38,194 nucleotides of DNA. It comes from a virus. The stretch is taken from positions 1 to 38,194 of the IMG/VR virus record IMGVR_UViG_3300044837_000269; one strand, 5' to 3'. How positions within the stretch are numbered: position 1 is the stretch's first letter; every line of letters starts with the position of its first letter. The notes beneath the pieces were generated by a model. The model was given only the letters and a program-made list of their open reading frames with translations, did not search any database and was not told the origin of the DNA. The position numbers and the translations under genes are program-made. This document shows positions 1-38,194 of the stretch, one piece after another.

Positions 1-504
1 ATGAGAAAGACAATTATTGCATTCGCAGTCGTAAGCGCATTCTTCATTGCTCCGGCAAACTTCGCAGCCGAGAAGCTCAAGATCGAAGTTGTTGAAGCAA
101 CTCAATCCTTCCTCTCGATGGGTGGTGGTCCGAAGCCTGCGATTCCAGAGAAGAAAGAAACGCACTGTAAGACTAATGAGAAAGATGGCGAGAAATCCCA
201 AGACTGCACGACTGTCACGACACCCGCAGTACCCGCGTCTTACACTCCTGCTGAGGCAATAGTTACCTATACCGCTAAGGTCATTCTTCCTGATGGAACG
301 CACGCCTTACTGCAATGCGAGGGGTTCTATGATGGCTGCGGCAAGATAGTTTCGGCAACGCCGGAGCGAACCAAACAGAAATGGGCGGGGTCGTCCGAGA
401 CGACGACAGGTCTTGGGAGTTTTGAGGCCAAACGGAATAAAGATGAAATCACGATATACACTGCAAGCGGAAAGCGGAAATACAAGATCGTAGGTTCGTG
501 GTAG
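1..504 (+). CDS. Small exported protein, acidobacterial type
   Basis: The 167-residue product has a clear Sec signal peptide (basic MRK, hydrophobic residues 5-18, likely cut after the alanines near residue 22). The mature part starts with LKIEVVE, has a Thr/Pro-rich middle with paired cysteines, a segment ILPDGTHALLQCEGFYDGCG (residues about 95-114) and ends in a lysine-rich beta-like tail closing with VGSW. I recall small exported proteins of this plan as common in Acidobacteriota; this is recollection, not a search. The function is unknown. It is not a virion gene and is best read as a host-derived accessory gene. If the genome is circular, its ATG directly follows the TAA at 38194, with no visible Shine-Dalgarno site. 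Confidence 0.75.
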   Translation: MRKTIIAFAVVSAFFIAPANFAAEKLKIEVVEATQSFLSMGGGPKPAIPEKKETHCKTNEKDGEKSQDCTTVTTPAVPASYTPAEAIVTYTAKVILPDGTHALLQCEGFYDGCGKIVSATPERTKQKWAGSSETTTGLGSFEAKRNKDEITIYTASGKRKYKIVGSW

Positions 505-579
505 AAACGACTATGATTACGCGCATGGGTGAGTGGCCATCGTGGAAGGGCGAAAGGCTTTTGTTGTTATGATGAGGGA

Positions 580-1035
580 ATGCTGAACATCATTCTTGCC
601 ATCATCGCGGTGCTGGGATTCATTGTTGCGGTGCGGGGTGTCTTCTACGCACGGAGAGCAGAGAAGCAAACCGAGATCGCGCGGAAGGCGAACGAGAAAC
701 TTGACGAGCAAGCGCGTGAAGTGACCGTTTGGCAGGTGAAGCACGAAACTATTGCCCTTCAACTCTCAAAAGTAAGCCTGAATACGTATCACAAAAGACC
801 GGACGGAAGTATTATGGACATCTACCATACGATCTTCTCGGACGCGAAGTTTCGAGAGAAGCTCGAACGCTACGTTGTGGATAGGGACGGAAGCGTAATG
901 ACTCCGAGAAGTCCCACGGAGCTAGAGTTGCGGAGTCCCGCGTTGCGCGAGACGGTCACGAAAGCGAATGCGATTCTCGATGCGTTCGACAAACAGAATC
1001 CCGGAATCGTCGGACTCTATATGGCTCGCGGCTAA
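580..1035 (+). CDS. Membrane-anchored coiled-coil protein of unknown function
   Basis: The frame is open from a GTG at 529, but the ATG at 580 puts a hydrophobic helix (LNIILAIIAVLGFIVAV) at the N-terminus and has GAGG just upstream, so I prefer it (151 residues). The transmembrane helix is followed by an Arg/Glu/Lys-rich coiled-coil segment (about residues 22-55) and a soluble domain that I do not recognise. The topology suggests an inner-membrane protein with a cytoplasmic domain. It lies 75 bases after the exported protein on the same strand and could be cotranscribed with it. It may belong to the accessory block that would join the 37 kb end in a circular map. Confidence 0.65.
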   Translation: MLNIILAIIAVLGFIVAVRGVFYARRAEKQTEIARKANEKLDEQAREVTVWQVKHETIALQLSKVSLNTYHKRPDGSIMDIYHTIFSDAKFREKLERYVVDRDGSVMTPRSPTELELRSPALRETVTKANAILDAFDKQNPGIVGLYMARG

Positions 1036-1111
1036 GAAAGCGGCCTGAGAGCGGATGTGAATATCCTGTGGTTTTTCCACGCGCTACGAAGTTTTCAACA
1101 GAGGGTAGTCA

Positions 1112-1140
1112 TTGACAGGGGTTTCGCGGCCACTGATACT
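1112..1140 (+). promoter_or_regulatory. Sigma70-type promoter before the tRNA gene
   Basis: A perfect -35 box TTGACA (1112-1117) is separated by 17 bases from GATACT (1135-1140), which matches four of six -10 bases. Transcription would start near 1147, shortly before the tRNA-like gene at 1165. The two boxes are seen; their use is inferred. Confidence 0.55.
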
Positions 1141-1164
1141 TTCGAGGTAAGTTGAAAGCTAGGT

Positions 1165-1236
1165 GGGGGCGTGGTGCAACGGTTAGCACACGGGACCTTG
1201 ACTCCCGTAATGCCAGTTCAACCCTGGTCGCCCCTA
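1165..1236 (+). tRNA. tRNA-Gln (anticodon TTG), unusual C33
   Basis: A full cloverleaf can be drawn. The acceptor GGGGGCG (1165-1171) pairs with CGCCCCT (1229-1235). The D stem is GTGC/GCAC, the anticodon stem CGGGA/TCCCG and the T stem GCCAG/CTGGT with loop TTCAACC. The anticodon loop is CCTTGAC, which places TTG at 34-36 and reads Gln CAA. Position 33, almost always T, is C here. The 1-72 pair is a weak G-T, in keeping with the weak 1-72 pair of tRNA-Gln. CCA is not encoded. A promoter lies just upstream. It may be a phage tRNA, a slightly decayed one, or an old attachment site; no integrase was found. Confidence 0.75.
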
Positions 1237-1426
1237 CACCTAACTCCAAAACTGAAGTCTACTCAATACCACTGCTTGATACTTCTTGCCACTTCTTGAT
1301 ACATGCCGATTATCACGTTATGTCAAAGTGAATTCAAGGCGAAAGGTTGGCGAAGGTTCGCTGATTTGCGTTCTTGTTCGCAGATTCGCGTACTAGACCT
1401 TTAATATGGTGTGGAAATGGACCTGT
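1237..1426. other. Non-coding spacer at convergent gene ends
   Basis: No convincing gene is present. The spacer holds a short direct repeat around 1271-1302 (CTTGATAC and ACTTCTTG each occur twice) and a small hairpin GCGAA-GG-TTCGC near 1350. It separates the plus-strand tRNA from the 3' end of the late operon. I see no classic hairpin-plus-T-run terminator. Confidence 0.5.
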
Positions 1427-1774
1427 TTAGCGGTACAGGGGCAACTTGCCTACCATCGAAACGCGCTGTCCGTTGGGAACTGGCTTCCACCACGTAGCGC
1501 CGTTCGTCGGGTCGTGCAGCATTTCATTGTTTAAGTAGAGATCGTCTGCGAAGACTCTGATCGTCTGCCAGTCCGGGTCATTCAAGATCGGGAATACGGC
1601 CTCGTGTTCCGGCATTGCTACGCGGAGCACGCCTGTCCAGTTGCTCCAGCCCTGGTTGACGCGGTTGCGGATACAGAATCCGATGGCCTTAGCTCCCTGG
1701 ATGCCGTGCTCGTTCTTGTGCTGCCAGAGGCAGAGCGCCAGTAGCGCCGTGACGAACTGTTCATTCGATAGCAT
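1427..1774 (-). CDS. SleB-like cell wall hydrolase (endolysin)
   Basis: The 115-residue protein resembles the catalytic domain of SleB/hydrolase_2 cell wall hydrolases. It has an N-terminal helix with NEHGIQGAKAIGFCIRNRV (E at about residue 21 fits the catalytic glutamate; 'AxxxxIxNRV' is typical). The C-terminal part DPTNGATWWKPVPNGQ matches the family's 'DPTGGATxxxxP' signature. It would cut peptidoglycan at lysis or entry. There is no signal peptide, so a holin or virion association would be needed. The ATG at 1774 overlaps the previous stop in a TAATG junction. As the last gene of the late operon, it sits where lysis genes often are. Confidence 0.65.
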   Translation of the reverse strand: MLSNEQFVTALLALCLWQHKNEHGIQGAKAIGFCIRNRVNQGWSNWTGVLRVAMPEHEAVFPILNDPDWQTIRVFADDLYLNNEMLHDPTNGATWWKPVPNGQRVSMVGKLPLYR

Positions 1775-1896
1775 TATGGCTTGTCCAAGTCGAGGAATGC
1801 CTGGAGCAAATTGATAGCTTCTTCCACCTTGTTCTTGGAAACAAGATCGGCTATTGCGCGGCACATATTCCATAGCATGTTCCGACTCATTTTCAT
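1774..1896 (-). CDS. 40-residue protein, unknown
   Basis: This small ORF runs from the ATG at 1896 and is joined at both ends by TAATG overlaps: to the giant internal protein upstream and to the hydrolase downstream. This is the main argument that it is real. The product is a short amphipathic helical peptide rich in Leu, Ala and Asn, with Met-rich start. It has no membrane segment, so it is not an obvious holin. The function is unknown. Confidence 0.5.
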   Translation of the reverse strand: MKMSRNMLWNMCRAIADLVSKNKVEEAINLLQAFLDLDKP

Positions 1897-4800
1897 TATG
1901 GCTTCTCTGTAAAGTACTTCCGCACGCGCGGCAGCATGGCTTGAATCTGCTTCGGACTCTTCTTGCCTGCTCCGGCTTGCTTGTACCACGAATCAATCTT
2001 GGAGTTGACCGCCATGCGGATAGCGTGACGTTCACTCATGCTCGCGGCATCCCAAGTGTCGAGAGCATCTTCGAGCGGTAGTCGCTGAATGGTGGATTCG
2101 AGGCGCGTCTTGTACTTGTGTGCGTCCTGAATCATGGTGTTGGCCTCGGCGTAGGAGATGAGCGGGTCATTTCCCTTCGCGGCCTTGATGATGTCCTGCG
2201 TCGAAGACTTGATGCCGTTCGCGTCCTTGTCCACGATGGACGAACGCAGAGCGTCGGCCATGCGGAACTTGTTCTGTGCCTTCTCTAGCGCGTCACCCTC
2301 AAGCGGCTGTCCCTGATTGCGTGACGTTGCACGCTGGTAAGCGAGGGACTCTGCCGGAGAGAACTTCTTCGTGGACTGGACTCCCAATCCTTTCAAGATG
2401 TCGTCCACGCGGGACGGCTGGCTAATCTGTTGTTTCGGCGTAAGCGACTGCAACGGAATAGGCGTCACCTGACGAACGGTGTCCCACATACGCTGAGTGT
2501 TCGAGACCTTGTTCCCTTGCTGGTCTACTCCTTGAATCAATTCCATTGGCGTGCGGACTAGCAACGGGTTCACGCGGTTCATCATAAAGTCGCGCGGATG
2601 CTCTGCGAAGTGCAGGAAGTCTCCGAGCGTTGTACGGATGCCGTATTCCTTCTTGCCGTCCGGCGATAGAACCTTGAAGCCAGACTCCGGGTGAAGAGAG
2701 CCGTTGACAACATAGTTCAACGCGCGAGCGGTCAAATAGTGAACGAGATTGAATGCTACGAGTGCCTTGACAAGTCCCTGTCCGTGCTTCCCGGCCACGT
2801 CCATGACAGATCGGCCAGTTGATTCTAGGAAGTCGGGAGCAAGCAAGCTCGCGCGGAGCGCGGCCTGTGTGCCAGCACTGCGGCCTAGCAACGTATAGTT
2901 CAAGCCGCCGAACTTGTTGTTGACCTGGGCTGCGGCAATGCGTCCGGCCTGTTCGTCTGGAATACCCTTCGATGTAAGCTCGCCCTTCAACTGTTCGTGC
3001 AAGTCGAACTTCATGCCTGTAATGAATCCCTGCGGACCAAACAAGCGAGACTCAATCCAATGGTTCAACTTGCCGACGATGGGAAGTCGAGATGCGAACG
3101 ACTGTGCGCCTGCTACGTTTCCTTCTTCCGTGTAGCCGGAGAATCCTGGACGCGTGTTGCCGACTACGAGTCCGTCGCGGATAGCGGACATCTGCTTATC
3201 CGTGAGATTGAAGTAGTCAACTGGCGTCGGCATCTTTACGACGTTGGCGAAGTTGCGAGCAACGGAGCCTAGTCCGCCAACGGGATTCGCTTCAAGAGCG
3301 CGAGTCGCAACGGTGAACCAGTGGAACGGAGACATGGAGAGCAACACACTCTTAGCCGCGCCGGAGACTTTCAAGGCTCCGCGCACTAGCGCAGACTTCG
3401 GCGCAGTGCTGTCGAGGACGGCATTTAGGTGAGGAGTGATTTCGGGATGGACGTAGACAGGCACGCGAGCCATCGGCTGTCCGGTGCGCGGGTCTGTAGG
3501 AATGCCTCCGCCTTCACCCTGACGCAAGATCGCTTCGCCTGGGAATGCGTTCTGATCGGGATGCGAGACGATAGCATTCTGCGGTGAGTCCACGTTTGCA
3601 GTCGGACGGTTCACACGTAGACCTGAGTCGCGGTAGTCGCTGAACTTCCAGTTGTAGACAGGATTCGTCGGACGGTTCCCGCCAACGAGCGGAGGCTTCT
3701 CCACCTTCGGCGGAGCCGGAGGGCCGGACTGTCCACCGTTACGCTGCTTGACTAGTTCTTCATATCGGTTCGATGCCTCTGCTGCCTTGCCTTGTGCAAC
3801 GTCGGACATCTGCGACACGTCGCCAATCGCCGCGCGGTGATCTTCGACTTTCTGCATGATCGTCGTATCGCCAGCGCCCTTCTTGACATTGACACTTCCG
3901 CCCGTTGTCGAGTCCTGGGCATCGTGATAACCCGGAGGAAACTCGCCACGCGGGATGAGTCCCTTGTTGACCATGCGGTCAGTCGTGGACTCCGGCGAAG
4001 CCACGATTGCATCGTGGTTCCGAATCGCTTCTTGCAGCATCTTGGCGTAGGCTTCCGCGTGCTTCGGACCTGTGCCTACTTTGTCCATCGCCATCTTGCG
4101 TAGCTTGACGATGTTCTCCGGTGGGAAGCCGCGTTCTGATAGAGCCTTCTCTGCTGCGAAGATGATCTTCGGAGTGGAAGGGTCTTCCGTCCAGAATCCG
4201 TTTACCTTCTTCGTCGGCTTCACTTCGTTCGCCCAATCCGCAATCTCATGCGGAATGAAGTCCGGCAATACCGCGCCTTCGTTGCTGCGCTGCTGCGCCA
4301 TCGCCTTGTCTTCCGGCGAGGCGTTCGAGTCCCTGAGAATGCCCTTCAATCGTTCCGCTTCGTGCGCCTGCTCGCCTTGCGTAAACTCTTTGCCGAGGTC
4401 GCTCGACTGGCGTGCGCTCATGTTCGATGCTTTCTCGCTAGGCGTATATCCTGCGGGAGCCGGAACTGGAGGCGGAGGAGTACCCGGCACTTGGAAGCTG
4501 CCAGTTGTTCCCGGCTTTGCTTCGTAGATGCGGCCTACCTTTAGAAGCTGATCGAACTTCCCTTCACGCTGCAACTGCTGAATGTCTGCGGGAGTTAGGG
4601 GAGCGTCACGCGGCACACCCAAGTAGCCGCCAGAGACGGCCATCGGTGAACCTTCGTTCATGCGTGCGTTAGCGAGTGATTCGCCCAAGTTGTTTCGGGC
4701 AATCATGTTCGATGCGCGTTCGATGTAATCGGAAACGAGCTTGATGAAACTCTTTGTCTTGTACTTGATGCCTGCCTGTTCGCCTTCGGCGTGTGACGGA

Positions 4801-6149
4801 TATACGCGCTTCTTCAAGAAGCCGCGTTCGACATCTGCGGCTGTTTGTGAAACAGGCTCGCCAGTAACAGGGTCTTGATCTTCAAACACAGGACGGTGCG
4901 GAACGTAGTTATCGCGTCCGCCATCTGAAGCAAGCAAGTTCTGGTCGCGGAGACGCATCTTCCATGCGTCGAGCATGGAGCGGAGACGGTCGCGGACGGA
5001 CATCTCTTTGTCTGTGAGAGATTGAGCGGCCTTGTATCCCGGCTTCTGGTCGTCGCCTGCGTCGGCTTCCCATTGACGAAGCTGCTTGAGATCGGCGTTG
5101 GCTTCGACGTTGTTTGACATCGCGTCCTGACGCAACGCGTCGGGAACTGCGGCAACACCTTCGCGGTGAACCTGATGCGCTTGGCCGGAGCCGACTTGGT
5201 TCTCGGCTTGATATTCGTGAATGGCGTTCGCGTACTCGGTGTTCGCTGCGGCCTTGCCCTTCGGAGACTCTGTACGAATCTCGTGAATGTCGGATTCGAT
5301 TCCGCGTGTAGCCAGCCCTGCGGCAAGCGAACCTAGAACGGTGTCCGTTCCTTCGCGTTCCAGCTTGTCGAGTAGCTCTGACTTCTTGGAGGGGTCTTTC
5401 TCGTTGTTGTAGTCCGCCCAATCCTGCTCGAACTTGGGGATAGCTTCGGTGTATGTCGAGTAGCCGAACTTGGACAGGAAGCCCAAGTCAACGGCCAGCT
5501 TGGAATAGCGGACAATTCCTGCGGCACGCGCGGCAGAGAGTCCGCCCTTAACGAGTGCGCTTTCGATAACGGTGCCGCCCATCGAAGCGACGGCAAGTCC
5601 GATGTTCAACGGATTCAGTTGTCCAGTAATCCAATCTTCTGTCTCGCCTTCAATCGGTCCTGCGCCCTTGCGGTGATAGATGCCGCCTAGCGGCAGGTTC
5701 GCAACACTCTTCGTTGTCTCCCATGCGCCCTTACCTTTGATAATGCCTTCGTCTGGCGTGTTCTCTACGTTCTCGTCAATCTGTTTGTCCGACAAGAAAG
5801 GCATTAGCGTCTGAACGAGATTGTTTCGTTCGGAGTGCTGGAAGCCCTTCAAGTCGCCGTGATAGATCGCAAGCAAACCTTCGGAAGCGTGCTGTGTCGA
5901 GCCGACATTCGTAACGGCGTTCTTGATGCCGTTCGTGATCGTGCTGAACCAGTTGCCTTCTTGTTCCGGCATCTGCGCGGGAATGAAATCGGGGTCGGCT
6001 TGTGTTGGAGTTGGAGACGGAGAGGTAGCAGACTGCGCGGGAGATGCAGGAATGAAGTCCTGATCTCCTTGCGAAGTTGGATTGTTCGACGGAGTAGGCG
6101 TAGCCGGAACAAAGTCCGGGTCTTGCGCCTGCTGGAGAAACTCGGCCAT
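1896..6149 (-). CDS. Large internal virion / ejection-type protein (1417 aa)
   Basis: This is the largest gene of the window and lies at the distal end of the late operon, where T7-like phages keep gp15/gp16. The N-terminus is disordered (Pro/Ser/Thr/Gln) with three copies of D-x-D-F-[IV]-P-A (residues about 10-16, 29-35, 52-58). A helical middle follows. The C-terminal third (about residues 1000-1290) has alternating helices and hydrophobic stretches with NNKFGGLN and SLLAPDFLEST, as I recall from large phage 'polyvalent' or ejection proteins. I see no polymerase or lysozyme motifs. It probably enters or lines the host envelope during DNA ejection. The role is inferred from size and position. 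Confidence 0.7.
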   Translation of the reverse strand: MAEFLQQAQDPDFVPATPTPSNNPTSQGDQDFIPASPAQSATSPSPTPTQADPDFIPAQMPEQEGNWFSTITNGIKNAVTNVGSTQHASEGLLAIYHGDLKGFQHSERNNLVQTLMPFLSDKQIDENVENTPDEGIIKGKGAWETTKSVANLPLGGIYHRKGAGPIEGETEDWITGQLNPLNIGLAVASMGGTVIESALVKGGLSAARAAGIVRYSKLAVDLGFLSKFGYSTYTEAIPKFEQDWADYNNEKDPSKKSELLDKLEREGTDTVLGSLAAGLATRGIESDIHEIRTESPKGKAAANTEYANAIHEYQAENQVGSGQAHQVHREGVAAVPDALRQDAMSNNVEANADLKQLRQWEADAGDDQKPGYKAAQSLTDKEMSVRDRLRSMLDAWKMRLRDQNLLASDGGRDNYVPHRPVFEDQDPVTGEPVSQTAADVERGFLKKRVYPSHAEGEQAGIKYKTKSFIKLVSDYIERASNMIARNNLGESLANARMNEGSPMAVSGGYLGVPRDAPLTPADIQQLQREGKFDQLLKVGRIYEAKPGTTGSFQVPGTPPPPVPAPAGYTPSEKASNMSARQSSDLGKEFTQGEQAHEAERLKGILRDSNASPEDKAMAQQRSNEGAVLPDFIPHEIADWANEVKPTKKVNGFWTEDPSTPKIIFAAEKALSERGFPPENIVKLRKMAMDKVGTGPKHAEAYAKMLQEAIRNHDAIVASPESTTDRMVNKGLIPRGEFPPGYHDAQDSTTGGSVNVKKGAGDTTIMQKVEDHRAAIGDVSQMSDVAQGKAAEASNRYEELVKQRNGGQSGPPAPPKVEKPPLVGGNRPTNPVYNWKFSDYRDSGLRVNRPTANVDSPQNAIVSHPDQNAFPGEAILRQGEGGGIPTDPRTGQPMARVPVYVHPEITPHLNAVLDSTAPKSALVRGALKVSGAAKSVLLSMSPFHWFTVATRALEANPVGGLGSVARNFANVVKMPTPVDYFNLTDKQMSAIRDGLVVGNTRPGFSGYTEEGNVAGAQSFASRLPIVGKLNHWIESRLFGPQGFITGMKFDLHEQLKGELTSKGIPDEQAGRIAAAQVNNKFGGLNYTLLGRSAGTQAALRASLLAPDFLESTGRSVMDVAGKHGQGLVKALVAFNLVHYLTARALNYVVNGSLHPESGFKVLSPDGKKEYGIRTTLGDFLHFAEHPRDFMMNRVNPLLVRTPMELIQGVDQQGNKVSNTQRMWDTVRQVTPIPLQSLTPKQQISQPSRVDDILKGLGVQSTKKFSPAESLAYQRATSRNQGQPLEGDALEKAQNKFRMADALRSSIVDKDANGIKSSTQDIIKAAKGNDPLISYAEANTMIQDAHKYKTRLESTIQRLPLEDALDTWDAASMSERHAIRMAVNSKIDSWYKQAGAGKKSPKQIQAMLPRVRKYFTEKP

Positions 6150-6165
6150 TTGATTCCTGTGTTAC

Positions 6166-7806
6166 TTAGTCTTGAAGATTGCCAGGGTTCGGGTCGTCTT
6201 CGGACGGTTCGGGAGCGGCTTGCTGATGCGGTGCTGCGGCTGGCGGAGGTGCGCCGATGGATTGCGGGTTATACCATCCCAATCCCTTCGGACCTTGACC
6301 GTAGACGAATCCCTGCTTCGGTGGTGCCGCGCCTGCGGGAGCCTGCTGCGGCTTGAATTGCGGAGCCGTGTTCTTCGCTGCGCCTGGAGGCGGAGCGAAT
6401 GACGGACGCGTGAGAGCGGCAATCGTATTCGCGTACTGTGTACGCATCGGACCATACGTCGTCAACGCATCGGTCTCTTCCGGTGTGCGGAGTTCCGGGA
6501 GCTTGGCTTCAATCTTCGAGATCATTGCGTTGATGCGCGTGAACTGGAGTTGCGAATCGTTGAGCAATGCGGACTTCGAGCCGGGAGATAGCTTGCCGTA
6601 CTGCGGCAATCCGTTATCGTCTGCGCCTAGCTTGTCGAGTTCCTTGCGTGCGCCCTTAACGGAGCCTTCTTCCTTGTACGCTTCCAAGTCCTTCTTCAAT
6701 TCCATTGAAGACTTGGCAGCCACGTTGAGGTAGTGCTTCGTCTTGGCTACTTGTTCCTGTGCGGCGAGTGCGGCCATCGTGTCGCCAAAGATGCGTTGCG
6801 GCTTACCTGCGGCGTCCGTGATGTCGTGCCACTTCGGAGCCTCGGCAGGCATTTCCATGATCGTCCACTTGCCGGAGTCCGGGTTTCGCATGAGGCGAGT
6901 CTTGTAGCCGTCGTGCATCGTGGCGTCTGGATTCTCCATAGCGAACTTCTCGGCATCTCCCAAGTGGTCAAACTCCGGGGATGCTGCGCCGTTCACTTCA
7001 AGAGGCTTCGCGCCGTGAGCGTGAGCATCGTTCCATTGATCGCCTTGCGCTTGTAGATAGTCGGCCTGTTGCTTGACGGCATCGAAGTTGCCCTTCGCAA
7101 TCTCTTGGTCAAGCATGACGCTGCGCTTCTCGAACCCTGCTGCCTGCTGAATGGAAGTTGCTTGCTGACGCGCGTCTTCGGCAAGACGGAGTTTGTAGTC
7201 TCGGTCTGCGCCTGTCGTCTCGCGTTCCTCGCGCTTCTGCGCCAAGTCTGATGCGGCCTGCTGACGCTGTTCGTTGTTGTTCTGAACTGAGCGTGTGTAG
7301 TTCTTCTGATCTTGTTCGTCCTGATAGTCGAGTTGCGCTGTAGCGCCTGTGCCTAGACCGCCAAGTCCCTTCGACTTAGCTGTTGATGCTGCGCCCAATC
7401 CGCGAAGTGCGCCTGCCAGGAGACCGCGTGCCCAATCGCCGGGTTTCTGTGGTGCGCCTGGAACTGCGACGACTCCGCCCTTCCCATCGGGAACGTACTG
7501 TGTGGCCGAGCGCGACATTCCGAATACGTCCATCGCGGCGTGAGCCATGCGTTGAGCGAATGACGGACCTGCCGGACGTGCGGGTGAGCCGACTGCTGCC
7601 GGAGCATCCGATGAACTGCCGCCCATGTCTGGAGCCTGTTCGTCTTCCTGCGGACGCGGAGCCGGAGCGTTCGGACGGTTCTGTGCATTGAGATAGGTGT
7701 TGTCTTGACGCAGTGAATCGCCCAAGTCGGAACCCGGCTGGTATTGCTGTGCAAGCTGCTCGTCTGAGGCGCTTCCGCCCGTTGCGTTGTTTGGTGTGTC
7801 GGCCAT
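6166..7806 (-). CDS. Internal virion protein, coiled-coil rich (546 aa)
   Basis: The product has disordered Pro/Ala-rich ends (residues 1-110 and about 470-546) around a long helical core rich in Gln, Glu, Lys and Ala, including repeated QQAASDLAQKREERET-type heptads. There are no enzyme motifs. It lies 16 bases before the 1417-residue protein and has the size and helical character of T7 gp15-like internal proteins. I assign it to the DNA-ejection apparatus from position and composition only. Confidence 0.65.
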   Translation of the reverse strand: MADTPNNATGGSASDEQLAQQYQPGSDLGDSLRQDNTYLNAQNRPNAPAPRPQEDEQAPDMGGSSSDAPAAVGSPARPAGPSFAQRMAHAAMDVFGMSRSATQYVPDGKGGVVAVPGAPQKPGDWARGLLAGALRGLGAASTAKSKGLGGLGTGATAQLDYQDEQDQKNYTRSVQNNNEQRQQAASDLAQKREERETTGADRDYKLRLAEDARQQATSIQQAAGFEKRSVMLDQEIAKGNFDAVKQQADYLQAQGDQWNDAHAHGAKPLEVNGAASPEFDHLGDAEKFAMENPDATMHDGYKTRLMRNPDSGKWTIMEMPAEAPKWHDITDAAGKPQRIFGDTMAALAAQEQVAKTKHYLNVAAKSSMELKKDLEAYKEEGSVKGARKELDKLGADDNGLPQYGKLSPGSKSALLNDSQLQFTRINAMISKIEAKLPELRTPEETDALTTYGPMRTQYANTIAALTRPSFAPPPGAAKNTAPQFKPQQAPAGAAPPKQGFVYGQGPKGLGWYNPQSIGAPPPAAAPHQQAAPEPSEDDPNPGNLQD

Positions 7807-7813
7807 GATTGAA

Positions 7814-8167
7814 TTACTCCATGAAGAAGCTGATCGGCGTCTTCGCCGTAATGTGAGTGTCTTTCAGAGCGCGTTGCAGGAAGTCCACGACTACATCCGT
7901 CTTCGCTGCTCCAATGAAGTTGATGGTCTCGTGCAAGCTGGCTTTCTTCGCTCGCTCGCATCGGCGTTCAAGCGCAACGCACAGAGCCTTGTATCCGCCT
8001 TGTGCTGTCTCGAAGCGTCTGACTGATTCGTCGTTAGAACTGCCAAGCTGGAAGAGAGACCATGCCCGGAGCAAACCGGGATTGCGAAGCTGATACGCTT
8101 CTGAATCCGGTTCGTGGAACTGATTCGAGTAGCCGATTGCATCGGCCAGTGCTTCTAGTCTGAGCAT
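7814..8167 (-). CDS. Conserved-looking small phage protein (117 aa)
   Basis: A soluble helical protein with a cysteine pair in ALCVALERRCERAK and no known motif. It starts directly after the gp14-like gene (stop of one and ATG of the next are adjacent) and ends seven bases before the next virion gene, so it is cotranscribed with the internal proteins. It may be a minor virion component or a chaperone for one. Its function is not known. Confidence 0.6.
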   Translation of the reverse strand: MLRLEALADAIGYSNQFHEPDSEAYQLRNPGLLRAWSLFQLGSSNDESVRRFETAQGGYKALCVALERRCERAKKASLHETINFIGAAKTDVVVDFLQRALKDTHITAKTPISFFME

Positions 8168-8788
8168 TTAGGGTTTCTTCGGTCCCATCGTCCCGATTGC
8201 TGCTGCGCCCAATCCGCCGACGAGTCCTGCGACTTGACCTTGCCAAGCGTTGTTCTCTTGATTGATCTGGCTGGCATCGGAGAATGAAGTCTGATTCGCG
8301 TTGTTGGCTGCGCCTGCTGTAGCGTTCGGGTTGTACTCTCCGGCCACGCCTTCAAGTCCAGAAACGGCATTCGAGTAGTTCGCGCGTCCTGTCGAGTAAT
8401 CGGCTTCGGTGATGCCTAGCTGTTGATCGCTAGATTCCTTAGCCGCGCTGGTCGCCAGAGATGCGTGTAGTTGATCGGCTGCGCCACTTGGCAACTCTTC
8501 ATCGCCGCCGCCTCTTGCTGATAGCGTCGTGTCGAGTGCCTGTTTCGCGTGAGCGTAGTTCGTGCCGACGCCTTCACGCGCCTGCGTGTTGAGTGCGGCC
8601 TTCTCGTTCGCGCCGAAGCCTTCCTGATCTGGTCCGGCCTCCGCGATAGGAGTTAGAGTGTTCGTGAGGTTCTTGAGAATGCCTGACTCCGCGCCGAAGT
8701 TCTGCGCGTAGTTCGCATTGAGCAACGAAGAGAAGCCCGCTGCTTGTCCTTGTGCTGTCGTTTCTGCGCCTGATGCTCCGCAACCCAT
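8168..8788 (-). CDS. gp14-like internal virion protein
   Basis: I start this gene at the ATG at 8788, giving 206 residues beginning MGCGASGAETTAQGQ; the frame is open further upstream but overlaps the previous gene there. An N-terminal M-x-C start followed by an Ala/Gln/Ser-rich helical chain is what many podovirus gp14-type internal proteins show. It sits directly downstream of the gp13-like gene, the same order as T7 13-14. The C-terminus has a Gly/Ala-rich segment (QVAGLVGGLGAAAIGTMG) that could insert in a membrane. The similarity is in plan and position, not demonstrated homology. Confidence 0.6.
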   Translation of the reverse strand: MGCGASGAETTAQGQAAGFSSLLNANYAQNFGAESGILKNLTNTLTPIAEAGPDQEGFGANEKAALNTQAREGVGTNYAHAKQALDTTLSARGGGDEELPSGAADQLHASLATSAAKESSDQQLGITEADYSTGRANYSNAVSGLEGVAGEYNPNATAGAANNANQTSFSDASQINQENNAWQGQVAGLVGGLGAAAIGTMGPKKP

Positions 8789-8790
8789 GT

Positions 8791-9186
8791 TTATAACCCT
8801 GCCTTGAAGTCGTCGTTTCCTGCCGCGACGAATCCGTGATGCTTTATGAAGAACGCGATGAGGGACGGTGCTGTGGAGTTGAATACGAGAGCCGTTGTCC
8901 CTTCTTTCCGGCACTCTTGTTTCAGCCACGCAATGCCTTTCGACATGGCGACTGCGAGATGCTTCTTACCTACGGTCTGGTCGTGCTGGAAGCTAATCCG
9001 TCGCTCCGTGCCTTCTTGCTGTATGCCAACGTGGTAGACCGGACCAATGTCGGAGTGGAACGAGATTAAGCGTAAGCACTCTGCCCAATCGCTCGCCTTC
9101 TGCCCCTTGTGGAATTCGTCGCAGTCTAGGCACGACTGCAAGTGTTGGATGTCTTCTTCGATGGACTGCCGTACCTGGAGAATCAT
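8791..9186 (-). CDS. GNAT-fold, T7 gp13-like protein
   Basis: The 131-residue product has an acetyltransferase-like layout: a start RQSIEEDIQHLQSCL, a central strand YHVGIQ and a C-terminal strand-helix block TTALVFNSTAPSLIAFFIKHHGFVAAG. The last segment parallels the end of T7 gp13, which has a GNAT-like fold, where a phrase of the type 'NTSHIRFLKTIGAVF' occurs. Its place just before the gp14-like gene supports this. No clear acetyl-CoA loop (Q/RxxGxG/A) is visible, so it is more likely an assembly or ejection protein than an active enzyme. Confidence 0.55.
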   Translation of the reverse strand: MILQVRQSIEEDIQHLQSCLDCDEFHKGQKASDWAECLRLISFHSDIGPVYHVGIQQEGTERRISFQHDQTVGKKHLAVAMSKGIAWLKQECRKEGTTALVFNSTAPSLIAFFIKHHGFVAAGNDDFKAGL

Positions 9187-9190
9187 TTAT

Positions 9191-9874
9191 TTATCCCATG
9201 ATGCAAACAACAGCAGCGTTGGTGGCGAGTGACGCGGTCACGGCAATCAAGAACAGCCCCCAATCTCCGTTACCTGTGGTTCCGGCAAAGGTGTAGGGTC
9301 CGGGAGGTGCGCTGGTGATTAAGAAGTCTTGTATGGCGATACCATTGTTCCCGGTAACACGCTGCGTATAGCCGCTGGCTGCGCTCATCGTGTTGCCGTT
9401 ATTCCAGAAAGCGAAGAGAACAAAGTCGGCAGGATTGCTCGTCGTCAAGTTCCCCGACGTTATGGCGGTGCCAGTGGATGAGTTTTGCTTGGGGTTAGAG
9501 ACGTTGGGGTCCACATACGGGAGAGTGGGGCCGCTGTACTCAACCGACGCCATTCTATGAAACACGAAGTTCGTGTTGAGGGTGAACGTGACCGTAGAGG
9601 AACCGCCAGTGGTTATGACGCTGTACCAAACTTCGCCGCTGAAACCTGCGAAGGTTACGAACGGGGTGGCTTGTGTCGTTCCTAGCTTCGTCCAAGTGTT
9701 GCCCAGAGTGTCCGAAACTAAGGTTGTGTTACCACTGGCCGCGCCAGAATTGTTCCCCCAGTTGCCGGAAACGAAGATTATATTCCCCGCCGTGATGGTG
9801 CCCAGAACCAGCGGCATTAGGTTGTTGCCAGCCGCGCCAGACGTTTCTTGTTTCTGAACGAAGGTTAGACTCAT
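9191..9874 (-). CDS. Beta-sandwich tail/fibre protein (227 aa)
   Basis: A Gly/Ser/Thr/Asn-rich all-beta protein with a domain (residues about 29-116) having the pattern 'VSDTLGNTWTKLG ... VWYSVITTGGSSTVTFTLN ... VEYSG'. The same pattern occurs in the 555-residue fibre gene nearby (residues 269-365 there), so the two share a paralogous module. The fold type is common in surface-binding proteins. The gene overlaps the stop of its upstream neighbour by TAATG. I infer a role in receptor binding or as an outer fibre subunit. Confidence 0.6.
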   Translation of the reverse strand: MSLTFVQKQETSGAAGNNLMPLVLGTITAGNIIFVSGNWGNNSGAASGNTTLVSDTLGNTWTKLGTTQATPFVTFAGFSGEVWYSVITTGGSSTVTFTLNTNFVFHRMASVEYSGPTLPYVDPNVSNPKQNSSTGTAITSGNLTTSNPADFVLFAFWNNGNTMSAASGYTQRVTGNNGIAIQDFLITSAPPGPYTFAGTTGNGDWGLFLIAVTASLATNAAVVCIMG

Positions 9875-10320
9875 TAGGTTCTCAACCCCGCTAAGGTGAT
9901 ACCGACATCCTTTAGTGTCGTGTCCGCCACCGCTGGCCCATCAATTTCAAGTAAGTCTGTGGCCGCGAATGTGGAGTCCGAGGCTTGCGTCCAAGCTCCC
10001 GCTGCGCCGCCCGCCGTGAACAACACGGTGGCGAACGATGAGCCGTTCTTCTTCAATGTGTAAGTGGTATTTCCTGTGCAGTTAGCAGACGCGGTGGCGT
10101 TAGACAGGGTGGCGCTGGCCGGGAACTTAATCCCGCGATTGAGTTTGAGGCGCAGCAAAACCTGGTTGGCGGTGCCTAGTCCGGGGGCGAAGACGCCTAT
10201 ATCAATGGGCAGGTTCGGGCCTACCTCGCCAGAGACATTGCCGCTGCCGTCTTTCTGCCAAGTGATTAAAGTCTGCCCCGACGCTGCCGCAGGAGTTGTT
10301 GAATTGAAGATGACGCTCAT
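9874..10320 (-). CDS. Small beta-rich tail-associated protein (148 aa)
   Basis: A compact beta protein with 'NTTYTLKKNGSSFATVLFTAG' (middle) and 'DLLEIDGPAVADTTLKDVGITL' (end). This pattern is familiar from C-terminal domains of phage minor structural and fibre proteins. It lies between two fibre genes, 9 bases after the larger one, and is joined to the next by a TAATG overlap. A fibre tip or trimeric adaptor is likely. This is inference from neighbours and composition. Confidence 0.55.
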   Translation of the reverse strand: MSVIFNSTTPAAASGQTLITWQKDGSGNVSGEVGPNLPIDIGVFAPGLGTANQVLLRLKLNRGIKFPASATLSNATASANCTGNTTYTLKKNGSSFATVLFTAGGAAGAWTQASDSTFAATDLLEIDGPAVADTTLKDVGITLAGLRT

Positions 10321-10329
10321 GTTTTGTCC

Positions 10330-11997
10330 TTAGGTAATCGTGAGAGGAAGAATCCAATCTGGCGCGTTGGTGCCCACGGCCAGCCAGTAGTCGTCGCTCA
10401 TTACAACTGTGTCCACGAGAAGCGATTGATTGAATTGAGTAACCAGTGTTGGCTGAAACGATGGGTCAACACCTGCACCGTTTGAGGTCAAGACCTGTCC
10501 GGCTGTACCTACTGCCGTTACGGCGACGGCTGCTGTGCCTTCTCCCACCACAACGCCGTGGGCAGTTAGACTCGTCGCTCCGGTGCCGCCCTGTGGTACT
10601 AACGCTGTCCCAGAGAGGTTCGTGAAGTCTGGTTGTCCGGCAGTAAATACACCCGTCACGCTGTTGTATGAGTTCAGAAAGCTGTTGGCAATCCTCGCGA
10701 AACTAAGCGGCAGAAGGGCTACTCCGCGTACCGTGTAGTAGTTGGCTCCGTCGTAGATAGCCAACATTCCGGTGTTCGGAGGCAGTTGAACAGTCTGATT
10801 GACCTCGTCAATCTTTGAGAGGGAGCCTACGCCGAAAGTGCTAGAGCTTGTGTTCTCTAAGTAGGTGAACCAGTTCGCTGGCAGGCCGGAGACAGGGCCA
10901 GTTGAAACTAATCCGCTGATTTCATAAACATTTATATTGGCACCTGAGATTAACGTTCCCAAGCCAACGGTGAAGCTGATGCTGAAGGTTAGCGTGGGGG
11001 TGCCGGATGTTGCTATAGGCGTAGACCAAATCTGTACGTGTTGCGAGAGTGCGGAAAGTCCCGACACATAGAAATTGTCTGCGGCGGCAACCCGTTTCCA
11101 CGGATTCGCTTGCGTGTCCGAAACGCCAAACACTAAGTTGCCAGCAGCGGGGCCGCCGTTGGTGCCGAGCACCAAAACCAGAGCATTGCCCGCAGTTACC
11201 GGGGCATTAACTGTAAAAGTAGTGCCGGTGCCGAAAGCTCCGCTGATTCCGCTACGATTGGTAACTACCGTCGCTCCGCTGCTGCGGAAAGCACCCATGC
11301 AAGCTGTCCACGCTTGCGCCCCGGTGGGAAGGGTCGCGCTGATAGTTATCGGTGTAGCCCCGGATTGCTGCTTGGAAAGAAATGTTACCGTGCCGCCGCT
11401 GCCTATTAAGCCCGTCCAGCCGGAAGGGGTTCCGAGAGCGTCGAATGAACCGGAAAAAGCGGTGATAGCCAAATCGGAAACCGCACCCGGAGCCAGATTC
11501 AAACCCACCAAGGATGAGAAACCAGCTTGTGATATTGAGCCGTCCACGAAACTGCTTACTGTGCTGCCCGCCGTGGAGGCTCCGTTTGGACTCGGCAGGG
11601 TGATAGCTCCGCCAGAGTTGTTGTCGAACGTAACGAGAGTGTTGAGGTCGGAAGTCTGTAACGTGTAGGACGTTCCAGTCTGCTTGTTGATCTTGATTGA
11701 AGAAGTCGTAGCGGGAATATTGGCGATTGCCTTGTCCACAATCGTTGTGCTGATACCTGCCGCTGCCGCGTTGATCGCAGCATTCGCGCTTGGAGCAAGC
11801 GGAGCCGAACGGAAGCTAGACACGCCTGGACGATTGAACTGTCGAAGAGTGTCCGGCTGATACTGCAACGTCAGAGGCATCGTCGTTCGCAAGAACGGAT
11901 TGATCTGCGTCGTCTGATCGGGAATCGGGGGAGCCTTCGGAACTGTCGGTTCCTTTGCAGCACTCCAGCCTGCCGGAAGTAGAGGAGAGTTAGCCAT
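10330..11997 (-). CDS. Tail fibre / receptor-binding protein (555 aa)
   Basis: The N-terminus (residues 1-70) is Pro-rich and likely the virion-attachment part. Residues 100-140 carry 'YTLQTSDLNTLVTFDNNSG', a common strand motif of phage tail fibres ('tlt..d.g.ltfnns..itltLP'). Residues 269-365 hold a beta-sandwich module shared with the 227-residue protein downstream. The C-terminal part has 'VVGEGTAAVAVTAVGTAGQVLTSNGAG'-like text that is a hallmark of collar or fibre repeats. It follows the nozzle gene, as fibre genes often do. The gene is coupled by TAATG to a possible 35-codon ORF upstream. Confidence 0.75.
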   Translation of the reverse strand: MANSPLLPAGWSAAKEPTVPKAPPIPDQTTQINPFLRTTMPLTLQYQPDTLRQFNRPGVSSFRSAPLAPSANAAINAAAAGISTTIVDKAIANIPATTSSIKINKQTGTSYTLQTSDLNTLVTFDNNSGGAITLPSPNGASTAGSTVSSFVDGSISQAGFSSLVGLNLAPGAVSDLAITAFSGSFDALGTPSGWTGLIGSGGTVTFLSKQQSGATPITISATLPTGAQAWTACMGAFRSSGATVVTNRSGISGAFGTGTTFTVNAPVTAGNALVLVLGTNGGPAAGNLVFGVSDTQANPWKRVAAADNFYVSGLSALSQHVQIWSTPIATSGTPTLTFSISFTVGLGTLISGANINVYEISGLVSTGPVSGLPANWFTYLENTSSSTFGVGSLSKIDEVNQTVQLPPNTGMLAIYDGANYYTVRGVALLPLSFARIANSFLNSYNSVTGVFTAGQPDFTNLSGTALVPQGGTGATSLTAHGVVVGEGTAAVAVTAVGTAGQVLTSNGAGVDPSFQPTLVTQFNQSLLVDTVVMSDDYWLAVGTNAPDWILPLTIT

Positions 11998-12104
11998 TAG
12001 AGTTCTTTCGAGTGACCTCGCAAGTACCGTGCTGCTGCTTCGAGTAGCTCCGGGTCGTCGCCTGTTTCCAAGTGGGCATTACAACTCTTCAGGCGGTTCC
12101 CCAA
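11997..12104 (-). CDS. Possible 35-residue protein with TTG start
   Basis: Between the nozzle and fibre genes one frame reads from a TTG at 12104 to a TAA that overlaps the fibre gene ATG (TAATG). Its C-terminal part ETGDDPELLEAAARYLRGHS looks like genuine helical protein and contains a Cys and His pair further upstream. It overlaps the end of the nozzle gene by 26 bases. This is the only coding explanation I can see for the 81-base gap. The start codon is uncertain. Confidence 0.35.
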   Translation of the reverse strand: MGNRLKSCNAHLETGDDPELLEAAARYLRGHSKEL

Positions 12105-15100
12105 TCACGCCCCACACGGTTAGCGTGAGCACTTCGTTGGCGAAGTTCTCTGCTGGGAATGAAACCTTCACTAGCAAGTGTTCTGCGAGTGCGGCGGAAT
12201 CTGTCTCGCGGAAGTAGTACGCATTCGCGTACAGCGATGTTGGTGCGCTAGTGTTGCCGTAGATTTCCCACGGATACGGATGCCCTGTCGTGAAGTTGGT
12301 AAAGCTGCCGCTGACCTCGTTGAGCAAGAAGCCTACTGTCGGAGCCGTTCCTACCTTCGTCGCGCGGACGTTGACGAATGTCAGTCCTGCAATCTGGCCG
12401 GGGTTAACGAGGTTGATGCTGCCCATTGTGAAAGAGCATGTATACGGCGTGCCGTCGTCCTGAAACGTCGAGAAGTCGCGCTGCAAGATGTGACCGTTCG
12501 ATGTTGGACGGCCAACAAGTAGGCGATGAACGCCCTTGCTGACTTCGATGGACTGGACTGCGCCTGCTCCGCCAGTGATCGTCGCAAACGGACTCCATAC
12601 GGGATTGGTGTTCGGGAACTGGTTCGGGTTGAGGCGATACCATCCTGTCGAGCCATCTCCGATGACGACGCAGTTATCGTTGCCGGATTCGTGGACAGTG
12701 ACGAATGCTTTCGTCGGGTCGAAGTTCTGTAGCTTGTCCGCAATCGGTCCACCGATGCGGTTCACGCCGCCTGATGGGTCGAGAGAGACTAGTTGGCTGT
12801 CGGCGGTGAACATATAAACAACGCCGCCGTGAATATCAATCGCGTTGTAGTGCAGCAGTCCAACGCCGGGGATTAGCTTCTGTCCGTAGAACGTGACGAA
12901 GCTAGGACCGCCCAAGATGCCGTACACGTCCGATGTCGTGAAGACAAGAATGCCTGTTGCTGTCGGAACGATGTTCGTAACAGTTGAAGGAAACTCGAAG
13001 AAGTCCGATGCGCTGAATGCTTCGTTCGGATTACCTGTGACTGTATCGGGACCGCCAGAGCAATAAACGATGTTGCCGACTGCTCCCCAAATGCGCTCGA
13101 AGTGATACGCCATCGGCAAGAAGCCAGCCGGAGGCGGGTCGTTCACGTCGTCTACTGGTGCGGAGATAAGTTCGTTGACTACAGTGTCCGGCTGAAAGTC
13201 TTGATAAGTCCAAGTACCTGCATTGCCGTTCACTGTCGCCGGGTTCGGAATCTCTGTGAGGAAGAACAGAGTTGCTCCGCCGTCCAGCGTGCGCCAGATC
13301 GTAATCGTGTCTACTTGCGGGTCTGTCGAGCCGAGACCGGAAAGCGTGTTGATAGCTCCCGGATTTCCGCCTGCAATCGTGAAGATAGGCGATGATGTCG
13401 AGACGTGGCCGGACTTGGCTCCAGTCGGCGGACCTAGCGGTCCTGTCCATCCTGGAGGAGTCGTCGTGTTGTAAATGTCATTCGTCGCGCGTGATGTGTA
13501 CGAGACGCCGTACCCATAGCCACTTGTCCACGAAAGCGAGTTCGTTGTAGCTGCGCCTTCGCAGTACCACGTTGCCGCGTTGTCTGTCGTGTTGAGGCCG
13601 ACTGTATGCCATGACGGTGCGACGGTGCCAGTCTTGCCAGAGCCGATGATGAACTGAATGTTGTTGTTGCTGTCTACGACGGATGCTCCGCCATAGGGCA
13701 CGTTTGCAGTCGGAGCAAAGAAGCCCGATGTCGGCAGGAACCATTTCGTGTTCGCAGCCCATGACATCGAATTGCCGACGCATGTCCACGTCACGCCGCC
13801 GTCTTGTGTCGGTGCGCCGTAAGTCGTCGCCCAGGTGATCGAACCTGTAGCGGTAGCACTCGACGTTCCGCTTGTCGTGCAGACCTGAATGTTGCTGTTG
13901 CTGTCCTTGATTACGGAGAACGTCAACTGGCCTGCGCCTGTCCATGCTGTGTAAGCGTGGTTCGTCGCGCGAGTAGCTGTGCCGAGGCAGAGCCATGACA
14001 GTTGATTGTCGCTGGTCAGTTCGCCGGGATTGCTGGAGAACGGCGGAGCCGTAGTGCCAGTGCCGGACGTGCCGCCATTCGTCGAAACTTGTAAGTAGAC
14101 GGTCTGCGAGAAGCTGTTCGTCTGCGGGTTGTATGCTTGGGCAAGCGTAGTAGGTTCGCAGATGCAGCACACGGAGTTGTCCGCGATGGTTCCCCATTGC
14201 GTGAACGCGTGTGAAGGACTCCACTGCGGAGGGACTTTCCCGGCTGCGCCGATCAAGCACCACCACTTTACGTTTGGCGGTGAGTTGCCACCTGCCGGGT
14301 CATGCACGTTCCATCCGAATGTTGCCTGGAAGGATGGCTTCGCGTTGCCTGATGTTCCCTGTGCGTTGCTTGGAGTTGCCGTGAAGAAGGCACACTGCGT
14401 CGTCGGGTCATAGATGATGCAAGGATTGATCGCAGTGCCGCCGCCGCTTGAGCCTGATGCACTGTTGTAAACCGTAGCTGCTGTCCAGACAGCGATTGGA
14501 CCGAAGTTCTTCCAAGTGACCGTTCCGTCTGTTGTCGTTAACCCTGGAGTTTGGTTCCAGCTTGGGCCTCCGTTGCCGGAGAGTCCGAAGCGCGAGTTAG
14601 GATTCGAGCCGTCTGCGTTTACACTAACGAGTTGCTGTACGTTGCCGTTGCCGTCAACGAGAATGCCCATCGCGGACATGACTGTGCTGGGAACCCAAGT
14701 TGTCGAGGAGCCAGTAGATTCAGTGATGAGAACTTTGGGAGCGAGAAGCGGAGTTGCGATACCCCAATTCCAGACGGTCGTGCCATCCCATTTCTGGAGG
14801 TCAATTCCATCGCCGTAGTAAAGAGTGTTGCCTACGCCCTGGTAGTAGCCTTGACCTGCTCCGCCGCTCTTGGTGAAGACGGTAGTCTTCGATGTCGGAG
14901 TGACGAAGTAGGACGCAACAGGCGTGTCTACGATGATGTCAATGGAGTTGTCGAGCTTGCGGAATTCATAGAACCAGTTCGGTGCTTCCGTGATTGTCTG
15001 GTTAGACCATTGCGATAGACCTGCACGGCGAATCAGAGTGAGCGCGTTGCTCACTTCCATGTTGCTTCCGTCTAGGAGCGCATCAATATAACCGCCATAG

Positions 15101-15243
15101 AACTTGCTGATAACGTATTGCGCTGAATCGTGAAGTGCGCTGCGATTCGTGAACAGACCTGTTTCCATACGCGCGACGTGGATTGGTTTCCCGCGCGGTG
15201 CTGTGGCGCTTTGTGCGCCTGCTGATTCGAGTAGACCTGCCAT
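12079..15243 (-). CDS. Tail nozzle protein, T7 gp12-like, with repeat insertions (1054 aa)
   Basis: Position after the adaptor genes, N-terminal layout (residues 20-160: ARMETGLFTNRSALHD..., NALTLIRRAGLSQWS..., YYGDGIDLQKWDG) and a C-terminal propeller-like half (GIDxHGGVVYMFTADSQLVSLDPSGG) fit podovirus tail tubular protein B. It is longer than T7 gp12 (about 790). The extra length is at residues about 183-565: five degenerate units of the form 'V..SG..GT..PSW....G..T.DG.VTW.C.G', which resemble small carbohydrate-binding modules. The C-terminus is normal. Together with the adaptors it should form the tail tube. Confidence 0.8.
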   Translation of the reverse strand: MAGLLESAGAQSATAPRGKPIHVARMETGLFTNRSALHDSAQYVISKFYGGYIDALLDGSNMEVSNALTLIRRAGLSQWSNQTITEAPNWFYEFRKLDNSIDIIVDTPVASYFVTPTSKTTVFTKSGGAGQGYYQGVGNTLYYGDGIDLQKWDGTTVWNWGIATPLLAPKVLITESTGSSTTWVPSTVMSAMGILVDGNGNVQQLVSVNADGSNPNSRFGLSGNGGPSWNQTPGLTTTDGTVTWKNFGPIAVWTAATVYNSASGSSGGGTAINPCIIYDPTTQCAFFTATPSNAQGTSGNAKPSFQATFGWNVHDPAGGNSPPNVKWWCLIGAAGKVPPQWSPSHAFTQWGTIADNSVCCICEPTTLAQAYNPQTNSFSQTVYLQVSTNGGTSGTGTTAPPFSSNPGELTSDNQLSWLCLGTATRATNHAYTAWTGAGQLTFSVIKDSNSNIQVCTTSGTSSATATGSITWATTYGAPTQDGGVTWTCVGNSMSWAANTKWFLPTSGFFAPTANVPYGGASVVDSNNNIQFIIGSGKTGTVAPSWHTVGLNTTDNAATWYCEGAATTNSLSWTSGYGYGVSYTSRATNDIYNTTTPPGWTGPLGPPTGAKSGHVSTSSPIFTIAGGNPGAINTLSGLGSTDPQVDTITIWRTLDGGATLFFLTEIPNPATVNGNAGTWTYQDFQPDTVVNELISAPVDDVNDPPPAGFLPMAYHFERIWGAVGNIVYCSGGPDTVTGNPNEAFSASDFFEFPSTVTNIVPTATGILVFTTSDVYGILGGPSFVTFYGQKLIPGVGLLHYNAIDIHGGVVYMFTADSQLVSLDPSGGVNRIGGPIADKLQNFDPTKAFVTVHESGNDNCVVIGDGSTGWYRLNPNQFPNTNPVWSPFATITGGAGAVQSIEVSKGVHRLLVGRPTSNGHILQRDFSTFQDDGTPYTCSFTMGSINLVNPGQIAGLTFVNVRATKVGTAPTVGFLLNEVSGSFTNFTTGHPYPWEIYGNTSAPTSLYANAYYFRETDSAALAEHLLVKVSFPAENFANEVLTLTVWGVIGEPPEEL

Positions 15244-16164
15244 TTACTTCGCACCCATTGCCTGCCTTCCTTGCTGCGCCGAAAGCTGCGCGATGATCTG
15301 CGCTGCGTCGAGATTCAAGAACGCTTGCATGAAGATCGCTTTATCCATTTCGCTCAAGCCTTCGGCCTTCGCTAGAAGTGCTGCGCCGCCGCGTGCGATG
15401 TACTGACCGCCTATCGGGTCTTGGCAGGAGTCGAGGTAGTAGCCGAGAAAGAGATTGTTGAAGATGTCGGAGAAGGCGTCGGGAATCGGTGCCCATCCGT
15501 CGCTAGTTGCTGCGAACTGAACCGGACCTTTCTGGAATACCAACTGCACTTGATAGGTCTTGTCCGGTACTGACATGAAACGGAATGTGTAGGAGTTGGC
15601 TCCGTTGTCCTGGAGCACGCAGATCGCGTTCGGACGCGCCTGCTCACTGGCAGGTGCGAGAACTTCCGTGTTGTAGATGTCCTTAATCTGAATGATCGGA
15701 CCTGCAACGGCTGTGCCGGAGTCCGCTATCGAAGCCTGCGAGACTGCTGATGCGAATGTAAACTGCGTCGAAGTCGCGTTGAGAATCGTGCCGCTGACAT
15801 TGAATCCTGTGTGCGTGAGGCCGGAGATCGTGAACGCCTGTCCGCTGCTGAGTGAGTTCGCTGCGGTGATCGTCGCTGTTGTTCCGTCGCCTGCTACGTT
15901 CGTGATCGTCGCTGCCAGTTGAAGGGTTGCTGCCTCCAAGAAACCGAATGTCGAGATCGTCTGCGCGTAGTCCTGCGTCCCGGATACCGTCAGGAAAGTT
16001 GCCGAGCCTCTATTGAATCGCCATGTGAACGGCGCGGCGAGAATGATGTTGCGAACGATAGACGCGATGCCTAGCGCGGGTTGATTGGACGTGCCAAGAG
16101 TCGCGGACATTCCTCGACGGAATGGCGTAGCGAAAGCAATCGTATCTGCGAGAGTTAGTGCCAT
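15244..16164 (-). CDS. Tail adaptor protein, second paralogue (306 aa)
   Basis: It shares with its upstream neighbour the core pattern 'QPALxIAxxVxNxxLAxxxxWxFN ... QDYA' (residues about 28-70) and 'PIPDxFxxxFxxxFxxxY' (about 225-245). Both fit podovirus tail tubular A/adaptor proteins, but here two exist. An insertion at residues about 95-155 (TITAANSLSSGQAFTISGL...) looks like an Ig-like or bacterial surface module. The C-terminus is Ala/Gln-rich. It abuts the nozzle gene (next base). I infer that the two paralogues form a mixed or double ring under the portal. Confidence 0.65.
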   Translation of the reverse strand: MALTLADTIAFATPFRRGMSATLGTSNQPALGIASIVRNIILAAPFTWRFNRGSATFLTVSGTQDYAQTISTFGFLEAATLQLAATITNVAGDGTTATITAANSLSSGQAFTISGLTHTGFNVSGTILNATSTQFTFASAVSQASIADSGTAVAGPIIQIKDIYNTEVLAPASEQARPNAICVLQDNGANSYTFRFMSVPDKTYQVQLVFQKGPVQFAATSDGWAPIPDAFSDIFNNLFLGYYLDSCQDPIGGQYIARGGAALLAKAEGLSEMDKAIFMQAFLNLDAAQIIAQLSAQQGRQAMGAK

Positions 16165-16173
16165 TGAATTCCT

Positions 16174-17214
16174 TTACGGCCAGTAGGGATTAAGCGGACC
16201 TTGATAACCTGCGTTGGTGTTTCGTCCACCTCCGCCAGTGATTGAGCAATCGGGAACGAATCCGTATTCGTCGCGTTCGTGTTCTGTCTTCTGGCGTGCC
16301 TTCGCAAGAGACTGGAGCCATAGCGCCCATTCGTCCTTGAACTTGGCGCGAATCTTGGCTTCCGGTGAGAAGCGGTAGCACTGTGCGATGAAGCCAGCTT
16401 GAAAGTGAGGCTCGAAGTCGTCGGGAATCGGGTCCAGATATTGAGAGAGCGAAGTGAATCGAACGGGACGCGCCTGCCCAACAAGTCGAATCTGCCATGC
16501 GATTGAAGAAGTAGGAGCCGGGGGAGAGAGGCGGAATCCTTGTCCCTTCGGGTCTGCCACTGTCCAGACAGTCGTAGCGCCGGAGCCGGAGACTGTCGTC
16601 CCTGCTGCGGACTTCGCCGGAAGAACGGGAGCGGCAGAACCTTCATGCCCGTATGTCGTGAGCACGAGCAAGTTGCCGTTCGCATCTTGAATCTGTGTGA
16701 TGGGGTTGCTTGGATTGGAGGGAGCGCCAAGTGGGCTTGTATAGACGCTATTTGCAACGGGGTCGTTGCCGAGCGATGCGCCATTGCTTCCCCACACGCC
16801 GTAGTAAAGCTGGTCGTTGGGAAGCCAGTTCACTTCAAAGAGAGGACTCTGGAATGCGTTGGTGAATGTGGTTGCCGTCTGCTGGCGCTGATCGCGATTG
16901 ACTTCGATTAGACGAAACGGCTTCGGAGTTGCGCCGGAGTTAATATCAATAGCAATGCCGCCCTGGAGCCACGCGAGAGTCGTGAGTCCTGGGACGGCAT
17001 AGTCTTGCTGTTGATTGTTTGTATAGAAGACCGGAATGAGAATCTGATTGAACTTCCACGGAGTCTCTTCGGCCAGAAACGCATTCATCACGTTATTGGC
17101 GATAGTCAACGCAGGCTGGAGCGAAGCCCCTGCCACGTTGAGAACTGGAGCGATGTCGCCAAATGTCTGCGCGACATCAACTTCTGATTGAAGTTGAATC
17201 GAACTGTTTCCCAT
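16174..17214 (-). CDS. Tail adaptor protein, first paralogue (346 aa)
   Basis: Core segments match those of the 306-residue protein downstream: 'LQPALTIANNVMNAFLAEETPWKFN' in the first 60 residues, 'QQDYAVPGL' and 'YLDPIPDDFEPHF'. In between there is a Pro/Gly/Thr-rich stretch. The C-terminal tail (HERDEYGFVPDCS...) is charged and then Gly/Asn-rich. This plan fits podovirus tail tubular protein A. It is 9 bases from its paralogue and has a good AGGA site before the ATG. Confidence 0.65.
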   Translation of the reverse strand: MGNSSIQLQSEVDVAQTFGDIAPVLNVAGASLQPALTIANNVMNAFLAEETPWKFNQILIPVFYTNNQQQDYAVPGLTTLAWLQGGIAIDINSGATPKPFRLIEVNRDQRQQTATTFTNAFQSPLFEVNWLPNDQLYYGVWGSNGASLGNDPVANSVYTSPLGAPSNPSNPITQIQDANGNLLVLTTYGHEGSAAPVLPAKSAAGTTVSGSGATTVWTVADPKGQGFRLSPPAPTSSIAWQIRLVGQARPVRFTSLSQYLDPIPDDFEPHFQAGFIAQCYRFSPEAKIRAKFKDEWALWLQSLAKARQKTEHERDEYGFVPDCSITGGGGRNTNAGYQGPLNPYWP

Positions 17215-17267
17215 TTCGGTTGTTTCCTATGCGGAGGTGCTTGGATAGGTGAGAACTGCGGAATGCT

Positions 17268-17789
17268 TTAGGCTGCGACTAGTTCGTCGTTGCTGAGACT
17301 GTCCGATGCGACGGTCACAACTGGAGTCTGCAACTGCATTTCCGAACGGCTGAATGAATCTTCTGGCAGACGACGCCACATATCGTCAAACGATAGGCCA
17401 GTGTGGTTCGGGAACTTCTTGCCCTTGCGGAAGAGATGCTCGCGCGTGTCGCCTTGCTGCCACTTCATGCCGCAACGGTTGCGGCAACGAATGAACACTG
17501 CGCCGTCTGGCAACTGATGCGCGTAGATGTTGAATTCCTTATGCGGACGTTTGAATGCTGTTTCGCCCTTCAAGTGACTGCAAACCTTCTGGTCTGCAAT
17601 GACCTTCTCTGCTGATCGCTTGTCGTTTAGGACGCGCTTGTTATCTTTCGCCTTCTTCGCCGTCTCTGCTGCTGCGCGGTCGGCCTGTCGCTGCGTGTAC
17701 TCTTCGGCCTCGCGCTGCTCACGCTGGAGCATGATCTGGTAAAGCTCCGGGTCTTTCACTGCGTTGGGCACTACTTGTTTGTCGCTCAT
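17268..17789 (-). CDS. Zinc-binding phage protein in the head-tail block (173 aa)
   Basis: The N-terminal third is a charged helix (about residues 15-70, heptad-like, Ala/Glu/Lys/Arg). The centre carries CSHLKG..., then 'AHQLPDGAVFIRCRNRCGMKW', giving C-x-H, H and C-x-x-x-C candidates for one zinc site. The C-terminus is Ser/Asp-rich. I do not recognise a named family. Its place between capsid and adaptor genes suggests an assembly or minor head role. This is weak inference. Confidence 0.55.
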   Translation of the reverse strand: MSDKQVVPNAVKDPELYQIMLQREQREAEEYTQRQADRAAAETAKKAKDNKRVLNDKRSAEKVIADQKVCSHLKGETAFKRPHKEFNIYAHQLPDGAVFIRCRNRCGMKWQQGDTREHLFRKGKKFPNHTGLSFDDMWRRLPEDSFSRSEMQLQTPVVTVASDSLSNDELVAA

Positions 17790-17795
17790 TGTCGT

Positions 17796-18413
17796 TTAAG
17801 CTGCGATGTTCTCCCTGTGTCGTAGTTCGTAAAGAGTCTCGCGATAGATGCTTGTGTGCTCTCGTATCGCTGCCTCTCCGAAGACTTCATGTACCTTGCG
17901 TTCGGTGATGATGTACTTCTCGATGAGACACGCCAGGACGGTTCGCCATCCGCGTGCCGCGTGGCCTTGTGATAGGCCGTGTGAATCAACGTGCATCAAG
18001 TCCCATTCCGGCATGACCGGAACTTGGATGAAGCACACATACTGGAATCCTTTGCGCGGTTGCTTTGGGTCAAGCACCCATAACCCGGCTGTGCCCGGTT
18101 TCACTCCAACGCGCACTTCGCTGTAGATGCGAAACTCTTTCTCAAGAATGCGGATGAACTTGAGCGCGTGCATGAAGTTGACGAGTCGCGCTTTCTCGTC
18201 TGTGAGGATGTCTCTATCCTCAAGAGCGAATGGCCGTGCCATCTCGTCGGAATGCTCTTTCTCTTCCGCCAGAACTTCTTGCGCCATGCTGCGGAAGTCT
18301 TCGGGATGCGACACCCATTTCGGCGTGCCGTCTTTCAGAATCTCTTTAACTGCTGCCTCGGTCGCTGCAAGATCAAGACGCGAGGTAATGTCTGCTGGTT
18401 TGTGATCGCTCAT
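17796..18413 (-). CDS. Uncharacterised phage protein downstream of the capsid gene (205 aa)
   Basis: A soluble protein with mixed helices and strands; the central part 'GVKPGTAGLWVLDPKQPRKGFQYVCFIQVPVMPEWDLMH' has beta character and the start is helical and acidic. No catalytic motif is evident. It starts 72 bases after the capsid gene, past a strong hairpin, and the ATG of the next gene is 7 bases away. It may be a head-completion or decoration protein; I could not place it. Confidence 0.6.
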   Translation of the reverse strand: MSDHKPADITSRLDLAATEAAVKEILKDGTPKWVSHPEDFRSMAQEVLAEEKEHSDEMARPFALEDRDILTDEKARLVNFMHALKFIRILEKEFRIYSEVRVGVKPGTAGLWVLDPKQPRKGFQYVCFIQVPVMPEWDLMHVDSHGLSQGHAARGWRTVLACLIEKYIITERKVHEVFGEAAIREHTSIYRETLYELRHRENIAA

Positions 18414-18449
18414 TTAATCTCTGAGGGAACTGCGGAGTGAAATGCGAAT

Positions 18450-18471
18450 GGGGAAGTCCGAAGACTTCCCC
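18450..18471 (-). terminator. Strong hairpin after the capsid gene
   Basis: A perfect 9-bp stem GGGGAAGTC/GACTTCCCC with a 4-base loop that reads TTCG on the minus strand, 15 bases after the capsid stop. The following bases (ATTCGCATTTC) are not a real T-run, so it may attenuate rather than end transcription. T7 also has a terminator just after its capsid gene. It would let capsid transcripts outnumber those of later genes. Confidence 0.6.
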
Positions 18472-18485
18472 TCGCTGTGGTTCCG

Positions 18486-19511
18486 TTACTGAATTGCTGG
18501 AACAGAGTCAATGTAGCGGAGACTCTGAGTGTTGGTCCCGGTTACAGGACGGCCTGTGATTGTTTGGTGGAAGCGGTAGCTTGCCAACGCACCGATTGTC
18601 CCTGTCGGGTCATACGATGAATCGGGCAGGCTCTTGACCACCTTGCACGAGATGTCGCGCCAGTCGCTTTCGCCCATGTCGGTGTCACCCGGCACAGGTA
18701 GCCACACGCCAACTGCGGCGTAGTCGCCTGCGATGTAAGTGCGATATGCAGTCTTGCCGCCAGAGAAGCTAGGCGTCTTGGTGACGAACGGAGTCTGGTA
18801 GAAGCACACACCCGTTGTCTGGAGGCGGATAGGAACAAGCTGGTCGCCAGAGGCGATGCGCTCGAAGTCCTTCGCGCGTTCCTTGTCATACTTCGCCCAA
18901 TCAATCAGCGAAGCGTTGACGGTCTGGCCGTTAAGGATGTCGTTCACGACGTTGGGGCTGATTGCACCGACGTACTCGCCTTCGGTGTGGACAGGCATTA
19001 CGTTGATCGAAACCAGTTCTTCCTTGAGCGTGCGAACGGTCGGCAGGTCCAGCGGGTTCGTGGAAGCTGCTCCAGTTGCGTTGACTGCGGAGTCCACGTT
19101 GACCAATGCGTCGAAGAACGTAGAATACAGTTCCGATAGCGACTGCCCTGCGCGGTAGCCCAATTCAACTGCGGAATTGCCTACGACGTTATCAATGGAC
19201 GAGGCCACTTGAAACGCAGAGAAGTTCGTATAGTCAGACCATTCTGCCAACTGCGCGGCGGAAGTGTTCTGCGGAACGTAGATCGGATTACCGATTGCTC
19301 CGTCTGTGGTTGGCGTTACGTTTGCGCCAAGCGTGCTGTACTGGAAGAAGTTGCGGTTGATACCGCTGCCAGTCGGCTGCATACGCTTGATCGCCATCTT
19401 GAAGAAAGCGTTAGTCTGCCCCTTCAAGTTCGGGATGAGTTCGCTGTCGAACAGGATTGCCTGTGACGTGAGCGAATTCCCGACGTTTCCTACTGATGGA
19501 TTTGCACCCAT
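18486..19511 (-). CDS. Major capsid protein, N4-gp56-like HK97 fold (341 aa)
   Basis: The protein matches the plan of N4-gp56-type capsid proteins: a helical N-arm (residues 1-55), a run 'SDYTNFSAFQVASSIDNVVGNSAVELGYRAGQSLSE' (about 90-130) with the long spine helix, the A-domain segment 'EGEYVGAISPNVVNDI' (about 178-193), and a C-terminal 'ISCKVVKSLPD' strand. It lies right after the scaffold gene and before a strong hairpin. It forms the icosahedral shell. It is shorter than N4 gp56 (about 400), which is within the family range I expect. Confidence 0.85.
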   Translation of the reverse strand: MGANPSVGNVGNSLTSQAILFDSELIPNLKGQTNAFFKMAIKRMQPTGSGINRNFFQYSTLGANVTPTTDGAIGNPIYVPQNTSAAQLAEWSDYTNFSAFQVASSIDNVVGNSAVELGYRAGQSLSELYSTFFDALVNVDSAVNATGAASTNPLDLPTVRTLKEELVSINVMPVHTEGEYVGAISPNVVNDILNGQTVNASLIDWAKYDKERAKDFERIASGDQLVPIRLQTTGVCFYQTPFVTKTPSFSGGKTAYRTYIAGDYAAVGVWLPVPGDTDMGESDWRDISCKVVKSLPDSSYDPTGTIGALASYRFHQTITGRPVTGTNTQSLRYIDSVPAIQ

Positions 19512-19552
19512 GATGGTTTACCTACTTGATTTCGTTTGGCTTTCAGGAGGGA

Positions 19553-20386
19553 TTAGCTGTTGAGAACACGTTCTAGTTCCGCGCGTAGCTGAGGATTGCT
19601 CATGTGTCGGCGGTATTCTGCGGGGTTCTCTCTGCCCATCTTTATGTAATCCTGCTTAGTAAGCCCCTTCTGGCGATTCGCCGGACGATTGCCTGAGAAC
19701 TGTCCTGGCTGAATGCTGGAGGGCGCTGACCGTGAGGGTCTCTGCTGCTCGACCGGGATTTCCGGTTGCTGCTGAGTTACTACTTGTTCTTGCGTCGTTC
19801 GCGGATGTTGGGCCAATCTGCCCTGACATTCCTCGAACGCAATCTCTAGGTTGTCTGCTGTGTACTCGTAACCGTTGGCCTTGAGCCAATCGGTGAGCGC
19901 GATGCCATTTGCATCGCAGTTGTAGAAGTCTTCGACGTGACGATTCAGGAAGGTATAAGTCTCCTGTAGGATTCGCGCCTTGTACCGTTCCGGTGCTACT
20001 TCGGATTCGATAACGCGCTTGATCGCTTTCGTCGCAGTGGCCGGGTTTTGTAGCTCGATGCCAAGCTGAAACTCATCGTCCACGGTTAGAGGCTGGACTT
20101 CGTTTCGCTTCGGCGTCGGACTAGGACGGGACTTTAGGCGTTGAATGTGGCTGTCGGCGTGAGCCTTTGCCTTCATCAACTCCGCTATTAGCTTCACGCG
20201 CGTAGGCGCAGTGAAACGCTGAGGTCGTCCGTCTGCTGCGGCGATTTCTGCTGTCCACGTTCCGTCTGTTTGGTTATAAGACAGTCCGGGGATGTCTACT
20301 GCTTCTTCCTGGGTGGGATTGCCAGCCGGGATTACCTGCACTTCAACGGGATTTCCGTTGATTACTTCGGTCTGTGTTTCTGTCAT
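19553..20386 (-). CDS. Scaffolding protein (277 aa)
   Basis: Located between the portal-side genes and the capsid gene, with a charged, helix-forming composition, a Gln/Pro-rich linker (about residues 205-240) and a basic C-terminus 'YIKMGRENPAEYRRHMSNPQLRAELERVLNS'. A short basic C-terminal helix that binds the capsid is typical for scaffolds. I see no protease motif, so it may leave intact. The role is assigned from place and composition. Confidence 0.7.
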   Translation of the reverse strand: MTETQTEVINGNPVEVQVIPAGNPTQEEAVDIPGLSYNQTDGTWTAEIAAADGRPQRFTAPTRVKLIAELMKAKAHADSHIQRLKSRPSPTPKRNEVQPLTVDDEFQLGIELQNPATATKAIKRVIESEVAPERYKARILQETYTFLNRHVEDFYNCDANGIALTDWLKANGYEYTADNLEIAFEECQGRLAQHPRTTQEQVVTQQQPEIPVEQQRPSRSAPSSIQPGQFSGNRPANRQKGLTKQDYIKMGRENPAEYRRHMSNPQLRAELERVLNS

Positions 20387-20405
20387 GTTCCTCTACGGCG
20401 TCAAT

Positions 20406-20717
20406 CTACGCCGGGTCTAGGACTTGTTCTATTGGTTCCTGGTTGACAACTCCCGCGTATGCGGATTCAACTTGGAACTTAATGTCTTTCAGTACTCGCG
20501 CTGCGAACTGATTCATCGCGTAAGCATTCGATTGAAGCTCGTTGACTAGCTGTCGGCGGTTCGGTGCGTCCGGTGGGACTCTCACGACTTCCGCTGTTGC
20601 TTGCTGGCATACGCTGTCAATGATCTTCTGGAGAACGGGATAGCCAGCGTGTTCTACGAGTGATGCAATGAAGTTGCGTTCGTTAACGGTTAGCTCTGTT
20701 GGCTGTTGTTGTTGCAT
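20406..20717 (-). CDS. Small portal-adjacent protein (103 aa)
   Basis: A Gln-rich small helical protein (MQQQQPTELTV...) with two acidic ends and one long amphipathic helix. It is joined to the portal gene by a one-base overlap (TAATG type at 20717) and lies 19 bases before the scaffold. Small proteins at this place are often head-assembly or portal-associated factors. Function not known. Confidence 0.6.
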   Translation of the reverse strand: MQQQQPTELTVNERNFIASLVEHAGYPVLQKIIDSVCQQATAEVVRVPPDAPNRRQLVNELQSNAYAMNQFAARVLKDIKFQVESAYAGVVNQEPIEQVLDPA

Positions 20718-22804
20718 TACGCCTCTACGTTGCTGCCGAATCCTTTACTGCCGGGTTCGCCATTCACGGCTTCGCTTTCACCCGATTGTTCGACTGCTTG
20801 ACGCATAAGCTCTCCGCCTGCGCGTCCAAGCTGCCCTTCCTCTTGCAACTGTTCCTTGTTCTCGAACTTCTTCTGTTCGAGTGCCTCGACTTGCTGGCCT
20901 TTCTGTGCCTGCAATGCTGCCGGGGAGTTGGCTTGCGACTGTTGCTTCTCTTGCGGATTCATCGGGACTAGGAAGTCTTGCGAGAACTTCCAGCCTGCGA
21001 GGTCGGACATTGCGTTGAAGAACGCAACGAAGTTCCACTTGTAACCCTGGTCGTGCGCCATCTGCACAATCGTCGGGTTGTTCATCATCTGTTCAACGAA
21101 CGGTAGATACTGCGCCATCTGCGCTTTCGCGCCGAGCTTGGCTCCGGCCAGCACTTCGTATTCAATCTTGGCCTTGCGGAACTGTTCGTGATCTACCTTG
21201 AACTGCTGTCCCATCTCTTCGTTCAATACGTCGCGGAGAACGGAAGTCGGGAGTAGGTCGTTATTGAGGTCGTCCATCTGCCAGAGCCACGGTACGAAGA
21301 CTTGGCGGATGAAGCGCATCGTTGGGCCGTCGAGACGTGATGCGTTGGCTGCGACGACTGCGTTTGCGCCGGATGCGGTACGCATTCCGGTTGTCTTGAC
21401 GCCTGCACTGCCAGCGCCCATTGATACTTGTTCGTTTGCGCCGGAAGAGGTCTGCGCGTCGGCCATCATCTGTTGCATGAAGGAGAACGCGACTTGCGGT
21501 GGTTCGGGGAATTCGAGAACTTGGAATGCCTTGCCTACGTCGTCGGCGTCAACGTCAATGATGCCGCCTAGTCGAACACGCGTGTTCTGCGAGGGAGTGT
21601 TCCATCCCTTCTTGCGAAGGGTCGTGGGGTTCAACGTGTAAGCCATCATGTCGAGCGAGAGGTTGGAGACTCCCTGCTTGACTAGTTGCTTGCCGCCCAC
21701 GATGAGGCCGAGTCCCTGTCCGTAGAACGAATCAGGAATGTTGCGCCAGTTGGCGGACAAGAACGGAATCTTGGCGAATGGATTCGCTTCATTGCGAATC
21801 AGAATGTTGTCGTCCTGGTGACGGAGGACCACGATTACGCGGTCTGAGTCCCAACGCTCTAGGATTTCTAGTCCGTTAGCGAGCGGGTCTGCTGTTGAGC
21901 GGACGTTACGCGGGAGTGCGGCTTGTAGCCAGCCACGCATCGTAGCCGGGATAACCATCGGAAGGTTGTCGCCACCTGGAATACCCTGCGGGCGCAAGAA
22001 GAATGACTTGAGAACTTCTTCCGAAGGAATGTCGTAGCCTTCTAGTCCGCGTAGTGCGTTTAGGTCGTCGTAGGTCGCGTAGTCGCGATAGACAACGTAC
22101 TTCGCGCGGCGAATGTCTCCGTAACGGCATCCGGGGTCAACGAGTACAGTGCGGATGTCGCAGTACTTGAGCCACGGACGTTGAATCTGTTTGTCGTCGT
22201 AAGTGACGGTGAATTGGTCAGAACCTTCCGTATGAACGTCGTGCGTCATAAACGGGGTCTTGATCGTCGGAGGTTTCTCAACGCGCTTGTAGGTCTTGAC
22301 CTTGCGCGTCTCTTCCATCCACCCGTATTTCCAAATGCCTGTGCCGAACAGGGCCATCTGCTCAATGCCGCGTTCGACTTCTTCCTCAAACTTCATGTCG
22401 TCAAGCTGGAAGGAGAAGAGAGCGGACTTCGCGCGGATGATGTCCTGCGATGTGCCGGGACGCGGACGCAGAATGAACGGAGGGTCTCCGTAGAAGATGC
22501 CGCCCATCATCTTAGGAACGAGTGACGAGATGATGTCGGACAGCATGAAGTCGCTTACGTTTGCACGCGCGACGGAACTGCCTTCAAATACGGAAGCATT
22601 CTTTGGTGACTGGAGGATGATTGCTGCTTGGTCCCAGCCTGCCGCCCAATTGTTCTGAGTAATAAAGTTGTCGCAAGTAGCGGCGTCGTCCAGCACTAGC
22701 TTTAGTGCGGATGGGTCGTCAAACATGAGCAAGCCCGATTCGAGATCGCGCTTGATGCTCTGCTCTGTGATTTCCGCTGCTGGCTGTAGATTCAGTGTCG
22801 GCAT
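20717..22804 (-). CDS. Portal protein (695 aa)
   Basis: Size, position next to the large terminase and sequence plan fit a podovirus portal: an N-terminal segment with 'FMLSDIISSLVPKMMGGIF', a wing region with 'YVVYRDYATYDDLNALRG' and 'ERWDSDRVIVVLRH', a stem region 'KQLVKQGVSNLSLDMMAYTLNPTT' and a Gln/Glu-rich C-terminal tail (from about residue 600). It forms the dodecamer through which DNA is packaged and ejected. Confidence 0.85.
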   Translation of the reverse strand: MPTLNLQPAAEITEQSIKRDLESGLLMFDDPSALKLVLDDAATCDNFITQNNWAAGWDQAAIILQSPKNASVFEGSSVARANVSDFMLSDIISSLVPKMMGGIFYGDPPFILRPRPGTSQDIIRAKSALFSFQLDDMKFEEEVERGIEQMALFGTGIWKYGWMEETRKVKTYKRVEKPPTIKTPFMTHDVHTEGSDQFTVTYDDKQIQRPWLKYCDIRTVLVDPGCRYGDIRRAKYVVYRDYATYDDLNALRGLEGYDIPSEEVLKSFFLRPQGIPGGDNLPMVIPATMRGWLQAALPRNVRSTADPLANGLEILERWDSDRVIVVLRHQDDNILIRNEANPFAKIPFLSANWRNIPDSFYGQGLGLIVGGKQLVKQGVSNLSLDMMAYTLNPTTLRKKGWNTPSQNTRVRLGGIIDVDADDVGKAFQVLEFPEPPQVAFSFMQQMMADAQTSSGANEQVSMGAGSAGVKTTGMRTASGANAVVAANASRLDGPTMRFIRQVFVPWLWQMDDLNNDLLPTSVLRDVLNEEMGQQFKVDHEQFRKAKIEYEVLAGAKLGAKAQMAQYLPFVEQMMNNPTIVQMAHDQGYKWNFVAFFNAMSDLAGWKFSQDFLVPMNPQEKQQSQANSPAALQAQKGQQVEALEQKKFENKEQLQEEGQLGRAGGELMRQAVEQSGESEAVNGEPGSKGFGSNVEA

Positions 22805-22808
22805 TTAG

Positions 22809-24551
22809 TTAAACGTGCATCCCGTTTCCCCCAAACACGTCGTTAAGGGCAGAGCGGGGAGTACGGTCGGGCATCGTTGGAAGTAGTTCGTCTGTCGGGT
22901 CGTTATCGCCGCGAGTGGCGAACATCATTGCGTGGTAAGCGCGAGCGCGTTCTTCTGCTATGCGCTTCTCTTCTTCGTCGTCCACTGCTTTCTTCTCGTC
23001 GTCAGTCATGGCGACGTTGGAAGGAACGAAGAGTTGCAAGTAAGCAATGGCGTCCGGGATGTCGTCGTGACGGCCTTTGTTCTTGCGTTCGCCTGTGTAG
23101 CGGTGGAACTGATCGAATGTCTTGTCAATCCAGGGGCCGGGTGCGAACCATAGGCGGTTGGAGTTGAGTAGGACTTCGAGTCCCTTGATGCGATTGCGCT
23201 TGGCGTCTTTCTCGTTGGAGACAACTGCCCAATGAATGTTGAGCGCGACGTTGTAGAGCATTGCTTGGCGTTGAATCTCTAGTTGCAGGAGTTCCGCGCC
23301 GTTGGACTTCTCAATGACCGTGACTTTAGGTGCGTACTTCTTGGTGAGGTTGACGATCTGGAATGCGAGTTCGCTTGGCTTGAAGCGTCCGAAGACTAGC
23401 TCCAGGATGAATAGCTTGCCGTCTTCCGTGACCTTGCCGACTGCTCCGCAGGACATATCGCCGGAAGATGCGCCGGACATTGCCCAATCCCAAGAGACGA
23501 AGATGGTTCCTTGGTCCGGGACTGCTGAGAGTTGGCATTGGTGCGCGTGAAGCACGTCCAAATCGAACGTGATGTCACTGCCTGCGACTGGTTCATTTAG
23601 CTGCTGGCAGCGGAATACTGTTTCGTTGCTGAGTAGCTTCTTGCGAAGCACTTTGAATGGGAGCTTCTCCGCGAATAGCAGGTCTACGTCTTCGGGAGTT
23701 AGTTCAAAGATGTTCTTCTGTACCGCGTGTGCCTTCACTTTCCACGAAGACTGGCAAGCATAGAGAAGCGGGTTAGATTCTTCCGTGCTGCGCTTGATGA
23801 TTACGCCGTAGAGGTCGTCGGGCGCGTAACGCGTGCCGATGATGTCGCGGTATCCCCACGGTTCAAGTAGTTCACCTACGGTGTCAAACTTAATCTGGAG
23901 AGTCTCGCGTCCGTCTTGCGTGCGGCTGTTCTCGTCGGTGAGAACGTCGTCGCACTTCATTACGTCGCAGTGCCAGCCGGAGAGGTTCGCGCCGATTGAG
24001 TTAGCCCATACGGTCGGTTCGTGATCGGCCTCGCGGCATGGGCAATAGAACTTCTCGTCTGATTCTTGGTCGTTTTCTCCGATGAGGTATTCCGGGAATA
24101 GCTTTTGGAATAGGCTCTCGTGTCCTTCGCGGACTCGGAAGAGGTTCTTGATGCGGCGAACGAAGTCTTTAGCGAGCTTCGCTTCGCCAGTGAGAATCAG
24201 GATGCGGATGTCCGGGAAACATAGAATCCACTGGACTGCATCGTAGCGGTCAATCGTGCTCTTGAGCGTGCCGCGCGGATAGAGAAGCAAGCGGTCTTTG
24301 TATTGAAGGTCTTGCTCCGCGATTGTCTTGCAAGGGTCTTTGTGAACGAAGAGTTCGCAAATAGGTTTGTGGACTCGTTCGATGAGAAGGTTATGCGACT
24401 TGCCAATCTCTTCCTTCGCTAGAATCTGCGAGAGATACCAGAGATCGCGCTTGCACTTCTCGCGTGCTTCTTGCCACACGTCGAAAGGAAACTCATCGCG
24501 CTCGCTCTTGGTTTTGAATGTGTGATCGTAGATTACCTGTGCGGTTGCCAT
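22809..24551 (-). CDS. terL: Large terminase subunit (580 aa)
   Basis: ATPase part: Walker A PRGTLKST (residues 92-99) and Walker B with adjacent acid DVMKCDD (196-202). Nuclease part: D355 in FVSWDWAMSG, E414 in VIEKSNG and the D cluster D496/D497/D500 in RHDDIPDAIAYL, the usual three acidic sites of the RNase-H-like fold. It cuts and pumps DNA into the procapsid through the portal encoded four bases downstream. No convincing small-subunit gene was seen nearby. Confidence 0.92.
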   Translation of the reverse strand: MATAQVIYDHTFKTKSERDEFPFDVWQEAREKCKRDLWYLSQILAKEEIGKSHNLLIERVHKPICELFVHKDPCKTIAEQDLQYKDRLLLYPRGTLKSTIDRYDAVQWILCFPDIRILILTGEAKLAKDFVRRIKNLFRVREGHESLFQKLFPEYLIGENDQESDEKFYCPCREADHEPTVWANSIGANLSGWHCDVMKCDDVLTDENSRTQDGRETLQIKFDTVGELLEPWGYRDIIGTRYAPDDLYGVIIKRSTEESNPLLYACQSSWKVKAHAVQKNIFELTPEDVDLLFAEKLPFKVLRKKLLSNETVFRCQQLNEPVAGSDITFDLDVLHAHQCQLSAVPDQGTIFVSWDWAMSGASSGDMSCGAVGKVTEDGKLFILELVFGRFKPSELAFQIVNLTKKYAPKVTVIEKSNGAELLQLEIQRQAMLYNVALNIHWAVVSNEKDAKRNRIKGLEVLLNSNRLWFAPGPWIDKTFDQFHRYTGERKNKGRHDDIPDAIAYLQLFVPSNVAMTDDEKKAVDDEEEKRIAEERARAYHAMMFATRGDNDPTDELLPTMPDRTPRSALNDVFGGNGMHV

Positions 24552-24575
24552 TCATACCGGGACTGCGGGAGAGGT

Positions 24576-25091
24576 TTAAGCCTGGGCTGCCATCGGTGCG
24601 GCTGCGTCGGCGGGTGCGGGGGCGGGTGCTTCACTGCCCATTGCGTCGGTCATGTGTTCCAGCATTCCGGCATCGTCCGGGGTTGCGGCGCTCTGCTCGC
24701 TGCCGTCCATCATCGAATGACGAATGGTGTGCGACTTGTCTGTGTGGTGCTCAATATGTGTGTGCTTAATTCCGTGCTTCGGTTTGGAGTTCTTCTTAGA
24801 CATTGCTTTATCCTTCGGAACTACCGTCTCGCCTTCGTGTAGCAAGTAGGGTCCGGTCTTGTGGACTGTGCCGCCGTGTTTCATGGAGCCGAGCATTCCG
24901 CCAAGAGCCTGCTTGTTCTGCTCGTTCTGATTCGATTGATTCAAGCCAGCGTATTCAGAGTCTCCGCCGCCCTTGCGGTCGGTTTCGCCTTGCGCTGCGA
25001 CGAACTTGCGGCGCTGGTCGGAGTCTTTAATCCCGGCTGCGGTCTGTCCGCGTCGTCTGGAAAGGTCTGCTCGTTCTTGTTCGGTGGGCAT
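24576..25091 (-). CDS. Small phage protein with 'LLHEGETVVP' motif (171 aa)
   Basis: I start at the ATG at 25091 (MPTEQERADLSRRRG); the frame is open further. The central 'HGGTVHKTGPYLLHEGETVVPK' is a motif I recall from small phage virion-associated proteins and tape-measure ends ('tGpYxLHxGExVvp'). It is followed by a Lys/His-rich segment and an Ala/Pro-rich tail. It overlaps the glycosyltransferase end by 65 bases. Function unknown; virion or packaging association is likely from its place before terL. Confidence 0.6.
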   Translation of the reverse strand: MPTEQERADLSRRRGQTAAGIKDSDQRRKFVAAQGETDRKGGGDSEYAGLNQSNQNEQNKQALGGMLGSMKHGGTVHKTGPYLLHEGETVVPKDKAMSKKNSKPKHGIKHTHIEHHTDKSHTIRHSMMDGSEQSAATPDDAGMLEHMTDAMGSEAPAPAPADAAAPMAAQA

Positions 25092-25677
25092 AGTGTGTGT
25101 GTTGTGCGGTGATGTACTTCTCGCGCGTAGTGATTTGCATCTGGACTGTCCAGTCCGGTGAGAGAGGCTGTGCGTCACACTGGCCGCATTCACAAGGTTC
25201 AATCGTGAAGTCCGGCAAGTCGTGAGGAGTGATGCCGTGGTGGGCGAGTGCTGCGCCTGTCCATCGGTCTTCCGCGTAGGTCTCGTGAGAGAGTGGCGCG
25301 TTAGCGATGATGGTGAGTGCTTTGCGTGAGAGCCAGTAAGCTCCGCCTGAACAATATGGCTGTTGAGTGCCAGTGTTGATGCCGCGCGGGAGAATCATTC
25401 CTGCGTAGTGGGCGTTGGGGATTACTAGCTGCTGAGTCCTGATATAAACGTCGTCGTCTACTATCAAGAGCCAGTCGTACTCATGGGCGAGTGCGTATGC
25501 GGCGATTGCTTTCGTCTTGATGCAGAGCGAGTAGTAATCGTCGGGAACGTTGAGAACTTGTCCGGTGAAGACTTTGAAGTCATAGCCGGGTGGGAGTTCC
25601 TGTGCCCAAGAGTTGATGCAGAGTTGCGCTCGCGCTGAGAACTTGAGGCAAGATTCGAGTGCGACAAGTACGCGCAT
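25027..25677 (-). CDS. GT31-like glycosyltransferase (216 aa)
   Basis: The fold signals of a GT-A enzyme are clear: an N-terminal strand 'RVLVALESC', a DxD-type motif VDDDVYIR (residues 73-80), then 'YCSGGAYWLSRKAL' (about 108-121) and 'YAEDRWTGAAL' (about 134-144). This order (DDD, GGAY, ED) is that of GT31 beta-1,3-glycosyltransferases. A CECGQC motif follows near residue 162. It could decorate the phage virion or DNA, or alter a host surface glycan. It lacks a membrane anchor. There is no Shine-Dalgarno site right before the ATG. Confidence 0.75.
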   Translation of the reverse strand: MRVLVALESCLKFSARAQLCINSWAQELPPGYDFKVFTGQVLNVPDDYYSLCIKTKAIAAYALAHEYDWLLIVDDDVYIRTQQLVIPNAHYAGMILPRGINTGTQQPYCSGGAYWLSRKALTIIANAPLSHETYAEDRWTGAALAHHGITPHDLPDFTIEPCECGQCDAQPLSPDWTVQMQITTREKYITAQHTHYAHRTRTSRPFQTTRTDRSRD

Positions 25678-25752
25678 AAGAGGAGATGTGAATCACAAGA
25701 GGGGCTACCTTACGGAGTCTCGATTCAGTTCCCTTCCAAGACTGCCGTTGCT

Positions 25753-25770
25753 CCTTCCTCTTGCGGAAGG
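25753..25770 (-). other. Short hairpin in the gap before the glycosyltransferase
   Basis: A perfect 6-bp stem CCTTCC/GGAAGG with a 6-base loop lies 12 bases after the stop of the virion-like gene upstream. No T-run follows. It may protect or separate the transcript; it is weak evidence for a terminator. Confidence 0.35.
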
Positions 25771-25781
25771 CTCTAACTCGT

Positions 25782-26312
25782 TTAGGCCGATGCGTATGCT
25801 GCGCTGAACTGCTGCAATGCAGCGGTGTTCAACGAGTCCGATACGCCGAACGTGACGCCGATTACAAGGTTGTAAGCTGCGCCTGTTCCGTTGTAGACGA
25901 TGGCTGTTAGCGAAGTGTTGGTCAGTGCAACGGACGTGCCGTTCACGACTAGCTTTGCGTTCACTACCTGCACGACGCCTGATGCCTGATCGCCTTGAAT
26001 GTCGGCTTCAAAAGCCCACGGATAGTTAGCGCCAGTCGTTAGAGCCTGGGCCGATGTTCCGGTGGAAACGGTCGTGTTGCTGGCTCCGGTCAACGAACTG
26101 CCGGACTGTAGAACGACGTTCACTGTCGGAGACGTACCGTGAACAAACAGAGTTCCGGCTGCCTTGACGGAGATGATCTGGCCGTTGGCCGACTGAGGGA
26201 TTTCGAGACCTGCCGGGACTAGAGCACTCAACAGAGAGGGGAATACCTTCTCCGTGGTGCCAGTTCCGCCAACCTTCGACGGTGATGCGTAAGAGATGCC
26301 TGCGCTAATCAT
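25782..26312 (-). CDS. Beta-rich virion/decoration-like protein (176 aa)
   Basis: I start at the ATG at 26312 (MISAGISYASPSKVGG), which has AAGGAA about ten bases upstream; the frame is open further. The product is Thr/Ser/Gly/Val-rich with strand repeats such as 'LFVHGTSPTVNVVLQSG' and 'NAKLVVNGTSVALTNTS'. There are no cysteines and no enzyme motifs. The pattern fits decoration, head-fibre or other virion surface proteins. It is the second gene of the late operon. Confidence 0.6.
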   Translation of the reverse strand: MISAGISYASPSKVGGTGTTEKVFPSLLSALVPAGLEIPQSANGQIISVKAAGTLFVHGTSPTVNVVLQSGSSLTGASNTTVSTGTSAQALTTGANYPWAFEADIQGDQASGVVQVVNAKLVVNGTSVALTNTSLTAIVYNGTGAAYNLVIGVTFGVSDSLNTAALQQFSAAYASA

Positions 26313-26413
26313 TGGAATGTTCCTTGCGGGTTCTCCGCGAAGCGTCAAGGGTCTCCTGACGATTGAGTGATGGGATTTACTAAACTGGTCGGGTAAGGTC
26401 AGTCGGTTATATG

Positions 26414-26467
26414 CCGGACGCATTGTCCGGGTTTCCCCGTCTCACCGAACCCGGTAGAGATCGGGTT
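26414..26467 (-). other. Two hairpins in the gap between the first two late genes
   Basis: CCGGAC-5-GTCCGG (26414-26430) and AACCCG-8-CGGGTT (26448-26467) are perfect inverted repeats in the 153-base gap (26313-26465). The second overlaps the last bases of the 61-residue gene. Neither is followed by a T-run. They could control expression of the next gene or stabilise the mRNA end. Confidence 0.4.
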
Positions 26468-26651
26468 AGAACTTGGCTCCAACGTGCTTGAAGGAAGCGG
26501 CTACCTTCTTCTCCAGGTCTGCGGCCTTAGCTTCGGCAGCCTTGAGTCGGCTGTCTAGGGACTTAATCCAAGTCAGAAGAGGGCCGGACGCGCGGTGAGC
26601 GAAGACTTCGCCAGCCGGGGAGGAGTTAGGAGCGGAGATGTTGTCGGACAT
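26466..26651 (-). CDS. 61-residue coiled-coil protein, first late gene
   Basis: Starts at the ATG at 26651 (MSDNISAPNSSP) with CGAGG upstream. The second half is an Ala/Glu/Lys heptad helix 'DSRLKAAEAKAADLEKKVAASFK', which should form a coiled coil. It is the first gene of the long late operon. A small terminase or other DNA-binding role is possible but not shown by the sequence. Confidence 0.55.
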   Translation of the reverse strand: MSDNISAPNSSPAGEVFAHRASGPLLTWIKSLDSRLKAAEAKAADLEKKVAASFKHVGAKF

Positions 26652-26812
26652 TGGTATGCCTCGGAGAGATGGTGCTGAGAAGAGATGGGATATTTCCCGC
26701 AAGAGCGGGGCCGGGACGAAACGGCTAGGGCATACCACGAGGGTAAGCGTCTCCCGTTAAGCATGATGCGAAGCGAATGCTTCACATAAGCGGAGTACTT
26801 CTACTTGAGGTT
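26652..26812 (-). other. 5' leader of the late operon with two hairpins
   Basis: About 155 bases separate the late promoter from the first late gene. They hold CCCGC-4-GCGGG (26696-26709) and GAAGC-4-GCTTC (26770-26783). No gene of credible length is seen on either strand. A structured leader is likely; its function is unknown. Confidence 0.4.
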
Positions 26813-26842
26813 AGTATAAGAGAATAGAGTAACGTGTGTCTA
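26813..26842 (-). promoter_or_regulatory. Candidate late promoter
   Basis: On the minus strand TAGACA (26837-26842) is followed after 18 bases by TATACT (26813-26818), each one base from consensus. The -35 lies within a 15-base word (TATAGACACACGTTA, 26830-26844 minus) that also stands on the plus strand at 27549-27563, in front of the early genes. Transcription would start near 26806 and read the whole late operon. Confidence 0.5.
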
Positions 26843-27243
26843 TATAATGACATGGAACCAGATAGAGGCTCATAGGTGGAACACTGACCACGATGGGACC
26901 ATAAAGAGGGTGGTAGCTGACCGGGATGGAACCAGATTGTGCCAGGTAAGATACCGTGACAGGCCCCTACGCCTGGGGCGGGATAGCCCACGGCCTCGAC
27001 TCAAGACCGGGAGTCCCATAACTCTAAGCTACTGATAAGGCAGGACATAGACGGCAAGCTACGAGTACTCAGTGAAGTACTGAACGGTCTATGGTAGGAG
27101 TTTACAGGCAGTCTGCGGACGGTCTCACGGCAGATTGCACAATGATTCGTTGCGCGTGTCGGACTCACTGCCGATGCACAGAGGCCGATACATAAGGACG
27201 CGTGCCGCGTCCGCTAACCGGCCAGTACGATCTACTCTAGGTC
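26843..27243. other. Non-coding control or packaging region with repeats
   Basis: About 400 bases with no credible ORF. ATGGAACCAGAT occurs twice exactly (26852-26863 and 26926-26937), with weaker copies near 26876 and 26893. Further on are CCCC-7-GGGG, GACTC-8-GAGTC, an AGTACT repeat pair near 27065-27080 and GGCAGTCTGC/GGCAGATTGC. The place beside the terminase operon makes a packaging signal, a small RNA or an operator array possible. Nothing in the sequence decides between them. Confidence 0.45.
27196..27212 (-). terminator. GC-rich hairpin after the 66-residue gene
   Basis: A perfect 7-bp stem GGACGCG/CGCGTCC with a 3-base loop lies 31 bases after the stop of the minus-strand gene at 27244. 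It is followed on that strand by TTATGTAT, a poor T-run. It may end the short transcript before the repeat region. Confidence 0.4.
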
Positions 27244-27444
27244 TTAGGTCTTCTCTATAGGTAGTAACTCACGTAGTCCTGTTGATCTTGTTCGTGCTTT
27301 CCGGCCAGTCTCCGCGCTCTTTCGTTCGCCGTCTATCTGCATAAGTAAAGATGCGGCCTCTAGTTTCTCGCGCGCCGTGCTCTGTGAATCTCTCAATATC
27401 TGTCTAAGTGCAATCTTAGCAGTGCTTTTGCTGCGTCTATCCAT
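27244..27444 (-). CDS. Small basic helical protein (66 aa)
   Basis: The product is basic with a helical core 'ALRQILRDSQSTAREKLEAASLLMQIDGE', which looks like the small helix pairs found in some small terminase subunits and other DNA-binding proteins. The rest is Arg/Lys-rich. It has a usable site (AAAGAGG) upstream of its ATG; the same AAAGAG-GCCGC word recurs at several early gene junctions. It could be the missing small terminase, but it is separated from terL by other genes. I cannot confirm it. Confidence 0.5.
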   Translation of the reverse strand: MDRRSKSTAKIALRQILRDSQSTAREKLEAASLLMQIDGERKSAETGRKARTRSTGLRELLPIEKT

Positions 27445-27500
27445 CGGTTTGCGGCCTCTTTCCGGGTAGTCTTCGTACTACATCATATCAATTAACTTGC

Positions 27501-27587
27501 GTCTAGCCAATAGGTTAGACACTGGTACGGATGTACCATTGTGAAGTGTATAGACACACGTTAATGTGTCAGCGTAGTTAGAACGCT
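27501..27587. promoter_or_regulatory. Row of four dyads before the early operon
   Basis: Four inverted repeats stand in a row: GTCTAGCC-4-GGTTAGAC with one G-T pair (27501-27520), GGTAC-4-GTACC (27524-27537), GACACA-6-TGTGTC (27553-27570) and AGCGT-7-ACGCT (27571-27587). The third overlaps the shared 15-base word (27549-27563). A weak promoter TTGTGA-17-TAATGT (27539-27567) can be drawn. They end 21 bases before the first early ATG. An operator cluster for an early repressor is likely. Confidence 0.5.
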
Positions 27588-27608
27588 ATTCCGAAAGGAT
27601 ACAAGCCA

Positions 27609-27767
27609 ATGGAGTACAGCAACACGTTAGACCTAACTAAGTCTCCGGTCTTCTCTTCGTTCCAGCGCATTCCCGCGAACGTGAGCAAGGCCGATGCTAC
27701 GAACGAAGTAGCAGAGGCCGCGCAAGCGTATCTCGCCAAGCTACAGGCAGAAAGAGAGGCCGCGTAA
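27609..27767 (+). CDS. First early gene, 52 residues
   Basis: It has AAAGGA ten bases before the ATG and ends with ...LQAEREAA. The product is a short Ala/Lys-rich helix with a disordered start. The TAA overlaps the next ATG (TAATG), and the word AAAGAGAGGCCGCGTAATG at the junction is shared with other early genes. Function unknown. Confidence 0.65.
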   Translation: MEYSNTLDLTKSPVFSSFQRIPANVSKADATNEVAEAAQAYLAKLQAEREAA

Positions 27768-28213
27768 TGGCATACGTTGGACACGCGCAGTTAGATGCAC
27801 GCGGAGTCTATGCGCTATTTGAGCAAGCAATCTCGCACAAGCTCAAATGGCCTAAGATTCGCCTACAAACTCCGTTTGGTTTGCCTGTTGTTCTGGCAAG
27901 GGCAGGCGAACGCAGCAAGTACTTCGGACAGATTATGGTAACGGACGGCGGACCATTCGCAGCTAACCGTTACTTCGGACGGATTGACTCACACGGCCTC
28001 TTTCACGCTACAGACTCCGCAACGCGCGAAGTCTTCGTCGTGCTTCTCAAACTCGCCACAAGCCCTGTAGAGACCGCACGCGAATACGGAATGCTAACGG
28101 GTAACTGTTGCTTCTGCAATCTCAAGCTAACCGATGCGCGGAGTACTGCGAACGGTTATGGGCCAGTTTGTGCCGAACATTACGGACTGCAATGGGAAAG
28201 AGAGGCCGCATAG
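27767..28213 (+). CDS. DUF6011-like zinc-binding protein (148 aa)
   Basis: The C-terminal part has 'GNCCFCNLKLTDARSTANGYG' with Cys114 and Cys117, followed by Cys135 and His138, a single zinc-binding unit. I recall this pattern (GxCxFC..LxD.RS...GYGP.C) as DUF6011, widespread in phage and plasmid genomes. The N-terminal part is a mixed alpha/beta domain. It is followed by the ArdC gene with only two bases between. Its role is not known; a nucleic acid or DNA-protein context is likely. Confidence 0.7.
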   Translation: MAYVGHAQLDARGVYALFEQAISHKLKWPKIRLQTPFGLPVVLARAGERSKYFGQIMVTDGGPFAANRYFGRIDSHGLFHATDSATREVFVVLLKLATSPVETAREYGMLTGNCCFCNLKLTDARSTANGYGPVCAEHYGLQWEREAA

Positions 28214-28215
28214 CC

Positions 28216-29109
28216 ATGCCGAACGTATACGAGATCGTTACAGAACAGATTATTCAGTCTCTCGAATCTGGCGTTGTACCGTGGCGCAAACCGTGGACTA
28301 GCAATCTGCCTTGCAACCTAATGTCACAGAAAGCCTATCGCGGCATTAACGTCTTCATGCTTGCAACTGCCGGGTATGAGTCGAAGTACTGGTTAACTCT
28401 GAATCAGGCGAACAAGCTAGGCGGACGTGTGAAGCAAGGCGAGAAGTCTCGCCTAGTGACGTTCTGGAACGTCGGACAAGAGAAGTTAAACGCGAAGACT
28501 GGCAAGCTGTCTAAACCGTTTCTCTTGCGCTATTACCGCGTGTTCAATCTGAATCAGACGGACGGCATTAACATTGCTCGCGCGGTATTCGAGAGGAACA
28601 AGCGCGACTCGTTCCAAGCTATAGAGGCCGCTGAATCACTGGCGGAGTCTATGCCCACTCCGCCACGATTCGAGCAATCGGACGCGGCATGGTATCGGCC
28701 TAGCGCGGATTGTGTCGGATTGCCTGCCCGTTCTGCGTTCCATTCTCCGGCAGAGTATTACTCGACACTGTTTCACGAACTAGCGCACGCTACCGGGCAC
28801 GAATCGCGCTTGCATCGTGAGTCGTTCGATAACCATTCACAGTTTGGCAGTGAGTCGTACTCGAAAGAGGAACTAATTGCGGAGATGTCTGCCGCGTTCC
28901 TCTGCGGTCTGGCCGGAATTGAACGCGAGACACTACCAAACTCCGCCGGGTATCTCAAGAATTGGATTACTCGCCTACGCGGAGATAGCAAGCTAATCCT
29001 TACCGCTGCCTCTGCCGCACAGAAAGCCGCTGACTACATCTCCCGCAACGATGCCGCAAACCAGAGGGAAAGCACGTCCGAAGTAGAACAGGAAAGAGAG
29101 GCCGCGTAA
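28216..29109 (+). CDS. ardC: ArdC-like antirestriction protein (297 aa)
   Basis: I start at the ATG at 28216 (MPNVYEIVTEQIIQSLESG); the frame is open upstream but inside the previous gene. The N-terminal ssDNA-binding part has 'GVVPWRKPW' and 'YRGINVFML', followed by 'QANKLGGRVKQGEKS', all typical of ArdC. The C-terminal metallopeptidase part has HELAH-ATGH (residues 187-195) and a downstream EELIAE that can give a third ligand. Length fits ArdC (about 300). It would shield incoming DNA from restriction early in infection. This is a strong family call. Confidence 0.9.
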   Translation: MPNVYEIVTEQIIQSLESGVVPWRKPWTSNLPCNLMSQKAYRGINVFMLATAGYESKYWLTLNQANKLGGRVKQGEKSRLVTFWNVGQEKLNAKTGKLSKPFLLRYYRVFNLNQTDGINIARAVFERNKRDSFQAIEAAESLAESMPTPPRFEQSDAAWYRPSADCVGLPARSAFHSPAEYYSTLFHELAHATGHESRLHRESFDNHSQFGSESYSKEELIAEMSAAFLCGLAGIERETLPNSAGYLKNWITRLRGDSKLILTAASAAQKAADYISRNDAANQRESTSEVEQEREAA

Positions 29110-29765
29110 TGAGTCTATTTAATGCCGGGCAGGAAAGCATGGTCTTTCCTGCCTCACTGTCTGAGAAGTACCGTCCGCGCACGCTAGGCGAGTTTGTAGG
29201 ACTCGACAAGCCTAAGCGCGTGCTCACTAACTTTGCTGCGAAACCCTTTCCTAATGCCGCGTTCCTCTTCGTTGGCTCAAGCGGTACAGGCAAGACAAGC
29301 GCGGCCTTAGCTCTGTGCGAAATGATTCGCGGAGAGTTGCATCATATTCCTAGTCAATCGTGCAATCTCGCCACTATCGAAGACGTTGCACGCCAATGCC
29401 ACTACGTACCGCGCAATAACACCTTACACGTTGTTCTCATTGACGAAATACACGCGGCAAGCAAGGCCGCACAGATGGCGTTGCTGTCTAAGACAGACCG
29501 CACGGCCTTTCCGCCGTCAACGCTATTCATCGGAACCTGTACCACGCTGGACGGCATAGACGCTGCGTTGCTTTCCAGATTCATGCAGTTGCCGTTCTCT
29601 TCGCACGGTATGGCGAAAGAGATTGCCGCGTTGCTTGAGTCTATCTGGCAGAAAGAGGCCGGAAAGACCGCAGACAAGCCTAACTTCTTGCGTGCCGCGC
29701 AAGACTCCAAGAATAACGTGCGCGATGCGGTCAATTCATTGCAAGTCGAGTTGCTCGCGCTATGA
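29109..29765 (+). CDS. Clamp-loader-like AAA+ ATPase (218 aa)
   Basis: The start 'SEKYRPRTLGEFVGLDKPKRVL' is the signature of RFC small subunit/DnaX-like AAA+ proteins. It has Walker A GSSGTGKTS (56-64), Walker B VVLIDEIH (108-115) and an SRF at 156-158 in the arginine-finger region (SRC in clamp loaders). The collar domain is missing, so it is truncated relative to clamp loaders. No polymerase or clamp is in the window, so it may act on the host machinery. It starts in a TAATG overlap with ardC. Confidence 0.8.
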   Translation: MSLFNAGQESMVFPASLSEKYRPRTLGEFVGLDKPKRVLTNFAAKPFPNAAFLFVGSSGTGKTSAALALCEMIRGELHHIPSQSCNLATIEDVARQCHYVPRNNTLHVVLIDEIHAASKAAQMALLSKTDRTAFPPSTLFIGTCTTLDGIDAALLSRFMQLPFSSHGMAKEIAALLESIWQKEAGKTADKPNFLRAAQDSKNNVRDAVNSLQVELLAL

Positions 29766-29959
29766 AGACTATGCTTCTCGTAATTGGGATGTTGTGCCTC
29801 TGTGCTTATTGTGCCTATCGCACAGACAACGCTGAGACCGTCCAGACACGCAAACTCTCTAATAGCTCTGTATCCGTCGAATGCCAAGACGAACACGAAC
29901 CCGTTGTACAGACGTTCGAGAACACGACGCATATAACGATTACTTGCAAAGGGAACTAG
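29762..29959 (+). CDS. Small exported or anchored protein (65 aa)
   Basis: Starts within the end of the AAA+ gene (ATGA overlap). An N-terminal hydrophobic helix 'MLLVIGMLCLCAYCAY' with several Cys could be a signal peptide or a lipobox-like anchor. The rest is Thr/Glu/His-rich with two Cys. It would act in the envelope, for example against superinfection. This is inference. Confidence 0.55.
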   Translation: MKTMLLVIGMLCLCAYCAYRTDNAETVQTRKLSNSSVSVECQDEHEPVVQTFENTTHITITCKGN

Positions 29960-30027
29960 ACGCAGTGTCGGGCGGATTCGAGCGAATCCTTCCGGCGAAT
30001 CGTCTAGCGATTCAGAAATGAGGATAT
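29960..30027 (+). promoter_or_regulatory. Double-hairpin element, copy 1
   Basis: Fills the whole gap between two genes. Hairpin 1 is GGATTC-4-GAATCC (29974-29989); hairpin 2 is GAATCG-5-CGATTC (29997-30013), followed by CAGAAATGAGGA with the ribosome site of the next gene. A second copy lies at 30286-30354 with matching base-pair changes. A cis-acting RNA controlling translation or RNA processing is likely. Confidence 0.65.
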
Positions 30028-30285
30028 ATGCGTAAAGGTACAGAGGGATGGTTTGAGGCAAGGCACGCGGCAGACGATGCGAGAGAGAAAGCGGAAACAC
30101 CACAAGCGAATCCTTTGCTGTGCTTGCTCGAAGAGACTGCGATTGCGGCAGATGCACGCGGCCTCTACAGCAAGGGAGTCATGCTTCGCAATCTTGCCGT
30201 AGTTCTCCGTGAAGACGAAGAACTGTGTAACGAGTTACAGCGGCGCATGGCGCACGTCTTGAGAGAACTGGCAAGCAAGAGTTAG
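30028..30285 (+). CDS. Early protein of unknown function (85 aa)
   Basis: A charged helical protein (Glu, Arg, Ala, Leu); the middle has 'LLCLLEETAIAADARG' and the end 'LVVLREDEELCNEL'-like helices. No known motif. It lies between two copies of the double-hairpin element, with AGGA before the ATG. Function not known. Confidence 0.6.
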   Translation: MRKGTEGWFEARHAADDAREKAETPQANPLLCLLEETAIAADARGLYSKGVMLRNLAVVLREDEELCNELQRRMAHVLRELASKS

Positions 30286-30354
30286 GCGCGATGTCGGGCG
30301 GACTCTCGCGAGTCTCTCCGGCGATTCGCCTAGCGAATCAGAAAGAGGTATTGC
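30286..30354 (+). promoter_or_regulatory. Double-hairpin element, copy 2
   Basis: Hairpin 1 is GGACTC-4-GAGTCT (30300-30315) and hairpin 2 GATTCG-5-CGAATC (30323-30339), then CAGAAAGAGGT before the next ATG. Compared with copy 1, one pair in each stem differs by changes on both sides that keep pairing (T-A to C-G in stem 1, A-T to T-A in stem 2), and one further pair is G-C against G-T. The flanks (GTCGGGCGGA, CTCCGGCGA) are conserved. Confidence 0.65.
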
Positions 30355-30885
30355 ATGGGATACGATTTCATTAAGGGCGCGAGTAAGGCAGACATCGTTA
30401 AGGCGATTCTGTCGGGCGGAGACAAGCCTGACGAGTACTCTGCTGTTGCTCACAAGGTTGCAGGCCGTTGCTTGTGGGTTGTTTGGGAACACGTATCAGG
30501 AGATCGGAACGCGCGATTCATCGGCTTGTACATGCTCGAATCAGAACGCAGGTTCGGGTGGGGTTACAAGGAAACGAGCGAAGCGCACGGTCCTGCGGAA
30601 GTCTCTTGTCCGTTGCAGTTCCTAGAGATTACTCCTATGCCTCATTCTCCATTTGCTGAGTCATGGCGTGAGCGTGTGCGCCATCATCACGAAATGATGA
30701 TCGGCGCAGGCGCAGAGAAACGGGCGCAGACGAATTGCGGCGAGTGCCTCATGGAGCACGTCGAGATCGTTGCGCTGGACGCGGTAACTGGCAAGTGCGC
30801 GTGCTGCATGGCCGGACATAAACTCGGCCAAGCTACCGGGCGGACGTTTCAGATCATGGGCCTCACTGTGCCGGAGGTGTTCTAG
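30355..30885 (+). CDS. DUF6927-like early protein with zinc motifs (176 aa)
   Basis: The start 'GYDFIKGASKADIV' fits a family I recall as DUF6927 in phage and plasmid genomes, though I am not certain of the number. Later come CGEC (128-131) and CACC (148-151), which can bind one zinc. The middle has mixed strands and a Trp-rich segment. It starts after a double-hairpin element and overlaps the next gene's GTG. Function unknown. Confidence 0.6.
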   Translation: MGYDFIKGASKADIVKAILSGGDKPDEYSAVAHKVAGRCLWVVWEHVSGDRNARFIGLYMLESERRFGWGYKETSEAHGPAEVSCPLQFLEITPMPHSPFAESWRERVRHHHEMMIGAGAEKRAQTNCGECLMEHVEIVALDAVTGKCACCMAGHKLGQATGRTFQIMGLTVPEVF

Positions 30886-31088
30886 TGAAAGCACTACACG
30901 GCACTCATCTCATGCCGCCGCGTTGTATGCACTGTCAGACGGTCATTGCAGCGGGTTCGCGTTGCGATGATTGCAATGCGAAGCACGCGGCTATCCTCAG
31001 ACAGATCACGGCGGGGCCATGCCTAGATTGTGGCGAGGCTCCGTGCGTGTGCGCGGACATCTATGCTTCAAGAGGAGACATGAATTGA
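30885..31088 (+). CDS. Zinc-ribbon-like small protein, GTG start (67 aa)
   Basis: The GTG at 30885 overlaps the previous stop and has GGAGGTG eight bases before it, which favours this start over the later ATG. The product carries CMHC, CDDC and CLDC...CVC, giving two zinc-binding sites in 60 residues. Nucleic-acid or protein binding is likely. The function is not known. Confidence 0.6.
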   Translation: MKALHGTHLMPPRCMHCQTVIAAGSRCDDCNAKHAAILRQITAGPCLDCGEAPCVCADIYASRGDMN

Positions 31089-31237
31089 TTCTCTCGCGTT
31101 GGTGGCGGTACTCGCTCATCTCTCTTACGTATGTATGCCTTGTAACGATTGCTTCGCAATCGCTCATTCTCCTCTTTTGGGTGAACTTCTTGTTCATCCG
31201 TTGTCTCGGTCATCGTTCTAAAGCGGGTGGCAAATGA
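31085..31237 (+). CDS. Tiny membrane protein A, TTG start (50 aa)
   Basis: From a TTG at 31085 with AGAGGAGA upstream, overlapping the previous stop. It reads LILSRWWRYSLISLTYV..., a long hydrophobic segment then RSKAGGK. It ends in an ATGA overlap with tiny membrane protein B. Both begin with the same xxRWWR text, and 14 bases of DNA (CGCGTTGGTGGCGG) are identical. An envelope role (holin, spanin-like, exclusion) is possible. Confidence 0.45.
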   Translation: MILSRWWRYSLISLTYVCLVTIASQSLILLFWVNFLFIRCLGHRSKAGGK

Positions 31238-31374
31238 TCGCGCGTTGGTGGCGGAACACGACACGGGGTTACGAGTTGTCTGATTCAACGGCTCCCAAGA
31301 CTCCGGCTGGATGGTTCGGAGTCTTGCTCGTCCTGGCGTCCATTGTGGGCGTCGTCTATCTAATCTACTGCTAG
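31234..31374 (+). CDS. Tiny membrane protein B (46 aa)
   Basis: Short ORF from the ATG at 31234, overlapping the stop of protein A by ATGA. It reads MIARWWRNTTRGYE... and ends in one hydrophobic helix 'GWFGVLLVLASIVGVVYLIYC'. It has a single C-terminal transmembrane helix with a short basic N-terminus. Its TAG lies inside the palindrome at 31371-31387. Function unknown. Confidence 0.45.
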   Translation: MIARWWRNTTRGYELSDSTAPKTPAGWFGVLLVLASIVGVVYLIYC

Positions 31375-31387
31375 GTCATTGACCTAG
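31371..31387. promoter_or_regulatory. 17-base perfect palindrome before the XRE gene
   Basis: CTAGGTCA-T-TGACCTAG is a perfect 8-base inverted repeat with one central base, 19 bases before the XRE start. Its size suits an operator for a dimeric HTH repressor. No T-run follows, so it is not a usual terminator. Autoregulation by the downstream protein is inferred. Confidence 0.55.
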
Positions 31388-31406
31388 ACGCACGTCATAG
31401 GAGATA

Positions 31407-31718
31407 ATGCACAGCATGGCTACAGAACGCATTGATAACAAGTTAAAGCCTCTGCGGGAGAAGCTCGGCCTCGCGCAAGAGGGTGTGGCGCGGAAGCTCA
31501 ACGTCACGTTGCAGACCGTGTTCCGTTGGGATAACGATAAGATTGCCATGCCGGATGAGATGCGCGAGTTATTAATGCTTCGGGCGGCAGGCAAGTATCC
31601 CGCATGGTGCCCGGTGGCGAAGAAGCAAGACGTTGCGCCGGAGTTCATGCAGACGCACATTGCAGGTTGCGGAGTCTGCCGGACGGCGAACGCATGGATT
31701 CAGTCGGGCCTCAAGTAA
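31407..31718 (+). CDS. XRE-family regulator with zinc-like tail (103 aa)
   Basis: The N-terminal half is an HTH of the XRE type: 'KLKPLREKLGLAQEGVARKL' then 'LQTVFRWDNDK', recognition helix about residues 35-45. The C-terminal part has C68, H84, C88 and C91 in 'CPVAKK...THIAGCGVC', which may bind zinc. AGGAG stands before the ATG at 31407. The protein lies next to a perfect palindrome and opposite the winged-helix gene. It is a candidate early/late switch or self-repressor. Confidence 0.75.
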   Translation: MHSMATERIDNKLKPLREKLGLAQEGVARKLNVTLQTVFRWDNDKIAMPDEMRELLMLRAAGKYPAWCPVAKKQDVAPEFMQTHIAGCGVCRTANAWIQSGLK

Positions 31719-31735
31719 GATCGCTACCCTATCCC

Positions 31736-32068
31736 TTAGTCAGTATCCGAAGCCTCGGCCTTGCGCCGGGGCTTTTGCTTTGGCTTGAGCCATGCGTCTT
31801 CCGCGTGAATCTTGTAACGGTTGCCGTTGCGTCCCTTGTCAGTGTGTACCTGGATGATGCGGCGGTCGGCTAACTTGCTGATCGTGCGGCGGACAGTTCG
31901 GACGGACAGACCTGTGAGTTCTGCGAGTTGCTCTGCCGGAATCTTCGTGTACTCCTCGCGTGCGTTCTGCTCACGCCGATGTAAGAGCGCGAGTAGGACT
32001 AGCTTCTCGTTGCCTCCGGCCTTGAAGCGTTCCATTACAAAGCCGGGTGTTACTCGCTGCCGCGCCAT
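31736..32068 (-). CDS. Winged-helix DNA-binding protein (110 aa)
   Basis: The sequence has 'LVLLALLHRREQNAREEYTKIPAEQLAELTGLSVRTVRRTISKLADRRIIQVH', a winged HTH of the HTH_36/phage replication-O N-domain type. The C-terminus is Lys/Arg-rich. It has GAGGAG before the ATG. Three dyad iterons start 33 bases upstream of its start, so it probably binds them, either as repressor or as initiator of replication. It lacks a helicase-loader part, so as an initiator it would be minimal. Confidence 0.7.
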   Translation of the reverse strand: MARQRVTPGFVMERFKAGGNEKLVLLALLHRREQNAREEYTKIPAEQLAELTGLSVRTVRRTISKLADRRIIQVHTDKGRNGNRYKIHAEDAWLKPKQKPRRKAEASDTD

Positions 32069-32100
32069 ATCTCCTCGTTTCTTGTAGATACGCTACCATT

Positions 32101-32191
32101 AACCGTGCCAATCTGTCACGGTTGTTTCGAGTCTAACCGTGCCAGCCTGTCACGGTTGGCGGAAATGAACAGTGCCAACCTGTCACGGTTG
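32101..32191. repeat. Three dyad iterons
   Basis: Three copies of a 24-base unit lie at 32101-32124, 32135-32158 and 32168-32191, spaced 34 and 33 bases (about three helix turns). Each has arms AACCGTG and CACGGTT around a 9-base centre; the third left arm has one change (AACAGTG). They lie just upstream of the winged-helix gene and before an AT-rich stretch. Operator array or replication iterons are both possible. Confidence 0.7.
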
Positions 32192-32495
32192 CATTACGCT
32201 AAGTCGCTTAGATACAGCACTATACGCGATAGTGCGATTATGACGAAATGGGCCAGTTCTGACATAAGGTAATCTCAATCGAAATAGAACCAAAACACTG
32301 GATATAAAACCCCGCTGTTTAGAGATGTAGTTACTTACATCCTCGCCCTTCATTGTCATATCGGCTACGCGCTGTGGCGCTGCGCTGGTGGCTATCCATC
32401 CGTACTCTCCAGATTGCGGCCTAACATGCTTTGGCAGTTTGGATACGTTAGCTAAACTGGTATCACATCGTTTGGTGATTTGCTCATAGCTATTG
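32192..32495. other. AT-rich intergenic stretch with small dyads
   Basis: No gene is seen. Perfect short inverted repeats are CTAAG-3-CTTAG (32199-32211), CACTAT-5-ATAGTG (32218-32234) and GATGTA-6-TACATC (32324-32341). The part 32236-32335 is AT-rich. Iterons followed by an AT-rich zone recall the layout of phage lambda ori, where the O protein binds iterons beside a melting zone. This is inference. Confidence 0.45.
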
Positions 32496-32531
32496 ACCGG
32501 GAGTGTTGTTCTTTAGAGACAGGCTCCCGGT
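32496..32531 (+). other. Stem-loop before the HNH gene, possible attenuator
   Basis: ACCGGGAG (32496-32503) pairs with CTCCCGGT (32524-32531) across a 20-base loop; the sequence then runs TCTCCTTTG. The T content is weak for a terminator. It lies 34 bases before the GTG of the HNH gene and may attenuate it. Confidence 0.4.
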
Positions 32532-32565
32532 TCTCCTTTGTGGCTTATGAGCGGGAGAAAGGACC

Positions 32566-33276
32566 GTGGCGAATAAGAAGACTGATGAGGAACTAGATGC
32601 GAGCCTGCGTGATCGGCTATCAACACACTTCGAGATTAAGCGGGTAAGCCCGACGCTCCCGACTGCGTGCTTCGTCTGGACTGGCGCGACGTACACGAAC
32701 GGGTACGGCGAGGTCGGCAACTGTTACACGCATCGGGAAGCCTACAAGCTATGGATTGGGCCTATCCCTCCCGGCAGGCTCGTCATGCACAAGTGCGACG
32801 TGAAGGCTTGCATCCGTCCGGGACACTTGAAGCTCGGCACGCATAAAGACAACACGGCTGACATGATCGCGAAAGGCCGCAAGGTCGTGGCGCGCGGTGA
32901 AGATCATGGAGCCGCTAAGTTGACCTGGGCCGAAGTGCGAGAGATTCGACGGCTGCATGGTGAAGGAATCAGGCACGCCGAGATCGCTAAGAAGTTCGAT
33001 ACATCCCCGGCCTACGTCTCTCTCATTGCGAGAAATGGTGTATGGAGAGACGAAACCTACATCCCGGTAGCTCCGCGTAGGACTGGTCCGACGAAGCTCA
33101 ACGCAGAGATCGTCAAGGCGATTCGTAAAGACTACGTGGACGGTGTGAAGTTGAAAGAGATCGGCAAGAAGCACGCAATCTCAGTGAAGCACGTTCACGA
33201 TGTTGCACGGAACAAGAACTGGTACGACGCGAGCTACGCGCCTCCGAGACGCTATCAGTTGAAACAAGCCGCATGA
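32566..33276 (+). CDS. HNH endonuclease with two HTH repeats (236 aa)
   Basis: GTG start with AAAGGA upstream. The N-terminal domain reads 'CFVWTG...GYGEV...HREAYKLWIGPIP.G..VMHKCD', then C82, H87 and N96, the HNH_3 plan. Two related helix-turn-helix units follow (about 117-160 and 177-220), both starting KLxxxxVxxIR. Such HNH-HTH proteins are usually free-standing homing endonucleases. It lies in front of another nuclease-type gene, overlapping its start by ATGA. Confidence 0.8.
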   Translation: MANKKTDEELDASLRDRLSTHFEIKRVSPTLPTACFVWTGATYTNGYGEVGNCYTHREAYKLWIGPIPPGRLVMHKCDVKACIRPGHLKLGTHKDNTADMIAKGRKVVARGEDHGAAKLTWAEVREIRRLHGEGIRHAEIAKKFDTSPAYVSLIARNGVWRDETYIPVAPRRTGPTKLNAEIVKAIRKDYVDGVKLKEIGKKHAISVKHVHDVARNKNWYDASYAPPRRYQLKQAA

Positions 33277-33770
33277 GCCGCGCACTAATCCCGCTGCTCG
33301 GCAAGAGATTTGGACTACTCACTGTTGTTGAGCGTCTTGGGAATAACGAACTGGGTCAACCGCGATGGCTCTGTGTCTGCGATTGCGGTAACAAGATCGT
33401 CCGCTTGGGTTCTAACATCCGGCCAGACAAGCGGAATCAATTCCGTAACTGCGGGTGTCTCTCCGGGACGGCGAACCTGAGTCACGGACACGCGAACACG
33501 CCGATTTATCGTACATGGAGCGGGATGATTCAACGATGCACCAATCCCGCGCGTGGAGACTTCCATCGCTACGGAGGCAGAGGTATTCGGATTTGTAGCC
33601 GATGGTTTGTGTTCGAGCACTTCCTTGCGGACATGGGCGAGAGGCCGGAAGGTCTGACGCTAGACCGAATCAACAATGACGGCAATTACGAGCCGTCGAA
33701 TTGCCGATGGGCAACGCACGTCGAGCAAATGAACAACACTTCAAAGCACTTACAGGAGAAGGCCGCATGA
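33273..33770 (+). CDS. AP2/HNH-type homing endonuclease-like protein (165 aa)
   Basis: The layout 'RWLCVCDCGNK...RNCGC...SHGHANTPIYRTWSGMIQRC' followed by 'YGGRGIRICSRWFVFEHFLADMGERPEGLTLDRINNDGNYEPSNCRWAT' is a well-known phage family with a zinc knuckle and a His-Me-like core. The cysteines are intact. It is usually mobile. It overlaps both neighbours by ATGA and ends with ...LQEKAA next to AAGGCCGC, like other early gene ends. Confidence 0.75.
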   Translation: MSRALIPLLGKRFGLLTVVERLGNNELGQPRWLCVCDCGNKIVRLGSNIRPDKRNQFRNCGCLSGTANLSHGHANTPIYRTWSGMIQRCTNPARGDFHRYGGRGIRICSRWFVFEHFLADMGERPEGLTLDRINNDGNYEPSNCRWATHVEQMNNTSKHLQEKAA

Positions 33771-34276
33771 ATGTCGAACGCACAGAAACAGCATCTACCG
33801 TATTCCATTGTGAAGGACCGGAATGCAAACGTAGCTGGACGATTGTTGAATCAGGTATCGCCGGACAACAGCCGAATGCTCCCGTTATCTCGGACATTGA
33901 GATATTCGAGAAGTCTCGCATCGTTCGATTACAGGACGGTCGTCAGTATTCGTATTGTGGCAATAAATGCGAGGCCGACGCTATCAAAGCTGGCAAGCAT
34001 GATCGCCTGCCGAAGCCGGGAGCCGCACTCGCAGACTTACGCGCTGCATTCCAAGCCAATAACGAGGCCGCACTAGCGGACTCAACGCCAATGGAGCCAG
34101 CCGTTAACGAGCCATTGCCAGCCGGATTGACCGCGCATACATGCGGCGAGGAAGTCCCTGCAAACCTGCGGCTGATTCCGATGCCGGAGCCGGACGCGCC
34201 CGTAACGGAGTACCGCATACCCGCTGTCCCTCACGTTGGGGAGAATGTCAAGTTCGCAGCAACGGAGACAGCATGA
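33767..34276 (+). CDS. Zinc-binding early protein, unknown (169 aa)
   Basis: I start at the ATG at 33767, overlapping the previous stop. The product has CEGPEC (15-20) and 'YCGNKC' further on, which may form one zinc finger, then a Pro/Ala-rich tail. It ends with an ATGA overlap to the next gene. Function not known. Confidence 0.6.
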   Translation: MNVERTETASTVFHCEGPECKRSWTIVESGIAGQQPNAPVISDIEIFEKSRIVRLQDGRQYSYCGNKCEADAIKAGKHDRLPKPGAALADLRAAFQANNEAALADSTPMEPAVNEPLPAGLTAHTCGEEVPANLRLIPMPEPDAPVTEYRIPAVPHVGENVKFAATETA

Positions 34277-34581
34277 AGAAACCTATTACGCGCGGCGAGT
34301 GGAACAAGCTAGTCAGATACGCCAGAGACTCAATGCGTCTCGCGTCCACGCATGACCCTGACTTGCTGCGGCGAATCGTGGTGCTCGAATGCTTGGTCTC
34401 TAAGGCCGATGCGTTGAGCACTCGCCGCGCTACAGACGTGTTCGGTCGTCTGTATCAGGCAGAGACCGCAATCGAAGTCATTCAACGCCAGCTAGAGCGT
34501 CTCGGTGCTCCGCAGTACCGCACGATTAGAAAGGGCAACACGAACATTCATGTCGAGCGGGTACGCAAGCGTAAGAGGTAA
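34273..34581 (+). CDS. Basic helical early protein (102 aa)
   Basis: Starts at the ATG at 34273 (MKKPITRGEWNKLVRY) in an ATGA overlap. The product is basic and mostly helical, with a Lys/Arg-rich end (VERVRKRKR). No motif is recognised. DNA or RNA binding is possible from the charge. Confidence 0.55.
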   Translation: MKKPITRGEWNKLVRYARDSMRLASTHDPDLLRRIVVLECLVSKADALSTRRATDVFGRLYQAETAIEVIQRQLERLGAPQYRTIRKGNTNIHVERVRKRKR

Positions 34582-34586
34582 GCTCA

Positions 34587-35324
34587 ATGTCATGGTTCGA
34601 CAAGAAGCCTCTACCGTCTCCAAGTAAGCCAACGCAGAAGTTCTTCACCTATCAACTGAGTCCGGGAGCCGTCATTCCAGATGACTCCGTGGACTCGCTG
34701 CCGACGTGGCAGCCATCAACAGCAATCCCGGACTCGGAAGGTAATGTCTGGACTAACGTCGGAGCGGTAACACTCGAAAACGTGCCGCCGTACAACGTGA
34801 ACGGTGAGTCGCAGCTATTCTTCGACAAGGAAATGATCTCCGCGCTGACGATGCCGCCATATCCTAACTTCGCGATGCCGCCTAAATACGAGAAGAAGCT
34901 CCTCTGTCAACAGTGCTTCACTCCCTGCATTCTGCCGCAAGCGCAAGGGCAGAACTATTGGGAGTGGCGCTGCCTTGCCTGCAACACAAACAACGTCGCC
35001 ATGATCGCCAGCGACGAAGAGAACAAGAAGCTAAACGCCATGACTCAAGCTGTCCAGGAATCCGCGCTGTACGGATGGTCGCAGTACAAGCTGGTCATGC
35101 CGAAAGAACAAGCTGAGGCCATCTGGCCGGAGTCGTTCATTCAACGCTCTAGTCCTGGCTCTCCGCCGTGGCTCGTCAAGAAGACTTCCATCATCACCAG
35201 CCATACCGCACAGATATACCGTGAAGACTGGCTGCGAGATCGCTTTGCAGAACGTCGCGCGGAAGAAGTCCGTAAGCTGGCCGAACAAGAAGAGAGGCAG
35301 GAACAATACGAGAGGTCCGTCTAA
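34587..35324 (+). CDS. Zinc-ribbon protein with acidic-basic tail (245 aa)
   Basis: The N-terminal half is Pro/Ser-rich; the centre has 'LLCQQCFTPC' and 'WRCLACNTNN', a zinc ribbon (CxxC...CxxC). The C-terminus is a charged helix (AERRAEEVRKLAEQEERQEQYERSV). Its stop overlaps the next ATG. Function unknown; nucleic acid binding is plausible. Confidence 0.6.
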   Translation: MSWFDKKPLPSPSKPTQKFFTYQLSPGAVIPDDSVDSLPTWQPSTAIPDSEGNVWTNVGAVTLENVPPYNVNGESQLFFDKEMISALTMPPYPNFAMPPKYEKKLLCQQCFTPCILPQAQGQNYWEWRCLACNTNNVAMIASDEENKKLNAMTQAVQESALYGWSQYKLVMPKEQAEAIWPESFIQRSSPGSPPWLVKKTSIITSHTAQIYREDWLRDRFAERRAEEVRKLAEQEERQEQYERSV

Positions 35325-35677
35325 TGGCTGACATCCTTCGTCGTCTCAAGTACACAAGAAAGAGTTATGAATACCGCGTCGGACTCGCAACGAGTCTGGA
35401 GAAAGTAATCCGGGAGACTGGCAATTCATTGTCGCCGGAAGAGACGACGCTGCTAGAAGTGGACCTGCCTAACTGCATCCGGCAGTGGACCTTCCGCATC
35501 AATAACATCGAAGCACGGATGCGCCGCGTCCGGGAAGCGCGAGATCGTGACAATGGATTCAATACGGGGAGGGAGCCGGAACGTGGGGCACACGCTCCGG
35601 CCTCTGAGGTCACTGCAACTGAGGTCACTGCAACTGAGGAGAAGCCCAATCCGCTACAGTTGTATCGGAGTACCTGA
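35324..35677 (+). CDS. Small basic protein with tandem repeat tail (117 aa)
   Basis: Helical and basic (RRLKYTRKSYEYRV, INNIEARMRRVREARDR), then an acidic tail EVTATEVTATEE encoded by a 15-base unit (GAGGTCACTGCAACT) present twice in tandem (35606-35635). Its last 53 bases overlap the 3' end of the minus-strand pilin gene. Function not known. Confidence 0.55.
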   Translation: MADILRRLKYTRKSYEYRVGLATSLEKVIRETGNSLSPEETTLLEVDLPNCIRQWTFRINNIEARMRRVREARDRDNGFNTGREPERGAHAPASEVTATEVTATEEKPNPLQLYRST

Positions 35678-36167
35678 GAATCCCGGTAGAGTCCGCGTAA
35701 TAGCTGCGGTTCCCTGCCGGAACTGCTGGCCATGCTGAGAACGTCCACCATGCTCCGTTAGTAGAGTACGAGTAGGTGTAAGTCCCGGCGACTGTGACCG
35801 TACCATCTGCGGGTATGATCGGAGCAACTCCCGGACATGACACCTTGTTTGCATTGCAGATCGCGAGAGCCAAGTTAGCGTCCCTCACTGCCTGCACTCT
35901 ATTCCTTGCTCCTCTACCGTCCATCATTCGCTTCACTGCTACCGGAGAAGGCGCAACAATGGAAGCTAGAATCGTGACGATGAGACAGCAGATCATTAGT
36001 TCCAAGAGACTGAACCCGGCCTGATTGCTTACGTACCCTGTCCGCCCACCTGCATACTGCCTCGGTGCTGGCTTCGAGTTGATGCGAACAAGCATCCATC
36101 CGAAGTAGAGAACGCCGAACACTGCCAACGCCGCCATAAATGCCGACACTCCAAGAATCCAATTCAT
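35625..36167 (-). CDS. Type IV pilin-like protein with transmembrane leader (180 aa)
   Basis: The start at 36167 is fixed by AAAGGAGA seven bases upstream. Residues 4-27 form a transmembrane helix, residues 30-50 a basic linker, and 51-52 a prepilin peptidase site G|FSLLE (conserved Glu at +5) followed by the hydrophobic helix 'LELMICCLIVTILASIVAP'. Usual prepilin leaders are 6-25 residues; here it is 51 with its own membrane helix. The C-terminal domain has two cysteines and strands like 'TYSYSTNGAWWTFSA'. It is probably a minor pilin or decoy. Its 3' end overlaps a plus-strand gene. Confidence 0.75.
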   Translation of the reverse strand: MNWILGVSAFMAALAVFGVLYFGWMLVRINSKPAPRQYAGGRTGYVSNQAGFSLLELMICCLIVTILASIVAPSPVAVKRMMDGRGARNRVQAVRDANLALAICNANKVSCPGVAPIIPADGTVTVAGTYTYSYSTNGAWWTFSAWPAVPAGNRSYYADSTGILRYSDTTVADWASPQLQ

Positions 36168-36190
36168 AACTGAATCTCCTTTCAAGAGTT

Positions 36191-36220
36191 GAAGGCCACG
36201 CTTTGAACGTGGCCTTCTTT
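36191..36220 (+). terminator. 10-bp hairpin with short T-run
   Basis: GAAGGCCACG (36191-36200), a 7-base loop and CGTGGCCTTC (36208-36217) form a perfect stem, followed by TTT on the plus strand. It would stop plus-strand transcription coming from the 35 kb genes. It also lies in the gap between the two pilin genes (minus strand), where it may reduce expression of the second pilin. Confidence 0.55.
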
Positions 36221-36239
36221 GCGTTGCGTTGGAGTGGGA

Positions 36240-36758
36240 CTACTGGCCGAGAGGAGTGTCGTTTGCGCCTGCTGCCGAACCCTGTGCGTAGCGAATGATG
36301 CCTGTCTCGTTGGTGAAGAAGAAACGATTCGCCGTAGTCTTGTTGGGGTCTGGAGCGGCCTTGATGCTGTAGTGCGAAGCGTCGGTCAAGGTCGCCGTGT
36401 ACTTGTAGCCGTTGAGCGTGCCTGAGCCGTCGAGTCCGGTTGCAACGCTGTTGTCGAGCAAACAGGATGAGCTTGCATTTGGCTGTGTTGTACCGCAGGT
36501 ACCGCCGAGAGCCGCCTGAGCCGATGGGAACCCGTCATACAGAGACGAGTACGTTTGCATTGCGTTGTTGAAACCACGCAAGCTGCTGGCTGCCGCGCCT
36601 TGTGTTGCTGCCGCCTTCGCTGAGAGCAAGTTCGGAATCGCAATCGCCGCAATGACGAGAATAATCGCCACGACGATGAGTAGCTCGATTAGGGAGAATC
36701 CCTTCTGGCCCTTTCTACGAGCCTGACGACGCTTGCTGCCTTCTTGATTCGTATACAT
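36240..36758 (-). CDS. pilA: Type IV pilin, PilA-like (172 aa)
   Basis: A 20-residue basic leader ends in KG|FSLIELLIVVAIILVIAAIAIPNLL, the textbook prepilin motif with Glu at +5. The rest, 'SSLRGFNNAMQTYSSLYDGFPSAQAALGGT' and '...GIIRYA', follows acidobacterial PilA proteins as I remember them; a Cys pair (about residues 90 and 103) is present. GAAGGA stands upstream of the ATG. It would be cleaved by PilD and assembled by host T4P machinery. That it is carried by a phage is the main oddity. Confidence 0.9.
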   Translation of the reverse strand: MYTNQEGSKRRQARRKGQKGFSLIELLIVVAIILVIAAIAIPNLLSAKAAATQGAAASSLRGFNNAMQTYSSLYDGFPSAQAALGGTCGTTQPNASSSCLLDNSVATGLDGSGTLNGYKYTATLTDASHYSIKAAPDPNKTTANRFFFTNETGIIRYAQGSAAGANDTPLGQ

Positions 36759-36797
36759 TTCGTTGTATCCTTCTAGTCGCAGTTATGATTGACAGGT

Positions 36798-36891
36798 GGG
36801 GCACGGCTAAGTCTTCGAGGCTCTCCGTGTCCCATTTCTGTGTTGCTCTATGCCGGGGATGCTGCGCCGCCTTCCCCGACTACCGCAGAGC
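36798..36891 (-). promoter_or_regulatory. Structured leader between the operon start and pilA
   Basis: Two strong hairpins lie in the 146-base gap. The first (36798-36833) has a 9-pair outer stem GGGGCACGG/CCGTGTCCC, an internal loop, a 5-pair inner stem and a TCG loop. The second (36845-36891) joins GCTCT with AGAGC and CGGGGA with TCCCCG. No T-run follows either. They could attenuate pilA, store a cis-acting signal, or stabilise the mRNA. Confidence 0.5.
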
Positions 36892-36904
36892 AAACTCGAT
36901 GGGT

Positions 36905-37081
36905 CTAGCTGATTGCTGGTATGTTCTGTGGTACGACTGCCGCTGGCCTGCCCCAAGCATCTTTGTAGAGCTTGTGAATCAAGTCTTTCTGTTGAGAGAT
37001 CGTGCCGTTCTGCATGACGATTACGCCGGACAGAACAATCACGCCCATAACAGCGACTAGCAAAGCGAGTGGTGATTTCAT
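36905..37081 (-). CDS. Small membrane protein in the pilin operon (58 aa)
   Basis: Begins at the ATG at 37081 with GAAAGGAGA just upstream and overlaps the previous stop by ATGA. Residues 4-24 form one hydrophobic helix 'PLALLVAVMGVIVLSGVIVM', followed by a short basic-polar tail. No pilin motif. It may be an accessory of the pilus or an inner-membrane factor of the phage. Confidence 0.6.
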   Translation of the reverse strand: MKSPLALLVAVMGVIVLSGVIVMQNGTISQQKDLIHKLYKDAWGRPAAVVPQNIPAIS

Positions 37082-37542
37082 CGGTCTCCTTTCTTGTAAT
37101 CTGCGGAAGTTCGTTCACTGCGGTACGGGAAGCGCGGAGGTTCCGGCTTCTTCGCTTCTCCGGTCATGCCGGAATAAGATGTGAGGTACTTCATTACGCC
37201 AGTCGTCGGCGCTGGCTTAGGCAGAGGCTTGCGACGTTGGACAACAGTGGCCGCGCGTGCCGCTGGCGTGATGGTCTCCCGATGGACAACGGGAACTAGC
37301 TGTGTGACGCCGGGTTGGGCATTCGGCTTGCCGTCCAAGAACTTAGCTATCGCTTCCGCCAGGAGACGATGCCCGTAGGGAGTCGCCAGACTCCGCACTG
37401 CTGTCCATATCTCTTTCGGTGGCGAGTATGAAATGTCTTTACGGAAGTAGAGATCGGGGCCGGACGCTTGCGACTTGCAGAGGACAAACGCAGTGGTGAC
37501 GCTGGCCGGGACTTCGCCTGGGAAGAACTGTTCTTCACTCAT
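37078..37542 (-). CDS. Uncharacterised protein in the pilin operon (154 aa)
   Basis: A mixed alpha/beta N-terminal half with 'AVRSLATPYGHRLLAEAIAKFLDG', then a basic Pro-rich tail (KPLPKPAPTT..., ...PPRFPYRSERTS). No known motif. Coupled by ATGA overlaps to both neighbours. It is part of the same transcript as the pilins. Confidence 0.6.
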   Translation of the reverse strand: MSEEQFFPGEVPASVTTAFVLCKSQASGPDLYFRKDISYSPPKEIWTAVRSLATPYGHRLLAEAIAKFLDGKPNAQPGVTQLVPVVHRETITPAARAATVVQRRKPLPKPAPTTGVMKYLTSYSGMTGEAKKPEPPRFPYRSERTSADYKKGDR

Positions 37543-37739
37543 TGAATGTTGCCGCTCACGTAGTCGCGCATGAAGGTCACGTAAGCGGTGGTCTCGTTGA
37601 GCGGATAGATTGCGGTGCTCGAAACAATGATGAATTCGTTCTCGAAGCTAACTAGTTCTTCGGAGAGACGGAGCAAGCGCGGTGAATCTTTGAAGTCTGT
37701 ACCTGCGATGTCGTCTAGGATTTGTTCGCGTGTTCTCAT
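37539..37739 (-). CDS. First gene of the pilin operon (66 aa)
   Basis: I use the ATG at 37739 (MRTREQILDDIAGTDF) because it is the first ATG; a TTG at 37751 is in frame. The product has a helical start (LRLSEELVSFENEF) and a strand-rich end. No motif is recognised. A promoter lies 39 bases upstream. Function unknown. Confidence 0.55.
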   Translation of the reverse strand: MRTREQILDDIAGTDFKDSPRLLRLSEELVSFENEFIIVSSTAIYPLNETTAYVTFMRDYVSGNIQ

Positions 37740-37777
37740 TGGGCTGGGCAAAGTGAGTGTGACTACTTACGCGCATG

Positions 37778-37805
37778 AACATACCACGGATTAGCGCATA
37801 GTCAA
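37778..37805 (-). promoter_or_regulatory. Promoter of the pilin operon
   Basis: On the minus strand TTGACT (37800-37805) and TATGTT (37778-37783) are 16 bases apart; each is close to consensus. Transcription would start near 37770 and read 37739 down to 35625. The facing gene at 37859 is divergent. Confidence 0.5.
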
Positions 37806-37858
37806 GTACCTATTATATCCCTTACTTTAGTTCAGTACTTTATGCGAGAATACAAGAC

Positions 37859-38194
37859 ATGGCAGAACAGATTCGCCTCACCTTAACTGTGGACGCTGGC
37901 GTTAAGAAGCTAATCGAAGAGTCCGCTCACAAGTATGCGAACGATAATGTGTCCGCTTATGTTCGCGGACTAGTCGTGTTTCATGCCTTACTAGATGGTC
38001 GAAGTACAGGCCATGCAGACATTCCCGGCTGGCTCCTAGCGGAGAATCCTCTGGCCTGCATTGAGTACATGCGCGAGGCGCGTAAGCACTGGTTCACTGA
38101 ACTAGAACACGCTGTGGAAGAAACCGCAAAGCGGTTCGAGAAGGAGTTCGGGAAACACCTCTCGAAGCAACTCTCGAAGCCCGTCAATAAATAA
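37859..38194 (+). CDS. Ribbon-helix-helix-like small protein (111 aa)
   Basis: The N-terminal part 'IRLTLTVDAGVKKLIEESAHKYANDNVSAYVRGLVVF' has the strand-helix-helix look of RHH DNA-binding proteins. A charged helix (about residues 75-105) follows. It is divergent from the pilin operon, so it could regulate it. Its TAA ends the window; in a circular map the exported-protein gene would follow immediately. Confidence 0.55.
   Translation: MAEQIRLTLTVDAGVKKLIEESAHKYANDNVSAYVRGLVVFHALLDGRSTGHADIPGWLLAENPLACIEYMREARKHWFTELEHAVEETAKRFEKEFGKHLSKQLSKPVNK

Follow-up and report, generated by a model that had tools for sequence, protein, structure and literature searches.

Does a tailed phage carry its own type IV pilins and, if so, what could they do in the infected cell? 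The question is raised by an operon near one end of a single linear IMG/VR sequence of 38,194 bases, the whole of which is the window analyzed here. The operon lies on the minus strand at positions 35625-37739, in convergent orientation to the phage early genes. It encodes, in order of transcription, an ORF of about 66 amino acids (aa), one of 154 aa, a membrane protein of 58 aa, and then pilin 1 and pilin 2. All of the parts described in a sequence-only reading of this DNA, namely two prepilins sharing a minus-strand operon with a small membrane protein and two unknowns, were found in their places. That reading took the surrounding genome to be a podovirus and proposed that the pilins are phage-borne.

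The remainder of the genome resembles that of Tunturi_3, an isolated phage of Tunturiibacter (phylum Acidobacteriota). Matches to Tunturi_3 include TerL (31%), portal (35%), capsid (35%) and several further tail-region genes, and this kinship supports the view that the record represents a Tunturi_3-related podovirus of soil Acidobacteriota. Electron microscopy shows Tunturi_3 to be a podovirus (PMC11924767), in agreement with the earlier description. Because of the Tunturi_3 match, the host of the virus is probably a member of the Acidobacteriota, and the affinities of the pilins agree. A profile built from two portals retrieved 68 related IMG/VR loci, the nearest of which (L126/G338) has a portal 56% identical to that of the record and shares only the structural half with it. 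No nucleotide match to known phages was found for the 28-38 kb region, a single-sequence scan of viral contigs gave no close relatives of the terminase, and the portal had no match in 297 Acidobacteriota genomes in a search run without a positive control. The record has no terminal repeats. It carries a tRNA-Gln (TTG) at 1165-1237, unlike host tRNA-Gln, and the related G338 (L194) has 28 tRNA genes. At 28108-29765, an ArdC-type anti-restriction protein is followed by a clamp-loader AAA ATPase.

Pilins 1 and 2 are the only two matches to the Pfam N_methyl profile in the record. Both exceed its cut-off of 21.2 bits and both retain G-1, F+1, E+5 and P+22, as expected from the claim that their peptidase sites are intact. 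Pilin 1 (36240-36758, minus strand; 35.3 bits) is a 172-aa type IV prepilin with the site G↓FSLIE. Its AlphaFold model (mean pLDDT 91) is consistent with the long N-terminal helix and beta-sheet globular domain of a type IV pilin, with Thermus PilA4 as the best PDB match (E 1e-3), and the protein has the look of an ordinary pilin that is able to assemble. Pilin 2 (35625-36167, minus strand; 28.8 bits) is a 180-aa prepilin with the site G↓FSLLE. An AAGGAG upstream makes the ATG at 36167 the most likely start, and with this start a transmembrane helix (residues 3-30) precedes the prepilin site. A basic linker between this extra helix and the cleavage site is rich in Arg and Lys and would place the G↓F site at the cytoplasmic face of the membrane. 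In an alignment of 30 rows, the extra helix is missing from all 29 other sequences, host pilins included. Pilin 2 is strongly diverged and lacks a segment conserved in its pilin family; its AlphaFold model (mean pLDDT 84) consists of a helix followed by strands, with weak PDB matches. The single-sequence scan of viral contigs found no close relatives of pilin 2, and a fold search among viral models gave nothing meaningful.

These peculiarities of pilin 2, the extra helix with its Arg/Lys-rich residues and the divergence with loss of a conserved segment, speak for a rival reading as a poison: tethered by its helix, pilin 2 would jam or cap the pilus assembly platform and so remove the pili, with pilin 1 or the 58-aa protein assisting. 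Loss of pili is a known route of phage exclusion (PMC11436027). Among phage products that act on the host type IV pilus and thereby exclude superinfection are Tip, Aqs1, Gp21 and Pf4 pVII (PMC11436027). Tip and Aqs1 bring about this outcome by blocking PilB. All four inhibit or repress pilus components and, unlike the two pilins of this operon, are not pilins. However, the apparent competence of pilin 1 and the intact cleavage site of pilin 2 do not fit such a role, for which one gene would suffice, and we consider it improbable.

The three genes ahead of the pilins have no family match. The first (37539-37739, minus strand) is about 66 aa long from its first ATG at 37739, extends as a 70-aa ORF to a TTG at 37751, and shares 4 bp with the gene that follows; overlaps of this length occur at two gene junctions of the operon. 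Its function is unassigned, as is that of the 154-aa protein (37078-37542, minus strand). The small membrane protein of 58 aa (36905-37081, minus strand) has one hydrophobic segment (hydropathy 2.9), and strong Shine-Dalgarno sequences stand ahead of its ORF and of pilin 2. A candidate extended -10 promoter (TTGACT-16-TATGTT with TG) on the minus strand at 37778-37805 is correctly placed and is the only promoter-like site in 35000-38194, a count no higher than chance would give (1 site, against 1.3 expected). Between the pilin genes, at 36191-36217, lies a hairpin (GAAGGCCACG...CGTGGCCTTC) with a fold z-score of -3.4; a terminator scan, whose total count was at chance level, gave it a terminator-like tail on the plus strand. 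On the minus strand the hairpin may set the relative output of pilin 1 and pilin 2. Neither a Peptidase_A24 (prepilin peptidase) nor a T2SSE (PilB/PilT pilus ATPase) domain was found in the record, which is possibly incomplete, so any function of the operon must use the machinery of the host.

Pilins of this family are abundant in the presumed hosts. Homologs of pilin 1 were detected in 290 of the 297 Acidobacteriota genomes, as many as ten in a single genome; the closest are 46-49% identical over almost the full length. Pilin 2 is a distant full-length relative of the Acidobacteriota pilins (about 17-33% identity), and identity to any host pilin is at most about 50% for pilin 1 and 33% for pilin 2. 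The comparison with host pilins by alignment and tree, proposed earlier, places both proteins in the same family as diverged members on long branches (0.96 and 4.3; median 0.36). They share full-length homology, motifs and the C-terminal pattern with the chromosomal paralogs, and differ from them in this divergence and in the additional helix of pilin 2. In 12 host neighborhoods read by eye, single or tandem pilin genes stood amid ordinary chromosomal genes, and in none of the 12 were the other genes of the operon found beside them.

Such abundance raises the possibility that the operon is host DNA, the record being a trimmed provirus or a chimera whose outer 2.6 kb, with the operon, is Acidobacteriota chromosome. 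The record begins exactly at the ATG of one ORF (1-504) and ends exactly at the TAA stop of another in the same direction (37859-38194). Both ends being flush with ORFs is unique to this record among 38 whole IMG/VR records checked, and by comparison with the 37 others the record was probably trimmed at gene borders; provirus callers cut records in this way. The operon falls within the last 2.6 kb, near a cut end. Moreover, the host relatives of the pilins often stand alone or in tandem pairs, and the codon usage of three end ORFs (1-504, 529-1035 and 37859-38194), each with few codons, is closer to that of the best host locus than to that of the phage late genes. The earlier reading had called for a search of related phage contigs for the operon: none of 45 related virus records, many of them fragments, encodes an N_methyl protein, nor does any of Tunturi_2 to Tunturi_5. 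Absence of the pilin from relatives indicates that the operon is not conserved across these phages.

Other observations argue against a host origin. Under the phage late-gene table, operon and early genes receive the same codon-usage score (-1.193 each), which is better than that of any of 69 host loci (best -1.218, median -1.308), although by a modest margin. The 154-aa gene had no match in any of the 297 Acidobacteriota genomes, whereas the same kind of search matched pilin 1 in 290 of them; the left-end ORF 1-504 was also unmatched there, both results being limited by the genome sample. The tRNA-Gln near the left end has only a weak match in 2 of 199 host genomes, there is no att-like repeat near it, no host tRNA was seen in the record and no integrase was found. 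The long branches of the pilins, with host identity no higher than about 50%, argue against a recent host flank. The sequence-only reading had relied instead on a 53-bp overlap (35625-35677) between pilin 2 and a phage-like gene. The overlap itself is real, but the overlapping ORF (35324-35677) has no convincing phage family (best PHROG E 0.009), so that the overlap alone is weak evidence of phage linkage. Within this convergent ORF, a 15-bp tandem repeat (2.4 copies, 35604-35639) spans the stop codon of pilin 2. The preference for phage over host DNA is nevertheless upheld on other grounds, namely codon usage, the absence of the 154-aa gene from hosts, and independent phage examples (below). 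On balance the operon is quite likely linked to the phage and a host flank is unlikely, with some doubt left by the trimmed ends and by the lack of pilins in related records.

If the operon belongs to the phage, its pilins might still serve the host rather than oppose other phages, by changing how a long-lived infected cell adheres, moves over surfaces or takes up DNA. Its organization as a separate transcription unit, the abundant and variable pilin paralogs of Acidobacteriota, and a gene for an HTH repressor-like protein at 31407-31718 that hints at a non-lytic phase are all compatible with such a benefit. However, with no integrase found, a lysogenic role lacks support from the record, and the cultured relatives and neighbors Tunturi_2 to Tunturi_5 are without pilins; a host-benefit function therefore appears quite improbable.

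Two viral contigs unrelated to the phage of this record carry Acidobacteriota-type pilins. In L003 such a pilin adjoins HNH, TerS, TerL, portal and capsid genes. In L087 a pilin pair follows predicted tail genes and precedes an integrase; the second member (10706-11140), directly after the first, is a degenerate pilin-like ORF without a Pfam match. Both contigs thus resemble the record in having the same pilin family within phage DNA, and L087 also in having a second pilin-like ORF. They differ in that their pilins lie beside structural or lysis-type genes and elsewhere in the tree, in which many forks are poorly supported. Because the pilins sit in different parts of the tree, their sequences suggest separate captures by the phages of the record, L003 and L087. 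Other candidates were set aside as uninformative for the operon: L084 and L085 carry unrelated pilin-like or pseudopilin-like genes, and L086 and L088 carry pilin-like cassettes of another pilin group. The latter cassettes are arranged in tandem at contig ends (L086 8952-10561; L088 250-1900), some without a start, and those of L086 adjoin two recombinase-like genes, so that shuffling of pilin variants is possible.

The sequence-only reading knew of no tailed phage with pilins of its own. Precedents exist, however. According to a review (PMC12826054), lysogens of the Pseudomonas phage JBD68 express P-FimU, a phage-encoded minor pilin that replaces host FimU in pili that still work, and that is believed to keep out similar phages arriving later. 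We found prepilin-type genes, probably of the P-FimU kind, in F10, Ostro, PAN70 and LESphi2/3, and N_methyl proteins also in the isolated tailed phages Acibel004 and PhiW-14; the JBD68 gene matched by tblastn is, we infer, that for P-FimU. A tblastn search of phages with pilin 1 gave no match, probably because the low-complexity filter masks its hydrophobic N-terminus, and an N_methyl profile search was used in its place. With F10 gp11 standing in as a relative of P-FimU, BLASTP gave neither pilin a full-length match: pilin 1 aligns over 43 N-terminal residues and pilin 2 over about 80 residues (30%). Since these matches do not extend beyond the N-terminal region, the analogy we draw is that the operon pilins may work like P-FimU, not that either is a P-FimU. 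In JBD68, and probably here, a tailed phage encodes a pilin subunit, whereas P-FimU is a FimU-type minor pilin from a system in another phylum and the record holds a pair of pilins in a distinct operon of five genes. The idea of phage-borne pilins is thus known, and the two-pilin Acidobacteriota version is new.

F10 gp11 is a single gene between the major tail protein and tape measure genes. Pilin-like genes in the tail regions of other phages (F10 gp11; L093) might indicate that pilins are components of the phage particle. For the present operon we regard this as highly improbable, because it stands alone, distant from the structural genes, and because pilins require PilD and a membrane. The review describes P-FimU as part of the pilus (PMC12826054), yet the F10-type gene that matches JBD68 lies in the tail region.

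A phage location together with a pilus-altering role remains the best-supported reading of the operon. We give about even chances to a specific form of it, modeled on P-FimU, in which a podovirus of Acidobacteriota uses a self-contained accessory ("moron") operon to provide its host with two type IV pilin subunits for a receptor swap. A PilD-type peptidase of the host would cleave both prepilins, and the products would enter the host pilus system, where they would replace or dilute host subunits while the cell keeps, or partly keeps, its pili. The altered pili would no longer be recognized by related phages, giving superinfection exclusion as for P-FimU. The intergenic hairpin may hold pilin 2, the odd subunit, below the level of pilin 1. 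A broader proposal, which we advance tentatively and with some doubt, is that Acidobacteriota phages (those of the record, L003 and L087) have captured pilins of their hosts again and again and use them to exchange or jam pilus subunits, independently of P-FimU, the version in this record being a two-subunit operon whose pilin 2 has a membrane-tethering helix.

If the receptor-swap reading is correct, the exchange of receptor components by phage pilins reaches a second bacterial phylum, a different type of phage and a different pilin family, and is not a peculiarity of Pseudomonas. A further implication would be that phages of Acidobacteriota use the pilus as a receptor. Little is known of the phage biology of these bacteria, which are abundant in soil, and Tunturiibacter with its Tunturi phages offers a cultured system.

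Two further kinds of prepilin-like gene were noted among the viral contigs. In L093 (5141-6199) and L095 (2650-3708), a prepilin-like protein containing a Gly-Ser repeat region is encoded between apparent tail chaperone and tape-measure genes, a position that corresponds to that of the F10 prepilin-type gene. In L091 (4018-4485), a true PF00114 pilin scoring 64.7 bits lies in an apparent phage tail-fiber and glycosyltransferase region.
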